Below are positions 1 through 64,000 of a DNA stretch of 64,000 bases, piece after piece. The notes under the pieces were generated by a model. The model saw nothing but the letters and a program-made list of their open reading frames with translations. It ran no database searches and was not told the DNA's origin. Position 1 is the first letter of the stretch. Every line of letters starts with the position of its first letter. Source of the stretch: an uncultured Anaerobiospirillum sp. (GTDB taxonomy: Bacteria; Pseudomonadota; Gammaproteobacteria; Enterobacterales; Succinivibrionaceae); the NCBI GenBank assembly GCA_944390115.1, contig CALXOW010000007.1, positions 1 through 64,000 of the forward strand, read 5' to 3'. The position numbers were made by a program, and so were the translations under genes.

Positions 1-75
1 GTCTTTGAAGAAGAGAAAACTCGCGGCCGTATCCCCGCCCTTACGGACGGGGCATTGGCCGCTAGGTTTAGGTAA
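1..75 (+). CDS. possible 3' end of a plus-strand gene
   Basis: The first 25 codons read open in frame 1 and end in TAA at 73-75, directly upstream of a strong hairpin terminator. The peptide is charged (VFEEEKTRGR...) and plausible as a protein C-terminus, but two AGG codons and an alternative open frame ending at 79 weaken the call. No family can be recognised from so short a piece. Confidence 0.25.
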   Translation, partial: VFEEEKTRGRIPALTDGALAARFR

Positions 76-104
76 ATAAGGCCACTGCAAGAGTGGCCTT
101 ATTT
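74..104. terminator. bidirectional rho-independent terminator
   Basis: A perfect 13-bp stem (74-86 with 92-104) encloses a 5-nt loop, with A-rich and T-rich outer ends. It lies between the tail of a plus-strand reading frame and the minus-strand Nif3-like gene ending at 129, so it can stop both convergent transcripts. Confidence 0.8.
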
Positions 105-128
105 CGCGCAAAATTGGTCTAATGTGCC

Positions 129-956
129 TTATTCTTCGTCTTCGTCGTCGGCATCATCGTCTTCGATGGCGAAGGTCGGAACCATCTTCTCGTAGCTAAA
201 GTGCAAGGCGCAGTGCTCAAGACCAAATTCCTGGCTTAAGTGGTCACCTAAGAGGTTGATCGCCAGCTGCTCAGAGGCATGGTGTCCTACCACAAAGACC
301 ACCGTGCCCGTCTCCATCGCCTGATGGTAGGTCTGCTCGTTGACATCGCCTGTGATCAAGGCCTGAAACTCAGGGCAATTGTTCTTATCCAAGAGCGAGC
401 TGCCTGAGCCCGAGCACACTGCGAGGTCATCGATCAACATATCCTCGGTGATAGGACCTAAGAGCGCGACCTTGGTGTCTAAGTGATGGCACAAAATCGC
501 CACGATTTCCTTGACCGTGAGGGGCTCGGCGAGCTTAGCGCGCACGCCAATCGACTGCTTATTGCCCGGCTCAATATAGTCCACGACCTCACCGCCTAAG
601 AGGTGGGTGAGCACGGCATTGTTGCCATGGGTTAAGTGGGCATCCATCGGCAGATGGTAGGCAACTAAGTTGATGTTATTTTCCATCAAGGTCTTAACAC
701 GCTGGTAGATATTGCCCGTCAGACGGGGATCGGCGCCGCGCCAGAACAGGCCATGGTGCACGATTAAAGTGTCAGCGCCAGCCTCGACCGCCGCATCGAT
801 CGCCTCGAGCGATGCGGTGCAGGCCGTAGCAATCTTCTTGACCTCAGCCCCCATGCCCTCTTCGGTGCTTACCTGCACGCCGTTATAGGAGACATCAGAA
901 AATTCCTTGGTCGCCAAGACCTCATCTAAATAGGCACACAGCTCTGCTAACTTCAT
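129..956 (-). CDS. ybgI: Nif3-like dinuclear metal centre protein (YbgI family)
   Basis: This is a member of the conserved Nif3/YbgI family (often annotated GTP cyclohydrolase I type 2-like), whose cellular role is unsettled. The metal-site signatures are visible: HHGLFW, YHLPMDAH, and a C-terminal VVGHHASEQ block following ITGDVNEQTYHQAME. The protein is about 275 aa; E. coli YbgI is about 247 aa, and the excess is largely an acidic tail (EDDDADDEDEE). I place the start at 956 (MKLAEL...) because GGGAG lies about 8 nt upstream; a start six codons earlier lacks a ribosome site. Confidence 0.85.
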   Translation of the reverse strand: MKLAELCAYLDEVLATKEFSDVSYNGVQVSTEEGMGAEVKKIATACTASLEAIDAAVEAGADTLIVHHGLFWRGADPRLTGNIYQRVKTLMENNINLVAYHLPMDAHLTHGNNAVLTHLLGGEVVDYIEPGNKQSIGVRAKLAEPLTVKEIVAILCHHLDTKVALLGPITEDMLIDDLAVCSGSGSSLLDKNNCPEFQALITGDVNEQTYHQAMETGTVVFVVGHHASEQLAINLLGDHLSQEFGLEHCALHFSYEKMVPTFAIEDDDADDEDEE

Positions 957-1012
957 CGCAAACTCCCAAAACAATCACGCCCACTGGGGCCTCAACCATC
1001 TTAGCACAAGGA

Positions 1013-1792
1013 TTAGCGATTAAAGGTGATGATAGTGCCCTTGGTGCCGCACAGCCTGTTGACGCGCGTCAGGATTGGATTTAATTGGTCGCGACTATTG
1101 GATTGAGCGGCATAGACGCGATAGAGCTCACGGCCATTGCTCTTGACCTTGATGGCGTAGACCGAGTAACCGGCCTTGGAGATCTTATTGACCACATTTT
1201 CGGCATTGGTGCGCTGCGAGAATACGCCCACCTGAATTACATAGCGCTGGGTTGGGCGGGTACCAGCAATCACATCGTCCCCGCCGCTAGCAGGCTTGGC
1301 CGCAGGCTTTGGTGCAGGCTTAGCCGCCGTTAAAATCTCAGGCTCAGGCTTAGCCGCTGGTTTAGCCGCAGGCTTAGGTGGAGCAGTTAAGATTTCGGTC
1401 CGGGCGGTTGTCGTCTCAGGCTTACGTTCCACGGCTGGGGCCGTCAAAATCTCAGTCTTGGAGCGCTCAGGTGTAGTGACCGGCTTAGGAGGTGCAACTG
1501 GCGCACTGCCCGTGGCCGTGCCACTAGTGCTGCCCTGCGCCGTATTAACCGAGTTTAAGGTCAGCTCGCCGCGCTGCCCCATATTTAAGGCACGCTGCGT
1601 ATCCGGCTGGCCTTGGTGAACCAAATTACCCGAGCTGTCGAGCACCGCACCTTGCTCATTGACGGCGATAGCGTCGGGATTTGGGCGCTTAATCATATCC
1701 TTGGATAGGATCACAGGCAGGAAAATCAATAAGGTCGCGGCCACAATGGTAAAACCCACGAGGCGATTGCGTAATCCGACGCTGATTGCCAT
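1013..1792 (-). CDS. dedD: SPOR-domain cell-division protein, DedD-like
   Basis: 259 aa. A short N-terminal cytoplasmic stretch is followed by one membrane segment (about residues 12-30, LVGFTIVAATLLIFLPVIL), a long periplasmic Pro/Ala/Lys linker with the motif EILTA repeated three times, and a C-terminal SPOR domain (about 182-259, beginning RYVIQVGVFSQ). SPOR domains bind denuded septal peptidoglycan. The order accD-folC-dedD matches that of E. coli, which supports the assignment. GGAGGAAATC precedes the ATG. It probably sits with folC in one transcription unit, although a gap of about 220 bp separates them. Confidence 0.85.
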   Translation of the reverse strand: MAISVGLRNRLVGFTIVAATLLIFLPVILSKDMIKRPNPDAIAVNEQGAVLDSSGNLVHQGQPDTQRALNMGQRGELTLNSVNTAQGSTSGTATGSAPVAPPKPVTTPERSKTEILTAPAVERKPETTTARTEILTAPPKPAAKPAAKPEPEILTAAKPAPKPAAKPASGGDDVIAGTRPTQRYVIQVGVFSQRTNAENVVNKISKAGYSVYAIKVKSNGRELYRVYAAQSNSRDQLNPILTRVNRLCGTKGTIITFNR

Positions 1793-2010
1793 GATTTCCT
1801 CCTATGGCCGCTCAAGATCTCAGCAAGCGCGCACTAAGATCCCCCAAAATTCTCCACAAAACCAAACGATTAGGCCGCACCGGGCCGCAAGTTAGAGCCT
1901 AGGTGCATAGATCAGGCCCGCACCTTACACCAATATTCCGTCAATCGATGCGCCCCGCCCAGCGTCACAGCTAACTCAGCAGCTCCGGCTAGACCAAACA
2001 GCAGCTGCCA

Positions 2011-3450
2011 CTAGACCAGGCTGCACAGATAATCCCAGGATTCTGCCACTGTGACAAAGGAACCGACCACCACAATAGTCTCGTTGCTCCGATCATTAAG
2101 AGCCCGCTCTAAAACCTCGGCAATGGAATCACCGGCGACAATGTCCTCAGGCGCTATCCCGTATTCTAGCAAAGCCGCCCGCAGGCGCGCGCTGCTCTCG
2201 CCGCGCTCGGTGTGGAGCGAGCCCACATAGAAGCACTCAAAGTGCGGGGCTAACACCTCGAGTACGCCCTCGACATCCTTGTCCTTGAGCATACCGATGA
2301 CCAGCCACGGCCGTACCCGTCCTAAGTGCTCAGGCAATTCATGGGTCACCAAATGCTCAGCGGCAGGCACATTATGCGCGACGTCCAAGTAGAGATTTTT
2401 AACCTGCGGCGCCTTAGTCATGCGCCCTAAGAGCTTGGTCATAGCGACGGCGACATCAATCTCGTTACGAGCCTGCCGAAATTGCGGCAAACGCACCGAT
2501 AGCTCAGGGAGAGTAAAGAGCGTGCTAATGGCCGCTAAGGCCGGGCCGACACAGCCAAATGGTACTTGCGGCAAGCTAAGGGTGAGATTTCCTTGTGGTC
2601 CCTTAAAGCACAAATTCTCCGCCCCAATCTCAGCGCTAAAGTCAGTACCCTCAGCTAACACCTGAGCCTCTTGCTTAGCGGCTTGAGCCAAAATGACCTG
2701 GCGTGCCGCAGCGTCGATGTTTTCACCTAAGATCACGGTGCTGCCGTGCTTGATGATACCGGCCTTTTCCCCGGCGATCGCGGTGGTGGTATTACCCAAG
2801 ACCTTCATATGGTCAAGGCCAATTGAGGTAATAACCGCAACCGCCGCATCAAAGATATTGGTCGAATCAAGGCGCCCGCCCAGGCCCACCTCGAGCACGA
2901 TGAGCGGACAGTGCGCCACCAAGAAGGCGCTCATGGCCGCCAAGGTCACAATCTCAAAATAGGTCAGAGGAATGACCTGCCCGGCCAGTGGACTAGAGTT
3001 ATCACGTAGCGCAAACTGAGACTTAACTACTTGATGCAGGGCCGCAACTAAAGCCTCATCAGAAATAGGCTCACCCTTGATTTCAATGCGCTCATTGAAC
3101 TTAAGCAAGTGCGGCGAGGTAAAGAGGCCCACCGGCATAAACTGGCCCATGGCCCGTGCAATCAAAGTAGCAGTTGAGCCCTTACCATTGGTGCCAGCGA
3201 CCGTAACAATGGTGGTCTTAGAGACTTTCAAGACCGCCATCAGTCCCATACGGATGGCGACCTCACGCACCCGCTCGAGGCCCAGCTCCATATGCTCAGG
3301 ATTGATGTGATTGAGGTAATCCATCCATTGCGCCACCGACCAAGTAGCACCTTGCGCGCACGCCGACTGCGCAGCAGCCTGGCGCTCAGCTTCTAACTTC
3401 GAGCGCTCTGGTGCGCTTAACTCAATGACATCGCCCCCAATGGTTTGCAT
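2011..3450 (-). CDS. folC: bifunctional dihydrofolate / folylpolyglutamate synthase
   Basis: 479 aa, slightly longer than E. coli FolC (about 420). It joins glutamate to dihydropteroate and to folates, using ATP, in the cytoplasm. The Mur-ligase-like ATP loop GTNGKGST is near residue 90. The block LEVGLGGRLDSTN and the metal/ATP motif SIGLDHMKVLG follow, and YLDVAHNVPA marks the C-terminal domain. The N-terminus carries about 35 extra residues before the family core (WSVAQWMDYL). The ribosome site GAGGGAG lies immediately before ATG. It lies downstream of accD, with a terminator-like hairpin in between. Confidence 0.93.
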   Translation of the reverse strand: MQTIGGDVIELSAPERSKLEAERQAAAQSACAQGATWSVAQWMDYLNHINPEHMELGLERVREVAIRMGLMAVLKVSKTTIVTVAGTNGKGSTATLIARAMGQFMPVGLFTSPHLLKFNERIEIKGEPISDEALVAALHQVVKSQFALRDNSSPLAGQVIPLTYFEIVTLAAMSAFLVAHCPLIVLEVGLGGRLDSTNIFDAAVAVITSIGLDHMKVLGNTTTAIAGEKAGIIKHGSTVILGENIDAAARQVILAQAAKQEAQVLAEGTDFSAEIGAENLCFKGPQGNLTLSLPQVPFGCVGPALAAISTLFTLPELSVRLPQFRQARNEIDVAVAMTKLLGRMTKAPQVKNLYLDVAHNVPAAEHLVTHELPEHLGRVRPWLVIGMLKDKDVEGVLEVLAPHFECFYVGSLHTERGESSARLRAALLEYGIAPEDIVAGDSIAEVLERALNDRSNETIVVVGSFVTVAESWDYLCSLV

Positions 3451-3473
3451 CTCCCTCTCCCCTCTGTTCAGAC

Positions 3474-3506
3474 AAAAAGAGCCACAGCCCCTACAGCCGT
3501 AGCTCT
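3474..3506 (-). terminator. terminator after accD
   Basis: On the minus strand the arms AGAGCTAC and GTGGCTCT (8 bp, one G-U pair) pair and are followed by five T residues. It sits in the 81-bp gap between accD and folC, so folC may depend on read-through or its own promoter. Confidence 0.6.
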
Positions 3507-3531
3507 CTTTAATTAAGGACCAAAAGCCTTG

Positions 3532-4752
3532 TTATTCCTTGGCTTCGCTCTTAGCAGCGACCTTGCGCTTGCGCGGGGTCTTGGTGGTCTCAGCCGCTTC
3601 GTCCTTAGGCTCGGCGGCATCCTGAGCGGCAGGAGCCTCGGCAGGAGCCTCAGCTTCAGCTGCGGCATCAGAGGCAGCCTCGGCCGGTACCTCTACGATC
3701 TCGACCGTAGCCTTAGTGGCGCGCTTGCGGGTGGTCTTCGGCGCGGCTTCCTTTTCGGCGTCCTCTGGGCTGACCACGGCGATATTGAGCTCAGCTTCCT
3801 TATCCTCGGCCTTATCGTGCTTGGCCTTGGTCTTCTTAGCAGGAGCCTTTTCTACCACCTCAGGGGCACCGGCCTTGACGTAGGTGCCGCCCTTGAGCTC
3901 GAAGCCTTGGAACTTAGCGATGAGCTCTGCGATTTGGTCGCGCATCTGATGGCGGGTCAGAATCATGTCGATCGCGCCCTTCTCGAGCAAGAACTCGGCA
4001 TGCTGGAAACCCTCTGGCAGCTTCTCGCGCACGGTTTGCTCAATGACGCGTGGACCGGCAAAGCCAATTAAGGCATTTGGCTCAGCGATGTTGACATCAC
4101 CTAACATGGCCAGGGAGGCCGAAACGCCACCCATGGTTGGGTCGGACATCACCGAAATGAAAGGTAAGTGGGCATCAGCCATCTTCGCTAAGACCGCCGA
4201 GGTCTTAGCCATTTGCATGAGCGACATTAAGGACTCTTGCATGCGCGCGCCACCAGAGGTGGAGAAGCATACTAAGGCGCGGCCTTCCTTGATGCACTCG
4301 CGCGCGGCGAGGCAGAAACGGGCGCCTACGACCGAGCCCATCGAGCCACCCATGAAGCTAAACTCAAAGGCGCAAGCCACAACCGGAATGCCCTTTAAGG
4401 TGCCCTTGTACACGACAATGGCGTCCTTTTCGCCCGTGCTCTTTTGAGCGGCGGCAAAGCGATCCTTATAACGCTTTAAGTCCTTAAAGCGCAGCACATC
4501 CTGCGGCTCTAACTCCGAGCCCAGTTCAATATGCTCACCTGGGTCTAAGAAGGCCTCTAAACGGGTCCGGGCCTTGATGCGCATATGATGGCCGCACTTA
4601 GGGCAGACATTGAGATTGCGCTCTAATTCTGGCTGGTAGAGAGCTTGGTCACACGCCGAGCACTTCGTCCAGACACCCTCAGGAATCTCGTGCTTGCTTT
4701 TAGAGTCAGTAGTACGAGTAAATTTCTTTGCAATGTCATCAATCCAGCTCAT
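3532..4752 (-). CDS. accD: acetyl-CoA carboxylase carboxyltransferase subunit beta
   Basis: 406 aa versus about 304 in E. coli. With AccA it transfers the carboxyl group from biotin to acetyl-CoA, the first step of fatty-acid synthesis. The N-terminal zinc ribbon (CSAC ... CPKC) and the carboxyltransferase core ([24 protein letters not shown]) are intact. After the normal end (about residue 290) follows an extension of roughly 110 residues rich in Lys/Ala/Glu ([39 protein letters not shown]). The start at 4752 ([11 protein letters not shown]) matches the family; AAGGGCGG lies upstream. The 21-residue upstream extension in frame is not family-like. Confidence 0.93.
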
Positions 4753-4869
4753 CGCGTGCCGCCCTTCGTATCCAAGAAAAAGACCATCTCCATCAGCAAA
4801 GAGAACCGAAACCAAAGCAAAGTGCTTGGTATGAGATGGTGCCAGTTAGAATCGATCTGACAAAAGTGG

Positions 4870-4898
4870 ATTATAACGCATGACCCCGCCTCTGTGCA
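4870..4898 (-). promoter_or_regulatory. sigma-70-type promoter for accD
   Basis: On the minus strand, -35 TGCACA (4893-4898), a 17-bp spacer and a perfect -10 TATAAT (4870-4875) lie about 120 bp before the accD start. The rest of the gap from 4752 to 5060 shows no gene. Confidence 0.6.
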
Positions 4899-5059
4899 CA
4901 CCCCCGTGGCGCCACGCTCACGCCTAGTGACAACAAAGCAGGCCATCCCCAGCAAAGAGCTCCGCTTTACAGCTTGAACCAAGCGTTCAAACTTACTTAA
5001 GCCAAGCGCTCAACTTTACCTGAAACAACCTGCTGGGTTTTACCCCGCACCAGCGAGCT

Positions 5060-5965
5060 CTATTGCTCCTTGAGCTGGAGCTTAGCTACGATTGGGGTGT
5101 GGTCGGAGGCGCCATCCCAGTCGATGTTGCGCTCATTGCCTTGGAGCACCTCCAAGGACTTAATTTCCCAGACTTGGCCCCGCGAGGTGAAGATATGGTC
5201 AAGGTCGGCCATCGGGTTAGCCGCAGGCCAGGAGCGCATATCGTTTGGGTCAGAGCTGGTAACCAGATTCCAATAGCGGCTCAATTCGGCGACATTAGCG
5301 CTGTTGTATGTGTCATTGAAGTCACCGGCCAAAATCTTAATCTTGGTAGTGAAATCCTGAATATTGTTGAGCGAGACGTTGGCGACCGTGAGGTCATTGA
5401 TGCGCTGCACTTGGGTCTTTTGGATCGAGTGATCCTCCTTGAAATCCAAGTGGGTGTTCATAAAGACGATCGGGGTCTCAAAGCCCGGCACCGGAATCTC
5501 GGCCACTAAGACAATGCGTGCCTCATCGACCTTAGGGTCGCCCGAGGGCAGCGGCACTACTTCGCTTGCGCTAATCGGGTGGCGCGATAAGATCGCCAGG
5601 CCATATTGACCGCCCTCAAAGTCGATGGCACGCCCAAAGACGTAGTGCAGATCCAGCTTCTCGGCGATGTACTTAGCTTGGTCGACCTGGCCTGAGCGCT
5701 TGGTCTTATTGTCCACTTCGTCCAAGGCGATGATGTCCGCATCCAAAGCCCCAATCGCCGTGGCAATAGTATCGATATCCGAAACGCGCGCGGCGCCCAT
5801 ATTGTAGGTAGCCACGGTCACAGTCGGGCCATTTTCAAAAACCTTATTCTCAATACCGCGCTTGATTGGATTGAGTACCGTAGTAGCTTCCTCACTAGGA
5901 GCTGCCTGGGTCACACCACCCATCAGGCCCACCACAACGGCCAAAGCTAAAGCTAACTTCTTCAT
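5060..5965 (-). CDS. secreted endonuclease/exonuclease/phosphatase-family enzyme
   Basis: 301 aa with a clear Sec signal peptide (MKKLALALAVVVGLMGGVTQA), so it is exported to the periplasm or beyond. The EEP (DNase I-like) fold motifs are in order: VATYNMGA, IALDEVDN (catalytic Glu), FMNTHLD, AGDFND and the terminal SDHTPIVAKL. The family includes nucleases, phosphodiesterases and lipid/inositol phosphatases, and the substrate cannot be told from sequence. It is a single gene between accD and a divergent acetyltransferase. Confidence 0.85.
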   Translation of the reverse strand: MKKLALALAVVVGLMGGVTQAAPSEEATTVLNPIKRGIENKVFENGPTVTVATYNMGAARVSDIDTIATAIGALDADIIALDEVDNKTKRSGQVDQAKYIAEKLDLHYVFGRAIDFEGGQYGLAILSRHPISASEVVPLPSGDPKVDEARIVLVAEIPVPGFETPIVFMNTHLDFKEDHSIQKTQVQRINDLTVANVSLNNIQDFTTKIKILAGDFNDTYNSANVAELSRYWNLVTSSDPNDMRSWPAANPMADLDHIFTSRGQVWEIKSLEVLQGNERNIDWDGASDHTPIVAKLQLKEQ

Positions 5966-6112
5966 AGAAATCCTCTACTTTCCACTGGTCACAGAGCTCG
6001 AACTCAAGTCCAGCTCAGGCGCACCATAACATTACGCGCGATTGGGGACTTGCGTAACGCGCTCAACTTGCGGCTAAGATCACAGCTCCCCATCCCCTTA
6101 CCAGGAGTTGCC

Positions 6113-6538
6113 ATGGTCCAAGTACAAAGAAAGACGAGCGAATTTGACCCCAGCTTCAGCGCCTGTTGCCAGGCACTCAATGCTGAGGTCGCAGGCCTGG
6201 GCACGACCTTAGAGCATCTACCGCGCACTGAGCTCATAGTCGCCATAAAGCAGCACACGATCGTGGGCCTAGCGCAGCTTCAGGGCAATTTCCTCGCCAA
6301 GCTCTTGGTGCTCCCCAAATACCGCAGGCACGGCGTCGCCACCGCCTTAATCACAGCTTGCAGCGCATTTTGCCGTCAAGCGGGCTATGTCGAGCTGTGC
6401 CTTGACACCAGCCCAAGTCTCAAAGCGGCGCTCACGCTCTACCACAAGCTCGGCTTTATCCCAGCGCCCGCCCATCAGCGCAGTGACCCGCATGCGCTGC
6501 ATTTGCGGCTGGATTTAAGTCCCAAAAGCTCAAAGTGA
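6113..6538 (+). CDS. GNAT-family N-acetyltransferase
   Basis: 141 aa. The acetyl-CoA binding signature is present: LLVLPKYRRHGVATALI (Q/RxxGxG/A type) near residues 65-80, and the terminal LTLYHKLGFIP helix/strand typical of GNATs. The substrate is unknown. I prefer the start at 6113 because AGGAG lies 5 nt upstream; a longer frame from 6050 has no ribosome site. It is transcribed divergently from the secreted EEP enzyme and convergent with the aminotransferase operon. Confidence 0.75.
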   Translation: MVQVQRKTSEFDPSFSACCQALNAEVAGLGTTLEHLPRTELIVAIKQHTIVGLAQLQGNFLAKLLVLPKYRRHGVATALITACSAFCRQAGYVELCLDTSPSLKAALTLYHKLGFIPAPAHQRSDPHALHLRLDLSPKSSK

Positions 6539-6645
6539 GGCAAGAAGCGGCATCTTGAGCAACGCACCAGCGCTTAGCAACGCGCCCGAGTCGTGAGCCA
6601 CGCGCCTGAGCCGTGTGCCGGGTTTAGCGTTGCAACTTGAGCTTG

Positions 6646-7812
6646 CTAGCGTTGCAGCTTGCCGATGTCCTTGAGCCGCTCTAACGCCGCGTTGAGGGTG
6701 TCCTCTTTCTTGGCAAAGTGGAAGCGAATGTAATTGTGGACATTCTCGCGGAAGAAGGACGATCCCGGCACTGCGCCCACCCCGACGATCTTGGCCAAAT
6801 CCAGGCAGAACTCATAATCGTCCTGATAGCCAAACTTGCCGATGTCGACCAAGACATAGTAAGCACCTTGCGGCTCGTAAAAATCTAGGCCCAAGCTGCG
6901 CAGACCATCGCAGAAGAGCTGACGCTTGCGGGTATAGGTCGCTTGCAGCTCCTCGTAATAGCTATCAGGCAAGGTTAAGCCCGCAATCAAGGCCTCTTGC
7001 AGCGGCGCGGCGGCACCGACGGTTAAGAAGTCATGGACCTTGCGTACCGCATCAATGATGTGGGCAGGGCCCTGGACATAGCCTAAGCGCCAACCCGTGA
7101 TCGAATAGGTCTTGGAGAAGGAGTTGCAGGTTAAGGTGCGCTCGCGCATGTGAGGCAGCGTCGCCATCGAAATGTGCTGGTGCGGTGCGTAGAGGATGTG
7201 CTCATAGACCTCATCGGTGATAACGAAGGCGTCGTACTTCTGCACAATTTCAGCAATAGTCTCAAGCTCCGCACGGGTAAAGACCTTACCGCAAGGATTG
7301 GACGGATTGCACAGAATCAAGGCCTTAGCACCGGCGGCAAATGCGGCCTCAAGCTCAGCGGGGTTAAATGTGAACTCAGGTGGATTGAGAGGCACGTAAA
7401 TCGGCTCGGCGTCGCACAAAATAGTGTCCGCGCCATAGTTCTCGTAGAACGGCGAGAAAATGGCGACCTTTTCTCCCGCGTTGATGGTCGCCAGCACCGA
7501 GGCCATCATAGCCTCAGTTGAGCCGCAGGTGATCACGAGCTCACTATTAGGGTCAACCTTGAGTCCCGAGAAGTGCTCAATCTTAGCCGCCAGCGCCTCA
7601 CGGACATTCTGGGCACCCCAGGTGATGGCGTACTGATGCGGACCGGTCAAAGCAACCTGGGACAGACGCTCAGTGAGCTCCTTAGGTGGGTCAAAATCCG
7701 GAAAGCCCTGGGACAGGTTGATCGCGCCGTATTGCAGGCAGACGCGAGTCATGCGGCGGATGACCGAATCGGTGAAAGTAGCGGTGCGAGCCGCTGCGCG
7801 CATGGCATGCAT
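6646..7812 (-). CDS. PLP-dependent class I/II aminotransferase (methionine/aromatic type)
   Basis: 388 aa, fold-type I. The motifs are NPSNPCGKVF (substrate/PLP pocket), TDEVYEHILY (Asp to PLP N1, Tyr), SFSKTYSITGWRLGY (Schiff-base Lys) and the C-terminal YIRFHFAKKEDTL (carboxylate Arg). The closest recognisable relatives are kynurenine/glutamine transaminase K and the methionine aminotransferase YbdL. The start at 7812 has GGAG 9-10 nt upstream, overlapping the end of the preceding oxidase gene (14-bp gap). Being last in a MetNIQ operon suggests interconversion of methionine and its 2-oxo acid; that substrate is inferred from context. The 3' end shows a short imperfect duplication (around 6625-6660). 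Confidence 0.85.
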   Translation of the reverse strand: MHAMRAAARTATFTDSVIRRMTRVCLQYGAINLSQGFPDFDPPKELTERLSQVALTGPHQYAITWGAQNVREALAAKIEHFSGLKVDPNSELVITCGSTEAMMASVLATINAGEKVAIFSPFYENYGADTILCDAEPIYVPLNPPEFTFNPAELEAAFAAGAKALILCNPSNPCGKVFTRAELETIAEIVQKYDAFVITDEVYEHILYAPHQHISMATLPHMRERTLTCNSFSKTYSITGWRLGYVQGPAHIIDAVRKVHDFLTVGAAAPLQEALIAGLTLPDSYYEELQATYTRKRQLFCDGLRSLGLDFYEPQGAYYVLVDIGKFGYQDDYEFCLDLAKIVGVGAVPGSSFFRENVHNYIRFHFAKKEDTLNAALERLKDIGKLQR

Positions 7813-7826
7813 AGAACAAAATCTCC

Positions 7827-9245
7827 TTAATCGTCGTAACCGCAACCCCGATTGAACAGATCGTACGGGTCGATACTGTGCTTGATCAGGCGCATTAACT
7901 TGAGCTCATCGGGGTTGACCTGTTCTAAGAAATACTGGCGCTTATGACGTCCCACGCCGTGTTCAGCTGCTACCTTACCGTGAAGCTCATAGACGCGCGC
8001 ATAAAGCTGCGACAGGACGCGCTCTAACTTGTCCGGCCACTTCTCAAGCGGCAAATCATCTTTGAGGATACACAGATGGACATTGCCATCTCCAGCATGA
8101 CCAAAGGCCAAGATGCGCACCCCCTCCTGAGCACTGAGTGCGGCGATATCATCGATCAAAGTCGCAATGTCCTTGAGCGGCACCACGGTATCAACCGGCT
8201 CCCATACACCCGAAGCCTGTACCGCCTTAGCCAGCGCAGCGCGAATGGTCCAAACGTTGTGCGCGACCTCGGGATCAGTCAGGGGCAAAAAGCCAATCTG
8301 GTACTTAGCTGCAATAGCGGCCCGGCAAGCTGATAATTGCTCTGCTAAGCTCTCAGCCTTACCGTCAAAGGTCACCACCAAGTAGGCTTGATATTCAGGC
8401 AGCGGGAAATCGGCCTTAACGAACGCCTCGCCAAAGGCGATCACCTTCTTTTCCACAAACTCAATCGCCGTTGGCGCTAAATTAGCCGCATAGATGGTGT
8501 TAACCGCACTGATTCCCTCAGCTAAGGACTTAAAGCCAATTAAGGCGTGCGCCGTGGCCTCAGGCTTGGCGATTAAGCGCAACAGACACTTGGTGATAAC
8601 ACCTAAGCTGCCCTCAGAACCAATGAACAAGTGCTTGAGATTGAGGCCGGTCGCGTCCTTAAGACATGGACTGCCCAGCTCCAAGATGGTGCCATCAGGC
8701 AGCACCACCTCTAAAGCCAGCACAAAGTCACGGGTCACACCGTACTTGACCGCGCGCATGCCACCGGCATTCGTGGCAATATTGCCACCAATGGTCGCCT
8801 GCTTTTCAGCCGGGTCCGGCGGATAGAACAGGCCCTTGCTTTCGACCAAGGCCTGTAAATCACAGAGCTTGAGCCCCGGCTCAACCAAAATCGTGCGATT
8901 GTCCTCATCCAGCTCGAGCACGCGCTTCATTCCCGAAACATCGAGCACCATGCCGCCGCGTGGAATGGTCGAACCCACCAAATTAGTACCAGCACCACGC
9001 ACCGTAACGGGCATTTTGCGCTTATAGGCAGCCCGTAACGCAAGACTGACCTCCTGAGTCGAGCTAGCCTTGACATAGACATCGGCGGCGCCGACATCGG
9101 TGCCGATAAAGTCGGTTAAGAAAGCAGAAGGAATTTCAGCCCCGACCACCAGCTCAGAGTTAGGGCAGTTAACCTTTAACTCTGCCACTAAATCTTGCCA
9201 GACGCCTTGAGCTAAGCGCGCTGCATCACTACCAAATTCTGCCAT
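7827..9245 (-). CDS. FAD-linked 2-hydroxyacid oxidase/dehydrogenase (GlcD/D-LDH family)
   Basis: 472 aa. The N-terminal PCMH-type FAD-binding domain is visible (VTVRGAGTNLVGS, PPDPAEKQATIGGNIATNAGG), and the C-terminal FAD-oxidase domain ends in GHAGDGNVHL, AAEHGVGRHKR and a DPYDLFNRGC-like tail. The family oxidises D-lactate, glycolate and other 2-hydroxyacids to 2-oxoacids. The gene has a strong GGAGGAAAT site and sits 14 bp after metI and 14 bp before the aminotransferase. In this setting it could turn a 2-hydroxy acid such as 2-hydroxy-4-methylthiobutyrate into the keto acid used by the aminotransferase; this is inference. Confidence 0.85.
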   Translation of the reverse strand: MAEFGSDAARLAQGVWQDLVAELKVNCPNSELVVGAEIPSAFLTDFIGTDVGAADVYVKASSTQEVSLALRAAYKRKMPVTVRGAGTNLVGSTIPRGGMVLDVSGMKRVLELDEDNRTILVEPGLKLCDLQALVESKGLFYPPDPAEKQATIGGNIATNAGGMRAVKYGVTRDFVLALEVVLPDGTILELGSPCLKDATGLNLKHLFIGSEGSLGVITKCLLRLIAKPEATAHALIGFKSLAEGISAVNTIYAANLAPTAIEFVEKKVIAFGEAFVKADFPLPEYQAYLVVTFDGKAESLAEQLSACRAAIAAKYQIGFLPLTDPEVAHNVWTIRAALAKAVQASGVWEPVDTVVPLKDIATLIDDIAALSAQEGVRILAFGHAGDGNVHLCILKDDLPLEKWPDKLERVLSQLYARVYELHGKVAAEHGVGRHKRQYFLEQVNPDELKLMRLIKHSIDPYDLFNRGCGYDD

Positions 9246-9259
9246 GATTTCCTCCGAAG

Positions 9260-9922
9260 CTAGCGCGTAAGACGGCGCGCCGCCTTATCACCCAAGTACT
9301 GAACCAATTGAACGAAGAGCACCAAGACGACAATGGTGAAGAGCATGACGCCTGTTTCGTAACGATAGTAGCCATACTGAATCGCGATATTACCCACACC
9401 GCCACCACCGACCATGCCCGACATAGCTGAAAAGCCAATCAGGCTGATAAAGGTCACGGTAAAACCACGAATTAGGCCTGGTGCCGCCTCCTTAAGCAGG
9501 ACATCACGGACAATCAGTCCGGTGCCCGCGCCTGAGGCAATGGCAGCCTCAAGGACGCCCGGATCTACCTCACACAGCGCACCTTCAACTAAACGGGCAT
9601 AGAAGGCGATCGCACACAGCGAGAGCGGCACAGCAGCCGCCACTGGGCCAATCTTGGTCCCGGTGAGCAAGAAAGTAAGTGGCAAAGTGAAGACCACTAA
9701 GATGATGAAAGGCACTGAACGCACGAAATTGACAATGCCGCCTAAGATGCGGTTGAAATTCGGCGCATGCCAAAACTGTGGTTTAGAGCTCAAATAGAGC
9801 ATAAAGCCCAGCACTAAACCGAAGATCAGGCCCAGCACCAAGGAAATGCCGAGCATGACCGCGCTCTCATAGAGGGCTTTTCCCAGCTCACGCTCTAAGA
9901 TAGTTACGGTGTTTTGCCACAT
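9260..9922 (-). CDS. metI: methionine ABC transporter permease
   Basis: 220 aa with five hydrophobic segments, the MetI pattern, and the EAA-loop region (EAAIASGAGTGLIVRDVLLKEA). The gene starts one base after the metN stop (TGATATG arrangement), indicating tight translational coupling. With MetN and the lipoprotein MetQ it would form an inner-membrane importer of L/D-methionine or related compounds. Confidence 0.9.
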   Translation of the reverse strand: MWQNTVTILERELGKALYESAVMLGISLVLGLIFGLVLGFMLYLSSKPQFWHAPNFNRILGGIVNFVRSVPFIILVVFTLPLTFLLTGTKIGPVAAAVPLSLCAIAFYARLVEGALCEVDPGVLEAAIASGAGTGLIVRDVLLKEAAPGLIRGFTVTFISLIGFSAMSGMVGGGGVGNIAIQYGYYRYETGVMLFTIVVLVLFVQLVQYLGDKAARRLTR

Positions 9923-9923
9923 A

Positions 9924-10946
9924 TCACGCCTCCGCGTCCTTTGGTGCCTCGAGCTTAGTTAAGTAGGTGCTCTGAGCTAAGAAGGCCAAAACCTCTTGCT
10001 TTAAGGCCGCATTAGGGCAGCGCGCAATGCTGATAATAAGACGCCCCAGCGGTTTGCCCCCGATGTACTCGACGCGCCCGCCCAAGATATTGAGATCGAC
10101 CTCAAAGCGGTGCATGGCCTCCGCCATGACGCTATCGAAAGCATGATCGAGTTTGTAAATAATCTCGTAGAGCTCAGGCTCATTACTCCAGAGCTCGTCG
10201 GGCAGCAAGTCGTGCTGATACTGCTTGACCAAGAGCTGGCCATAAGGGCTTTGCGGCCGGGCAAAGAAGTCATAGGTCGAAGCCGTTTCCACCACCTTGC
10301 CGCGTTGCATCAGGGCCACCTTATTGAAGAGCTTCTTGGCCACTTCCATCTGGTGGGTGATAAAGAGCACGGTGAGATTGCGCTCTTCCTTCAATTGCTT
10401 CAGCAAAGCCACAATCTCGGAGGTGGTATCAGGGTCCAGGGCCGAGGTTGCCTCATCGCAGAGCAAAATCTCAGGATCATTGGCCAGCGCCCGCGCAATC
10501 GCGACACGCTGTTTTTGGCCTCCCGATAACGAGGGTGGATAGACCTGCTCCTTACCCTTTAAGCCGACCGCAGCCAGCAGTTGCGGCACCTTAGCCTCAA
10601 TCGTGGCGCGATCGGCGCCACTGGCCTTCAAGTTAAAGGCGACATTCTCAAAGACCGAGGCATTCTTGATTAGGTTGAAGTGCTGAAAGATCATGCCGAT
10701 CTTAAGGCGCAGCGAACGCAAATCCCCCTTGCTCAAAGAGCCATCGACCTTTTGTCCCGAGACCATGACATAGCCCGAAGTCGGCACTTGGAGCAAATTG
10801 ACGGTGCGCACTAAGGTCGACTTACCAGCACCAGATTGCCCCAAGATGCCATAGCAGTCGCCGCGCTCAATCTTAAGTGAGACGCGATCGACCGCAGGTG
10901 TAGCCTGTCCCGGAAATTGTACCGTGACCTCGTGAAATTCGAGCAT
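9924..10946 (-). CDS. metN: methionine ABC transporter ATP-binding protein
   Basis: 340 aa. Walker A GQSGAGKST, Q-loop IGMIFQHFNLI, signature LSGGQKQRVAIARAL and Walker B ILLCDEATSALD are all intact. The C-terminal region beyond about residue 255 corresponds to the NIL/ACT-like methionine-sensing domain that trans-inhibits transport in E. coli MetN. It lies 11 bp after metQ and directly before metI. Confidence 0.92.
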   Translation of the reverse strand: MLEFHEVTVQFPGQATPAVDRVSLKIERGDCYGILGQSGAGKSTLVRTVNLLQVPTSGYVMVSGQKVDGSLSKGDLRSLRLKIGMIFQHFNLIKNASVFENVAFNLKASGADRATIEAKVPQLLAAVGLKGKEQVYPPSLSGGQKQRVAIARALANDPEILLCDEATSALDPDTTSEIVALLKQLKEERNLTVLFITHQMEVAKKLFNKVALMQRGKVVETASTYDFFARPQSPYGQLLVKQYQHDLLPDELWSNEPELYEIIYKLDHAFDSVMAEAMHRFEVDLNILGGRVEYIGGKPLGRLIISIARCPNAALKQEVLAFLAQSTYLTKLEAPKDAEA

Positions 10947-10957
10947 GGCATCCCCTA

Positions 10958-11968
10958 CTAAGCGGCATCGCCCGTTGCGGCGACTTCAGCTTCATCCTGA
11001 GCCCAGACCTGAGCTACGGCTGCTGCTACCTTCTCAGCCGCTGCCTCCTCAGTTGCAGCGCTCGCATCAGACCCAGTAGCTGCAGAGTGCTCAGAAGCAG
11101 CCCCCTGAGCAGGAGCAGCGCTCTCATTCCACCAAGCAGGACGGGTAAAGGCGGCAAACTCTGGTTCTGCTTCCAGCGCCTGCTTAAAGCCTTCAGAGTG
11201 AACCACGCGTAAAAGCAGATTGTGCATTTGCTTATCGCCCTTTTGCACTGCGACCACGTTCTTAATCTCTTCTGCCACCTGCTCGACGCCTAAGGCCTTG
11301 GAATAATCGAACTTAGCGGCGTAGGCATAGTTGCCTGGGATAAAGCCCATGACCACACTATCTAAGGAGCGCGAGATTTGCGCGGCCTCCATAGGCACAA
11401 ACTCCAGCTCGTATGGGTTTTGGTCAATGTCCGCGACGCTGGCTTGGGTCTCGTTATTGACCGTCTTTAAGGTGATAATGCCCAGCTCCTGAGCTAAGCG
11501 CAGAGCACGCGCCAGGTTCACGGCATCATTAGGCAGGCCTACTTGACCACCACGGATTTGCTCCATATCAGCAAGAGCCCCGATCTTATCGGAGAAAACG
11601 CCCATGCCTAAGGTTGGGACATTGGTCACAGCCTCGATCTTAAGGCCCTGGGTTTTGACCAAGTTATCAAGGTAGGCAAAGTGCTGCATTAAGTTGGCAT
11701 CCAAGTTGCCCGACTCTAAGGCGAGGTTGGGCTGGACGTAATCGGTAAAGTCAACCACCTCAACGGTGTAGCCGTCCTTAGCCAGCTCTGGGGCTAAGGC
11801 CTTCTCCACCATCAGGCCATAAGGACCTGGGCACACGCCCACGCGCAGCACCTTGGACGGCTCATTGGCCGCCGTAGCAGCAGTTGCCGCCTTATCCTCG
11901 CCGCAACCGGAGAGAGCCAAAACCGAAGCGCTCAAGAGCGCCGCTAAAGCAAGAGTGGACAACTTCAT
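10958..11968 (-). CDS. metQ: methionine-binding lipoprotein
   Basis: 336 aa. The N-terminus is a lipoprotein signal with lipobox LALSGC (Cys near residue 22), so it is predicted to be a lipid-anchored binding protein. The NlpA/MetQ core is recognisable (RVGVCPGPYGLMVEKALAPEL, VDFTDYVQPNLALESGNLDANLMQHFAYLDN). MetQ proteins are usually about 270 aa; here the C-terminal part is expanded by an Ala/Glu/Ser-rich segment (about residues 282-336). The start at 11968 has GAGGAA upstream; an in-frame extension to 12049 would bury the signal peptide. Confidence 0.9.
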   Translation of the reverse strand: MKLSTLALAALLSASVLALSGCGEDKAATAATAANEPSKVLRVGVCPGPYGLMVEKALAPELAKDGYTVEVVDFTDYVQPNLALESGNLDANLMQHFAYLDNLVKTQGLKIEAVTNVPTLGMGVFSDKIGALADMEQIRGGQVGLPNDAVNLARALRLAQELGIITLKTVNNETQASVADIDQNPYELEFVPMEAAQISRSLDSVVMGFIPGNYAYAAKFDYSKALGVEQVAEEIKNVVAVQKGDKQMHNLLLRVVHSEGFKQALEAEPEFAAFTRPAWWNESAAPAQGAASEHSAATGSDASAATEEAAAEKVAAAVAQVWAQDEAEVAATGDAA

Positions 11969-12213
11969 CACAAAATTCCTCACGCAGCTCACAGCCGTAA
12001 CGCAGCTGTAGATAGTCACAACTCCCGCGCCGCCACCAATGCCAGGCATACGAAGCCACTCTTACCCTGCACAATAAAAAGGGCATAAGAGTCCTAGCCC
12101 AATATTCTTAGGCACCTAGCACAACAAAAAATCAATGGGAAAAAGAGCTTGCCCCCAATGCGGATCAAGCAGGCGGGATAACAGGCTCAAACCAGTCCAA
12201 GAGCTGAGCCCAA

Positions 12214-12230
12214 AGACCTAAACTAGGTCT
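12214..12230. promoter_or_regulatory. inverted repeat, possible operator
   Basis: AGACCTA AAC TAGGTCT, 7-bp arms with a 3-bp centre. The AGAC...GTCT ends recall MetJ met boxes, but the spacing and the interior do not match the tandem 8-bp met box, so the regulator is unknown. Confidence 0.4.
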
Positions 12231-12239
12231 GTGCACAAC

Positions 12240-12261
12240 TTCAGAGGTGGCCACCTCTGAA
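12240..12261. promoter_or_regulatory. perfect 22-bp palindrome
   Basis: A perfectly symmetric 22-bp sequence centred on GGCC (core CAGAGGTGGCCACCTCTG) lies about 270-290 bp before metQ. It has no loop, which fits a dimeric repressor or activator site better than a terminator. Confidence 0.5.
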
Positions 12262-12313
12262 CACAACAGCACCCAGCCTCTTAGGCGGTGCTTGTCGACA
12301 TTTAAGCTAGATT

Positions 12314-12329
12314 TGTGATGTAGATCAAG
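12314..12329. promoter_or_regulatory. CRP/FNR-family-like site
   Basis: TGTGA TGTAGA TCAAG matches the CRP/FNR dyad at most positions and resembles sites at 13538-13553 and 44090-44105 in this window. Confidence 0.35.
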
Positions 12330-12453
12330 TTTTGCCCTATGCCAAGGCACCTCTTAGCCTTAAACATGGCTTTTGCGCCATCATGACGCACACTTTGCCC
12401 ACAAATTGATCTTTTTCGGCCCAAAGCACAAGGCACAGCTCACCAATCGAAGA

Positions 12454-12630
12454 TCAACCTCTATTCGAGGCAGTATTATGCGCAGAGTTATCTAATTTTG
12501 CTTTATTTCTTTTGGCACGGTAGTCACGATAATCTTCCCACATCACTCGTCCCAGCATGAGAAAAAGCAAACCAAATGCAATAAAAAAGACAACACCAAA
12601 TACTATTATAAAAAAGGTCATGTGTGACAT
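12454..12630 (-). CDS. small membrane protein, 58 aa (A+T-rich cassette)
   Basis: An open frame of 59 codons from ATG at 12630 to TGA at 12456-12454, preceded by GGGGG about 4 nt upstream. The N-terminal half is a single hydrophobic helix (TFFIIVFGVVFFIAFGLLFLML), followed by a charged tail (WEDYRDYRAKRNKAK), the usual single-pass small-membrane-protein layout with a positive cytoplasmic end. I recognise no family. It is the last gene of the four-ORF A+T-rich cluster and is visibly poorer in G+C than its surroundings. Confidence 0.55.
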   Translation of the reverse strand: MSHMTFFIIVFGVVFFIAFGLLFLMLGRVMWEDYRDYRAKRNKAKLDNSAHNTASNRG

Positions 12631-12718
12631 ACAACCCCCTTGTTAACAAGTAATTATAAAAGCAATTTACGCTGATTTAGCACCAAGCTCAATTACCTCT
12701 TTTATAAAGACATGCAAC

Positions 12719-12850
12719 TTATGAATTATCATCCCTATCTTTTTTACCAACCCTTCCTAACAAAAAAATACCCCATAAAAACTCAAGCACTCCCAATAAT
12801 ACTGCAAGCACAGCAAGGCCAGATATCAATATAACAATGTAACCCAACAT
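12719..12850 (-). CDS. small membrane protein, 43 aa (A+T-rich cassette)
   Basis: A 44-codon frame from ATG at 12850 to TAA at 12721-12719. GGGAAG lies 7 nt before the ATG. Residues about 4-32 are almost entirely hydrophobic (YIVILISGLAVLAVLLGVLE, then FLWGIFLLG), followed by a short charged tail (RVGKKDRDDNS). Its first 25 bases overlap the 3' end of the preceding 56-aa frame, suggesting translational coupling. No known family; toxin-like, phage-defence-effector-like or regulatory micro-protein roles are possible, none proven. Confidence 0.5.
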   Translation of the reverse strand: MLGYIVILISGLAVLAVLLGVLEFLWGIFLLGRVGKKDRDDNS

Positions 12851-12996
12851 AGTTTATCTTCCCAATAACACCTGTTCTCGACGTCCATACCAGCAATGTC
12901 ATCAAACGATTTAACTTCTATTTTTGTACGCTTATCACAAACAACAACAACAAAAAAATCAGATTTAAACCTAAGAAGTTTTATTAAAATTCTCAT
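12826..12996 (-). CDS. small protein, 56 aa, overlapping both neighbours
   Basis: A 57-codon frame begins with ATG at 12996 inside the end of the 179-aa gene, in the +1 frame, and ends with TGA at 12828-12826 inside the 43-aa gene. AAGAAGAG precedes the start by about 5 nt. The peptide (MRILIKLLRFKSDFFVVVV, then CDKRTKIEVKSFDDIAGMD) has a hydrophobic N-terminal strand and a charged, soluble-looking C-terminal part with two Cys. The overlap at both ends is typical of compact operons or phage-derived gene sets. I recognise no family, and the frame could be coincidental, although its composition looks coding. Confidence 0.45.
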   Translation of the reverse strand: MRILIKLLRFKSDFFVVVVCDKRTKIEVKSFDDIAGMDVENRCYWEDKLCWVTLLY

Positions 12997-13510
12997 TTAA
13001 ACTCTTCTTAAGACTGTTATCAGTTATCAGCAGTTCTTTTTTTTGTATATTTTCTTTTAAAGAATCATCATAATTGTTTAAATTGTCGTTTTTATCTACA
13101 TATTTATCGATAAGCTTTTCTAATTTCAAAAGAACACGGCGAATCCGTAATGTAGCAATTAAAGCAAGTCTGCGGTTTCTTCTGTACTCGATTTCTTGCT
13201 TAACTTTATCACTAGACGACTCAGTTTTATCAGACCTCCAATCATTATCAAGTTCTCTTATGGATCTTATCCATGCATATCCACAGCCCAAAAATATAAG
13301 TCCAAAGAAAAGAATAAAGAAAAGCGCAATAAGGACTTTTATCATATAAATATCATAAAACAAGACATCTCCATATATAATTAGATAAAAAGTTTCAAAA
13401 TTACTCCCAATGTAATCACTAAGTTGTAACATAACAGCAAAAGAACCACCCCCTACAGCTACAGCGGTTGCTGCCATGGCTGTATATGCAGGCGATTGAG
13501 ATTGGCTCAT
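12971..13510 (-). CDS. hypothetical membrane protein, 179 aa (A+T-rich cassette)
   Basis: AGGAG precedes the ATG at 13510. The protein has a Gly/Ala-rich hydrophobic N-terminus (about 9-29), a second hydrophobic stretch near 41-57 and a strong membrane helix at about 58-80 (VLIALFFILFFGLIFLGCGY). A long Lys/Arg/Glu/Asn-rich, helix-prone tail (96-179) follows. Codon use is A+T-rich (AAA, TTT, ATA), unlike the flanking genes. No family is recognised. It heads the four-gene cluster that lies beside a restriction-modification cassette. Confidence 0.7.
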   Translation of the reverse strand: MSQSQSPAYTAMAATAVAVGGGSFAVMLQLSDYIGSNFETFYLIIYGDVLFYDIYMIKVLIALFFILFFGLIFLGCGYAWIRSIRELDNDWRSDKTESSSDKVKQEIEYRRNRRLALIATLRIRRVLLKLEKLIDKYVDKNDNLNNYDDSLKENIQKKELLITDNSLKKSLNENFNKTS

Positions 13511-13537
13511 ATTGATCTCCTGAACTTAAGCACGGCC

Positions 13538-13553
13538 TGTCATAAAGATCAAG
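13538..13553. promoter_or_regulatory. CRP/FNR-family-like site
   Basis: TGTCA TAAAGA TCAAG, 28 bp upstream of the 179-aa gene start, matches the motif seen before metQ and pstS. Together with a TACAAT-like -10 farther upstream it marks the likely control region of the A+T-rich cluster. Confidence 0.3.
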
Positions 13554-13790
13554 TCATTACACCCTAATTGTACCGCATTTGAGATGAGCGCAAGGTAGCA
13601 GTATGGAACCTCAATCTTCAGCCCAAACAACCCTAGCCCGCAGTAAAAAAGTCATGAATGGCAACAGCCCGATTTATTAGCATCCGAGAGCTTAAGATGC
13701 GCTGATCACCAGATCGCCCGTGACCTGTTAGAGCCCCTAGCTCCGCTCAACATCTTAGGTTTTGCGCATAACAGCAGGTAGTTCGGAAGT

Positions 13791-13813
13791 CTGAGCGCCG
13801 TGCCGGCGCTCAG
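13791..13813. terminator. strong hairpin downstream of rsmD
   Basis: A perfect 10-bp stem, CTGAGCGCCG paired with CGGCGCTCAG around a 3-nt loop, lies about 110 bp past the rsmD stop. It lacks a T tract on the minus strand, so it may be an RNA 3'-end stabiliser rather than a classical terminator. Confidence 0.4.
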
Positions 13814-13919
13814 TTCAAGTTGTGCAGGCAAAACTTTGCGGCAGGTACAATGAATCGCCCCTATCACGGGGTGGACGCCGTTTGTTGGTTAATGGAAGAT
13901 TCTCGCGTCTTAGTCGCAG

Positions 13920-14495
13920 TTAGCAGAAGAAGCTGCGCTCGTAGAGGCCAAAGTGGCATTGGCCGATGGTGTTATCGCGAATCTGCGATAAGCCCAGTAA
14001 GACCTTACTCTTAGCTGCGCCCATCTCAACGTAGACTTGGCCGCCGTCCTTGAGCAAGTCCTTAGAGACAATAAGCTCAACCGCAAGCTCCAGCAAATTG
14101 CTGCTAAAAGGCGGATCTAAAAAGATGAGGTCATAGCGTGGCCCTGAAGGCAGGTTTTTGAGAAACGAGAGCGCGTCGGTGCAATGCACGCTAGCACTTG
14201 CCCCGCCTAAGTCCGGTAAGGACTTGACGGTTTTGCTGAGCAAGTCGGCGTTATCGCGATCCTTCTCCACCAAGGTCACCTCGGTCGCACCTCGTGACAG
14301 TGCCTCAAGCCCCAAGGCCCCCGAGCCTGCAAACAAATCGAGCACGGTCGCGCCCACCACCTGCGAGCCCAGCCAATTGAAAACGGTCTCGCGCACGCGC
14401 TCAGTGGTAGGACGCAGGCCCTGTAAATCCATAACTTCGAGGCGGCGTCCCTTAAAGGCACCTGCAATGATGCGCACCTTATTATCGTAGGCCAT
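13920..14495 (-). CDS. rsmD: 16S rRNA (guanine(966)-N2)-methyltransferase
   Basis: 191 aa. Methylates G966 of 16S rRNA in the small subunit using SAM. GAFKGRRLEV and RPTTERVRETVFNWL at the N-terminus are family signatures; VLDLFAGSGALGLEALSRG is the SAM motif I and LIFLDPPF is the catalytic (D/N)PPF motif. GGAGAAATC precedes ATG. It follows the large restriction-modification gene by only 26 bp on the same strand, so it may now be transcribed from the cassette promoter. Confidence 0.93.
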   Translation of the reverse strand: MAYDNKVRIIAGAFKGRRLEVMDLQGLRPTTERVRETVFNWLGSQVVGATVLDLFAGSGALGLEALSRGATEVTLVEKDRDNADLLSKTVKSLPDLGGASASVHCTDALSFLKNLPSGPRYDLIFLDPPFSSNLLELAVELIVSKDLLKDGGQVYVEMGAAKSKVLLGLSQIRDNTIGQCHFGLYERSFFC

Positions 14496-14521
14496 GATTT
14501 CTCCTTGGTCTAAGAGCAGTC

Positions 14522-17500
14522 TTACATTGGGCTGATGGTCGAGGTGATCTCCTCACACTCTTCCGGCGTGAGGCCATATTTGGCAAAGAGCTGTTGATCA
14601 AGCTGAGCAACCGGCTGCGTCCAGTCGAGGTCAGAGTTAGCGCTAAAGTCTTGCATTGGTACGAAGACAAAATTGCCACGAGAAATGTTGATTGAAGTTA
14701 AGACCTGTAACAGCAAATAACGCACAAAAGTTGTACGTAGATATACACTTAAAGCATCAACTTCCTGTCTTTGCTCAAAACATCCGATTAAAAGATAAGA
14801 ATCAGTGCAAACCTCATTTGGCTCCAATACCTTGATGCTAGATAGTACCTTATATGTACCATCCTTTGATGGTGTTCCAGCACGACCTGTCATGGTTTTA
14901 GCAAATAATAATTTATAAGAGCGCGTGTATGCATTGGAAATAAGATTGTCAGATGGAGCAATATAAGATACTCCATCAGATGAGTGTAATTTTAACTTTT
15001 CAGGATCCGGAGTGGTCGAGCCTCGTTGTTTGGAATCAATGCCAAAAGGATTACGGGCCGAAACTATGGTCGATAAGCTCTCTGCTTTATTGAAAGTTAC
15101 CTTATGCAAAATACTGCAAGCAGTGTTACTACGAATAAATACGCCATACTGAGCAAACTCATCGAGCGATCGAGACATTGTTTCACCATGACCATTACTC
15201 ATATTAGTTACGAGGCATGGTCCATTATGCCTAGTGTCCCATAGGAAATAATTAACACCGCCAGCAATGTTTGTGTTGTCAAAGCAGTCATTTGCATTGA
15301 TAAATTCGACAATTATGCGCATGTGATGATCATGAATCATTTCCTCACGGAAATCATCAAGCCCCTTACCTCCTGCAAACCAACGCGATGGTGTGATAAA
15401 TGAGATAAATTGAGGATCTAACTTCTTAGCGCTACGGACAAAGTGGTGATACAAAGGCATAGCACTACTACCTTTGGCTCCACCATCTAATACTTGGTAA
15501 GGCGGGTTGCCGACGATGGCATCAAACTTCATTGATGGGTTACTCTGGTTAGGCCACAGGTTTGGATTTTTGGCAATTAAGTCTTTGATTGCGCTTGGGT
15601 TGGTGCTGATACGATCAATCAGCTGGTCGATGTAGCAAGTGTTGATTGGAACCTCACGGAAGCCCACCAAGGTACGCTCGGTGATTGAGCGCGCCATCGG
15701 TGACTTGCAGATCACAAAGATGTTGCGCTTGAGCACGTCGTCCCAGATCTTGCGCTGCTGGGCGCGAGTGAGCAGGTCAAGCTTATTGCCGTAAGTGTCC
15801 AGGTACAGGCGCACCAAGGTGTAGGTCAGGTAAAGCGGATAAAGGCCGCTCTTGGAATTGATCTCCAAGAGCTTGGTCTTAGGTCTGAAGACCTGCTCGG
15901 TGATATCCGAGTGCTCGACTAAGCGCGGTTCAGTGAGCTCTTGCGTAAAGTCATGGTCAAAGAAGCAATAACCACCGATAGTGGAGCTCAGGTGCATATT
16001 GACCACACGCCACGGGGTGAGCACCGTCTCTTTGTCCGGACTACGGAAATTAGCAAAGATGGAGCTAATGAGCTTGATGCGCTCTTCGATCGCCATATCA
16101 TCGGCGGCACGCGCCAGCGCGCGAATGCGCTTACCTGCGGCGGTAAATATGTCCGGGTCGTAGTACTTGATAATCCGGGCAAAGATCTCCTTGGTAACAC
16201 CTAGCGGCATAAATTCAGCCCACGACACATCGTCCACAAGCTCGCTAAAGTTCTCAATGGTCAGCTCTTCGTCTTCGTTGTTGATAGTGGCACCGTAGAT
16301 CATGAGAGGCATGCGAATCGAAATACCACGCAAAATCGAGATCGCGTTTTCGCGTACCTTGGCCTTTTCCTGCAGCTCTTTGAGTTTGGCCTTCTCTTCC
16401 TCGGTACGTTCCCTGGTCGGTCTTTTCTTGATCTGTTCAAGCTGTTCGTGCTCTTCGTCGGTTAGACCTTGCTGGTTGAGGTCGATCTTATCGGTGCTGC
16501 CTAAGGCCTTGGTTTGGCCGATGATGTCTTTGAGCTGTTCAAATTGAGCTAAATCAATTTCATCTAGCTTGAGGAGCTTGTCGTTGTAGAGGTGCACATC
16601 ATCAAAGCCATGAGACACCACCTGCTCGACATAAACGCGTTTGATTTGCTCCATGACTTGTCCCACCTTAACTTCCTGCATGGTGGAGCCGTCGATGGAA
16701 ATAATTGGGCAGAAATTGATGAACTCACCTAACGCGGCGCGGGCGCTGTCCTTCCCTGAGGCATCAGGGCGCTTGGACACACCAAAGGTTTGCGCAATTA
16801 CCTTTAAAGCACGATCGGGGGCAAAGTCAAAGGCATAGCACTGTTCCTTGACCTTACCTGCAATGGTCGCCGGGCTTTGCACGCGGAAAATGGTTTGCAG
16901 ATAGCTTGAGGCCGTGCTTTGGTAAGAGCCTGCAAGCATTAAGACACCGGTCCAGACCTTAACCGTGACGCCCGTGGTCAGACGACCGCAGGAAATGGTG
17001 ATGGTGCGGCTTTCCTCGGGTGCAGGACCAATGGCCTTGTTTACGGCGTCCAAAGCTTCAGTGGCCCCTAGTGAGCTTGCGTTTTCGTCGTAATCGCCCG
17101 CCCCCGCCACATTGACAATCTCAAAATTGCTAAAGACCGGATGTTGTTTTAAGAGCGCACTTAAGGCCTTGGCTGCCTTGACTCCAGGTACCACCCACAA
17201 GGTGTGGCGGAAGATGTCCCGAAAGCCTTGGTTGGAAAAAGGGTAATTGTTCTCACTAGGCTTGGTTAACAGGTCGAGAAAGGCTTTGACGTCCCTTTCA
17301 TGAGCGAACTGTTCTGTTTTCGAGTCGACCTTAAAGAACTCGTTGAAGTTGAAGGCGAACTCACTGTGGGCGTACTCATCAAAGAGCTTACCTAAGTTGT
17401 AGGTGTAGAGGTTGAGCTGGGGCAAGCCGGAGTAAGGGTTAGGATCGCCTTGGTGAATCGCATCCCAATCACGCTTGGCCTTTTGCTCTGAGACATAATC

Positions 17501-18547
17501 CCAGGTATAAACTTCGTCTTGCTTGAAGCCATTGAGCAAATTAAATGGGGTACCTGAGAGATAGAGCACCTTGGTGTTCTCGTGCAAAAGCTCCTTGAGC
17601 ACGGACTGGCCAAGCTGAGTTTGGGTACCTTCATGAGCCTCATCGATGATGACCAAATCCCAAGGCAGGGCAAACACATCCTCATTCTTAACGAAATCAC
17701 CGCCCACCTTGCTGGAGCCGCGCAGATCTTGAAGCGAGGCAAAGTACACGTAGTGATCTTTCTGACCAAATTGAGAGTGCGCGTTACACTCAAGCACCCC
17801 GAGACTCTCGCCTCGATCTTTGGAGCTGTAAGCAAACTGTGGGCTATCCCAAAAGATTTTGTGGAAGTCCTCAAACCAGCTCTCGTTGACCACCGGGCGA
17901 TGAGTAATGATGATAGTACGGCGTAAATCCAGCTTCTTGACTACCTGCAGTGCGCTCAATGTCTTGCCAAAACGCATTTTGGCATTCCACAGCATCTGTG
18001 CCTTGCCCTTCTTGAACTGCTTGCAGGTAAGGTCAATGGCCTCTTTTTGCTCCGGGCGAAATTGAATCGGCGCAAATTCCGTGTTACTTTCAGCAGCGCT
18101 GAGCGCATTGGAACCTTCTTTAACCGCTCTGATCGCCTGTTTTACAGTGTCTAAGTCACAGACAAACCACTCATTGGCTTTGTTCTTGAGATCAAACTCC
18201 TTGCGCTTAATGCCCGAGCGCAATAGCACTTGATGGACATCGTGGTCACTAAAGGAATTAACCTGGTAGTTAAACGAACGTTGTTGCTTGGGGTCAGGCA
18301 CCTTGGTAAAGGTTTGCGCTAACTCAGTGTGCAGCAGCTCATAATCGATAGCCGCCGCTTGAGTGTATTGGGCAATGCGCTTGTGGGCAGCCTGATTGAG
18401 CTCAGGACAATTAGGGGGCAAAGAATTGAAGTCTTGGCAGGCACAGCTGGTTTCACCGATTTTCAGGCAGCCCGCATGCGCCGCATCATTAATGCGGAAT
18501 ACATAGATGACCTTAGCATTGAATGCAAAAGCAAATCCTGGAGTCAT
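14522..18547 (-). CDS. GIY-YIG-like / SF2 helicase / adenine methylase fusion (restriction-modification type)
   Basis: 1341 aa. Residues about 10-110 (VIYVFRINDAAHAGCLKIGE) resemble a T5orf172/GIY-YIG-type nuclease domain. An SF2 helicase follows, with a Walker A-like MRFGKTLS near 192, IDEAH near 300 and LYLSGTP after it. A charged coiled-coil-like stretch lies near 690-750. A DNA N6-adenine methylase-like module has a degenerate motif I (KLLEINSKSGLYPLY) and motif IV NPPY near 1013, then a probable target-recognition region whose codons are more A+T-rich. The architecture resembles single-chain restriction-modification enzymes such as type ISP, but with a GIY-YIG-like rather than Mrr-like nuclease. 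AAGG lies about 9 nt before the start. Defence function is inferred. Confidence 0.75.
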   Translation of the reverse strand: MTPGFAFAFNAKVIYVFRINDAAHAGCLKIGETSCACQDFNSLPPNCPELNQAAHKRIAQYTQAAAIDYELLHTELAQTFTKVPDPKQQRSFNYQVNSFSDHDVHQVLLRSGIKRKEFDLKNKANEWFVCDLDTVKQAIRAVKEGSNALSAAESNTEFAPIQFRPEQKEAIDLTCKQFKKGKAQMLWNAKMRFGKTLSALQVVKKLDLRRTIIITHRPVVNESWFEDFHKIFWDSPQFAYSSKDRGESLGVLECNAHSQFGQKDHYVYFASLQDLRGSSKVGGDFVKNEDVFALPWDLVIIDEAHEGTQTQLGQSVLKELLHENTKVLYLSGTPFNLLNGFKQDEVYTWDYVSEQKAKRDWDAIHQGDPNPYSGLPQLNLYTYNLGKLFDEYAHSEFAFNFNEFFKVDSKTEQFAHERDVKAFLDLLTKPSENNYPFSNQGFRDIFRHTLWVVPGVKAAKALSALLKQHPVFSNFEIVNVAGAGDYDENASSLGATEALDAVNKAIGPAPEESRTITISCGRLTTGVTVKVWTGVLMLAGSYQSTASSYLQTIFRVQSPATIAGKVKEQCYAFDFAPDRALKVIAQTFGVSKRPDASGKDSARAALGEFINFCPIISIDGSTMQEVKVGQVMEQIKRVYVEQVVSHGFDDVHLYNDKLLKLDEIDLAQFEQLKDIIGQTKALGSTDKIDLNQQGLTDEEHEQLEQIKKRPTRERTEEEKAKLKELQEKAKVRENAISILRGISIRMPLMIYGATINNEDEELTIENFSELVDDVSWAEFMPLGVTKEIFARIIKYYDPDIFTAAGKRIRALARAADDMAIEERIKLISSIFANFRSPDKETVLTPWRVVNMHLSSTIGGYCFFDHDFTQELTEPRLVEHSDITEQVFRPKTKLLEINSKSGLYPLYLTYTLVRLYLDTYGNKLDLLTRAQQRKIWDDVLKRNIFVICKSPMARSITERTLVGFREVPINTCYIDQLIDRISTNPSAIKDLIAKNPNLWPNQSNPSMKFDAIVGNPPYQVLDGGAKGSSAMPLYHHFVRSAKKLDPQFISFITPSRWFAGGKGLDDFREEMIHDHHMRIIVEFINANDCFDNTNIAGGVNYFLWDTRHNGPCLVTNMSNGHGETMSRSLDEFAQYGVFIRSNTACSILHKVTFNKAESLSTIVSARNPFGIDSKQRGSTTPDPEKLKLHSSDGVSYIAPSDNLISNAYTRSYKLLFAKTMTGRAGTPSKDGTYKVLSSIKVLEPNEVCTDSYLLIGCFEQRQEVDALSVYLRTTFVRYLLLQVLTSINISRGNFVFVPMQDFSANSDLDWTQPVAQLDQQLFAKYGLTPEECEEITSTISPM

Positions 18548-18676
18548 ATCTATCTGCCTTGAGCTGAAATTACCTGCGTTGTTGCTAAAAAGCGCCCTCT
18601 TGTCACACCGAGGTTAACCTATTTTACCGCCCACCAATAACCTGAGAGCTAGCTTAGCAAATTTGGCGCAAATTGC

Positions 18677-19678
18677 TTAGAACAAGTCCACAAAGCGGAC
18701 AATTTTGCCTAAGGTACCCCGTTCCTGTTTGGTCCAGTCCTTGATCAAGCAGTAAGTGCCGTTGTGCTCAGAGTTAAGCAGCTCCTCGCGCTGACAGCCG
18801 GGGCAGAGCTCCTCGTAGGTCTCAAGACCAAAGAGCGTGTTGTCATAGGTGATCTTATTTTCGCAGGAATTTGGGATCACGCCTCTGAGGCCATCCATCT
18901 GCCACAGATTCCACGAGATGCTCTCCGCGATCGCAAGAACTGCTGTGAGATCTGGCAGCTCATGCCAACGTTCCTGATAGAACTCGCCGAAGGTAAAGAG
19001 CAGATTTTCACGAGCTAACAGCAGGCTATCACCCTGCCACTCAAAGCCATAGACGCTGCAAAAGGCAATTTGCGCCCACTCAAGCCATTCCTCAGGCGTC
19101 TTCGTATTCTCACTGACCACACGCAACTTGCGATCAAGTAAACCTATACGATCTTCTACTGGGATAGTTTTACCAATAATCATATCGTAGCGACTTACTA
19201 GGTAAGGAGCCTCGCCACATGTAATCTCCAAGCGAATAGCCTTTACATAGTCTTGCCAAGTTTTGCCTTGCGGAAAGATAATTGGTTCATAATTAGTCTG
19301 CCAGCTCTTGCCATATGCGCAGTTGAAGACATCAGGACGGCCAAACCACTCAGCATCGACCAAATTGTTTTGTTGATTACACAACCATGCCGGACTATAG
19401 ACTTCAGCCATAATGCGACTGCGTTTACTTTGCTCTTCTTGGTCTTTAAGCACCCGAGGGCGAATCACTTGGCCATTGTTGCCAGTGATGAGCTCGGGAG
19501 TAATAGGCTGATCATAGGCAAATTTAGGCCCGAGCATCTCATAGTCCGAAGTCGCCCAAAAGATATTCTGGGGCTTACTGCGGCTGTGCAAGGTCTTGGT
19601 CTGGTCAATAAGCAAAAGCGCCAGCAACTGCGGCGATAGGTGCTGTACGCAGTTTTCGAGCACGTCGATGTCACTCAT
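18677..19678 (-). CDS. partner protein of the restriction-modification-like cassette, 333 aa
   Basis: It lies 129 bp upstream of the fusion gene on the same strand. It resembles the roughly 300-aa proteins often annotated restriction endonuclease subunit M found beside helicase-methylase genes. Conserved-looking stretches are YSPAWLCNQQNN, DAEWFGRPDVFN, IRLEITCGEAPYLVSRYD and the terminal Cys pair CPGC. No catalytic motif is certain. The start at 19678 has GAGGAATCACT before ATG; the longer frame to 19744 lacks a site. A role as specificity or accessory subunit is inferred from position. Confidence 0.6.
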   Translation of the reverse strand: MSDIDVLENCVQHLSPQLLALLLIDQTKTLHSRSKPQNIFWATSDYEMLGPKFAYDQPITPELITGNNGQVIRPRVLKDQEEQSKRSRIMAEVYSPAWLCNQQNNLVDAEWFGRPDVFNCAYGKSWQTNYEPIIFPQGKTWQDYVKAIRLEITCGEAPYLVSRYDMIIGKTIPVEDRIGLLDRKLRVVSENTKTPEEWLEWAQIAFCSVYGFEWQGDSLLLARENLLFTFGEFYQERWHELPDLTAVLAIAESISWNLWQMDGLRGVIPNSCENKITYDNTLFGLETYEELCPGCQREELLNSEHNGTYCLIKDWTKQERGTLGKIVRFVDLF

Positions 19679-19787
19679 AGTGATTCCTCGAGATATGGGA
19701 AAGCGCCGTAGGCGGCTCTCAACTATGATGTGATCAAGCGGCATGCCACCACAAAGCGGTTTGGCCCTTGTTCGGGCTCAGTTAGGT

Positions 19788-20660
19788 TTAGTAAGGCCAG
19801 CCCTTGTTATAGATCTTTTCGAGCTTGTAGATGGAGATGTCCTTTTCTGGGACGTTGGTGTTGGCTGGGGTCTCAAGCTTGACCTTGAAGCATTGCTCGA
19901 AGTTGGCGGAGGTCTGCTGGGCTAAGGCCTTAGGTGAGACGCCCTTGAAGTCAGCGATAAACTCTAAGGTGTAGCGCACAAAGGCAGGCTCGTTATCGAC
20001 CCCGCGTACTGGGACTGGAGCTAAGTATGGGCAGTCGGTCTCGACCATGATGCGATCAAGCGGAGCGTACTTTAAAACCTCGCGCACATTGTCAGCAGCC
20101 TTGAAGGTAGCAATGCCCGAGAACGAAATGAAGAAGCCCAGGTCGAGGCACTCGCGCGCCATCTCGATCTCGTCGCAGAAGCAATGCATGACACCGCCAC
20201 AATCGCGTGCGTTGTGGGAGCGCATTAACTCGACTGTGTCATGATGGGCGGCACGGGCGTGGATGATGAGCGGCTTTTTGACCTGGCAGGCTAAGTCGAT
20301 TTGACGGGCAAAGGAATCAAGCTGCGCTTCGCGTGACTCGGCGGCATAGAAATAATCAAGGCCGGTCTCGCCAAGAGCTAAGCACTTCTCGTCGGTCAAG
20401 CATGCGGCCAGCTGCTCTTCCGTCCAAGCGCCTGCCTCTTCTAAATTGAGCGGATGAATGCCGCAGGCGTTGTAGATCCCATCAAAAGGCTTGATGAGAT
20501 TCATCATGGTGCCGTAGTCTTCAATGGTGCACGCCACCGACAGCATATGGGTCACGCCACAGGCGCGGGCGCGCGCAATGACCTCACCGACACTCTTAGG
20601 GCCCTTGCCCTCAAAGGTGAGCGAAGCTAAGTGACAATGCGAATCAACCAAAAAGCACAT
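19788..20660 (-). CDS. tatD: TatD-family metal-dependent DNase
   Basis: 290 aa, TIM-barrel metal hydrolase. The motifs are DSHCHLASL (metal ligands), ALGETGLDYFY, IIHARAAHHDTVELM, GVMHCFCDE, and VETDCPYLAPVPVRG near the end. Family members are 3'-5' DNases or quality-control hydrolases. GAGGTTTAATC precedes the ATG. The C-terminal about 30 residues (TPANTNVPEKDIS...) extend past the typical family end. Confidence 0.88.
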   Translation of the reverse strand: MCFLVDSHCHLASLTFEGKGPKSVGEVIARARACGVTHMLSVACTIEDYGTMMNLIKPFDGIYNACGIHPLNLEEAGAWTEEQLAACLTDEKCLALGETGLDYFYAAESREAQLDSFARQIDLACQVKKPLIIHARAAHHDTVELMRSHNARDCGGVMHCFCDEIEMARECLDLGFFISFSGIATFKAADNVREVLKYAPLDRIMVETDCPYLAPVPVRGVDNEPAFVRYTLEFIADFKGVSPKALAQQTSANFEQCFKVKLETPANTNVPEKDISIYKLEKIYNKGWPY

Positions 20661-20744
20661 GATTAAACCTCAAAGCCTGTACTCAAAGCCTAAAACAACG
20701 GGCGCATTATAGCCTAAGGCTTGCTTTATAGGGCCCATAAACGG

Positions 20745-20768
20745 CTAAAGCCCCATACGGGGCTTTAG
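20745..20768. terminator. terminator between tatD and the NrdD-tail gene
   Basis: A perfect 10-bp stem, CTAAAGCCCC with GGGGCTTTAG, around the loop ATAC lies 27 bp after the small gene that ends at 20795. The flanking T content is modest. Confidence 0.65.
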
Positions 20769-20794
20769 CAGAGAGGCTTGGAGCTTGCGCTTTA

Positions 20795-20965
20795 TTACTT
20801 GGTCAGGGAGCCAAAACCGTGCTTAACGCGATCGTGCTCTTCGGCGCGCTTGCCATTGTTGAAACGATCTAAGGTGCCAACTAAGTAGCCAGTGACGCGA
20901 CGGATACGATCGAACTTAACACCCTCACCGACCATGCCATTGCAAGCCTTTAAACGAGTAACCAT
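20795..20965 (-). CDS. stand-alone glycyl-radical tail of anaerobic ribonucleotide reductase (NrdD-like), 56 aa
   Basis: From ATG at 20965 (AAGGAG 5 nt upstream) to TAA at 20797-20795. The sequence IRRVTGYLVGTLDRFNNGKR followed by AEEHDRVKH aligns with the C-terminal end of class III RNR NrdD (E. coli RRVCGYL ... FNAGKQEE ... RVKH), including the glycine that carries the radical in NrdD. It lacks the preceding zinc-binding Cys cluster and the whole catalytic barrel. It has its own ribosome site and terminator, so it looks like an intact gene rather than debris. By analogy with GrcA/YfiD for pyruvate formate-lyase it could serve as a replaceable radical domain; that role is inference. Confidence 0.75.
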   Translation of the reverse strand: MVTRLKACNGMVGEGVKFDRIRRVTGYLVGTLDRFNNGKRAEEHDRVKHGFGSLTK

Positions 20966-21006
20966 GGGAATCTCCTTGTTAGTTGAGGGGGCTCCATGCT
21001 CTAGGC

Positions 21007-21132
21007 TTACGCCTCTTCGTCACGGGGCACCAAGATTAAGACGGGTGCGAGACCTGCTTTTGGTGTCGCAGTAATTTCGATGGCGCCCATCTTAGCAAGA
21101 AAGTTGAGAATCGTCCTGATAAACGCTCTCAC
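21007..21132 (-). CDS. possible 41-aa protein upstream of the NrdD-tail gene
   Basis: A 42-codon frame starting with GTG at 21132 and ending TAA at 21009-21007, 41 bp upstream of the NrdD-tail gene on the same strand. The peptide (RAFIRTILNFLAKMGAIEIT, PKAGLAPVLILVPRDEEA) is amphipathic then hydrophobic, with a negative end. GGGG lies about 10 nt before the GTG. An internal ATG near 21090 is an alternative start. No family is recognised; the call rests on composition, length and synteny only. Confidence 0.35.
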   Translation of the reverse strand: MRAFIRTILNFLAKMGAIEITATPKAGLAPVLILVPRDEEA

Positions 21133-21663
21133 TTGCAACTAGCCCCATCATCTCAGCTGCTGTGAATGGGATAAATATCGAATTTAGCGCGGGCGCAAAA
21201 TGAGAAATAAGCCCTCTTGGTTATCACTTGCCGTCTGTTGAGCTATTGATCTTGCAGCCCAAGTCGCTTATGGAACCGGCTCATTTCACACAATTAACTG
21301 AGACCTCTGCTGCTTGTAACTAAATGGGAAGCCCTGCTGGTAATAGCCTGACCTTTGGTAGTGCTGCGGCGAACACAGCGCTTTGTGCCCCATAGCGGCA
21401 ATAATCCGGCTCATTGACGCCACCGTGCATGCCACTGCGCTGACCTTTTAACGGCTAGCGCTTGGACGTTATTTGCTGCAAGCACATATTTATCAGGGCA
21501 TCGGCGTTACTTGTTGGCACTAGGCCGGATGAATCATTGCTTGCGGCATAGAAAGTGCAAACTTTTGGGACTTTGAGTCTGTTCCAAGGCTTTCTGGGAA
21601 CCAACAGCTTAGTCACCTCATTTTTTTTTTAGGTGTGCTTTCTTTTTCTTCTTGGTGTGAGCG
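21133..21663. other. non-coding stretch
   Basis: No gene, RNA or clear promoter is recognised in this 530-bp stretch. A run of ten T residues at 21621-21630 precedes the tandem repeats. The phrase CCGGCTCATT and related words recur loosely, without a consistent period. Confidence 0.5.
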
Positions 21664-21779
21664 CAGCCGAGGCTGCGAGATTGTGTGCAACGCAGCCTAG
21701 GCTGCGAGATTGTATGCAGCGCAGCCTCGGCTGCGAGATTGTGAGCAGCACAGCCTCGGCTGCGAGATTGTGTGCAGCG
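21664..21779. repeat. four tandem 29-bp repeats with palindromic cores
   Basis: Units begin at 21664, 21693, 21722 and 21751. Each carries a short palindrome (CAGCCGAGGCTG, CAGCCTAGGCTG, CAGCCTCGGCTG twice) followed by CGAGATTGT. A partial fifth unit (CAGACTGG) starts at 21780. The array ends about 50 bp before the glycosyltransferase ribosome site. Confidence 0.85.
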
Positions 21780-21838
21780 CAGACTGGTGAAGGTTGCAGC
21801 TGCCGTGCTGTTTGTTTGGATCGATGGAGGAATGAGTC

Positions 21839-22921
21839 ATGGCCTCAAAACCACTGAGCGTGGCCCATATCAGTTTAGCGCGTGGCTATAAAGGTAATGA
21901 GCGCCAGACCGAGCTCTTGATTAAGGAGCTGGCCAAGTTAGGTGTGCCCCAAACCTTGGTGTGCCGTGACGACAGTCCCCTGCCGATACACGTCGAAGGC
22001 GTCAACAAACTGCGCATTGTCAAGATTGCCGGCCTGTCTGACCCAAGCTTTATCGGCCACTTCAAGGTCGGCAGCTCCCCGACCATCTTGCATGCTCACG
22101 AAGCTCACGCGATCAAGTGGTGCTTTTTGCACTACCTCTTCTTTGGCATCCCTTACGTCATCACGGCGCGCAAGCCTAACCCGGAGAAAAAGGGCTTCTT
22201 TGATAGCGCCTACTACAATAGCGCGGCCGCCGTCGTCGGCATCTCCAAGATTATCAAGAACAACTTCGAGCAGGCCTTTAAGCGCAAGGTTGAATTTATC
22301 GGTGATTGCAGCTCGAACTTTCGAGCCAATACTGAGATCGTCCAACGCTACCGCCAGGCCTTAAAAAACCGCTTCGTCGTAGGCCAGGTAGGCGCCCTGG
22401 TGAACCGTGAAAATAGCCAGACTACCTTAATTGATGCCGCTAAGCTCTTAAAGCAGCAGCTGCCTGAGTTGGTGCTGGTCTTTGTGGGCGCAGGTGACGA
22501 TATGGGCCTGCTGCGCATGCACGCCGAAGGCATGCCTAATGTCAAATTTATCGGCTTTAAGCGCAACTATATCGACTACATCGCTTCCTTTGACGTCTTT
22601 GCCTACCCAGTCAACCAAGAAGGTGTAGGCAGCATCATCTTAGACACGATGGAGCAAGGCGTGCCCGTCATTGCCTCGGCGGTCGACGGCATTCCTGACC
22701 TCATCAAAAACGGCGTCAATGGCTTTTTAATCAAGCCAGGCGATGCCAAGAGCCTCGCGCACTACATTCTCCAATTAAAGCGCGATCGCGGCACCCGCAA
22801 CTCCTTGGTGCAAAACGCCTATGCCGAAGTTGAAAACCACGGCTCATCAGCCATGGCAGCTTCCTACTACCGCCTCTACACCGCAATCATCAACGGCGAG
22901 TACAACAAAAAGGAAGCATAA
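21839..22921 (+). CDS. glycosyltransferase family 4 (GT-B)
   Basis: 360 aa. The C-terminal half shows the GT4 donor-binding pattern: VGAGDDMGLLRMHAE, VKFIGFKRNYIDYIASFDVF, NQEGVGSIILDTMEQGVPVIA (E-x7-E), and NGFLIKPGDAKSLA. The N-terminus begins SVAHISLARGYKGNERQTEL, the acceptor-side nucleotide loop. It probably builds LPS core or another surface glycan, but the sugar is unknown. GGAGG lies 8 nt before ATG. It stands alone, preceded by the 29-bp repeats and followed by GC-rich hairpins before hinT. Confidence 0.85.
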   Translation: MASKPLSVAHISLARGYKGNERQTELLIKELAKLGVPQTLVCRDDSPLPIHVEGVNKLRIVKIAGLSDPSFIGHFKVGSSPTILHAHEAHAIKWCFLHYLFFGIPYVITARKPNPEKKGFFDSAYYNSAAAVVGISKIIKNNFEQAFKRKVEFIGDCSSNFRANTEIVQRYRQALKNRFVVGQVGALVNRENSQTTLIDAAKLLKQQLPELVLVFVGAGDDMGLLRMHAEGMPNVKFIGFKRNYIDYIASFDVFAYPVNQEGVGSIILDTMEQGVPVIASAVDGIPDLIKNGVNGFLIKPGDAKSLAHYILQLKRDRGTRNSLVQNAYAEVENHGSSAMAASYYRLYTAIINGEYNKKEA

Positions 22922-23139
22922 GCGCAAACGCCGCCTGCCCTGAACCGGCCACCGCTTCAGAGCGCAGATCAGCTCAAACAGCCCCCGCCCTGAGCTGACC
23001 CAGCTCAGGGCGCAGCTACAAGGCACTGCCTTGATGGGCGCGCTAAGAGCGGCATTGAGCGGCATTGAGCGGCCGCAGGGCGCTCTTGCGGCAGCGCCCG
23101 CTCCGTGCTTAAGCACGCACGCCCCTAGGGGGCGGGCTT

Positions 23140-23148
23140 TGCTATAAT
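23140..23148 (+). promoter_or_regulatory. extended -10 promoter for hinT
   Basis: TGCTATAAT, an extended -10 element with a perfect TATAAT at 23143-23148, lies 67 bp before the hinT start. No good -35 is seen, consistent with the extended -10 type. Confidence 0.6.
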
Positions 23149-23214
23149 GGCACGCAAGGCCTAGCTCTCTAGGTCATGCTTTGTGTTTTGTTTCGTTTGG
23201 AAGGTACCATTAAG

Positions 23215-23568
23215 ATGGCTGACACTATTTTCACCAAGATTATCAATCACGAAATCCCATCAGAGATCGTATATCACGATGATCTGGTCACCGCCTTTAA
23301 GGACATCGCCCCTAAGGCTGAGCACCACATCTTAATCGTTACCAACAAGCCTATCCCTTCGGTCTCCGACGTCGAGCCAGAGGACGAGGTTATGTTAGGC
23401 CACCTCTTTATCGTCGCTAAGAAGATCGCTACCGACTTAGGCGTTAAGGATTCGGGCTACCGCTTAATCGTTAACTGCGGTCCAGATGGCGGCCAAGAGG
23501 TTCCTCACATCCACATGCACTTATTAGCAGGTGGCAAGTTAGGCGGCTTAGGCTTCCCTCAGAAGTAA
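23215..23568 (+). CDS. hinT: HIT-family purine nucleoside phosphoramidase
   Basis: 117 aa. The histidine triad HIHMHLL near residue 100 is the catalytic signature; [19 protein letters not shown] at the N-terminus is typical of HinT. It hydrolyses adenosine phosphoramidates and aminoacyl-AMP in the cytosol. The start at 23215 follows GGAAGG by 10 nt. Leucine codons here are almost all TTA. A hairpin array fills its 3' untranslated region. Confidence 0.93.
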
Positions 23569-23644
23569 AGGCTAATCAGAAGTAAAGGCTAAATAGCCTC
23601 AGCTGAAAAGGCGTGATGCCTCCAGCTAACAAGGCTCAGAGCCT

Positions 23645-23732
23645 GCCCAGGCTGTGAGCATACAGCGGTTAGGCTGTGAACCTAGAGCGGTTAGGCTTTT
23701 AGCCTACAGCAGTTAGGTTTTGAGCCTACAGC
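23645..23732 (+). repeat. four tandem 22-bp repeats, each a small hairpin
   Basis: Units run 23645-23666, 23667-23688, 23689-23710 and 23711-23732, with consensus near GGTTAGGCTTTGAGCCTACA + GC. Each can fold around AGGCT...AGCCT with variant bases, including AGGTT...GAGCCT. Upstream, three looser hairpins (GGCTAAATAGCC, GGCGTGATGCC, GGCTCAGAGCC) continue the series from the hinT stop. Confidence 0.8.
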
Positions 23733-23792
23733 GGTATCGGCTTGGTGCCGATTGCTTTGCGTTTGTTTTGAGTTGCGGTCAAAGAGTTTCGT

Positions 23793-24779
23793 ATGGCTAA
23801 GGTAATCGTTACTGCGCTTGCGTTAAGCGCGCTACTTGCCACAGGTTGCCAAACCTTAGGTTTCACGTCCTCATCAGAGGCTCCGGCCACACCTAGTGCC
23901 AAGCCACCTAAGGTCGCTCCGGCTCAACCGACTCAAAGCAAGCCTCAGTATGAGCACGCCCCTGATACCACGGGCGCTGAGGTGCTCACCACCAAGCACG
24001 CAGGTGCGGGCCTTTCGGCCGATGAGTACCAAGGTAGTCTCATTACTGATGCCTCAGGTCCGATCTCGATGGAGACTGACCCAAACGCTGTCCGCTCGGG
24101 CGTGGCCTTGAGCAGCAATTTAGAGCCAGCTCCAGGCACGATCAACGCGCAATTGGGCGCAGCCGATCCTTATAGCTCGGTCACCGAGATTGGTCCTGAT
24201 TATGGCAATGTCTTAAATGGTGCGGTTAGCGCTGAAGGCGCCAACAATCGCTCGGGCCTGTCCCATCAGGCCGCACCGGTCGGTGCCGCCGCTCCTAATT
24301 ATGAGCAGGTCAACGTCACCCCAGTTTTGAGTGTGAGCGAAGCCCGTGGGCTTGATGACGGCTCCTGCTCGATGACCTTGCACTATGAGGCCTCAGGCTT
24401 AGCCCGCAGCTTGATTGCTGAGCTGGCTGGACGGCTGCGCTCAGAGTCAGGCAAGATCTTCGTGGGCCCAACCATTATCGATCGCGAGTACGAAGACTGC
24501 GTCTCGGATTTATCGAGCGCCATTCAAGACGGCTTAGTGGGCAATGCCTCCTTTGAGGTGGTGCCAGCTACCACTAACCTCAACAACATCATTGCGCAAA
24601 ACATTGGCTCTGCGACCATCCTACCTTCCATGATCCACCAATGCCGCGCGGCTGGTATCCCATACTTAGTGGTCTCGCAGATCCGCAAAACGGGAGATAA
24701 GGCGGCGTTGACCTTGCGCATTATTCGCACCTCCGACGGTATCACCTTAAATCAGGTTTACCGCCGTTTATCGCAATAG
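23793..24779 (+). CDS. lpoB: outer-membrane lipoprotein, LpoB-like PBP activator
   Basis: 328 aa. A lipoprotein signal with lipobox LLATGC is followed by a Pro/Ala-rich disordered linker and a C-terminal domain (about 185-328). That domain has the LpoB pattern: IFVGPTIID, SSAIQDGLVGNASFEVVPA, RAAGIPYLVVSQI, and LTLRIIRTSDGITLNQVYRR. In E. coli, LpoB activates PBP1b and lies close to hinT, so synteny agrees. The linker is much longer than in E. coli (213 aa in total there). Similarity is moderate; another YcfM/FlgO-like lipoprotein is possible. Confidence 0.72.
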   Translation: MAKVIVTALALSALLATGCQTLGFTSSSEAPATPSAKPPKVAPAQPTQSKPQYEHAPDTTGAEVLTTKHAGAGLSADEYQGSLITDASGPISMETDPNAVRSGVALSSNLEPAPGTINAQLGAADPYSSVTEIGPDYGNVLNGAVSAEGANNRSGLSHQAAPVGAAAPNYEQVNVTPVLSVSEARGLDDGSCSMTLHYEASGLARSLIAELAGRLRSESGKIFVGPTIIDREYEDCVSDLSSAIQDGLVGNASFEVVPATTNLNNIIAQNIGSATILPSMIHQCRAAGIPYLVVSQIRKTGDKAALTLRIIRTSDGITLNQVYRRLSQ

Positions 24780-24940
24780 CGACGCGCCTAGCGCGATAGC
24801 TCACTATCAGCGCTATTGTTGCTAGCGCTCTTTTGTTATTTTGTCCCTGCCCGTGGCCGTGAGGTTGTCACCGCCCGGTAAGCAGGCTTGCTCCCTCCCG
24901 TTTGTAGCGGCTGGGAGCATTTTAATTTTTAATTTCATTC

Positions 24941-26935
24941 ATGATTGCTCTCCAAGATATAACCATCATGCGCGGCACCAAAGTGCTGATTGAAGGTGCT
25001 AGCGCTACCATCTTGCAAGGCCAAAAGGTCGGCATCATTGGCCGCAATGGCTGCGGCAAGTCCACGCTCTTTGCCGCCATTCAAGGCGAGCTGGCCCCAG
25101 ATTTAGGCACGATCGGTATCCCTAAGAACCTCAAAATCGCCACGGTAGCGCAAAAGACGCCCGCCCTGCCAACTCCGGCCATTGAATACGTGATGCAAGG
25201 CGATAAGACGGTCAGCTCCTTACTAAGTCGCCGTGACGCGGCCTATGCCGCCAATGACGGCGAAAAGATTGCGCTGATCGAAGATGAGCTCGGCGTGGCC
25301 GGTTTTTGGACCTTAAAGGCGCGCGCGGGCTCCTTACTCTTTGGTCTGGGCTTTGGTCCTGATGAGCTTGAGAAGCCGATTGCCGAGTTCTCAGGTGGTT
25401 GGCGTATGCGTCTTAATTTAGCGCAGGCCCTGATTTACCAATCGGACCTCCTGCTACTAGACGAGCCAACCAACCACTTAGACTTAGACACGGTCTTGTT
25501 CTTACAGAACTTCCTTAAGAACTATGAGGGCACCCTGCTCTGTATTTCGCACGATCGTGACTTCTTAGATAGCTTTGCCGACCACATTCTGCACTTTGAA
25601 GAGCATAAGGTCGTACTCTATCCGGGCAATTACTCCGCTTACGAGAAGATCCGGGCTGAGCGCATTCGCGCTCAAAAGGCTGCGCGCAAGAAGGAAGAGG
25701 CGATCTTGGCTCATATGCAGAGCTTTGTCGAGCGCTTCCGCTATAAGGCGACTAAAGCCAAGCAAGCCCAGTCCTTACTCAAGGCGATCGACCGCATGCA
25801 GCTTACAGCTGTAACCCAAGAAGAATCGCCGTTCTCCTTTAGCTTCCCTGAGCCCGAGCGCACCCCGCAAGTGATCGCTTCTTTAAAGGAGCTCGATGCA
25901 GGCTATCAGGTCAGCAGTGCTGACTTAGTGGACAGTGATGGCCCAATGGCCCACCACGCAGGCACCGGCCCTGAGGTCGTGCTTAAGAAGGTCAACTTAG
26001 AGCTCTTAAGCGGCGATCGCATCGCGCTTTTAGGTAAGAACGGTCAAGGTAAGTCGACCTTGATTAAGACCTTGGTGGGCGATCTTGCTCCACTCTCAGG
26101 CGAGGTGGTGATCGGCAAGGGCATCAAGATTGGCTACTTTGCCCAGCATGAGCTTGAGTCCTTAAACGAAGACCAAGACGCGATGTGGCATCTCTACCGC
26201 ATCAATCCGGATGCCAAGGAAAAGGACTTGCGCTCCTTCTTAGGCTCCTTTGCCTTTAGCGGCGATAAGGTCTTCGATAAGGTTGGCACCATGTCCGGTG
26301 GCGAGCAGGCGCGCCTGGCTTTAGCCTTAATTGCCTATCAAAAGCCAAACTTGCTGCTGTTAGACGAGCCAACCAACCACTTAGACTTAGAGATGCGCGA
26401 GGCCTTGAGCGTGGCACTCGCGAGCTACTCAGGCGCCCTAGTTCTGGTATCGCACGATCGCCACTTAGTGGAAGCCATTGCCGATAAGCTCTGGCTGGTC
26501 GACTCGGGCAAGGTCAGCGAGTTTGCAGGCGACCTCAACGATTACCAAGATTACCTCTTGCGCAAGGCCCGTGAGTTCCGCGAAGCCCAGCAAGCAGCGG
26601 CCGCCGAAGCCCAAGGCAAGGTGCAAGGCAGCCCATCGCAAAGCGTCTCGTCCTACAAGACCAAGGAGCAAAAGCAGCTCGAGGCGCAAAAGCGCGCCGC
26701 CCTGCGCCCACTCAAGCTCAAGATTGAGGCCAACGAAAAGAAGATGGCCAGCATCGAAAAGCGCCTGGCCACCATCGATGAGCGGATGGCCGACTCCAGC
26801 CTCTATGAGGACAGCAATAAGGGTGAATTAGAAAAGCTCATCCTCGAGCGCGCCGAGCTCAATAATGACAAGGAGACGCTCGAAGAGGAGTGGCTCATGC
26901 TCAACGATGAGCTCGAAGCGGCCCAGGGCCAATAA
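24941..26935 (+). CDS. yheS: ABC-F ATPase, YheS type
   Basis: 664 aa, two ABC domains in one chain without membrane segments. Walker A motifs are GRNGCGKST and GKNGQGKST, signatures SGGWRMR and SGGEQAR, and both halves end in LLLDEPTNHLDL. The inter-domain linker is Lys/Arg/Gln-rich (KKEEAILAHMQSFVERFRYK), which in ABC-F proteins reaches the ribosomal E site or peptidyl-transferase region. The C-terminal coiled coil (about 560-664) is typical of YheS/Uup. It lies 23 bp before rlmJ, so the two are probably co-transcribed translation-related genes. Confidence 0.9.
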   Translation: MIALQDITIMRGTKVLIEGASATILQGQKVGIIGRNGCGKSTLFAAIQGELAPDLGTIGIPKNLKIATVAQKTPALPTPAIEYVMQGDKTVSSLLSRRDAAYAANDGEKIALIEDELGVAGFWTLKARAGSLLFGLGFGPDELEKPIAEFSGGWRMRLNLAQALIYQSDLLLLDEPTNHLDLDTVLFLQNFLKNYEGTLLCISHDRDFLDSFADHILHFEEHKVVLYPGNYSAYEKIRAERIRAQKAARKKEEAILAHMQSFVERFRYKATKAKQAQSLLKAIDRMQLTAVTQEESPFSFSFPEPERTPQVIASLKELDAGYQVSSADLVDSDGPMAHHAGTGPEVVLKKVNLELLSGDRIALLGKNGQGKSTLIKTLVGDLAPLSGEVVIGKGIKIGYFAQHELESLNEDQDAMWHLYRINPDAKEKDLRSFLGSFAFSGDKVFDKVGTMSGGEQARLALALIAYQKPNLLLLDEPTNHLDLEMREALSVALASYSGALVLVSHDRHLVEAIADKLWLVDSGKVSEFAGDLNDYQDYLLRKAREFREAQQAAAAEAQGKVQGSPSQSVSSYKTKEQKQLEAQKRAALRPLKLKIEANEKKMASIEKRLATIDERMADSSLYEDSNKGELEKLILERAELNNDKETLEEEWLMLNDELEAAQGQ

Positions 26936-26958
26936 TTTTTTTTTGGAGGAAGAGCCCT

Positions 26959-27813
26959 ATGCTCAGTTATCGCCACGGCTTTCACGCCGGTAACCACGCC
27001 GACGTCTTAAAGCACATGACGCTGTGCTTGATCTTGCGCGCTCTGAACGCCAAGGATAAGCCCTACACCATTATCGACACTCACTCCGGCGCGGGCCTGT
27101 ACGACTTAGGCTCGGGCTTTGCCCGTAAGACCGACGAGGCACAAACCGGCTGGTTTAAGATCGCCGACAACGCCCGCCTGCAAGAGCTCGTCCCTGAGTA
27201 CTATCAGGTATGTGCGGCCGCCCAAAAGGTACCAGACGCCTCACCTCAAATGTACCCTGGCTCGCCTTTCTTTGAGTATGAGTTAAGCCGTCTTCAGGAC
27301 ACCATCTTCGTCAACGACGCGCACCCGGCTGAGTTCGAGAGCTTACTTGCGATCTTCAAGCGCACCCGCAATGTGCGTGTGGAGCTGCGCACCTGCGATA
27401 AGACTATTGCCGCCCTGCTCCCACCGTTAAAAAAGCGCGGTCTCATCTTTATCGACCCGCCGTACGAGGACGAAAAGGAGTATCGCCAAACGGTTGATGC
27501 AGTCAAGAAGGGCTTACAGCGCTTTGAGCAAGGCATCTACGTCATTTGGTATCCGGTGCTAGCCCGCCTCAAGGACCACTCACGCAACTTAGTCCAAGCG
27601 GTACGTCGCTTAAACCGCCCGCTGTTGCAGGTCGAGCTGTGCGTCGAGGCCCAGGCCGAGGACTTTGGCATGTGCGGCTCAGGCATGCTGGTAGTCAACT
27701 ACCCGTACAAGCTCGAAGAGCAGTTAGAGCCAATCGTCGATGAGCTCTATCACCAGCTGTGCGATCCCGAGCAAGGCAGCGCCAAGCTCGAAATCCTCAA
27801 CGAGAAAGCCTAA
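26959..27813 (+). CDS. rlmJ: 23S rRNA (adenine(2030)-N6)-methyltransferase
   Basis: 284 aa. The N-terminus MLSYRHGFHAGNHADVLKH is diagnostic of RlmJ, and LIFIDPPYE is the catalytic (D/N)PPY motif. It methylates A2030 of 23S rRNA before 50S assembly. GGAGGAAGAGCCCT lies directly before ATG, with a T8 run upstream that follows the yheS stop. Confidence 0.95.
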   Translation: MLSYRHGFHAGNHADVLKHMTLCLILRALNAKDKPYTIIDTHSGAGLYDLGSGFARKTDEAQTGWFKIADNARLQELVPEYYQVCAAAQKVPDASPQMYPGSPFFEYELSRLQDTIFVNDAHPAEFESLLAIFKRTRNVRVELRTCDKTIAALLPPLKKRGLIFIDPPYEDEKEYRQTVDAVKKGLQRFEQGIYVIWYPVLARLKDHSRNLVQAVRRLNRPLLQVELCVEAQAEDFGMCGSGMLVVNYPYKLEEQLEPIVDELYHQLCDPEQGSAKLEILNEKA

Positions 27814-28041
27814 CGCCCGCTCAGGCCTAACGCGGTTATGCTCGGCCGAGCGCAGGCATAAGCAAGCTCAAGCAGCGCCCGCAACGCTGAGAGCGCCGTA
27901 CAACGCAGAGCTGCGCCGCAAGTGCCGCTAGGATCACAGTTTGGCGCGCTCATCGTGGCGCTGATAGCGGCAACGTGGCACAATGAGGCGCTGGGTTCGG
28001 GCTCGCCGACACTACCGTTTTTTGTGGAAAGGGGAATCACG

Positions 28042-29046
28042 ATGTACTTAGCTTCGCCACAACGCTATAGCTCGATGCAATATCACCGTTTGGGCAATTC
28101 GGGCCTTAAGTTACCAGCAGTCAGCTTGGGTCTGTGGCACAACTTTGGCCACCAGAACAGCCAAGAGAATATGATTGAGATCCTGACTCAATCGTTTGAT
28201 GCAGGCATCACCCACTTTGACCTGGCCAATAACTACGGTCCTGAGCCTGGGGCTGCTGAGAGCAACTTTGGCTATCTCATGGCCCGCCTGTTCAAGCCAT
28301 ATCGCGATGAGCTCATCATCTCGACCAAGGCCGGTTACACCATGTGGGACGGCCCTTATGGCGACTTTGGCTCGCGCAAGTATCTCTTGGCATCCTTAGA
28401 CCAAAGCTTAAAGCGCATGGGCCTTGAGTACGTTGATATCTTCTACTCCCATCGCATGGATCCTGAGACCGATTTAGAGGAAACCATGGGCGCGCTGGCC
28501 TCGGCCGTTCAACAAGGCAAGGCTCTCTATGCCGGTATCTCCAACTACGATGGGCCGACCTTAGAGCGTGCTACCGCCATTTTGCGCGAGCTGCACACCC
28601 CATTTGTTATCAACCAGAACCGCTACTCGATCTTCGATCGCACCATTGAGCACAATGGCCTCAAGGCCAAGGCCCAAGAGCTCAAGAAGGGCATTATCGC
28701 CTTCTCGCCTTTAGCTCAAGGTCTGCTCACCGACCGCTACTTAAACGGCATTGCCGCTGATAGCCGCGTCAAGCACGATGGCCGCTTCTTACATGAGTCC
28801 GACGTCGCCAAGTACCACGATGCTGTGGTCAAGCTCCATGAGATTGCTCAGGCTCGTGGCCAAAGCTTAGCCCAAATGGCCTTAGCTTGGGTCTTACGCG
28901 ACGGCGCGGTCGCCTCAGTCTTAATCGGTGCCTCCAAAGCCGCCCAAGTGCACGATTGCATCAAGGCCTTAGCCAACACCAAGTTCACCGAAGAAGAGCT
29001 CAAGGCGATCGACACCGCCTGCCAAGGCGTGGTCGCAGGCCTCTAG
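28042..29046 (+). CDS. yghZ: aldo/keto reductase, YghZ (L-glyceraldehyde 3-phosphate reductase) type
   Basis: 334 aa. It is very close to E. coli YghZ in SLGLWHNFGH, ITHFDLANNYGP (catalytic Asp and Tyr), ELIISTKAGY (Lys), GSRKYLLASLDQSLKRMGLE and YVDIFYSHR (His). NADPH-dependent reduction of methylglyoxal or L-glyceraldehyde 3-phosphate is known for the family. The start at 28042 follows AAAGGGG; a longer in-frame start at 27922 has none and the extra residues are not family-like. Confidence 0.93.
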   Translation: MYLASPQRYSSMQYHRLGNSGLKLPAVSLGLWHNFGHQNSQENMIEILTQSFDAGITHFDLANNYGPEPGAAESNFGYLMARLFKPYRDELIISTKAGYTMWDGPYGDFGSRKYLLASLDQSLKRMGLEYVDIFYSHRMDPETDLEETMGALASAVQQGKALYAGISNYDGPTLERATAILRELHTPFVINQNRYSIFDRTIEHNGLKAKAQELKKGIIAFSPLAQGLLTDRYLNGIAADSRVKHDGRFLHESDVAKYHDAVVKLHEIAQARGQSLAQMALAWVLRDGAVASVLIGASKAAQVHDCIKALANTKFTEEELKAIDTACQGVVAGL

Positions 29047-29093
29047 CCCAAGCCTAGGACCACGTAGTCCAAGGACCGCGCGGTCAGCGGCTC

Positions 29094-29127
29094 AAAGAAA
29101 AGGCGCGATTAACGCGCCTTTTTCTTT
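29094..29127. terminator. bidirectional terminator between yghZ and rnd
   Basis: A stem of GGCGCG with CGCGCC around ATTAA, flanked by AAAGAAAA and TTTTTCTTT that extend the pairing. It separates convergent genes. Confidence 0.85.
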
Positions 29128-30355
29128 ATTGGGCCTGCAAATAGGCCGGAACCGTGACTCCAGTTAAATCAGAGCTCTCGTGGACGATCGGCTCGAGCGG
29201 TACGTCAATCGGGCCTAAGAGCTCTAAGCGCCACGATTGCTGCAAGAGCGGAGTTTCACCCAAGGCCTTAGCGCGGAAGTAATCGTTAAAGAGCTGCTTT
29301 TTGAGCAATATCTCGGAGCGAATCCCACTTGAGGCCATACGGGTGCTCACGACATGGCGCAGCTGGTTGAAGTTCTCTTTCATCTCGCACTGGTGGCTAT
29401 AGTAGTCCAAAGGCATAGTCAGGCCCTCGTAGCGCGGCGCCACGCGCGCGGCATTGAGCCAGGCCAAAATCTTATCGCCATAGACGCGCACTGTCCCGCT
29501 TTTCACGCCTTGGTGCTCCAGCTCACGCTTGGAGCGCGGTAAGTAACGCGCCAGCTTCCACATTGCCTTGGTGGTGATCACGCGATTTAAGGCCTCGTTA
29601 TCAAGCTGGGCTTGAATCATACGATCGCGTGCTAAGTAATAAAGGGTATTGAGCTCTTTATCGTTGAGCATGCCCGCTGCCGGAATGGAGAGGTAAGCTT
29701 CCTCGGGGATCGGCTCAACGTCGTAGCTGTGGACGATATAGTCCATTTCCGCGCAGAAATAGCGCATATTGGTCGGGGTGATGAGCGCCTCAAGCTTGTG
29801 ATAGAGCGGCTCTAAGTACTCGACGTCTAAGGCCGAGTAGATCAACTGGTCATTGCTCAAAGGACGGGCCAGCCAATTAGAGAGGGTGCAAGCTTTAGCG
29901 AGGTTGACCCCCAAGAACTCTTGGAGCGCAAAGTTAAGGCCGCGCCCGTAGCTGTGGCCGCAGAACGCCAGCATCAGCTGCAAGTCGTAGAAGTGCTCAG
30001 GCAAAGTGCGATCGCAATTGATGCGGCGCGCCTCATGGGCTAGTAGCTCAATGTCCTCGGAGCTGGCAAAGGCTAAGACCTTAGCCTTAGTGTGGCACAG
30101 CGCCTCAATAATCGGCTGCACCTCGCCCTCAAGCATCCAGACATCAACCAGATAGTTGACTTGGCGGATCGCCAGCTGCATCAAAGCAAATTGCGGATAA
30201 TAGCAGGTGACCCGCATAAACTCGGTGTCAAGACCGATGCACTCTTCCGGGCCTAGTTCCTGCAATAAGGTGCACAGCAGGGTGACGCCCTCAGCTTCAT
30301 CAATGTACTCATACTCTACATCCTTAGGAAATGAGTTAACGTCAAGAGCGTCCAT
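29126..30355 (-). CDS. rnd: ribonuclease D
   Basis: About 409 aa. The DEDDy exonuclease motifs are present: GLDTEFMR (exo I) and QLIYSALDVEYLEPLY (exo III, Tyr form). The middle block is typical of RNase D (GHSYGRGLNFALQEFLGVNLAKACTLSNWLARPLS in part). The C-terminal half corresponds to HRDC-type helical domains. It trims tRNA 3' ends. Two starts are possible: 30355 (MDALDV..., preceded closely by GGGGTGAT) and 30367 (MWGDMD...); I favour 30355, with low certainty. Confidence 0.88.
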   Translation of the reverse strand: MDALDVNSFPKDVEYEYIDEAEGVTLLCTLLQELGPEECIGLDTEFMRVTCYYPQFALMQLAIRQVNYLVDVWMLEGEVQPIIEALCHTKAKVLAFASSEDIELLAHEARRINCDRTLPEHFYDLQLMLAFCGHSYGRGLNFALQEFLGVNLAKACTLSNWLARPLSNDQLIYSALDVEYLEPLYHKLEALITPTNMRYFCAEMDYIVHSYDVEPIPEEAYLSIPAAGMLNDKELNTLYYLARDRMIQAQLDNEALNRVITTKAMWKLARYLPRSKRELEHQGVKSGTVRVYGDKILAWLNAARVAPRYEGLTMPLDYYSHQCEMKENFNQLRHVVSTRMASSGIRSEILLKKQLFNDYFRAKALGETPLLQQSWRLELLGPIDVPLEPIVHESSDLTGVTVPAYLQAQ

Positions 30356-30539
30356 ATCACCCCACATAAAATCTAAGGCTCAGCGCAGGCATCCTGCCGA
30401 CCAGGGCGCCAGGCCCATTTTGCGGCACAAAGCCGCACCATAATTAGCTATGGTAACACATCGCGATCGCGGCTAAACTGCCCTCAGAACTTATTCTTGT
30501 GACCCAGCCAGAACGGCTAAAGTTTCACGAGGCGGACAC

Positions 30540-31181
30540 ATGCCAGCACCAAGTTCCCAGCCCATCCTGACCATCTATGCCGGGCCCAACGGCTCGGGCA
30601 AAACCACCTGCTATGAGGCCCTCAAAGCCAGCGATCCGATCCGCACGGTGCCCTACGTCAATGCCGACGTTATCGCCCTAAAAAAGGAGCAAGCTCAAGG
30701 CTACACCACGGTCAACGAGCTCAATGACAAGCTGCGCTATCAGCTGGAGTTGGCCGCAGGTAAAGAGGCCCTAACTCAGCGCACGGCCCTGCTAAGCGCC
30801 CGCGCCTCCTTCACGCTCGAGACCACTGCCTCTTCGCAGCGCACCTTGGATTTAATCGCGCACGCCCACCAGCAGGGCTATGAGGTAAAGGTGAACTTTC
30901 TTTACCTGCCCCGCGTCGAGCTCAACTTAGCGCGCATTGCTAAGCGCGTAAGTCAAGGCGGTCACAGCGTACCCGAGCCTGTGGTGCGACGGCGCTATCC
31001 ACGCTCCATCGCTCTGATTCCCGCCCTGCTTCAGGCCGCTGACCACTTTGAGCTCATCGATAATAGCGTAAGTCCAACCATAGTCCTACGCAAATCAGAG
31101 AAGGCAGTCACGGTGCAGCCCTCGCCTGAACTTGGTTGGACCAAGGAGCGGCTGGAGCGCCTACTCCTTGGCATCTTGTGA
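30540..31181 (+). CDS. zeta-toxin-like P-loop kinase
   Basis: 213 aa. GPNGSGKTT at residues 15-23 is the P-loop; FTLETTASS and RVSQGGHSVPEPVVRRRYPRS (about residues 138-158) match zeta-toxin/UNAG-kinase-like proteins, with the conserved Arg set of the latter segment. Typical zeta toxins phosphorylate UDP-N-acetylglucosamine. No epsilon-like antitoxin is adjacent, so it may be a solitary, non-toxic member. Its 3' end overlaps the end of the convergent fadD gene by 21 bp. GAGG lies about 8 nt before ATG. Confidence 0.75.
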   Translation: MPAPSSQPILTIYAGPNGSGKTTCYEALKASDPIRTVPYVNADVIALKKEQAQGYTTVNELNDKLRYQLELAAGKEALTQRTALLSARASFTLETTASSQRTLDLIAHAHQQGYEVKVNFLYLPRVELNLARIAKRVSQGGHSVPEPVVRRRYPRSIALIPALLQAADHFELIDNSVSPTIVLRKSEKAVTVQPSPELGWTKERLERLLLGIL

Positions 31182-33467
31182 GCTCTTGCGCCCTAAGTGT
31201 AGGCGCGAGTCATCCTTGCTGCGTACCAGCTGCGATTTCTCCAGGTGACGGTGGATGTTTGGCGTTTCGGTGGCCGCCCCTAAGCCCTCGGCCTTAGAAG
31301 AGAGCAATTGCTCTAACGCTAAAGCACCGGCGCTCTTGCGTGGGAGATCTGGTACCGCATCAGCTGCGTCCTCAGCGGCCTGCGCGGCAACCACAGCATG
31401 ATCTGGGGAATTGTCCTTGGCCACCTCATCGTCAAAGGCCGTAGCAGCGGTCGACGCCAAGTGCGCGGTGTAAGCCGAACCCTGAGCATGGGTATCGTGA
31501 GCATCGGCGTTCTTGACGATCTGAGCTGGATTTGGCTCCAAACTTGTCCTCTGTTCTTGCAAGGAATTGATCGCCTGGTCGGCATGGGCCACAGCTGCCG
31601 CTGCTGGATTTTGCAGCTGCTCTAAGGCACGGAGCTTACGGCGCAGCACCTTACCTAAGGACGACTTAGGCAGGCTGTCCACGAATTGGATAATGTGCGG
31701 TACCTTGTATGGGGTGAGGTAAGCGCGGCAATAATGCTTGACCTCATCGGCCGTCAACGTTGGATCTTTCTTGACCACAAAGAGCTTAACCGCCTCGCCC
31801 GTCTTCTCATTAGGCACACCGATTACGGCGCACTCGAGCACACGATCAAAGCGGCTGACCACATCTTCAACTTCGTTCGGGAATACGTTAAAGCCCGAGA
31901 CTAAGATCATATCCTTCAAGCGGTCGATAAGCTTGATATAGCCGCCTTCCATCCACTTGGCGATATCGCCGGTGCGCACATAGCCATCATCGAAAATGAT
32001 GTTGTTTTGCTCCGGGCACTTGTAGTAGCCATGCATGACCTGCGGGCCCTTAATCTCGAGCTCGCCCTCATGCTCTAAATCACGGATTTCATTGCCGTCG
32101 GCATCGACAATGCGCGCGACGGTCGAAGGCACAATGAGGCCAATCGAGCCGGTGTAATGGTCGACGTCAAATGGGCAGACCGCGCACAATGGGCTGCACT
32201 CAGTTAAGCCATAGCCCTCGAGGATATGAAAGCCGGTTTTCTCAAAGAAGCGCTGCTCCACGCCCGACTGTACCGCCGCACCACCGCCAATCACTAGGTG
32301 CAAATTATCCCAGGTGACCTTGCTGAAATCGCTATGGGTGATAAAGAGGTTAAACAAGGTGTTAACGCCGGTTAAGGCGGTCACCTCAGGGTGGCGCTCT
32401 AAGTCACGAGCAAAGCTCTTTAAGTCACGCGGGTCGGTGATCAAGATATTCTTGCCGCCCAAGTGGATAAAGAGCAGGAAGTTCACGGTCAGAGCAAAGA
32501 TGTGATAAAGCGGAATGACGGTGAGGATACACTCTTGACCGCGATTTAACACCGAGCCGTACATGCCAATCGCTTGGGCGATATTAGCGATGATGTTGCC
32601 ATGAGAGATCATCGCGCCCTTAGAGCGGCCGGTGGTACCACCGGTGTATTGCAATAAGGCGATATCATCGTAGGCCCGAGGCGGACGCACGAAATTGGCC
32701 TCAGCAAGCAGCGCCTTACCGCGCTTGAGCGCCTGGGTCCAAGTAAAGGAGCGCTTGAACACCTCAAGGTCGATCTCCGGCACCAGGCCACGCTTTTTGA
32801 CCACACTATTGACCACCAGGCGCTTTAAGCCAAAGTAGCCCTTGAGCTCATCGCCGACCTCGGTGATGATGACGTTCTCAATCTTGGTGGCGGCCACAAT
32901 TTCAGCTAAGTGGTGGGCGTAATTGGCAATGACCAAAATGGCCTTAGCATCGGAGTTCTCAAGCTGATTTTTGAGCTCGCGCGGCGTGTACAGCGGATTG
33001 ATATTGGTGACGGTGAGACCAGCCTTTAACGCGCCAAAGAAGGCGATTGGGAACTGCATCAAGTTCGGGATCATAATCGCGAACTTATCGCCCGGGCGCA
33101 GCCCTAATTCAAGCTGCAAGAACGCGGCAAAGGCCTCACTTTGGGCCCCCAAATCCTTGAAGGTAAGCTCGCTGCCCATATTGACAAAGGCAGGCTGGTC
33201 GCCAAATTCCGCCACCGAGGCATCGAGCATCTCGACCAGATTTTCAAATTGGTGAGTATCGACAAACTCAGGTACCACCGCCGGGTACGAGGCCAGCCAC
33301 GGCTTATAGTACTGACCATCAGGATCCAAGCTTTGCGCCTCGCTGGCCTTAGCCGCGCGGCCGTAGTTAGCGAAGACTAAATCATTGGTGGCAGCAGACA
33401 CGTCACCCGATGACGCCTTGGTTGCTTGATCGTCAAGCACGGTCGTGTTTTGATTATGCTCTGACAT
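31161..33467 (-). CDS. fadD: long-chain acyl-CoA synthetase with C-terminal extension
   Basis: 768 aa versus about 561 in E. coli. AMP-binding motif LQYTGGTTGRSKGAMISH, EGYGLTECSP and the ligase motif DGYVRTGDIAKW are intact, as is the C-terminal PKSSLGKVLRRKLR lysine motif. Beyond about residue 610 lies an extra 150-residue segment rich in Ala/Asp/His/Ser (no domain recognised). It activates fatty acids to acyl-CoA at the inner membrane. GGGGGTAGCGTT precedes ATG. The stop lies inside the end of the convergent zeta-like gene. Confidence 0.88.
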   Translation of the reverse strand: MSEHNQNTTVLDDQATKASSGDVSAATNDLVFANYGRAAKASEAQSLDPDGQYYKPWLASYPAVVPEFVDTHQFENLVEMLDASVAEFGDQPAFVNMGSELTFKDLGAQSEAFAAFLQLELGLRPGDKFAIMIPNLMQFPIAFFGALKAGLTVTNINPLYTPRELKNQLENSDAKAILVIANYAHHLAEIVAATKIENVIITEVGDELKGYFGLKRLVVNSVVKKRGLVPEIDLEVFKRSFTWTQALKRGKALLAEANFVRPPRAYDDIALLQYTGGTTGRSKGAMISHGNIIANIAQAIGMYGSVLNRGQECILTVIPLYHIFALTVNFLLFIHLGGKNILITDPRDLKSFARDLERHPEVTALTGVNTLFNLFITHSDFSKVTWDNLHLVIGGGAAVQSGVEQRFFEKTGFHILEGYGLTECSPLCAVCPFDVDHYTGSIGLIVPSTVARIVDADGNEIRDLEHEGELEIKGPQVMHGYYKCPEQNNIIFDDGYVRTGDIAKWMEGGYIKLIDRLKDMILVSGFNVFPNEVEDVVSRFDRVLECAVIGVPNEKTGEAVKLFVVKKDPTLTADEVKHYCRAYLTPYKVPHIIQFVDSLPKSSLGKVLRRKLRALEQLQNPAAAAVAHADQAINSLQEQRTSLEPNPAQIVKNADAHDTHAQGSAYTAHLASTAATAFDDEVAKDNSPDHAVVAAQAAEDAADAVPDLPRKSAGALALEQLLSSKAEGLGAATETPNIHRHLEKSQLVRSKDDSRLHLGRKSSQDAKE

Positions 33468-33848
33468 AACGCTACCCCCACACTATTGCACATCCTACCG
33501 ACTCGGTACGCCGCTTACCAGGCGGCTGCCTTCCACCGACCCGAGTCACTCCTAGGAAGATTTTAGCAAACAAGTAACTGTGGACGTGCACACGGACCAC
33601 AAGTGCCCAATCAAAGTGTGATCCCCTATACAATGCGCCCGATTTTGACCCACCCCGCTTAACCTTTACCAAACACAAAGCCGCACTTTGTCCGCATACC
33701 GTGCCCGTGCACGCAAAAGCTTCATCCCGCCCGCACCGCGCAACCATCACCTCCTACCGCTGGTGACCACAAACAAAAAACCGCGCTCGCTCCCTCTATT
33801 GAGGATGCCGGGCACGGTTCTTTTGGTTGAGCCGCAGAGAACTCACGC
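33468..33848. other. non-coding region upstream of fadD
   Basis: No gene is seen. It contains the presumed fadD promoter side and the terminator at 33774-33819 that closes a minus-strand unit coming from the repeat region to the right. Confidence 0.5.
33774..33819 (-). terminator. rho-independent terminator
   Basis: On the minus strand AACCGTGC pairs with GCGCGGTT, enclosing an inner CCTC/GAGG hairpin, followed by six T residues. It lies about 30 bp after the small frame ending at 33849. Confidence 0.75.
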
Positions 33849-33956
33849 TTAGACCCAGAGCTGCTCAGGGCGACGCTTGTGGCCATCCTTGCGTAGCTGC
33901 TCTAGCTGCTTCTTAACAGCAGAAGTGATCTCAAGATCTTCGTCACTAATCATCAT
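33849..33956 (-). CDS. small ORF or remnant C-terminus, 35 aa
   Basis: From ATG at 33956 to TAA at 33851-33849. The peptide (MMISDEDLEITSAVKKQLEQ, then LRKDGHKRRPEQLWV) is charged and helical. The same frame stays open upstream (LLAKDGTDLV) until it meets the inverted-repeat element beginning at 33987. It may therefore be the tail of a gene cut by that element rather than a complete micro-gene. A good terminator follows. No family recognised. Confidence 0.35.
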   Translation of the reverse strand: MMISDEDLEITSAVKKQLEQLRKDGHKRRPEQLWV

Positions 33957-33986
33957 GACCAAATCTGTTCCATCTTTTGCCAGTAA

Positions 33987-34077
33987 GGCTCACCGCAATT
34001 TAGTGGGGGTTCGCTACTTTGAGCCCGCATGTGCGGGAGGCCGCTTTGGTCAATACCCCACTAAATTGCGGTGAGCC
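33987..34077. mobile_element. 91-bp miniature inverted-repeat element
   Basis: Perfect 22-bp inverted ends (33987-34008 and 34056-34077; core CACCGCAATTTAGTGGGG) surround 47 bp that hold a second hairpin (CCCGCA TG TGCGGG at 34024-34037). There is no coding capacity. It is similar in form to MITEs, which move using a transposase encoded elsewhere. Confidence 0.65.
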
Positions 34078-34138
34078 CCCTACTGTTTGGGTTGATGTGG
34101 TCTCTGTGTTGTTTTTGTACCTATCTAAGTTAGCACCA

Positions 34139-34226
34139 GCTCGCCGCAATTTAGCGGGATAGCAAGCAACGAGATGCGTTGACATCATCACACTGCCCCC
34201 CCCGCCCCAATAAAGTGCGAGGATCC
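34139..34226. mobile_element. degenerate relative of the 91-bp element
   Basis: Left end GCTCGCCGCAATTTAGCGGG (34139-34158) and right end beginning CCCCAATAAAGTGCG (34205-34226) resemble the two ends of the element at 33987-34077 with several changes. A further GCAATTTAGT fragment lies near 34235-34246. Confidence 0.5.
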
Positions 34227-34276
34227 TAGCAGCCTGCAATTTAGTCGATAGCCAACTTAATTGCGTTATGTGCTAA

Positions 34277-35362
34277 TTAGCTGTTAGCCTGGGCAAAGTC
34301 CTGGAGGAAGGCGACTAAGTCGCGGACGCCTTCGATTGGCATGGCGTTGTAGATGCTAGCGCGCATACCGCCTAAGACCTTGTGGCCCTTGAGGCCAATT
34401 AAGTTGCGGGCCTTGGCCTCAGCTAAGAACTTGGCGTTGAGGTCTTCGTTTTGTAAGTTGAAGACGCAGTTGACGCGCGAGCGATCGCCCTTGGCGACCT
34501 GGCAACGATAGAATGGGCTCTGGTCTAAGAAGTTGTAGAGCAGCTCACTCTTCTCGATGTTGCGGCGCTCAAGCTCCTCGGTGCCGCCTAACTCCTTGAT
34601 CCACTTGAAGGCTAAACCGGCCATATACCAAGCAAAGGTGTTAGGGGTGTTGTACATGCTCTCGTACTTGTCGAGGATGGCCCAATCAAAGATCGAAGGG
34701 CAGTACTTGCGGGCCTTGCCAATTAAGTCCTTGCGTACGATAGTGACGGTGAGACCTGCTGGAGCCACGTTCTTTTGGGCACCGAACATAATCGCACCAA
34801 ACTTGGTGACATCAACTGGACGGGTTAAGATGTCCGAGCTCATGTCGGCAATTAACGGCACATCACCGGTCTCAGGCAGCTTAAAGAGCTCGATACCGTT
34901 GACAGTCTCATTGAGGCACAGGTAAGCGTAGCTGGCGCCTGGCGTTACCTGCATCTTGCTGTAGTCAACCACGTACTGGCCGTTGTCATCCTTGACCACG
35001 CACTCATGTAAGCGTGCGTCGCCAAAGCGCTCGGCGCACTCCTTGTAGGCGCAGCGCGACCAGTGGCCAGTGACAAAGTAATCAGCAAAGCCATCTTCTG
35101 GCAGCAGGTTTAACGGAATGGCCGCAAACTGACCACGGCCACCGCCCTGCTCGAACAAGACCGCGTAATTGTCCGGGATGTTCATCAGCTCACGTAACAG
35201 AGCTTCTGCCTCTTGGGCCACAGCCATAAATTCAGGCCAGCGGTGAGACATCTCGACCACACCCATGCCTAAACCATGGAAATCGCAAAATTCTTGCTGG
35301 GCCTGGGCCATAACCTCAGGCGGAATCATGCTCGGACCGGCGCTAAAATTCCAAACGCTCAT
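34277..35362 (-). CDS. serC: phosphoserine aminotransferase
   Basis: 361 aa, the normal length. WNFSAGPSMIPPEVM at the N-terminus, EMSHRWPEF, LFEQGGGRGQFAAIPLNL, FGAQKNVAPAGLT (PLP Lys) and SIYNAMPIEGV near the end are family hallmarks. It converts 3-phosphohydroxypyruvate to phosphoserine and also serves pyridoxal phosphate synthesis. It lies just downstream of gyrA, an order common in gammaproteobacteria. GAGGTAGGTAGCG precedes ATG. Confidence 0.96.
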   Translation of the reverse strand: MSVWNFSAGPSMIPPEVMAQAQQEFCDFHGLGMGVVEMSHRWPEFMAVAQEAEALLRELMNIPDNYAVLFEQGGGRGQFAAIPLNLLPEDGFADYFVTGHWSRCAYKECAERFGDARLHECVVKDDNGQYVVDYSKMQVTPGASYAYLCLNETVNGIELFKLPETGDVPLIADMSSDILTRPVDVTKFGAIMFGAQKNVAPAGLTVTIVRKDLIGKARKYCPSIFDWAILDKYESMYNTPNTFAWYMAGLAFKWIKELGGTEELERRNIEKSELLYNFLDQSPFYRCQVAKGDRSRVNCVFNLQNEDLNAKFLAEAKARNLIGLKGHKVLGGMRASIYNAMPIEGVRDLVAFLQDFAQANS

Positions 35363-35424
35363 CGCTACCTACCTCAAAAATAACGTGATAGAGCTCACAT
35401 CATATCCCAGAGCTCACATAAGCG

Positions 35425-35456
35425 CAAAAAGGCTGCACCCGTGGGGCACAGCCTTT
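35425..35456 (-). terminator. terminator after gyrA
   Basis: On the minus strand AAAGGCTG pairs with CAGCCTTT around an inner CCC/GGG stem, followed by TTTTT. It lies between the gyrA stop (35513) and the serC start (35362). Confidence 0.75.
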
Positions 35457-35512
35457 AAGATAACTCCTATTTTGCCCCAAAATGGGGCTTAACTAACCGT
35501 TAGGGCTCAGCG

Positions 35513-38500
35513 TTAGAGCTCGTCGTCAGCCTCGGCCTTTTGGTGCTCCTCAGGCTCGAAGTCGAGGTCAGAGGCACCAGCTGGAGCTTCTTCGGCTCCG
35601 TCGATGGTGTCACCGGCGATGGCTACGCTCTCAGCGCTGATGGTCTCGGCACTGCTCGTTATGCCCTGCTCTTGGCGGCGCTTTTCCTCGGCACGGGCCT
35701 CGGCGGTCTCATTTAAGGCTACCACCACCTCTGGGGCGATATCCTGGAGACCTACGATGTCCTCGCCTTCAGATAAGCGCTTGATGCGGATGACACCAGC
35801 GGTGCGGCCACGTACCGTGATGTCGCCAACTCGCGAACGCAAGACGCTGCCGGTGTTGGAGAAGACTAAGTAATCGGAGTCCTCGTGCACCAAGATCACG
35901 CCCACGACTTCCTTGCTCTTGGCCGCACGTGAGGTGCACATAATGCCCTGCGAGCCACGGCGCAGCTTGCCGGTCAAGGAAATGATGCGGCCGCGCTTGC
36001 CCATACCATCCTTGGTGATCATGATGTAGTTGAGCTTCTCATTCTCCAGCTGCTCGGCTGGGACTACGATCATGCCTGCTAAGGTGGCGCCTGGCTGCAG
36101 CTTCATGCCGCGCATAGTACCGGCGGCACGGCCCTTAGCACGGATACCTTCACCGCTCTTGCGTGCGACTAAGTAGCGTTGCAGGGCGCTGAGCTCACGC
36201 TTAATGCGCTCGGCATCGCTCAGCTCCTCATCATCGTCGTCGTTGTCGCTTTCTGGCTCTTCTGGTTCCTCAGGAACGCTCTCAGCGATAGTTGGCTTAA
36301 CATCGGAGGCCTCGTCCTCCTCGCCGCCGTCTTGAGCCTTGTTGTACTCGCTAAAGCGCAGCGCCCGACCGTTGGAGGAGAAGAGAATAACGTCATCCTC
36401 ACCTTGCGAAATCGCGACCTGGACTAACTCATCGCCGTCCTCTAAGTTGATCGACTTGATGCCCGAGCCATTGGCGCGTGCGATGTGGTTCTTGAACTGG
36501 CTGAGCTTAGAGCGCTTAATTCCGCCCTTAATCGTGGCAAAGATGATATAGCGCGACTCTAAGTCTAAGTCCTCGGCCAGCGGCAGAATGCAGCGCACAG
36601 CCTCGCCCTCAGAGAGCTCAAAGAGGTTCTGCACTGGGCGCCCGCGCCAAGTACGATTGGTCGAGGTCGGCAGCTCGTAGACCTTGGTAACAAAGCAGCG
36701 GCCCAGATTGGTAAAGCACATGATAGTGTCATGGCTGTTACATACCGTCGAGGTGAGGATGTAATCCTCATCGCGCAGCTTAGCGGCAGCATTGCCCTTG
36801 GTACCGCGATTCATCGCCTCATAGACCGAGAGATCTTGGTACTTGATATAGCCTTGGTGCGACAGGGTGATGAGCACGGCCTGACGCGAGATCAAATCGG
36901 CCTTGGAGATATAGCCATCGACCTGGACAAAGGACGAGCGGCGTGGATCCTTGAAGGTATCCTTGGCCTCGATCAGCTCCTCGCGGATTACTTGGTTCAT
37001 GCGCTCGGTGCTGTTTAAGATCTCAAGGTAATCGTGGATATTGCGCTTTAAGTTCTGGTAGTCCGCCTGAATCTCTTCGGTGGCCAGGTGGGTCAAGCGA
37101 TTTAATTGCAAGGCCAAGATGGCGCGCGCCTGGACATCGGACAGGTGGTACTTGCCATCAACTAAACCACAGCCCGGCTCAATGCCTAAAGGCAAGCAGA
37201 TGTTCACGCCCTGCTCGTCAAATTCCATCAGCGAGGCGACCAAGGTGCCATCCCAGCTCTCAGCCATCAGCTTCTGACGGGCATCGTCGCTGTTCTCAGC
37301 ACTGGTGACGATATCGATAATGTGCTGGATATTGCTCTTAGCGACCAACAGACCCTCGTCTAAGAAGGCCTTGCGGCGATCTTGACGTAACAGATAGACG
37401 GTACGGCGCGTTACCACCTCACGGCGGAACTTCAAGAACTCCTGCAAGATCTCAATTAACGACAGCTGCTTTGGGTGATTGTTCACCAGCGCAATCACGT
37501 TAAAGGAGAAGGAGCTTTGCAGCGAGGTGTGCTGATAGAGGTTATTGAGCACCGCCTCTTCGTAAGCGTCACGCTTTAAGTCAATCGCGATGCGGACCTG
37601 ATTGTCCTTATCGGACAGGTCGTTGACCTCGGCAATACCCTCAATCTTCTTTTCGCGCACTAAGTCGGCGATTTCCTTAACAATGGTGCTCTTATTGACC
37701 ATGTAAGGGATTTCATCGACGTAAATCGTGGTGCGACCCTGCTTATCGGTCTCGCTATGGGTGCGAGCACGAATTAAGCAGCGGCCTCGACCGGTGGCAT
37801 AGGCCTTTTTAATCTCAGGCGAGGAGATAATCAGACCGCCGGTTGGGAAGTCTGGGCCTGGGATATAGGTCATGAGCTCATCTAAGCTCAGGTTCGGGTT
37901 ATCAAGGAGCGCCAGAGTGCCGTCGATCACCTCAGCTAAATTATGTGGCGGGATATTGGTGGCCAGACCAACCGCAATACCAGAAGAGCCGTTGACCAAG
38001 AGGTTAGGGAAGCGCGTTGGCAGTACCTCTGGGATCTGCTCATTGCCATCGTAGTTCGGATAGGTGTTGACCGTCTCCTTATCGATGTCTTGGAGCATCA
38101 TCTCGGCGATCTTGGTCATGCGCACTTCGGTGTAACGCATTGCGGCAGCGCCGTCACCGTCTAAGTTACCGAAGTTACCTTGACCAAAGATTAAAGGCGC
38201 ACGCATCGAGAACCATTGGGCCATACGCACAATGGTGTCATAAACCGCCGCATCACCGTGCGGGTGGAAACGACCGATGACATCACCAACGACACGAGCC
38301 GACTTCTTAGTTGGCACATTGTGCCAAATCTTGAGGTCGTACATATCGTAGAGCACACGGCGGTGAACCGGCTTTAAGCCGTCGCGTACATCAGGCAAGG
38401 CACGATCGACGATCACGCTCATGGCATAATCGATAAAGGACTGCTTTAACTCATCCTCTAACTTAACCTGAGGCACCGTGCTGTTAATGCTCTGGCCTGC

Positions 38501-38695
38501 GTACTGGGCGGCAACTTCAGCAGCTGCTTCAGCGTCAGCCTCAGCATCAGCCTTGGCCTCAGCCGGGTCGACCGCAGCGTCAGCCGCGTCAGCTGGAGCT
38601 GGGTCAGCTGAAGCCGCCTGCTCAGGGGCTACTGCCGCAGCTGCCTGCTCTTCAGACTTGAGCGCCTCGTTTTCTTCGTGGATGTTATCAGCCAT
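35513..38695 (-). CDS. gyrA: DNA gyrase subunit A (extended)
   Basis: 1060 aa versus 875 in E. coli. The breakage-reunion core is clear (DYAMSVIVDRALPDVRDGLKPVHRRV, AMRYTEVRM with the catalytic Tyr, LLVNGSSGIAVGLATNIPPHN). About 75 extra Ala/Asp/Glu-rich residues precede it; an acidic insertion (SDNDDDDEELSDAERIKREL) interrupts the C-terminal beta-pinwheel and an acidic tail ends it. The quinolone region reads HPHGDAAVYD: residue 149, equivalent to E. coli Ser83, is Ala. The GyrA box at residues 628-634 is MNRGTKG instead of QRRGGKG. AAGG precedes ATG. Alignment to GyrA rather than ParC is supported by VYDTIVRMAQ. Confidence 0.95.
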   Translation of the reverse strand: MADNIHEENEALKSEEQAAAAVAPEQAASADPAPADAADAAVDPAEAKADAEADAEAAAEVAAQYAGQSINSTVPQVKLEDELKQSFIDYAMSVIVDRALPDVRDGLKPVHRRVLYDMYDLKIWHNVPTKKSARVVGDVIGRFHPHGDAAVYDTIVRMAQWFSMRAPLIFGQGNFGNLDGDGAAAMRYTEVRMTKIAEMMLQDIDKETVNTYPNYDGNEQIPEVLPTRFPNLLVNGSSGIAVGLATNIPPHNLAEVIDGTLALLDNPNLSLDELMTYIPGPDFPTGGLIISSPEIKKAYATGRGRCLIRARTHSETDKQGRTTIYVDEIPYMVNKSTIVKEIADLVREKKIEGIAEVNDLSDKDNQVRIAIDLKRDAYEEAVLNNLYQHTSLQSSFSFNVIALVNNHPKQLSLIEILQEFLKFRREVVTRRTVYLLRQDRRKAFLDEGLLVAKSNIQHIIDIVTSAENSDDARQKLMAESWDGTLVASLMEFDEQGVNICLPLGIEPGCGLVDGKYHLSDVQARAILALQLNRLTHLATEEIQADYQNLKRNIHDYLEILNSTERMNQVIREELIEAKDTFKDPRRSSFVQVDGYISKADLISRQAVLITLSHQGYIKYQDLSVYEAMNRGTKGNAAAKLRDEDYILTSTVCNSHDTIMCFTNLGRCFVTKVYELPTSTNRTWRGRPVQNLFELSEGEAVRCILPLAEDLDLESRYIIFATIKGGIKRSKLSQFKNHIARANGSGIKSINLEDGDELVQVAISQGEDDVILFSSNGRALRFSEYNKAQDGGEEDEASDVKPTIAESVPEEPEEPESDNDDDDEELSDAERIKRELSALQRYLVARKSGEGIRAKGRAAGTMRGMKLQPGATLAGMIVVPAEQLENEKLNYIMITKDGMGKRGRIISLTGKLRRGSQGIMCTSRAAKSKEVVGVILVHEDSDYLVFSNTGSVLRSRVGDITVRGRTAGVIRIKRLSEGEDIVGLQDIAPEVVVALNETAEARAEEKRRQEQGITSSAETISAESVAIAGDTIDGAEEAPAGASDLDFEPEEHQKAEADDEL

Positions 38696-38742
38696 TAATC
38701 TTTACCTTGTCAATCAACCTGACGCCTATACCCTCTAACAAG

Positions 38743-38787
38743 CATAGGGCCACTACGCCTTTGTCCCTCCAAAAGCGCGGCCCTATG
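38743..38787 (-). ncRNA. hairpin in the gyrA 5' leader
   Basis: Perfect 9-bp arms CATAGGGCC (38743-38751) and GGCCCTATG (38779-38787), 48 bp before the gyrA start. It is part of a structured leader of roughly 330 nt if transcription begins at the promoter near 39030. Confidence 0.45.
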
Positions 38788-38824
38788 TTTGTCGGTGGAG
38801 GTTGGCTCACGACAGCGGCCATTA

Positions 38825-38889
38825 CCTTACCTAAGCACGCGTAAGCTCCAAGCGTGTAGTCAGATTAAGCTTCGTGCGATTAGGTAAGG
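38825..38889 (-). ncRNA. long structured hairpin in the gyrA 5' leader
   Basis: CCTTACCTAA and GCACG (38825-38839) pair with CGTGC and TTAGGTAAGG (38873-38889), with a 2-nt bulge, enclosing an inner AAGCT/AGCTT helix. Its 15 paired bases suggest a regulatory RNA structure or small RNA. No known riboswitch class is recognised. Confidence 0.45.
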
Positions 38890-38936
38890 CCCATGACGGC
38901 CGTAGTAACAGACAACCCTGCGGACACTTAAGAATG

Positions 38937-38955
38937 AAAAAGGCCTTGCGGCCCT
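38937..38955 (-). terminator. short terminator-like hairpin in the gyrA leader
   Basis: On the minus strand AGGGCC GCAA GGCCTT is followed by TTT. It lies about 70 nt after the predicted start site at about 39022 and 240 nt before gyrA, in the place expected for an attenuator or the end of a small RNA. Confidence 0.4.
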
Positions 38956-39028
38956 CCTCTCAAGCTCCGTCAACATAATGGAGCAAACTGTCTCACGTCC
39001 TTGTGTCAAAACGTGCCAACCAACGTAA

Positions 39029-39057
39029 ATTTTAGCACAATCGACCAATTTCCTCAA
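39029..39057 (-). promoter_or_regulatory. promoter upstream of the gyrA leader
   Basis: On the minus strand TTGAGG (39052-39057), a 17-bp spacer and TGCTAAAAT (extended -10, hexamer at 39029-39034). The region 38696-39264 otherwise has no convincing gene; a 71-codon minus-strand frame across it lacks a ribosome site. Confidence 0.6.
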
Positions 39058-39182
39058 TTCTTTGCGCGCTCTCACATTTTAAGAATAAGTTGCCCCAGGT
39101 CACCCAGCACTGGGGTATGCACCCTGCGCAACTGCGCTGGGGTGTGCGCCCGCGCCTTGCGCGCGCTGGTGCGGCGCGCAAA

Positions 39183-39222
39183 CAAAAAAAAAGCGCCGCT
39201 ACCTTGGGAGATAGCGACGCTT
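39183..39222 (-). terminator. terminator of the pst-phoU operon
   Basis: AAGCGTCGCTA pairs with TAGCGGCGCTT on the minus strand, followed by nine T residues; it lies 43 bp beyond the phoU stop. Confidence 0.85.
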
Positions 39223-39264
39223 AATTGGATTGGGATGAGAGCGAAAGCTCTCGGTTAAATGGGA

Positions 39265-39975
39265 TTAGGCGCGCAGTAAGGCCGCATCAGCCTCACCGTT
39301 GTTGGAAACCTCAACGCCTGCGTCAGCAGGATGCTTGTCAGGGTGGGAACCGGTGATGCTGAAGATAGCCCAGTTGGCGACGTTGGTGGCGTGGTCGCCA
39401 ATGCGCTCGATGTACTTGGCGATCATGACCATATCGACAATGGTCGCGGCGTCGTGGCCGTGCTCGACAATGAGCTTAGCCATCAGTTCACGGGCCTCAA
39501 CTAAGTAGTTGTCGACCTGGTCGTCGCGCTTGATCACGCTTTGCGCTAAGGCCATATCGCGGTTGATAAAGGCCTCAACAGCGTCTTGCACCATAGCGCG
39601 CGCAATCTTAGCCATATCTTCGATCAGCTTGAAGTGGACACTCTCGGCGTAATCTAAGTGCATCACAATCTCAGCGATATCGCAGGATTGGTCACCAATA
39701 CGCTCCATGTCGGTGATGAGCTTCAAAGCTGAGCTTACTAAGCGTAAGTCCGAGGCAATTGGTTGCTGGTGCAAAATGATCGAGAGGCAGAGATTCTCGA
39801 TCTCGCGCTCCTTTTGGTCCACGATGTAGTCAGACAGGTAAATACGCTGGGCCAGCTCACTGTCGTGGTCATGCAGCGCATTGATCGCACCGACTAAGGA
39901 GTCATCGCAGAATTGACCTAACTGTGCAATCTGATCGCACAGGCTCTTCAGTTGCAGCTTGTAATGTTCACGCAT
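39265..39975 (-). CDS. phoU: phosphate-signalling complex protein PhoU
   Basis: 236 aa. Two homologous three-helix halves are visible, each with the metal-binding E/DxxxD-type pattern (LITDMERIGDQSCDIAE and IAKYIERIGDHATNVANWAIF). PhoU represses Pho signalling through PstB and PhoR when phosphate is ample. The start at 39975 (MREHYK...) follows GGAAAG; nine extra upstream residues in frame are unlikely. It is the last gene of the pst operon; no phoB/phoR lies nearby. Confidence 0.93.
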   Translation of the reverse strand: MREHYKLQLKSLCDQIAQLGQFCDDSLVGAINALHDHDSELAQRIYLSDYIVDQKEREIENLCLSIILHQQPIASDLRLVSSALKLITDMERIGDQSCDIAEIVMHLDYAESVHFKLIEDMAKIARAMVQDAVEAFINRDMALAQSVIKRDDQVDNYLVEARELMAKLIVEHGHDAATIVDMVMIAKYIERIGDHATNVANWAIFSITGSHPDKHPADAGVEVSNNGEADAALLRA

Positions 39976-40044
39976 CTTGTTACTTTCCAGCGCCCGCCCC
40001 ACATCAAAGCTTGCAGGGACAGGCCTTGTTTGTGATTAGCGCGA

Positions 40045-40809
40045 TTAACCGAAACGACCGGTGATGTACTCTTCGGTACGCTTGTCTTGCGGATTGGAGA
40101 AGAGGGCGTCGGTTGACGCAAACTCAACTAAGTCACCCAGTAAGAAGAAGGCAGTGTCATCGGAGATACGGACCGCCTGCTGCATATTGTGGGTCACCAT
40201 AATAATGGTGTAGTCCTTCTTTAAGTCCGCAACTAAGTCTTCAATCTTGGAGGTCGAGATTGGGTCAAGGGCCGAGGTTGGCTCGTCCATCAAGAGGACC
40301 TTAGGCTGTACCGCTAATGCGCGGGCAATGCATAAACGCTGTTGCTGACCACCGGACAGACCTAAAGCCGAAGTCTTTAAGCGATCCTTGACCTCGTCGA
40401 AGATCGCAGCCTGACATAAGCTGCGCTCGACGATCTCGTCTAACTCCTTGCGGCCACGGATACCGTGGGTACGAGGACCGTAGGCGATATTATCGTAGAT
40501 GCTCATTGGGAATGGGTTAGGCTTTTGGAATACCATGCCCACTTCCTTGCGCAGGGCCGAGACATCTAAGTTCTTATCCAAGATCTCTTGACCTTGATAA
40601 GTGATAGAACCATCGGTGGTAACACCTTCGACCAAGTCGTTCATACGATTTAAGGTCTTGATAAAGGTCGACTTACCGCAGCCGGATGGGCCAATGAAAG
40701 CAGTCACAGCCTTAGGCTTGATCTGCATATTGATGTCCTTTAAGGCGTGGTGCGCACCGTTGGAGTACCACAGATTGAAGTGTTGAACGTTGAAAATTGG
40801 AGTAGTCAT
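40045..40809 (-). CDS. pstB: phosphate ABC transporter ATP-binding protein
   Basis: 254 aa. Walker [32 protein letters not shown], signature [15 protein letters not shown], Walker [17 protein letters not shown] and the ending [10 protein letters not shown] are classic PstB. The start at 40809 ([18 protein letters not shown]) matches family length, but no clear Shine-Dalgarno sequence is seen, so translation may depend on coupling or on the structured 165-nt spacer upstream. Confidence 0.94.
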
Positions 40810-40847
40810 AGCGGCAAGAAACTGGTACAAAGAAAGATTTTTAGGGC

Positions 40848-40872
40848 TTGGCCCGCTCAGAGAGCGAGCCAA
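40848..40872 (-). other. hairpin between pstA and pstB
   Basis: TTGGC and CGCTC arms (with single mismatch) pair with GAGCG and GCCAA around a 3-nt loop, in the 164-bp gap before pstB. No T tract follows, suggesting an RNA-processing or stabilising structure. Confidence 0.5.
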
Positions 40873-40973
40873 TACTTTCTTTTTGTTGTGTTGTAACCGG
40901 ATTAATGAGCCAATGTGATGTGCTAACTAGGGCACTGGGGCGCACTTACTTAGCGCCCAGTTTGTGTGCTTGA

Positions 40974-42035
40974 TTAAGCGCGAGCCTTACCAGCGCGGGC
41001 CTTTAGGCGGGCACCGACGGTGTTGGCTAAGAGGTTGATAATGAGGCTCATGACTAAGAGGATGGCGGCGATTACGAAGGCAACCTCGAACTCGCCCTGC
41101 TCCTTAGCGTAAACGTAGAGGGCTACGGTTAAGGTAGCACCGGAGCTGGCTAAGCCATCGAAGAAACCGTGCATGGTGTGAGCAAAACCAGCGGTGAACA
41201 GTAAGGCAGCCGACTCACCTAACATACGGCCGATTGCTAAGATACAGCCAGTAACGATACCGTCAACGCAGCAAGGTAAAACTACGGTGCGGATGACACG
41301 GAACTTAGCGGCACCTAAACCGAAGGCACCCTCACGATAGCCTGCTGGTACCGTCTTTAAGCTCTCTTGGGTGGTACGGATAATGGTTGGCAGGGTCATG
41401 ATGGTTAAGGTTAAAGCACCAGCAATGAGCGAAGTCTGCAAACCAAAGAACTGGCAGAAGATGAGCATACCGACCAAGCCATAGATAATCGAAGGAATAC
41501 CGGCTAAGGTCTCGATCGCGTACTCGATGGCGCCAACTAAGCGACGCGAGGTGGCGTACTCATTTAAGTAGATGGCAGCGCCAACACCTAATGGCAGCAC
41601 CATCACGACGGCGGCGATAATGATATAGACCGTGTTTAAGATATCAGGCAACACACCGATCGTCTTGCGGATATAGCTTGGCTTGGTGGTCAAGATATCC
41701 CACGAGAAGTGAGGAATCGACGAGAACAGGATGTAGCCGATAAGGAAGAAGACTAAGCTTACGGTCAGGCCCGTGCACAGGTACATTAAGCTGCGCATGA
41801 CCATGCTGTAGCACTTGCGCTGGAAAGCATTGCGCGATGGCTCAAACACGCCATTCTTGCCGACAGCTACGGAGTAAGGGGCAGATGGAGCAGCGGCTGC
41901 TGGAGCTGCTTGCTCGGCGCTCTCAGAGTGGCTGGCCTTCTTATGGGCAATCTTGGAAACATCTAAGGCGCCTAAAGACTTAGGGGCAGCCTTAGGAGTA
42001 GCCTCAGAGGAGGAGATACTAAACGACTCGGACAT
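40974..42035 (-). CDS. pstA: phosphate ABC transporter permease
   Basis: 353 aa, about 55 longer than E. coli PstA. A Ser/Ala/Lys-rich cytoplasmic extension of about 80 residues precedes the first membrane helix (LMYLCTGLTVSLVFFLIGYI). Six hydrophobic segments follow, with the EAA-type loop VPAGYREGAFGLGAAKFRVI. With PstC it forms the inner-membrane channel for inorganic phosphate. Confidence 0.93.
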   Translation of the reverse strand: MSESFSISSSEATPKAAPKSLGALDVSKIAHKKASHSESAEQAAPAAAAPSAPYSVAVGKNGVFEPSRNAFQRKCYSMVMRSLMYLCTGLTVSLVFFLIGYILFSSIPHFSWDILTTKPSYIRKTIGVLPDILNTVYIIIAAVVMVLPLGVGAAIYLNEYATSRRLVGAIEYAIETLAGIPSIIYGLVGMLIFCQFFGLQTSLIAGALTLTIMTLPTIIRTTQESLKTVPAGYREGAFGLGAAKFRVIRTVVLPCCVDGIVTGCILAIGRMLGESAALLFTAGFAHTMHGFFDGLASSGATLTVALYVYAKEQGEFEVAFVIAAILLVMSLIINLLANTVGARLKARAGKARA

Positions 42036-42085
42036 GGTATGCGTTCCTAGAAAATTCGGTAGTTGGCGCTAAGCTTCGATAAGCG

Positions 42086-42140
42086 GCGCTGCTTTAAGCA
42101 GCGCGTGGCTTGATTAAGTGCTAGCTTTGATTTAGCACTT
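42086..42140 (-). other. two hairpins between pstC and pstA
   Basis: GCGCTGCT TTA AGCAGCGC (42086-42104) and AAGTGCTA ... TAGCACTT (42116-42140). Both are perfect and lie within the 112-bp intergenic gap, without T tracts. Confidence 0.6.
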
Positions 42141-42147
42141 GGATTGA

Positions 42148-43023
42148 TTAAGCGCGGCCCTTCTTTAAAACCAGGTTTAAGGTGGCGTTGATCATCATGA
42201 TGAAGACGAACAGGACCAAGGCAATCGAGAAGAGGGCGTCACGTTGCAGACCCGAGGCGTAGGACATCTCGGAGGCGACAGCGGTAGTTAAGAAACGGAC
42301 CGACTCGAACAGACCTGGCATATTAGGAACGTTACCTGCGACCATCATTACCGCCATGGCCTCACCGATAGCACGGCCGACACCTAAAACTACGGCCGAG
42401 GCGATACCACTCTTGGCAGCAACAACGCTCACACGGAACACGGTTTCAATCTTGTTAGCACCTAAGGCTAAGGAGCCTAACTCGTACTCTTCTGGTACAG
42501 CACGCAGCGAGGTGATCGAAACCTTGATGATGGAAGGTAAGATCATGATGGTGAGCACGAAGATCGCAGCTAAGAGCGAAGCACCATCAGGTAAACCGAA
42601 GACACGCTGGACTAACGGTACTAAGACCAGCATACCGATAAAGCCATAGACGACCGATGGAATACCGGCTAATAAATCGATGACCGGCTCAACGACCGCA
42701 CTAACCTTGGCTGGAGCTAACTTGGCCAGGTAAACGGCGCAGAAGAAGCCTAATGGCAGGCCTAACACGATTGCACCGGCGGTACCGTAGAAGGAGGTCA
42801 GAATGAAGGCTAAGATACCGAACTTAGGCTCGGCGGCAGTCGAGGCCCACTCGGCGCCAAATAAGAAATCAACTAAGCCAATTTCGGCGATAGCAGGCAA
42901 GCCTGCGATAATCAGATAGATACTAATTAAAATGACCAGCGCGATATTGATCAGGCCTAAACACAAGAAGAAAAGGCGGGCGCCGGTTTCTAAATCCCAA
43001 TTCGAGGATTTGGTGCGAATCAT
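42148..43023 (-). CDS. pstC: phosphate ABC transporter permease
   Basis: 291 aa with six hydrophobic segments. VEPVIDLLAGIPSVVYGFIGM and the EAA-loop VPEEYELGSLALGANKIETVFRV in part are PstC signatures. GGGAT is just before ATG. It lies second in the operon, 171 bp after pstS, with hairpins in the gap that may reduce expression relative to pstS. Confidence 0.94.
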   Translation of the reverse strand: MIRTKSSNWDLETGARLFFLCLGLINIALVILISIYLIIAGLPAIAEIGLVDFLFGAEWASTAAEPKFGILAFILTSFYGTAGAIVLGLPLGFFCAVYLAKLAPAKVSAVVEPVIDLLAGIPSVVYGFIGMLVLVPLVQRVFGLPDGASLLAAIFVLTIMILPSIIKVSITSLRAVPEEYELGSLALGANKIETVFRVSVVAAKSGIASAVVLGVGRAIGEAMAVMMVAGNVPNMPGLFESVRFLTTAVASEMSYASGLQRDALFSIALVLFVFIMMINATLNLVLKKGRA

Positions 43024-43162
43024 ATCCCAATACCAATCAATGAAAACTTGCCATCCCCAGCAAGTCGGGCCTGGGCCCTTTAAGGAGTATCCTTTCTTAA
43101 AGTTGGGCCTATCCCACAGCCCAACCTTAAGCTTTCGTCGTAAGAACGAGCAGCATTAAGCC

Positions 43163-43196
43163 CTTGAGGCGTTATGCCTTCAAGACGTTACGTCTT
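43163..43196 (-). other. hairpins at the pstS 3' end
   Basis: AAGACG TTA CGTCTT (43182-43196) overlaps the pstS stop codon and is followed by a second stem (TTGAGGC with GCCTTCAA). Such structures often stabilise the abundant binding-protein message. Confidence 0.55.
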
Positions 43197-44013
43197 ACTT
43201 AGCCATTGGCACGACGCCAGCACCCTCAACGAAGTGAGCCTGCTCTGGCGACATAGCGAAGTCCATAAAGGTCTTAGCGGCACCCTCAAGTGGCTTGTTC
43301 TTAGGGGTAACTAATAAGAATGGACGTTGCAGCTTGTAAGAACCGTCACGGATAGTGTCTTCGGTAGCAGAGATGCCATCAACAGTGACAGCGTGGACCT
43401 TCTCGGACAGAGCCGATAAGGAAGCGTAGCCGACAGCGTTGACGTTTTGAGCTACGGTGGTGATAACGTCACCGGTGGAGGTTAACTCTTGGCGATACTT
43501 GCACTGGTCGGAGGTGTCGGTGACGCTCTCAAAGCCGTCACGGGTGCCCGAACCTGCCTCACGACCGATCAGCACGATTGGGTGATCCTCACCACCAACA
43601 GCGCTCCAGTTGGTAACCTTACCAGTGTAGATATCCTTAATCTGAGCTAAGGACAGGTTCTTAACTGGGTTTTGTGGGTTAACTACGACTACGATACCGT
43701 CGATAGCAACCACGTCACCATTTAAGTTCTGCTTCTCAGCATCGGTTAAATTACGCGAGGATAAACCGATATCGCAACGGCCCTCGGCTACAGCGTTGAT
43801 ACCAGCGCCCGAACCAGTTGGGTTGTAGGTGAAGCTGATGTCATCATGGGCCTCCATGAAAGCCTCACCTAAGACGCCGATAACCAACTCCATCGAAGAC
43901 GAGCCTTCAGTGGAAACGCTATCGTCAGCGGCGTAGACGTTGCCCGAGAAGGCAACAGCAGAGCTGAATACAGCAACGGAGGACAACACAGCAAATAACT
44001 TCGAAAGCTTCAT
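43195..44013 (-). CDS. pstS: periplasmic phosphate-binding protein
   Basis: 272 aa with a signal peptide (cleavage likely after NVYA, about residue 29). The phosphate-binding loops are visible: STEGSSSMELVIG, YNPTGSGAGINAVAEGRCDIGLSSR in part, and GREAGSGTRDGFESV. It delivers phosphate to PstCA. Pho-box-like repeats and a CRP/FNR-like site lie upstream. It is the first gene of the five-gene operon. Confidence 0.95.
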   Translation of the reverse strand: MKLSKLFAVLSSVAVFSSAVAFSGNVYAADDSVSTEGSSSMELVIGVLGEAFMEAHDDISFTYNPTGSGAGINAVAEGRCDIGLSSRNLTDAEKQNLNGDVVAIDGIVVVVNPQNPVKNLSLAQIKDIYTGKVTNWSAVGGEDHPIVLIGREAGSGTRDGFESVTDTSDQCKYRQELTSTGDVITTVAQNVNAVGYASLSALSEKVHAVTVDGISATEDTIRDGSYKLQRPFLLVTPKNKPLEGAAKTFMDFAMSPEQAHFVEGAGVVPMAK

Positions 44014-44089
44014 CTTAAATAAGTCTCTAGTAACTTAAGCATTTAAGTGCTCTTGCTTAGCACTTTGTCTAAATCCCTTAGACGCGTTG

Positions 44090-44105
44090 CATGATAAAGA
44101 TCACA
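44090..44105. promoter_or_regulatory. CRP/FNR-family-like site upstream of pstS
   Basis: CATGA TAAAGA TCACA; read on the minus strand it is TGTGA TCTTTA TCATG, close to the CRP consensus. It lies 77 bp before the pstS start. Confidence 0.4.
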
Positions 44106-44144
44106 AGTTAAGAACAAAGAGATCTAATGTTAAATGTTTGTTAA
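44106..44144 (-). promoter_or_regulatory. Pho-box-like direct repeats
   Basis: On the minus strand TTAACA recurs at exactly 11-bp spacing (44139-44144 and 44128-44133), with TTAACT two periods farther (44106-44111). PhoB boxes are 7-bp repeats at 11-bp period, so phase and position fit, although the bases differ from E. coli TGTCATA. Confidence 0.4.
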
Positions 44145-44246
44145 GAGGCAAAATTTTTGGCACTAGCCCCTAAAAACCCCATAAATTAGCCCGTCCAGCC
44201 CCGCAAAAAAGCGCATGCACCAAGCTAGCGCACACCTTGACCCAGC

Positions 44247-44506
44247 AATTTCCTTAACTTCCAGTAAGGTTGACACTCAGTTGTAGCATTGATTGAGAAA
44301 AGGTCATATTTATGCGGTTTTATTGCTTGATTTGAGAGCCTAAACTAAGGGTCAACAGTGCCACTTGAATTAAAGGCAAAAGACACTCGTCAGACACTCG
44401 TCTTTAGCATTAAAACCTCATAAATATCGCATTCTTAGAAAATGAGTGTCAAAGTAGCAAGAAGTTAAGGGACTAAGGGTCAAAATCTCTGGAAGTTAAG
44501 GAATTT
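44247..44506. repeat. 260-bp inverted-repeat element, transposase-less
   Basis: Ends 44247-44264 and 44489-44506 are inverted copies (core CCTTAACTTCCAG) with one mismatch. Inner inverted words TTGACACTCA (44270-44279) and TGAGTGTCAA (44443-44452) and a shared ATATTTATG-GGTTTTA block show two diverged copies facing each other. ACTAAGGGTCAA occurs directly repeated at 44344-44355 and 44472-44483. No reading frame fits inside. Confidence 0.6.
44381..44402. repeat. two tandem 11-bp repeats
   Basis: AGACACTCGTC occurs twice with no spacer, at the middle of the inverted-repeat element. Confidence 0.75.
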
Positions 44507-44825
44507 CTTTGTAATCCCCACCCCCTACTTCACAAAAGTCCGGCCCAACCTCACCTTGCCTAGGCGCCAGCCACTTAAGTGCGCCGCTTGACCTCAAGCC
44601 ACCGCGTGGAGCAGCGCGCACATGGCCCGACCTAGCTTAGGCTGGCCCTATTCTGCGTACCCCCAACCTCAAAGCGAGCCCCTCCTTCTCCTTTAATGAG
44701 CAGGCACGGCGTGCGCGCAGGCGTACCGCGCCCTACAAGGCGGAGCGCGCCACAGTATCTACTGGGGGAGCGCGCATGGCGCATTCATGTCATGGGGTGA
44801 GGCGCTGTGCTTTTGGCGGCATTTT

Positions 44826-44855
44826 TTGTCAAGTGGGCCGCTTTTAGGCTAAAAT
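44826..44855 (+). promoter_or_regulatory. promoter for rdgC
   Basis: TTGTCA (44826-44831), 18-bp spacer, TAAAAT (44850-44855), 83 bp before the rdgC start. Confidence 0.6.
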
Positions 44856-44937
44856 CTAACTTTGGGCGCGTACAGCGCTTTTTTTGCGCCAGCACGCTGG
44901 CCCCATTTACTTTTCTGCGATGAGGGTGGTCCTTGTT

Positions 44938-45858
44938 ATGATTAAGAACGTGCGCCTTTATAGTGTGGCCTTAGATGACAAGTTGCGTGAGCTCTTTGCC
45001 CACGAGTCTGAGCTTGAGGCTGCGATCAGCGCTATGCACTTAAAGCCGATGAGCGAAAGCGACATTTCCACCTATGGTTTTGCTCCCCTGTTTGGCCGGG
45101 GCGCTCAGGCTTATACCTTTAGCCACAATGGCAACCATTTCTTCCGCTTCGTCGAAGAAAACAAGCTGCTGCCAACCTCGGTGGTCAACCAGGTGTTAGC
45201 CGATGAGGTCGAGAACCGCGAAGCGGAAATGGGCCGCGCCTTAAAGAAGAATGAGAAGAAGGCCTTAAAGCAGGCGATCATCACCAAGATGCTGGCTCAG
45301 GCCTTTGTCACCCGCCGCGATCTGCTCATTTGGGTCAACTCCACCAAGGGCTTGGTCGGCGTGTCGGTCACCGCCGCTAAGCGCGCGGAAAATGCGATCA
45401 CCTACTTGCGTAAGGCCTTAGGCGGCTCCTTCCCAGCTAAGCCATTCCAGCCACGCTGCGTGGTCGAAGATCGCATGACCAACTTCATCGCCAAGAGCGA
45501 GCTGCCTCAAGGCTTTAAGTTAGGCTACGACGCCGTGCTCAAGAGCAATGACGACACCGGGGCCACGGTGCGCGTCACTAAGGACGATTTGACCACCGCT
45601 GAGGTGATCTCCCACCTCAAGGCCGGTAAGGTCGTCACCGAATTGCAGCTTAATTTCAGCGAGATCGCGACCTTTGTCCTCGCCAACGACTTAACGGTCA
45701 AGCGTTTGAGCTTAGAAGATCAGTACTTAGAGCAAAACTTACCTAAGTCCTCGGGCGATAAGATTGCCGATCTGCAAAGCATGATCTTAATTGAGGGCGA
45801 GACCTTAACCGAACTGGTGACCGCCTTAACCCGTGCCTTTGACTGTGAGGTTAAGTAA
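44938..45858 (+). CDS. rdgC: recombination-associated protein RdgC
   Basis: 306 aa, the normal family length. MIKNVRLYSV, FAPLFGRGAQAYTFS, ENKLLPTSVVNQVL, RRDLLIWVNSTKGLVGVS, and TDxL-like C-terminal blocks are characteristic. RdgC forms a ring on duplex DNA and restrains RecA. The start at 44938 matches E. coli; a GAGGGTGG sequence lies 9-16 nt upstream. It is followed at once by trhP. Confidence 0.93.
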   Translation: MIKNVRLYSVALDDKLRELFAHESELEAAISAMHLKPMSESDISTYGFAPLFGRGAQAYTFSHNGNHFFRFVEENKLLPTSVVNQVLADEVENREAEMGRALKKNEKKALKQAIITKMLAQAFVTRRDLLIWVNSTKGLVGVSVTAAKRAENAITYLRKALGGSFPAKPFQPRCVVEDRMTNFIAKSELPQGFKLGYDAVLKSNDDTGATVRVTKDDLTTAEVISHLKAGKVVTELQLNFSEIATFVLANDLTVKRLSLEDQYLEQNLPKSSGDKIADLQSMILIEGETLTELVTALTRAFDCEVK

Positions 45859-45859
45859 T

Positions 45860-47206
45860 TTGAAGAAGCCTGAACTCTTAGCCCCGGCGGGCAGCCTGGA
45901 GCACCTGCGCATGGCGGTCGATTATGGCGCCGATGCTGTCTACGCTGGCATCCCGCGTTGGTCGCTGCGCGTGCGCGGCAATGGCTTTAGCCGTGAGGAC
46001 TTTGCCGCTGGTATCGCCTATGCCCATGAGCATGGCCGTAAGTTCTTTGCGGTGCTCAATGTCATCCCGCATATGCGCCGCGTCAACGCCTTTGATGAGG
46101 CACTCCATGAGGTCGCCGCGCTCAAGCCTGATGCCTTTATTATGGCCGACCCAGGCCTGATCGATCGCGCGCTCACCCTCTACCCTGAGCTCCCGGTACA
46201 CTTAAGTGTCCAGGCCAATACCGTCAACGCCGGTACGGTCAAGTTCTGGCAGAAGATCGGCGTCAAGCGCTGCATCTTAGCCCGCGAGCTGTCCTTAAGC
46301 GAAATTGCGATGATTCGCGAGGCCTGCCCAGATATGGAGCTCGAGGTCTTTATCCACGGTGCCCTGTGCATTGCGGTATCAGGCCGCTGCCTCATCTCCG
46401 GCCTCCTGGCGCGCCGCGACGCCAACTTAGGTGCCTGCAACAATTCCTGCCGCTGGAATTACCGCACTAAGGACCTCGCCCTTGTTGACGCTCAGGGCGC
46501 TCATCCTGTGGGTCTTACAGATGAGCACATCGCCTTTGCCCCGCAAGCCCATTCAGCCTTAGACCAACGCGATCTCCCGTCGCTCTACGCTGAGATCGAG
46601 GAGACCTCGCGCCGTCAGGGCGAGTGGATGCCGCTGGAAGAGGATGAGCACGGCTCCTACCTCATGAACTCCAAGGACTTATGTGCCCTGCCGGTCTTAA
46701 AGGAGCTGATGGAACTGGGCGTGGACAGCCTCAAGATCGAGGGCCGTTCGCGCTCGCCGTTCTACGCCGGTGGTATCTCGCGCGCCTATCGCCTGGCGAT
46801 CGACGCCATCGCTGCAGGCCAGGACATCCCTGAGGAGAGCTACACCATTGTGGGCTCGATTCCGGCCCGTGGTTACACCACGGCACTACTCGAGGCACAC
46901 AAGCCGAACGCCACCCAAGACTACGAGACCAATGCTCCGTCCCCTGGCAAGTGGCAGGTGGTAGGCCAAATCCTAAGCCAAGCTGACAATGGTGACATTT
47001 ACATCAAGGTCAAGAACAAGTTCGAGGCCAAGAACAAGATCTTGGTCTACACCCCACAAGGCCCGCTCTCGTTAGATGGCAGCACCCTGCGCGACAAGAA
47101 TGGCAATCCGGTAGCCGTAGCCCCAGGTGATGGCTATTACGTGTACCTAGCTTGCCCACATAAGCTTGACTTAGCTACCGCCGTCCTGTTGCGCGACGAC
47201 TCGTAG
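45860..47206 (+). CDS. trhP: tRNA 5-hydroxyuridine synthesis protein, peptidase U32 family
   Basis: 448 aa. KPELLAPAGSLEHLRMAVDYGADAVYAG in part, VHLSVQANTVN, EVFIHGALCIAVSGRCL and the CNNSCRW Cys cluster match E. coli YegQ/TrhP, which acts on U34 of tRNA. The likely start is TTG at 45860, one base after the rdgC stop, because this aligns with the family N-terminus and GAGG lies about 9 nt upstream; GTG codons at 45833 and 45845 lie inside rdgC. Confidence 0.92.
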   Translation: MKKPELLAPAGSLEHLRMAVDYGADAVYAGIPRWSLRVRGNGFSREDFAAGIAYAHEHGRKFFAVLNVIPHMRRVNAFDEALHEVAALKPDAFIMADPGLIDRALTLYPELPVHLSVQANTVNAGTVKFWQKIGVKRCILARELSLSEIAMIREACPDMELEVFIHGALCIAVSGRCLISGLLARRDANLGACNNSCRWNYRTKDLALVDAQGAHPVGLTDEHIAFAPQAHSALDQRDLPSLYAEIEETSRRQGEWMPLEEDEHGSYLMNSKDLCALPVLKELMELGVDSLKIEGRSRSPFYAGGISRAYRLAIDAIAAGQDIPEESYTIVGSIPARGYTTALLEAHKPNATQDYETNAPSPGKWQVVGQILSQADNGDIYIKVKNKFEAKNKILVYTPQGPLSLDGSTLRDKNGNPVAVAPGDGYYVYLACPHKLDLATAVLLRDDS

Positions 47207-47364
47207 CCGCGCTGACCAACGCGCGCCCAGCCTTACGGCCGCCGCCCTACCCTAACCCGGTACGGCGGCGCGCGACCTACCCTAGCAGTGCGCGGCCGGA
47301 CTGCGGCGCCGCACGAAAGCACGCGGCAGGGACTGTGCCGTCGGCCGGGACTGCGGCGCCCAAT

Positions 47365-47404
47365 AATAAGGCCATGACCGAGTTACCTCAGTCATGGCCT
47401 TATT
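47365..47404. terminator. bidirectional terminator between trhP and yebC
   Basis: A perfect 14-bp stem (47365-47378 with 47391-47404; AATAAGGCCATGAC) with an inner GAG/CTC pair. The 150 bp before it are GC-rich and include two copies of ACTGCGGCGCC. Confidence 0.85.
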
Positions 47405-47438
47405 GCTTTAGTTCAGAGGGCGCGCTGGGCGCTAGCTC

Positions 47439-48197
47439 TTACTCGACATCAACGTCATCTGGGATGCTGGCGTTGTGGTAAACCTCTTGGACGTCATCTA
47501 AGTCCTCAAGGTAGTCGATCATGCGGATAAACTTAACCGCAGTCTCAGCGTCTAACGCAGTCTCGGTCGATGGAGTCATGGTGACCTGAGCGTTGGATGG
47601 CTGAATGCTCTGAGCGGTGAAGGCATCAACTACTGGAGCGAAGTTGTCAGGAGTGGTGAAGACATCGATCGAGCCGTCGTCGTTAACTACGACGTCGTCA
47701 GCACCAGCCTCTAAGGCGATGTCCATGGCCTGCTCTTCGGTAACGGCCATCTTGCCGTCGTCATCAGGCAGGAAGTTGATAACGCCCTGCTTGGTGAAGA
47801 GGTAGCCCACCGAACCGGTGGTGCCTAAGTTGCCACCGAACTTAGAGAAGCCGTGACGAACATCCGAGGCAGTACGGTTGCGGTTATCGGTCATGCACTC
47901 AACCATAACGGCAACACCGCCGACACCGTAGCCCTCATAGGTGATGGACTCGAGCTCAGTGCCCTCGCCGCCACCAACGCCACGCTCAATGGCGCGCTTG
48001 ATGGTGTCACGAGTCATGTTCTGGGCTAAAGCCGAGATCACGGCCGAGCGCAGACGTGGGTTGGAGCCCTCGTCGCCGCCGCCCATACGAGCTGCGGTGG
48101 TGATTTCACGAATCAGCTTGGTGAAGATCTTGCCGCGCTTTGCGTCTTGAGCGGCCTTACGGAAGCGAATGTTGGCCCACTTGGAGTGACCTGACAT
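47439..48197 (-). CDS. yebC: YebC/PmpR (TACO1) family protein
   Basis: 252 aa. [22 protein letters not shown] in part, [35 protein letters not shown] in part and GSVGYLF are universal family signatures. Members were described as transcription regulators and more recently as aids to translation at difficult stretches. It lies 12 bp after aspS, in the same unit. Confidence 0.94.
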
Positions 48198-48209
48198 ATT
48201 AATCTCCTG

Positions 48210-49979
48210 CTATTTCTCTAAATCGGTAACGGCGATAGCCAATTCATTTAAGGCTTCAGGTGAGGCCACATTCGGAGCTTCGGTCATTAAGCACGAAGCA
48301 GCAGTGGTCTTAGGGAAGGCAATCACGTCACGGATGTTGTCAGTATGAGTGAGCAACATAGTAAGACGATCTAAGCCAAAGGCAAGACCGGCATGTGGTG
48401 GTGCACCAAAAGATAAAGCATCAAGCAAGAAGCCAAACTTCTGCTGTGCCTCTTCCTTGCTGATGCCCAGCACATTGAAGACGGCCTGCTGCATAATTGG
48501 GTCGTGGATACGTACCGAGCCACCACCTACTTCGTAGCCATTGATGACCATGTCATAAGCATCAGCAAAGACCGACATAGGGTCAGCCTCTAATTGCTCT
48601 GGGGTGACATGGGCTGGCGCGGTAAATGGGTGGTGCATTGCGGTTAAACCGGCCTCTTCGGTCATCTCGAACATTGGGAAGTCGATGACCCATAAAGCCT
48701 TGAAACCTGGGGCAATTAAGTTGTGGTCGCGGGCGGTTTGGCAGCGTAAAGCACCCATAAAGGTCTGGCACTTAACGGTCTTGCCGCAGCCAATAAAGAC
48801 GATATCGCCGCTCTGAGCACCGCAGGCGTTAACGACCGAGAGTAAGAGCTCTGGAGTTACGTGCTTGGCGATCGACGATTGCAGGCCCTCAGCGCCCTTA
48901 GCTAAGTCATTGACCTTGATGTAGATGAGGCCCGAGGCACCTAACTTCTTAACGTAGTCGGTGTAGCCGTCGATATTCTTGCGGCTTAAGGCAGCGCCGC
49001 CTGGCAGAGCAAAACCGACGACCTTGCTGTGCGGATCATTGGCGCTCTCAGCTAAGACCTTAAACTCGGTATCCTTGACTAACTCGTCTAAGGTGTGGAG
49101 CTCAAAGGCGATACGTAAATCCGGCTTATCCGAACCAAAGCGCTCCATCGCCTCAGTCCAGGTTAAGACTGGGAACTTACCTAAATCGAAGTTCTCTTCA
49201 TGACGGAACAGACCAACCATCATCTCCTCCATGATGTCACGGACATCTTGCGAGGACATAAAGGAGGTCTCAACATCGATCTGAGTGAACTCAGGCTGGC
49301 GGTCAGCGCGTAAGTCCTCATCACGGAAGCACTTGGTGATCTGGTAGTAGCGGTCAAAGCCTGCGATCATCAGAAGCTGCTTGAAGAGCTGTGGCGACTG
49401 AGGCAGGGCGTAGAACTTGCCGTGGTGGATACGCGATGGCACTAAGTAGTCACGGGCACCTTCTGGGGTAGCCTTGGTGAGCATTGGGGTCTCGACATCG
49501 ATAAAGCCATGCTCATCCATGAAATTACGCACAAAGTGGGTAATGGAGTGACGCTTGGTGAAGTTGTGCAGCATCTCAGGACGGCGCAGGTCTAAGTAGC
49601 GATAGCGCAGACGCTGCTCTTCGGTATTGTCCTGGTTGAAGTCTAATGGCAGAACGGCGGCCTTATTTAAGACCTCTAAAGCGCTGGCATAAACCTCGAT
49701 CGCGCCGCTCTTCATATTGGCGTTGACTTGGCTCTCTGGGCGGGCACGGACCGTACCTACCACCTTAATGCAGAACTCACCGCGTAAGGTGGCAGCTAAC
49801 TCGTGCACATCCTTGACATCAGGCTCGAAGACCACCTGAACTAAACCCGTGCGATCCCTCAGGTCAATAAAAATCAGACCGCCTAAATCGCGGCGCTTGT
49901 TAACCCAGCCGCACAGGGTCACGGTCTGCCCGACTTCGGTCAGACCTACTTGTTCACAATAGTGAGAACGCATTGACAT
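48210..49979 (-). CDS. aspS: aspartyl-tRNA synthetase
   Basis: 589 aa, normal bacterial length. N-terminal OB fold ([29 protein letters not shown] in part), class II motif 2 [18 protein letters not shown] in part, the bacterial GAD insertion, and motif 3 [15 protein letters not shown]. It charges tRNA-Asp. ATG at 49979 has AGG 8 nt upstream; a second ATG two codons later aligns better with E. coli (MRTEYC), so the start is uncertain by six bases. Confidence 0.96.
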
Positions 49980-50051
49980 ACAAAATGCCTATCAAAAACA
50001 CTAAACCAATTTTACCCGCCGCGCCGCAGCGGTTCCCGACCACACCGCAGT

Positions 50052-50097
50052 CAGTATGACGCCTAAGGCAGCATGACGCCTAAGTCAGCATGAGGCG
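50052..50097. repeat. 17-bp tandem repeats between aspS and the FmdB gene
   Basis: CAGTATGACGCCTAAGG, then CAGCATGACGCCTAAGT, then the partial unit CAGCATGAGGCG. The third runs up to the FmdB-type gene stop. Confidence 0.7.
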
Positions 50098-50104
50098 CCG
50101 CGCC

Positions 50105-50371
50105 TTAATCAGCGTGAGGGCACGAGGCACAAGCCGGGGCACTAGCACCAGCGCCCGCGCCCGCTGGGCACGACTTGCTTTCGTTAGCAAATGGCTGCTT
50201 GGAGTTACCAAAGACACCAACGCCCTTAAGCTCACAGCTTGAGGCCGAGATCAACTTGACCAAGCTCTCTTGACCGCACTCTGGGCAAGTAGTCAGCGCC
50301 GGGGCGCTCATCGACTGAAGCTTAGTTAAGGTGTGCCCGCAATTTTTGCAGCGGTACTCATAAAACGGCAT
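50105..50371 (-). CDS. FmdB-family zinc-ribbon protein
   Basis: 88 aa. MPFYEYRCKNCG and TTCPECG provide the CxxC pairs of an FmdB-type regulatory-domain zinc ribbon, followed by an Ala/Gly/Cys-rich tail (CPAGAGAGAS, CASCPHAD) with further Cys. Family function is unknown; small FmdB proteins commonly precede aspS in gammaproteobacteria, as here. Confidence 0.85.
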   Translation of the reverse strand: MPFYEYRCKNCGHTLTKLQSMSAPALTTCPECGQESLVKLISASSCELKGVGVFGNSKQPFANESKSCPAGAGAGASAPACASCPHAD

Positions 50372-50460
50372 AGCAAACCCAAAAACTCATTGGCATAAAA
50401 CTTTTAGCATCCACCAATTAAGGACTCACAGCCCGTGACGGTGGCGCTACCAAGCCCGTA

Positions 50461-50466
50461 ATTATA
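50461..50466 (-). promoter_or_regulatory. -10 element before the FmdB-aspS unit
   Basis: A perfect TATAAT on the minus strand 90 bp before the FmdB-type gene. The -35 is poor and abuts the creD terminator. Confidence 0.45.
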
Positions 50467-50487
50467 ACGATCTTTTGCCCAAGCCAA

Positions 50488-50516
50488 AAGCCCCAGAGCC
50501 GTAGGCTCTGGGGCTT
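50488..50516 (-). terminator. terminator after creD
   Basis: A perfect 13-bp stem (AAGCCCCAGAGCC with its complement) around a 3-nt loop, followed on the minus strand by TTTT. Confidence 0.8.
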
Positions 50517-50619
50517 GGTGCACACCGAGTGCAGAGACTGCACTGGTAAGCTTTAAGGTCGGTGCCCCGATAGGCCCGAAGCACCAGAACCTATCTCACA
50601 GCGGCCTGCAACCTCTGCG

Positions 50620-53004
50620 CTAGGATTGAGCTTGCTTGCTCTGAACTTCCTTAGTCGGAGCTGACTTAGCCTGTGCTGACTTAGGCTCAGGTACGCTCAG
50701 GCTCTCAGTGACATTGAGGCGGCGCGTAATGAACATCACGATACCGAGCATAATCACGAGTAAGACTGTGCCGACTAACAGCGCGTAGGCTTGGACATGA
50801 ACGATGGCAAAGAGCACGGCGTACATGGCCAAGAGCAGCACCGCAACGCACAGGGCACTGCGCAGCGAATTGAGCACCGCCTTTAAATAGGCCGCGATCA
50901 TGCCTGACATGAGCAGGGCGCCGGTCACATAGGAGATAACAAATGTGGTGTGCTCACTTAAGGCCAAAAGCACCATGTAGAACAAGATCAAGGCTGCGCC
51001 AATCACCACGTACTGCACCAAGGACACCATGCGTTTCATCACAATCTCAAAGGCGAGAATCGTGACAAAGGTCATGGCAATGAAAAGCAGCACGTACTTG
51101 GTCAGGCGCTCAATGAGCTGATAAGTCTCGGAGGTGTCCGCCAGGTCAATACGGTACTCAATTGAGGAGCTATTCATATTGAAAATCTCGTCCTCAGTGC
51201 GCACCTGCGCTTGGCCGGTAGCCAAGTTATTTTGGGCATAGTAGGCCTTAAAGTACGGCTTACTCTGGTCAGCAGGCCCGCCTTCAGGCACCGACTGCGA
51301 ACCTGATGCGGCCGCCGACGCCGTGAGCTCATCGCCAAAGCTCAAATCCTCGATTTGGGCGGAATCTAAGAAGCCCGCGCCGGTGATATAGCGGTCGGTC
51401 GGCAAGAAGGCACCACCAAAGGAAGGCACCACGCCCGTACCCTCAACGGTCAAGCGCGAGTCTTGGGCAATCGGGATATAGGTCATGCCCTGGGCACCGC
51501 GCACGTAATAGAAGGCCTCGACCGTCATCACGCCCTCGGCAAAGTCTTCAGGTTGATGGGATGAAGTCAGCTCACCTGCGACCGCCACGGCGGTGGTAGT
51601 TTGATCAGCGTCAGCATCTAAGCTATTGACCAAATCCGGCACTTGGGCAAGCTGCTCGCGGTTAGCCAGACTTGGGTCGGTGGCCTTATCAGCATAGGCG
51701 CTTTGGGCAAAGATCGAGCCTGTAGGAGCCTTGCTCGCAGCTGCTTGCTGGTTAACTTCCTGCTTGAGCAGAGCGCAGGAGCGGCTATCACCGGCCGCAA
51801 CTAAGCTATCGCCATAGACAATCTTGTGAATGTCCGAGAGCTCGAGCTTAATCATAATGCCCGAGAAATGCGGATACGGCTCCGGGGTATAGGCCTTGCC
51901 ATTGACGCAGAGGTACTTAATCTCATCAATGCCCTTATTGTTGCTGACATGGAAGATGAGCTTTAAGTCATCGGTCATTATCTGTTGCACGGAAGAGCGC
52001 TCAGTAATTTGCACTAAACGCTCATCTAAGGCAAAGGAGCTGACCTGATGGACCGCCATCCGATAGAGCGTGGTCTCGTAATTGCCGCGATAGCGTTTAT
52101 GCGACTCGAGCTCGATTGAACTCTCGGATTTCAGCGGCGAAATATAGTAATTGGCGAGGTTGACGGTATTGATGCGCTTTTGCGTCTCATCGTCGCTTTC
52201 CTCGTAGCGATACGAGCTCACTTCCTCGACCGGCACGATGATTTCAGGATCGGCCAGCATTTGGTGGCCACCCCATGGGCTGACCATCGACTCAATCGCC
52301 AATTGCTCGTTATAGCGCCGATCGTCCAAGACCATAGTGAAAAAGAGCGTAGGAACCAGGAGCAAGAGCGAGATCAAGCCCACCATTAGGATATGGGTTC
52401 CTAAATTCTCACTCCACTTGCCTAAGCGCGATTTCTTAGGATCAGATGCCGCAGCGCCCGCCCATGCCGCCCCATTAGGCCCCATAGTGCCACCACCTCC
52501 CGCCGCTGTCTGCGGGTAGCCCGAAGGCCCACTGGATGCGGCCCCACCTGCTTGCCCCCATCCTTGCTGATTACCCCATTGCTGCGCAGCTTGCTGGGCT
52601 GGCCCTGACTGAGACCAGCCTTGCTGCGCTGGCCCCTGCTGTGCCCAGCCTTGCTGAGCTGCGCCTTGCTGAGCAAAACCTTGCTGCTGACCTTGGGGCC
52701 GCGAATTTTGCTGCTGTAAGTCTTGCTCTGAGGCTGCGTAACCTTGGCGATACGGTGCGGCGTAAGATTGATTTACAGCGCGGTCACTTTGGCCTGGGGC
52801 GGTGTAATCGGACGCGCCATAGTCAGACGCGGCATAAGCTTGATTTGAAGCGTTAGCACTTGAACCTTGCGCCTGATAAGCAGCGCTATAAGCATCAGGC
52901 TGCATCGGCACTTGTGATGATGAGGAGTGTTGGTAAGAAGAGGCATAGTCCCCAGGGGGCACTGTTTGCCCCTGCTTGGACCCTCGATAGTCGGTTCCCG
53001 CCAT
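50620..53004 (-). CDS. creD: CreD-like inner-membrane protein with Gln-rich N-terminus
   Basis: 794 aa versus about 450 in E. coli. Residues 1 to about 200 are Gln/Ser/Tyr/Ala-rich with repeats such as QQGWAQQGPAQQGWSQ, a prion-like low-complexity tract. A membrane helix (HILMVGLISLLLLVPTLFF) then begins the CreD domain, whose periplasmic part reads LDDRRYNEQLAIESMVSPWGG, and five helices close the protein (YVLLFIAMTFVTILAFEIV, QYVVIGAALILFYMVLLALSEH in part, ending ITRRLN). CreD is linked to CreBC signalling and envelope integrity. Start at 53004 has AGGAGGGAG; no creBC is nearby. Confidence 0.85.
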   Translation of the reverse strand: MAGTDYRGSKQGQTVPPGDYASSYQHSSSSQVPMQPDAYSAAYQAQGSSANASNQAYAASDYGASDYTAPGQSDRAVNQSYAAPYRQGYAASEQDLQQQNSRPQGQQQGFAQQGAAQQGWAQQGPAQQGWSQSGPAQQAAQQWGNQQGWGQAGGAASSGPSGYPQTAAGGGGTMGPNGAAWAGAAASDPKKSRLGKWSENLGTHILMVGLISLLLLVPTLFFTMVLDDRRYNEQLAIESMVSPWGGHQMLADPEIIVPVEEVSSYRYEESDDETQKRINTVNLANYYISPLKSESSIELESHKRYRGNYETTLYRMAVHQVSSFALDERLVQITERSSVQQIMTDDLKLIFHVSNNKGIDEIKYLCVNGKAYTPEPYPHFSGIMIKLELSDIHKIVYGDSLVAAGDSRSCALLKQEVNQQAAASKAPTGSIFAQSAYADKATDPSLANREQLAQVPDLVNSLDADADQTTTAVAVAGELTSSHQPEDFAEGVMTVEAFYYVRGAQGMTYIPIAQDSRLTVEGTGVVPSFGGAFLPTDRYITGAGFLDSAQIEDLSFGDELTASAAASGSQSVPEGGPADQSKPYFKAYYAQNNLATGQAQVRTEDEIFNMNSSSIEYRIDLADTSETYQLIERLTKYVLLFIAMTFVTILAFEIVMKRMVSLVQYVVIGAALILFYMVLLALSEHTTFVISYVTGALLMSGMIAAYLKAVLNSLRSALCVAVLLLAMYAVLFAIVHVQAYALLVGTVLLVIMLGIVMFITRRLNVTESLSVPEPKSAQAKSAPTKEVQSKQAQS

Positions 53005-53488
53005 AAGCTCCCTCCTAAGATGAAAAAGTTGAGGAGTGTTCCCATCATAACAGGCTACACCATACCAGCGGGGCATCTTGCAAAATCTAAGCACGAAGCG
53101 CCGTGCCACAATACGGTGCACCTAGCGGCAATTATGGGCACTTAAGGGGCAACGCACGGGTTATTTGCGGGAATTTTGTGGGGGCGGTGCCCCGTTGTGG
53201 GGTTTGGCCCGCTTTGTCCCACTGAATTTGCACCACAAATGGCGCATTGCCGCATAAGTCCGCTAAAATAAGGCTTTCGTAAACCTCAAGCAGTACCGCC
53301 CCAGCGCAACGCTGCGTGAAAAGTACCCGCACCGGCTTCCTTTAGGCTGCCCCTTAGGCTTGGCCTTGAGGACGTTGGCGGCGTCGAGCAGTGGGCTTTT
53401 TTCTTTTTGTTGTTACTTTGGCCCGAGCTTGTGTACCGACTTTAGGTGATTGTCCTCAAAATCTGTTTTGATTAATTCGGAGTATCCC
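53005..53488. other. non-coding region between creD and the binding-protein gene
   Basis: No gene is seen. A small hairpin GGGGC GGT GCCCC lies at 53181-53193 and a TAAAAT -10-like hexamer at 53264-53269 on the plus strand, without a good -35. Divergent promoters are expected here. Confidence 0.45.
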
Positions 53489-54361
53489 ATGGGAACATTA
53501 TTCAAAGCTTCAGCCTTGGCTACCTGCCTTGCGCTGGGACTTAACGTCGCAACTGCTGCAACCACTACTACTGACCAAGGTGCCACGGGCGACGTGACTC
53601 ATGGGGACAAGGTTTTACGCGTTGGCTGTGATGCCGCCTTTGCTCCGTTCACCTACACCGACGACAAGGGTCAGTTAATTGGCTTTGACGTTGACTTAAT
53701 CAAGGCTATTGCTGAGGAAATGGGCTACACCATCGATATGAAGGGCTACCCTTTTGATGGCATTATCCCAACCTTAATCACCAACAACATCGACCTGATT
53801 ATCTCGGGCTTCACCATCTCCCCAGAGCGTGCTCAGCGCGTTGATTTCTCCGACCCTTACTATCGCTGCGGCTTGACCTTCCTCACGATGAAGATGGACG
53901 CAGGCAAGTTCGATAGCTTTGACAAGATCAAGGACGCAGAGATCTGCACCCAGATTGGTACCACCGGTGCCTTATATCTGCAAAAGGTACTCGACGAGCC
54001 TAAGTTAAAGCAATTCAACTCGCCTCCAGAGACCTACTTAGAGATGTTAAACGGTGGCTGCGACGTCGTAGTTAACGACCGCCCAGTCAACGACTTCTTC
54101 TTAGCCCAAAATCCTAAGAACAAGGATATCGTGGTCTCGCACGATATCACCAGCGCTCAAAACGAGTACTACGGTATCGCCGTACGCAAGGGCAACACTG
54201 AGATGTTGAATCTGATCAACGAAGGCTTAGACCGTGTAATCGAAAACGGCAAGTTTGCTGATATTTCGACCAAGTGGTTTGGCTACGATATCTCCGCCGA
54301 CCTCAAGGCCCACTCGGCTGAGGCCGCCGCTGCTGCTGCCGGTACCGCTCAAAACAAGTAA
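53489..54361 (+). CDS. periplasmic amino-acid-binding protein of an ABC importer (orphan)
   Basis: 290 aa with a signal peptide ending near TAATA. The type-2 periplasmic binding (SBP_bac_3) features are clear: VGCDAAFAPFTYTDDKGQLIGFDVDL in part, NNIDLIISGFTISPERAQ, VDFSDPYY, and a terminal GKFADISTKWFG. Such proteins bind polar or basic amino acids. No permease or ATPase gene is adjacent, so it must work with components elsewhere. CGGAG precedes the start at 53489. Confidence 0.9.
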   Translation: MGTLFKASALATCLALGLNVATAATTTTDQGATGDVTHGDKVLRVGCDAAFAPFTYTDDKGQLIGFDVDLIKAIAEEMGYTIDMKGYPFDGIIPTLITNNIDLIISGFTISPERAQRVDFSDPYYRCGLTFLTMKMDAGKFDSFDKIKDAEICTQIGTTGALYLQKVLDEPKLKQFNSPPETYLEMLNGGCDVVVNDRPVNDFFLAQNPKNKDIVVSHDITSAQNEYYGIAVRKGNTEMLNLINEGLDRVIENGKFADISTKWFGYDISADLKAHSAEAAAAAAGTAQNK

Positions 54362-54387
54362 AGCCTAAAGCCCCTGCAGCTTTCACT

Positions 54388-54420
54388 GAACGCCTCAAGG
54401 CCCCCGGCCTTGGGGCGTTC
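54388..54420 (+). terminator. terminator after the binding-protein gene
   Basis: A 15-bp stem with one T-G wobble, 54388-54402 with 54406-54420 (GAACGCCTCAAGGCC), followed by TGCGTTT. Confidence 0.75.
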
Positions 54421-54462
54421 TGCGTTTAATAAGGCACGACCCTTGCTCTCAAAGGAACTTTT

Positions 54463-54522
54463 GCCTCTAAGGCGAGCCTAAGGGCAAGACCGTGCCCCTA
54501 GAGGCAAGACGTCTCTTGAGAC
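54463..54522 (+). other. nested hairpins in the sppA leader
   Basis: GCCTCTA (54463-54469) pairs with TAGAGGC (54499-54505) around an inner GGGCA/TGCCC stem; GTCTC TT GAGAC follows at 54511-54522. This may shape the 5' untranslated region of sppA. Confidence 0.4.
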
Positions 54523-54579
54523 AATGCAAGCGCCCCTGCGGCGTGGCCGATTAGTTGTATCAGTGTGTGAGGAAGAGCC

Positions 54580-57183
54580 ATGAGTGAGCAACGCGGTAAC
54601 AATCAAAACAGCCGCACCAACCGTTTTAACGGCACTGCTAACGGGACCAATGGCTCCAACACGTACGGCTACAACCAAAATCAAGGTTATGGCTACCAAG
54701 GGCGCAACTATAACCAAAACGTCGGTAACTACAACAATGCCCGTGGCTATAACGGCAATAATGGCGCCTACAACGGGAACAATGGCGCCTACAATGGAAA
54801 CAACGGCTCCTTTAACGGCAATTACAACGGCAACAGCGCTAACCCCAACTACGGCCAGTACAATCCTAACGGCCAGATGCCGTACTCAGTACAGATTCCG
54901 TGGGACAAGTTTGAGCTCAGGCGCAAGAAGCACCGCAACCCAATCTGCGCCTTTTTACTGGGTGTAGGCAGCGTTATCACCTTTGCGCGCAACCTGGTCT
55001 TTAACCTGATTTTCCTTGGCATTATCGCCTTGGTCTTTATGGGCCATTACATCGTTTCCAGCCTGCAAGAGCAGGGACTGTCGATGTCCCAGGCGGCCCT
55101 GGAGCAAATGGAAGGCTCGAGCCTCCCAGCGCAAGTGCTCTACTTTGATTTAAGTGGCTCCTTGAGCGAAGCGCCTTTTAGCCCGAACCAGTTTGACAGC
55201 ATGCAACGTGAACTCGAGTTCATGTTCAATGGCACCTACAGTCATGAACTGGTGGCGATCGAGAATGCGCTCAACTTGGTCTCAGGCGATCCTGATATCA
55301 AGAAGGTCTTGATCAACATCGACAATATGGCGCCTCTGACCTTATCAGTCGCTGAGCGTATCGGCAAGGCGATGGAGCACGCCCGTGTGGTCAATATCTC
55401 AGAGGAGCAGCGTGCTAAGTACGGTTCAGACAGCTCAGATCACTCCTCGGGCTTTAGCAGCGATGGCGACACCATGCGCCGTGAAGTGATTGTCATGGGC
55501 ACCAACTTTAGCCAAGCAGCTTACGTCTTAGCCGCCCACGCCGACAAGGTGATCTTAGATCCTTTAGGTGCGGTGGACCTGCGCGGTATTGCCCTGTCGT
55601 CGCTCTACTTTAAGGACACCTTAGAGCAATTCCATCTCACCCCTTATATCTTTAGAGCTGGTCGCTTTAAGAGCGCAGTCGAGCCCTTTATCTTAAGTGG
55701 CATGTCCCCAGAGGTACGCCGCTCCTACCAAGCAATTGCCGCCAAGTCCTGGGAAATCTACACCAACGCGCTCACCAGCCGCAGCGCGATTAAGAACGTC
55801 AGCAATATCCTGCCGGACGCTGCTACCTATGTGAAGTGGGTCGAGGAATTTAACGGTGACCGCGCCGCAATGCAAAAGGCACAAGGCTTAGTGGATGAGG
55901 TGATGCCGCTTGAGCGCTATCTGTGTCAGCTCAGCACCGAGGTCAATGTCGATGCCGACCACAAGAATCGTCCGGCCATTATCACCTACCAAGACTACCT
56001 CTTACGCTACCACTACCTCAACACCGGTAATGGCAATGTCGGCTCGCTCTCAGCGATCGATATTCCGCGTTCCCTGCAGCACCCACAAAGTGAAGAAGAG
56101 CAGCCAAGCTCGGCCCCGCAGCGTATCTTGGCGAGCACTGCGCTCACTGGCGCGAGCACCGCGCTCACTGGCAGTAGCGCCAGCACTGCGCTCAGCTCCT
56201 CGACCAAGATCGCCGCTCCTAATCTGGTCGCGGAGGAAAGTCTCTTAGATCAACTCAATGAGGCGCAAAAGCAGCGCGAGCGTCGGGCCGCCGCCAATAA
56301 GCGCCGCAGCGCTGGGGCAGGTGAGGTCGCGGTCATCTACGGTATTGGTGAAATTCGTGAGAGCGGCGAGCGCATCACCGACTTCACCTACGACAATATC
56401 GCACCGTTGTTTGATGAGGCCGCTGACGATCCTAATATCCAGGCAGTGGTTCTGTACTTAAATAGCCCTGGCGGCAGCGTCAACGCCTCAGAAAAGATTC
56501 GCCGCGCGATTGCTGAGTTCCAAATGCGTACCTTAAAGCCGGTCGTGGTTTCGATGAATGGCACCGCTGCTTCGGGTGCTTATTGGCTGGGCTCGCAAGC
56601 TGAGCGCATCTTTGCTACCAAGTCGACCTTAACCGGCTCGATCGGTGTCTTTGGTATTGCCATGGGCGCCCACAATCTGCTCAACCGCTATGGCGCCTAC
56701 CAAGACGGCGTGGCCACTAACGAGCTGGCGGTAACCCCAATTGGTGAGGAAATGCCAACCACCCAGCAGGAATTGCTCAATATGTCAGTTGAGCACACCT
56801 ACCGTCAGTTCTTAGAGCTGGTGGCACAAAACCGTGGGCTCAAGGTCAACGACTACGATCTCTTTGCTGAAGGTCAGGTGTTCTTAGCCGACGAGGCCAA
56901 GATCGTGGGCTTAGTCGATGAGATTGGCGATTTGGACGATGCCATTTCCTACGCGGGCAAGCTAGCGATGCTCGACCCTGAGACGATGCGCGTTAAGCAC
57001 TTGGTGCCAAGCAGTGCTGGTAACTTAGGCAATTTCGGCTTAGTCTTTGGCCTGGCGCACGCCTACCTGCCTGATAACGTCACCTATGCACTGCTCAAGC
57101 TCCATGAGACGATGCAACTGGCAAAGGAGCCGCATCAGGTCAGCATGCAGGCCTTAACCCCAGTGCAAAGCCCTGAGCTGTAA
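54580..57183 (+). CDS. sppA: signal peptide peptidase SppA (protease IV), enlarged
   Basis: 867 aa versus 618 in E. coli. An Asn/Gly/Tyr-rich cytoplasmic stretch (residues about 5-100, repeats GNNGAYNGNN) precedes a membrane helix (NLVFNLIFLGIIALVFMGHYI in part). Two ClpP-like halves follow: GRFKSAVEPF holds the catalytic Lys (about residue 364) and GTAASGAYW the Ser (about 664). A Ser/Ala/Thr-rich insertion with STALTG repeats separates the halves. It cuts leftover signal peptides in the inner membrane. The stop overlaps the next ATG (TAATG). Confidence 0.92.
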   Translation: MSEQRGNNQNSRTNRFNGTANGTNGSNTYGYNQNQGYGYQGRNYNQNVGNYNNARGYNGNNGAYNGNNGAYNGNNGSFNGNYNGNSANPNYGQYNPNGQMPYSVQIPWDKFELRRKKHRNPICAFLLGVGSVITFARNLVFNLIFLGIIALVFMGHYIVSSLQEQGLSMSQAALEQMEGSSLPAQVLYFDLSGSLSEAPFSPNQFDSMQRELEFMFNGTYSHELVAIENALNLVSGDPDIKKVLINIDNMAPLTLSVAERIGKAMEHARVVNISEEQRAKYGSDSSDHSSGFSSDGDTMRREVIVMGTNFSQAAYVLAAHADKVILDPLGAVDLRGIALSSLYFKDTLEQFHLTPYIFRAGRFKSAVEPFILSGMSPEVRRSYQAIAAKSWEIYTNALTSRSAIKNVSNILPDAATYVKWVEEFNGDRAAMQKAQGLVDEVMPLERYLCQLSTEVNVDADHKNRPAIITYQDYLLRYHYLNTGNGNVGSLSAIDIPRSLQHPQSEEEQPSSAPQRILASTALTGASTALTGSSASTALSSSTKIAAPNLVAEESLLDQLNEAQKQRERRAAANKRRSAGAGEVAVIYGIGEIRESGERITDFTYDNIAPLFDEAADDPNIQAVVLYLNSPGGSVNASEKIRRAIAEFQMRTLKPVVVSMNGTAASGAYWLGSQAERIFATKSTLTGSIGVFGIAMGAHNLLNRYGAYQDGVATNELAVTPIGEEMPTTQQELLNMSVEHTYRQFLELVAQNRGLKVNDYDLFAEGQVFLADEAKIVGLVDEIGDLDDAISYAGKLAMLDPETMRVKHLVPSSAGNLGNFGLVFGLAHAYLPDNVTYALLKLHETMQLAKEPHQVSMQALTPVQSPEL

Positions 57184-58106
57184 TGACCCAAACCTCGGTC
57201 AAGTCAGTCAAATCCATTCTGAGCCGTTCGCAATTGCCCGGCTCAGATTGGGCCGCCAATCCCTATTTGGGCTGCTCCCACGCCTGCCTCTATTGCTATG
57301 CGCGCTTCATGCAACGCTTTAGTGAGCACAGTGGGCCTTGGGGCAGCTTTATCGAGGTTAAGGACTGGCCCGAGCTGGACCCAATAAAAGAGCGCCCGCG
57401 CCTTGCAGGCAAGAGCATCTTAATTGGCTCGGTGACCGATCCCTATTTGCCCGAGGAGGCTGAGTTTAAGCGCACCCGCACCTTGCTCCAGCAGCTCTTA
57501 GCTCTATCCCAGCCCACGGGCTTGCTGTCTAACGCGGGATTACTGCAAAACGAAGGCTTACTGCCTGATGAGGGCTTTAGCCTGACCCTGATCACCAAGA
57601 GTGATCTGATAACGCGCGATCTTGACTTACTCAAGCAGTTCCCACAGGTGCGCGTGGTCTTTTCGATCAACACCGTGGACGAAGCGCTCAAGGCGCAGCT
57701 TGACGCCGCGCCCAGTATCGCCCGGCGACTTTCTGCCTTAAAAACCTGTCATGACGCAGGCCTTAAAACCGCCTGCTTTATCGCGCCGATCATGCCAGGA
57801 CTCACCGACGTCGCCGCCGTCATTCATGCGGTGCGCCCCTACTGCCACGAGATTTGGCTGGACAGCCTTAACCTGCACCCCAGCTGCAAGGAGCCGGTGC
57901 TGCGCTATATCGCCTCGCAGCAGCCCCATCTGAAGCCGCTCTACCACGCCATCTACGAAGCCCATGACCTGAACTTTTGGCGTGAGCTGGACCGCTACTT
58001 GCGCCAAATCGCCGTTGCCTGCAACCTGCCCTATTGCACCGATTTTGCTGAAATTAAGCCCAGTGAGGCTAAACCTGCCTTAGTGAACTTTAGCGCCCCG
58101 TCCTGA
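57183..58106 (+). CDS. radical SAM protein, spore-photolyase-like (SPL) family
   Basis: 307 aa. CSHACLYCYA gives the CxxxCxxC iron-sulfur/SAM motif; the flanking NPYLGCSHACLYCYARFMQR in part and SVTDPYLPEE are typical of the SPL/Rv2578c-type radical SAM group. The substrate is unknown; true spore photolyase activity is not implied. Translation is coupled to sppA through the overlapping TAATG, an unusual partner for a peptidase gene. Confidence 0.8.
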   Translation: MTQTSVKSVKSILSRSQLPGSDWAANPYLGCSHACLYCYARFMQRFSEHSGPWGSFIEVKDWPELDPIKERPRLAGKSILIGSVTDPYLPEEAEFKRTRTLLQQLLALSQPTGLLSNAGLLQNEGLLPDEGFSLTLITKSDLITRDLDLLKQFPQVRVVFSINTVDEALKAQLDAAPSIARRLSALKTCHDAGLKTACFIAPIMPGLTDVAAVIHAVRPYCHEIWLDSLNLHPSCKEPVLRYIASQQPHLKPLYHAIYEAHDLNFWRELDRYLRQIAVACNLPYCTDFAEIKPSEAKPALVNFSAPS

Positions 58107-58212
58107 CTTGAGCACCATAACGCGAACAGCGCTTCCGGCAAGTACAGCGGGGCTTGAACGCTGGTGTTGCGCTCACAGCGCTCCGCTCGACTAAGCGAGC
58201 ACATCCTTAGTC

Positions 58213-58491
58213 CTAAAGAAGATTGCTGTCGCTCACCAAGATGATGTTGCTCTTCGTGTACATGGATACCATGCGGTCATGCAAAATGAGATAGCTGCGA
58301 GCAGCTGCCACCAACTCAGCATCTTTGCAGCCACGCACAATTTGCAACATATTGGCGTGGATTCGATTCAGATGCTCAACCGACTGACGGCGAATCTTCT
58401 TGCGGAATTGCTCGACCTGAGAAATCTCAGCTGGGCTGAGCTTTCCATTGCGCTTAAATGCTGTAGAGTTACTGAAGGGAGCTGTTGTAAA
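58213..58491 (-). pseudogene. 5'-truncated ORF of unknown family
   Basis: A frame of 92 codons with coding-like composition ends at TAG 58215-58213 but has no ATG before residue 48 and is closed upstream by TAA at 58494-58492. The peptide contains KLSPAEISQVEQFRKKIRRQ and ELVAAARSYLILHDRMVSMY. The 122-bp inverted-repeat element starts 42 bp upstream, so the 5' part of the gene was probably lost there. A non-ATG start cannot be excluded. No family recognised. Confidence 0.45.
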
Positions 58492-58533
58492 TTAACTTAT
58501 GCACAATTGTAGTGCGGCATCTTCAGTACCAAT

Positions 58534-58655
58534 CTAGTGACGGAGTTTAAAAGTATTTGCCACAAAGTCTATGTGGTTGAGTGTGCAACAAACCTCTTAT
58601 ACAAGCCATCAAAGGCCGATTTTGTGCGTTAAAAACTTTTAAACTCCCTCACTAG
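58534..58655. mobile_element. 122-bp inverted-repeat (MITE-like) element
   Basis: Ends 58534-58554 and 58635-58655 are 21-bp inverted copies with one mismatch (core GGAGTTTAAAAGT), and CTAG lies at both outer edges as a possible target duplication. No coding capacity. Its right end supplies the TAG stop codon of the next gene. Confidence 0.65.
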
Positions 58656-59239
58656 AAGGAATCGAGCATGCACAGAAAATGGCTGACTTCAGCGCTGTGC
58701 TGCGGATCATTGATCAGCGCCTTGAGCTCTTGATGGCGCGGCAGATAGTCACGAACTGCCGACTTAATCTCGGAATCGGCGCTGTCTTGGACCTGAGCCA
58801 ACTTAGCCTGCATCTCATCTAAAGTCGCGTTGATCGACGTTAAGAGCGGCTCGATCTCGCTGGCCCCTTGGGCTAAGTCAGCGGCGCTTAATTTGCCCTC
58901 TTGCTTGAAAGTGCTGGATTGAGCTTCGAGCTGACGCCACTCATGACGCAGTTGATGGAACTGCTGCACTAATGGCGACAGTTTGGACACGCAGTCAAAC
59001 AGCACCTTACGCTCAGGATCAATGCTATGTAAATAGCCTTTGATACGCTCGGTCAGCTCGCGGCTCTGCTCAGTATTGAGCTCGGAGCGGTCAGAGAGCG
59101 CACACTCCTGTAATAACGAGGCCTCAATTTCTTGGCAACGCTCGGAGTATTCAATGGTCAGGGCAATGACTGGAGCCATAGCCGAGAAAATCGCTTCCAG
59201 TTTGAAGTTTAAATCCCAATTGGTCGGCGCTGTGGTCAT
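58652..59239 (-). CDS. hypothetical helical protein, 195 aa
   Basis: GGAGGTCCCT precedes ATG at 59239. The protein is soluble-looking, strongly helical and Glu/Gln/Leu-rich with heptad-like stretches (about 60-170), with no signal peptide or membrane segment. No family recognised. Its stop codon lies within the end of the inverted-repeat element, so the original C-terminus may have been altered by the insertion. Confidence 0.65.
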   Translation of the reverse strand: MTTAPTNWDLNFKLEAIFSAMAPVIALTIEYSERCQEIEASLLQECALSDRSELNTEQSRELTERIKGYLHSIDPERKVLFDCVSKLSPLVQQFHQLRHEWRQLEAQSSTFKQEGKLSAADLAQGASEIEPLLTSINATLDEMQAKLAQVQDSADSEIKSAVRDYLPRHQELKALINDPQHSAEVSHFLCMLDSF

Positions 59240-59471
59240 AGGGACCTCCAAAAGTAGGTGCCGCACCGACGCGCGCAGTGCAGCTGGGGGAGAAATCTGA
59301 ACCTATTACTGGCACGCCGCCTGGCACGAAACAGCGCCAAGCTTGCGCTGGTGCTGGTCACAAGACAGCACTTGCATCTCAGTAATATCTAGTCATCGGC
59401 GGAATTTGTCGCGCATAAATGCCATTTTTAAGACACTAAGGCGCCAAAACAGCTTTCTTGATGACGATATC

Positions 59472-59510
59472 AAAAAAAGTGCCCGGCCGCACGGTCGAGC
59501 ACCTTTTTTT
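59472..59510 (-). terminator. terminator after lon
   Basis: GTGC...GCAC stem with internal CG and CCG/CGG pairs, flanked by seven A and seven T residues; works on the minus strand 3 bp beyond the lon stop. Confidence 0.85.
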
Positions 59511-59513
59511 CAA

Positions 59514-62500
59514 TTAAGCATCATAAGTGGTCATGTCCGGCATCACATCAGGATGTGGTGCTTCGTGGGCGTCGCCTTGTGGGCGCTCATCACTAGGTTT
59601 GCGCTCACTTGGGCCCTTACGCTTCTTCTCAGCCGGAGCGTCGTCGGCGTCGTCGTTTTTAACGGCATTGACCGAACTGTCGGAGCTATCGCGAATCTCC
59701 ATATAGTTCTTGTGCTCCTCGGCCTCCATGCGCAGCTTGCGCTGCTTCTCGCGCTTCTCGTAGCCGCTTAAAGTCCACTCCTCCATCGTGGTCGGCATGA
59801 ACTCCTTCGGCTTGAACTCCAAGGCGATATCGAGCACCTCGTCGATAGTCTTGACCGGCACAATGTTGAGGTTCTTGGTGACCTTCTTTGGAATGTCCCA
59901 CAGATCCTTCACATTCTCCTGCGGAATGCAGACCGTCTTGACGCCACCGCGTAAGGCCGCCAGGAGTTTCTCCTTTAAGCCGCCGATCGGCAGCACGTCA
60001 CCACGTAAGGTGATCTCACCGGTCATGGCAACATCAGCGCGCACCGGATTGCCGGTTAAGGCACTGGTGATCGCGGTGACCGTGGCGGTACCAGCTGATG
60101 GACCATCCTTCTTGATCGCACCTTCTGGGAAGTGGACGTTGAGATCCACATTCTGGTAGAAGTCAGGCGCCAGGTGGAACGAGCGCGCATGCGAGCGTAC
60201 CCAAGCAATCGCGGCAAAGACCGACTCCTTCATTACCGAGCCTAATTGGCCGGTTAACAGGTGGCTGCCCTTACCCTCATTGGCCACTACTTCCACTTGG
60301 AGCATATCGCCGCCCACTGAGGAAACGCTCAGACCATTGACCACGCCAATGCGATTCTCCTTGAGCTTGGAGGTGAAGTCAAAGCGCTTTGGACCGATTA
60401 ACTTCTCGATTTCCTTGACGCCCAGCACCACCTTCTTCGGATTCTTCGGTGGGTTGATCATCAGATCCTTGACCACCTTGCGGCACAGCTCAGCGATAAT
60501 GCGCTCTAAGCTACGCACACCGGCTTCCATGGTGTAGTGCAAGATGAGCTGATTTAAACCGGCATCGGAGATATCAAACTCATCAGCCGTTAAGCCATTC
60601 TTGGTCAACTGCTTCGGCAGCAAGTGCTCACGGGCGATGTGGAACTTCTCATCGGCCGTATAGCTGCTCAGATCGATGATCTCCATACGATCGCGCAGGG
60701 CCGGTGGGATGTTATAGCTGTTGGCGGTGGCAATAAAGAGCACATGCGACAGATCGTACTCAAGGTCGACATAGTTGTCGTTGAAGCTCTTGTTTTGCTC
60801 TGGGTCTAAGACCTCGAGCAAGGCCGCCGAAATATCGCCGTGCTGGGTACTGCCTGAGACCTTGTCGATCTCATCTAACAAGAACAGCGGGTTGTTGGCC
60901 TCGCACTTGATCATGTTCTGGATGATACGACCTGGCATCGCACCGATATAGGTACGACGGTGACCGCGAATTTCGGATTCATCGTACATACCGCCTAAGG
61001 CCACGCGCACATACTTACGGCCGGTGGCTTGGGCAATCGAGGCGGCCAGCGAGGTCTTACCGATACCTGGAGGGCCCATTAAGCACAGGATTTGACCGTT
61101 GGCGTCTTGGGTCTTTTCCTTGCGGGTTTGTACCGCTAAGAACTCCAAGATGCGGTCCTTAACCTTCTCTAAACCGTAGTGCTGCGACTCCAAGATCTCC
61201 TTGGCCTTTTGCAGATCACGGTTCAATGGGGTGCTGAAATGCCATGGGATCGAGAATAAGGTGTCGATATAATTGCGCACCATCGAGTTTTCGCCGCTGT
61301 TCACCGACATCACGGCGAGGCGCGAAATTTCCTTTTGCAGGCGATTGATGACTTCAATTGGCGCGTCAAAACCTTGCAGCTTATTGCGATACTCTTCAAT
61401 GTCGTTGGAATCATCCACGTGCATATTGAGTTCGCGCTTGATCGCCTTGAGCTGCTCGTTTAAGTAGAAGTCACGCTGCGAGCGCTCCATGGCGCTGCGG
61501 GCATCTTCGGCAATCTTCTTATCAACCTCAGCCTTGTAGGAGAAGTTATTTAAGTAAGCGATGATCGCCTTAGCACGGGCAACTGGGTCAAGCGACTCGA
61601 GCACATACTTCTTATCAAAGTATGGTAAGAGCAGAATCTGGGCTAAGCCATCGGTCATGAGGCTCAACGAGGACTGCTCGCGAATCGAGCTTAACATCTC
61701 GCTTGGGATCGTCTTGTCGACGATGGTACGCCCACCGTGACTTTGCACCTCTAAGGCGGTGTCTAAGGCCGAACGCAAGGCCTCAACATAGCGCCGCTCA
61801 ATTAAGGAGTCGACTTCCTGCTCGTTTAAGCACTCGACTTCGACATGGCGCACCGTGCTCGATGGCTCGTCGATAATGCGGCGAATACAGATACGCTGAT
61901 AGCCGCGAATGGTAGCGCGGTACTGTTCCTTTTCGTTGTAGGAGCCATTTAAGACGCGGGCTAACACACCGATGCGGCTTAAGTCCTCACGATTAGGGCG
62001 GCCCCCTGGGACCTCAACTAACTGCGAGAAAACGGCAACGCCCTTAGTCGAAGCCAAGGCCTCTTCTAAAGCGTGAGCCGTGCTTTCACGAGCGGCAATG
62101 AGCTGCACGTTGGCCGCTGGGGTGATGATAATCGAGCGTAAGGTGACCAGTGGGAAGGTGCCTACGACCTTATCCTTGGTATCGTTGGTGGCATCTGCGA
62201 CCACCACGTCGTCGCCTTCGGACTTGCGCTCTGACTTATCGCCCTCAGTATCCTTAGCCGGGCTTGGGACGCCTACGGCGTCATCAGAGCCGCTCTTTTG
62301 CTGTTTGGATTCAGCTGCGACCATAGCGCTGACTTCCTCAGGGGTAAGCTCGCGTGGTACCTCGAGATTGGCTACGCCGGAGCCGCTGTCGGTCTGTGCG
62401 GCGACCGCAGGCTCAGTACCTGCTGGCTTCTTGGCCTCAGGCTTGGTGACTTCCGTCTTACCCTTCTTGCCCGCAGGCTTCTTCGCCTTAGTATTGTCGT

Positions 62501-62516
62501 CGTTAATTTGTGACAT
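59514..62516 (-). CDS. lon: ATP-dependent protease Lon (extended)
   Basis: 1000 aa versus 784 in E. coli. An N-terminal Lys/Ala/Pro-, then Glu/Ser-rich extension of about 130 residues precedes the LON domain (TFPLVTLRSIIITP). Walker A GPPGIGKTS is near residue 480, Walker B FLLDEIDK follows, and the catalytic Ser lies in KDGPSAGTATV (about residue 807). A Lys/Asp/Pro-rich tail of about 70 residues ends the protein. The start at 62516 (MSQINDD) is preferred; GAGAG lies 11 nt upstream. It follows clpX as in E. coli. Confidence 0.93.
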   Translation of the reverse strand: MSQINDDNTKAKKPAGKKGKTEVTKPEAKKPAGTEPAVAAQTDSGSGVANLEVPRELTPEEVSAMVAAESKQQKSGSDDAVGVPSPAKDTEGDKSERKSEGDDVVVADATNDTKDKVVGTFPLVTLRSIIITPAANVQLIAARESTAHALEEALASTKGVAVFSQLVEVPGGRPNREDLSRIGVLARVLNGSYNEKEQYRATIRGYQRICIRRIIDEPSSTVRHVEVECLNEQEVDSLIERRYVEALRSALDTALEVQSHGGRTIVDKTIPSEMLSSIREQSSLSLMTDGLAQILLLPYFDKKYVLESLDPVARAKAIIAYLNNFSYKAEVDKKIAEDARSAMERSQRDFYLNEQLKAIKRELNMHVDDSNDIEEYRNKLQGFDAPIEVINRLQKEISRLAVMSVNSGENSMVRNYIDTLFSIPWHFSTPLNRDLQKAKEILESQHYGLEKVKDRILEFLAVQTRKEKTQDANGQILCLMGPPGIGKTSLAASIAQATGRKYVRVALGGMYDESEIRGHRRTYIGAMPGRIIQNMIKCEANNPLFLLDEIDKVSGSTQHGDISAALLEVLDPEQNKSFNDNYVDLEYDLSHVLFIATANSYNIPPALRDRMEIIDLSSYTADEKFHIAREHLLPKQLTKNGLTADEFDISDAGLNQLILHYTMEAGVRSLERIIAELCRKVVKDLMINPPKNPKKVVLGVKEIEKLIGPKRFDFTSKLKENRIGVVNGLSVSSVGGDMLQVEVVANEGKGSHLLTGQLGSVMKESVFAAIAWVRSHARSFHLAPDFYQNVDLNVHFPEGAIKKDGPSAGTATVTAITSALTGNPVRADVAMTGEITLRGDVLPIGGLKEKLLAALRGGVKTVCIPQENVKDLWDIPKKVTKNLNIVPVKTIDEVLDIALEFKPKEFMPTTMEEWTLSGYEKREKQRKLRMEAEEHKNYMEIRDSSDSSVNAVKNDDADDAPAEKKRKGPSERKPSDERPQGDAHEAPHPDVMPDMTTYDA

Positions 62517-62789
62517 TAATGCTTGCACTCTCAGTTGGATTAAGGCTAGGAAAAAGCCTAGCACTCAGAGTGGGGGCGCGTCCGCCGACACCTGTCCCTA
62601 CTTTGTGTTTGTTACTGGTGCCCAGGCCCGCGCTCCAAAATCTTGCTGGTGCGGCCGTGCGCCAACCGCTGATAAGCTTGCTAACCGCTTTTACGCGCGC
62701 GCGCCCACCGCTGATAGACAGTGAGCTAGCTGCTGACGGGCAGTGAGCGCACCTTTTTTTTTTTCGCTCGCGCCCACTGCTTGTTAGCG

Positions 62790-64000
62790 TTAGCTGACTA
62801 AGGCCGAATCAGTCTTAATTACGACTGGCTCTTCGTCCTTGCGCACCGTGTCCTCGTTGACTAAGACCTTCTTGACGTCGTGGACCGAAGGTATGTCATA
62901 CATGGTGTTTAACAGAATATTTTCTACGACCGAGCGTAAGCCACGGGCACCGGTGTGACGCTCGATGGAGGTATCGGCAATCGCACCTAAGGCCTCTGGG
63001 GTGAACTCAAGATCCACGCCCTCAAGCTTGAAGATAGTCTGGTACTGTTTGACCACCGCGTTCTTAGGCTCGGTTAAGATGCGTACCAGCTGCTCGCGGT
63101 TTAACTCCTGTAAAGCCGAGATAACCGGCAGACGGCCTACGAACTCAGGGATGATACCGAACTTAACTAAGTCGTCTGGCTCAACGCGCTTGAACTTTTC
63201 GGTCAAGGTCAGCTCTTCGTCCTTGGTCTTAACCTCGGCACCAAAGCCGATACCGGCGTTGGTCGACAGACGCTTGTCCACAATCTTCTCTAAGCCATCG
63301 AAGGCGCCGCCGCAGATAAAGAGGATCTGCGAGGTATCAACTTCGATCATCGGCTGGTTCGGGTGCTTACGACCGCCACTAGGTGGCACCGAAGCGACCG
63401 TGCCCTCAATTAACTTGAGCAGAGCTTGCTGGACGCCTTCGCCCGAGACATCGCGCGTAATCGATGGGTTCTCGCTCTTGCGGGCGATCTTATCGATCTC
63501 GTCGATGTAGATAATGCCCTTTTGGGCCTTCTCGACATTGCCATCGCACGAGTTGAGCAGACGTACGATCACATTTTCCACGTCCTCACCGACGTAACCG
63601 GCCTCAGTTAAGGTGGTGGCATCAGAGATCGCAAACGGCACCTTTAAGAAGCGCGCTAAGGTCTGCACCAGCAAGGTCTTACCCGAACCGGTTGGGCCAA
63701 TCATCAAGATATTGGACTTACCCAGCTCGACATCGTCGGCCTCGGCGTGGGCGGCGTGCTTTAAGCGCTTGTAGTGGTTATAAACCGCGACCGACAGCAC
63801 CTTCTTGGCGTCGTCTTGACCAATGACGTATTGGTCTAAGTGCTCGGCCATTTCGTGTGGCGTTGGGATGTTCTCTAAGTCGATATAGCCCGGATCTTCC
63901 TTATCTTGGGCGTTCTTTTTCTTGAGCTTGACGATCTCAGCGCAACGCTCAACGCAATCAGAGCAAATGCAGTAACCCGACGACGATTGGATCAGGGCAC
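62790..64000 (-). CDS. clpX: ATP-dependent Clp protease ATP-binding subunit ClpX (5' end outside window)
   Basis: At least 403 residues are present; the start lies beyond 64000. The frame continues upstream of the internal Met at 63851: [16 protein letters not shown] is the second half of the ClpX zinc-binding domain, followed by [18 protein letters not shown]. Walker [29 protein letters not shown] in part, Walker [18 protein letters not shown] and [20 protein letters not shown] in part are intact. It unfolds ClpP substrates. The gap to lon (270 bp) carries imperfect direct repeats (ACCGCTGATA at two places). Confidence 0.95.

Follow-up and report, generated by a model that had tools for sequence, protein, structure and literature searches.

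A strain-variable family of A+T-rich membrane-protein cassettes in two Anaerobiospirillum genomes

A short A+T-rich block in the genome analysed here (G000) belongs to a cassette family that is real, strain-variable and absent from the libraries that we searched. The family comprises five copies at two chromosomal sites, one beside rsmD and the other between a dnaC-like gene and ruvX, in two close genomes, G000 and an Anaerobiospirillum MAG (G006). At the dnaC-like/ruvX site, the two genomes are alike in the leader and on the ruvX side, but not in the cassette body. The set is a lineage-restricted, strain-variable orphan membrane module, partly decayed. As to its role, we prefer, with a probability of roughly 0.3, a membrane-acting conflict module in which cationic single-helix peptides may be controlled by a large protein.

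The block and its reading frames

The window, that is the whole stretch of 64,000 nucleotides analysed, carries the block between metQ and rsmD. The names metI, ABC gene, metQ and ruvX are given by resemblance; of the genes around the cassettes, the rsmD-type gene, the restriction genes and a dnaC-like fragment were compared with the libraries. The features are:

10958-11974, minus strand: metQ
12454-12630, minus strand: 58-aa gene (ATG frame)
12719-12850, minus strand: 43-aa gene (ATG frame)
12826-12996, minus strand: 56-aa frame (ATG frame)
12971-13510, minus strand: 179-aa large gene (ATG frame)
13550..13579, minus strand: conserved leader core AATGCGGTACAATTAGGGTGTAATGACTTG, with a -10-like TACAAT
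13920-14495, minus strand: rsmD (Pfam Cons_hypoth95)
14522-18547: type IIG-like restriction enzyme-methyltransferase (Pfam Eco57I, 2.2e-29, and ResIII, 4.7e-14; PADLOC type IIG, 8.6e-70)
18677-19744: type II methyltransferase (PADLOC, 3.3e-110)

The four minus-strand frames described in the first-pass annotation are present. The 56-aa frame overlaps both of its neighbours, sharing 26 nt with the 179-aa frame and 25 nt with the 43-aa frame. Ribosome-site-like sequences, said to precede all four, were judged by eye to be clear before the 179-aa frame (GGAG) and the 58-aa frame (GGGGG) and fair before the 43-aa frame, but poor before the 56-aa frame. The GC content of the 1-kb bin 12501-13500 is 0.332, versus about 0.54 in the surrounding window, and that of the individual frames is 0.30-0.37, versus 0.53-0.56 for metI, the ABC gene, metQ and rsmD. 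Third-position GC is likewise low (0.26, 0.25, 0.30 and 0.32 for the 179-, 56-, 43- and 58-aa frames, versus 0.61-0.68 for the same four neighbours), with intermediate values of 0.56-0.57 in the restriction-modification genes. The claim that composition and codon use are unlike those of the flanks is thus borne out for GC and for third-position GC, the codon measure examined. Upstream of metQ, a 29-nt stretch (12302-12330) is 72% identical to the large-gene leader (13526-13554); it includes TTGATCTACATCAC, which resembles an FNR box.

Relatives of three of the frames occur elsewhere in G000. The N-terminal part of the 179-aa protein is matched at C19:47342 (58% identity, E 1.2e-14) and its tail at C46:77 (40% identity, E 5.4e-12). 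Behind this tail, contig C46 encodes a 43-aa protein that is 44% identical to the one in the window, two relatives of the 58-aa protein (one of 39 aa, the other of 47 or 48 aa according to the start chosen) and another copy of the 43-aa type that is out of frame, the small-gene pair being duplicated within the contig (72% over 149 nt). Relatives of the 43- and 58-aa proteins are therefore kept behind a large-gene relative, the point on which the first-pass annotation had staked its case.

Constraint was assessed by comparing the amino-acid identity observed with that left by the same number of random base changes, in six comparisons of 20,000 simulations each. The large gene showed 32 identical residues of 54 at its N-terminus, versus 21.3 expected, with none of the simulations as high, and 17 of 28 in its tail, versus 11.4 expected (P = 0.0023). 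The 43-aa pair shared 18 of 42 residues, versus 9.8 expected (P = 0.00025). One antisense frame of this pair is likewise identical at 17 of 43 residues, so that part of the signal comes from composition. For the 58-aa protein, an excess was found against the 39-aa paralogue (11/28 versus 6.4 expected, P = 0.006), and none against the 47/48-aa paralogue (10/26 versus 8.8, P = 0.35) or between the two paralogues (11/25 versus 9.9, P = 0.36). Estimates of dN and dS were 0.59 and 2.5, and 0.52 and 3.2, with dS saturated. The large and 43-aa genes are thus clearly under constraint; for the 58-aa gene the case is fair, two of the three comparisons in its group being non-significant.

The evidence for the 56-aa frame is of another kind. 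Among 57 genomes of the family it matched only itself, a 96% identical copy in G006 and two sequences at E 0.07-0.08, and it is absent between the large and 43-aa genes of G000:C46. Between G000 and G006 it shows one synonymous and two non-synonymous codon changes, and 16% of 2000 random sequences with its composition yielded an ATG frame of 56 aa or longer on the strand concerned. It is probably not a gene, or is private to this copy. The proposed unit of four genes, mostly for membrane proteins, stands for the 179-, 43- and 58-aa proteins, the 56-aa frame being without independent support. That the whole block consists of chance frames in an A+T-rich non-coding stretch is very improbable: such an origin is likely for the 56-aa frame, and would suit the two comparisons within the 58-aa group that were no better than chance, but the other three genes have paralogues, and identity is in excess in the large gene, the 43-aa gene and one of the 58-aa comparisons.

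Five cassettes at two chromosomal sites

The rsmD site of G006 carries the same cassette as the window. The large genes differ by 4 bases and one indel, all in the last part, the 43-aa gene is unchanged, and the 58-aa gene differs by one synonymous base. The indel lies in an A-tract towards the 3' end of the gene: the window has A8 and G006 has A9, which alters the last residues and shortens the protein from 179 to 163 aa. Programmed frameshifting at this tract was also considered. This copy is uninformative on recent transfer, since the two genomes are no more alike in the cassette than in the DNA around it, or only slightly so. Within rsmD, a local patch of 85.6% identity (window 14001-14250) adjoins DNA that is 99-100% identical; over the whole gene, 29 codons differ synonymously and 4 non-synonymously. 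Below the cassette, the spacer (window 12001-12500) drops to 86-90%. Such a mosaic suggests recombination near the cassette.

The dnaC-like/ruvX site of G006 holds two cassettes. In the first, the large gene encodes 172 aa and the small protein has 55 aa; in the other, a frameshift divides the large gene into parts of 82 and 108 aa, and the small protein has 50 aa. The DNA between them repeats the end of the dnaC-like gene, so that a segment was probably duplicated; the best NCBIfam match of a dnaC-like fragment (E 2.9e-9) is under its curated cut-off. Between the first cassette and the dnaC-like fragment (L012:6125-6239) there is a palindrome of about 115 nt whose 27-nt inverted repeats are perfect, resembling a miniature transposable element. 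As each of these cassettes has one small protein only, 9-12% identical to the 43-aa protein of the window, the 43/58 pair is not universal.

In G000, the same site is split over two contig ends. Contig C19 ends after the dnaC-like gene and the start of a cassette, and C46 starts with a cassette tail and runs into ruvX; a further inverted repeat, recognised by eye at both ends, leads us to take them as neighbours. Inverted repeats also flank, as read by eye, a stretch of about 290 nt that breaks up the large gene on C19 (L002:1674-1966, approximate). A second gene of the 43-aa type, at L010:981-1115, is out of frame near a CT repeat.

Three frame changes, in this 43-aa-type gene, in the A-tract of G006 and in the split large gene of G006, are at or near simple repeats as judged by eye, and could reflect decay, assembly error or phase variation. 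Altogether, the large gene is altered in three of the five cassettes (one interrupted by inserts, one split by a frameshift and one with a changed C-terminus); in addition, one of the small genes is out of frame. This suggests that the modules may be dispensable or decaying.

The block had also been described as lying beside a restriction-modification cassette. These genes are indeed nearby, with rsmD standing in between, and they are present at the rsmD site in both G000 and G006. The linkage is not general: apart from one match at E 0.037, neither restriction-modification protein of the window has a relative in the stretches read at the dnaC-like/ruvX site (L009, L010 and L012; 7-8 kb each). 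In another genome of the comparison, G009, a 45% identical relative of the restriction enzyme-methyltransferase lies beside rsmD (L032, G009:C139:1-2758), which may mark this site out as a hotspot for genes of this kind. The low-GC stretch beside rsmD in which a G009 contig ends was considered as another version of the cassette and set aside as a dispersed repeat, because part of it matches two unrelated spots in G000 and G006.

A common leader, differing bodies and empty sites

Upstream of each large gene lies a 30-nt leader core. A search for it with a degenerate 30-mer written from these same copies, allowing up to 3 mismatches, returned five places in 11 genomes of the genus, one per cassette and nowhere else; the reversed control returned 0. 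The cores are 87-100% identical in pairs. Upstream of the core, the dnaC-like/ruvX cassettes are 85-92% identical to each other (n = 3), and the DNA just upstream of the core in the window is unlike that of the other cassettes (53-56%). In the pairs that are 85-92% identical upstream of the core, the bodies drop to 41-51%. From 100 nt downstream of the core start, identity is 41-56% in all six pairs of the four different cassettes, a range read with no baseline set for unrelated A+T-rich DNA. Short body matches do exist, such as 71% over 121 nt in the tail between the window and C46.

The DNA around the dnaC-like/ruvX site is closely alike in the two genomes. On the ruvX side it is 96-98% identical; on the dnaC side, the G006 fragment and the DNA downstream of it are 92% identical to G000 over 784 nt (99% as protein). 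The cassette part of C46 gave no DNA match to this site in G006 except for 48 nt at the start of ruvX.

The leader core is probably a promoter and transcript start, and the cassette genes would then form one transcript. A simple promoter scan did not pick the core, and found 2 promoter-like sites versus 4.2 expected. The core was also considered as the native promoter of ruvX; this was rejected, as no relative carries it and it was not seen in the seven spacers inspected.

Six of the eight other genus genomes with ruvX have the end of the dnaC-like gene upstream, at a distance of 166-462 nt (of the remaining two, one is without a dnaC-like match and one has too short a contig). These spacers are too short for the large gene, and their GC content is 0.53-0.67, except in G004 (0.38; no frame of 30 aa). 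Single hydrophobic frames in the spacers of G003 (44 aa) and G001 (34 aa) were counted as chance, and tblastn with the four window proteins gave no match at these loci. The rsmD site gives a similar picture: eight other genomes have rsmD, and in six of them about 1.5 kb of downstream sequence contains no match to the cassette proteins, the contigs of the other two being too short.

Wider searches gave the same distribution. A scan of genome contigs with the single 179-aa protein, which detects close relatives only, found one relative, in the uncultured Anaerobiospirillum sp. MAG BRZ_KP__bin38, taken to be the same genome as G006. Among the 11 genomes of the genus, this protein matched three at E 1, convincingly only G000 and G006 (third match, E 0.43). 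Anaerobiospirillum is a genus within the Succinivibrionaceae, and in the 57 genomes of that family the profiles of the 179-, 43- and 58-aa proteins matched 7, 10 and 6 genomes at E 0.1, with only G000 and G006 below 0.005 for the first and below 0.001 for the other two. In 395 genomes of the order, the large-protein profile had three matches at E 0.01, one in G000 and two at 0.003-0.004; G006 was not among the matches listed. No cassette relative was found in the plasmids (the 56-aa frame aside) or E. coli genomes searched. Further weak whole-genome matches occur, for example in G053, G023 and G392. Neither G039:C54, where 43-aa-like and 58-aa-like matches lie about 600 bases apart, nor a weak match at G009:C208 proved on inspection to be a cassette, and for a weak match in G010 the larger frames within the surrounding 10 kb show nothing similar. 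The cassette is thus restricted, within the set of genomes examined, to the G000 and G006 pair. The unit had been called foreign-looking, and its foreign composition and patchy distribution among genus genomes agree with this.

Predicted membrane proteins and possible roles

Hydropathy (Kyte-Doolittle, 19-residue window, cut-off 1.6) predicts a single helix for the 43-aa and for the 58-aa protein, and no helix for the 56-aa frame. In the 179-aa protein, one hydrophobic run exceeds the cut-off (residues 43-84); a weaker first helix, placed at about residues 10-32, is under it, the matching region of the 172-aa paralogue being above. The 179-aa protein probably has two membrane helices with an acidic loop between them and a charged tail, the net charge being -3 over residues 33-57 (loop) and +5 over residues 85-130 (tail). 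The tails of the small proteins are all net positive: +1 in both proteins of the 43-aa type; +4 in the 58-aa protein of the window, with +4 and +3 in the others of its type; and +5 and +1 in the G006 proteins at the dnaC-like/ruvX site. With topology assigned by the positive-inside rule, hydropathy and charge point to a helical hairpin for the large protein, its acidic loop outside and its positive tail cytoplasmic, and to single-pass small proteins, N-out and C-in, with cationic tails.

Searches of profile libraries gave no family that would name a function, and the defence, toxin or immunity role suggested in the first-pass annotation is neither demonstrated nor refuted by them. Neither the four frames nor their paralogues matched Pfam or NCBIfam at the curated cut-off (best Pfam match, the 58-aa protein to EI24, E 0.0045, 17.6 bits versus a cut-off of 32), and none of the four frames matched PADLOC-DB 2.0.0 at E 1. 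In PHROGs nothing was significant (best E 0.015, and 0.02 for the paralogues); the sub-threshold resemblances were to phrog_944, 'membrane protein' (E 0.015 and 0.056), and to phrog_33766, SieB (E 0.33). We treated all such sub-threshold matches of the frames and paralogues as noise. The large-protein profile matched no PDB chain at E 1, and Rfam gave nothing above the gathering score, with one chance-level match (E 2.5). Narrow literature searches likewise found nothing, and absence from print is claimed only within these.

One possibility is a phage-derived remnant, a lysis or superinfection-exclusion set left at two chromosomal sites. The cassette products share with phage membrane and superinfection-exclusion proteins (phrog_944; phrog_33766, SieB) their nature as small membrane proteins and a resemblance below threshold, but differ in having no significant match or phage homologue found. 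As the 179-, 58- and 43-aa proteins are unmatched in phage records, and the large-gene profile, the leader core and the 58- and 56-aa proteins are unmatched in viral contigs, we consider such an origin rather improbable.

Less probable still is that the cassettes are type I toxin-antitoxin repeats whose small proteins would be toxins under the control of antisense RNA. The repeated small-gene pair could be accommodated in this way, as could size, single helix and cationic tail; against it, promoter-like sites are not above chance, no Rfam match exceeds the gathering score, and there is a large partner gene, which to our knowledge type I systems lack. Membrane type I toxins are described in PMC8309996 as hydrophobic proteins of less than 60 aa with one helix and cationic C-terminal residues, and DinQ is reported to depolarise the membrane (PMC3567139). 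Size, hydrophobicity, single helix and cationic end are features that the 43- and 58-aa proteins and their paralogues share with DinQ (PMC3567139) and with LdrD, Fst and SprG1 (PMC8309996), the tail of the 43-aa type being only +1. Unlike membrane type I toxins, the small genes of the cassette stand behind a larger membrane-protein gene, and there is neither a sign of antisense RNA in Rfam and the promoter scan nor a sequence match.

A strain-variable A+T-rich orphan set with no part in conflict, for example one serving in envelope modulation or a selfish, recently acquired set now decaying, is at least as likely as a conflict module. ORFans tend to be A+T-rich and short. PMC2275313 presents them as a class of genes that strains gain and lose and that is likely to persist, and the cassette genes are like the ORFans of that account in being short, narrowly distributed and of foreign composition. 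Unlike a lone ORFan gene, the cassette is a multi-copy family with a common leader and differing bodies. Low GC, short genes, the lack of a convincing homologue outside the two genomes, the alteration of three of the five large genes, and the existence of such a strain-gained and strain-lost class would all suit a set of this kind, which sits less easily with the kept leader core, the duplicated small pair and three genes having more identity than chance.

The conflict module that we prefer would work as follows. The small proteins would depolarise or permeabilise the inner membrane, the large protein would restrain or trigger them, and the cassette would serve in conflict with phages or rival strains. 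Such conflict would explain the turnover of cassettes, and is suggested by the way in which bodies are exchanged while the leader is kept. As far as can be judged from the DNA alone, this role may be supported by the paralogues of three genes in their own genome, the excess identity, the duplicated small pair, the cassette-only leader, body turnover beside a closely alike ruvX side, the empty sites in relatives and the features that the small proteins share with membrane type I toxins; against it are the lack of a function-naming family match or of a recognised toxin, defence or phage relative, the failure of the promoter scan to detect the leader, the lack of any hint of antisense RNA, the damaged copies, the antisense-frame identity of the 43-aa pair and the fact that the 43/58 pair is not universal. 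A fuller version is unlikely: an undescribed, polymorphic membrane-conflict module of the Succinivibrionaceae, in which a hairpin protein controls a pore-like pair of single-helix peptides, bodies are exchanged behind a fixed leader, and sister strains differ at the same place.

If the proposed role is true, strains would be exchanging tiny membrane proteins that are unlisted in the defence and family catalogues searched, their genes being very short and of narrow distribution. Since the leader core is fixed, it provides a handle for finding further versions in unannotated genomes.
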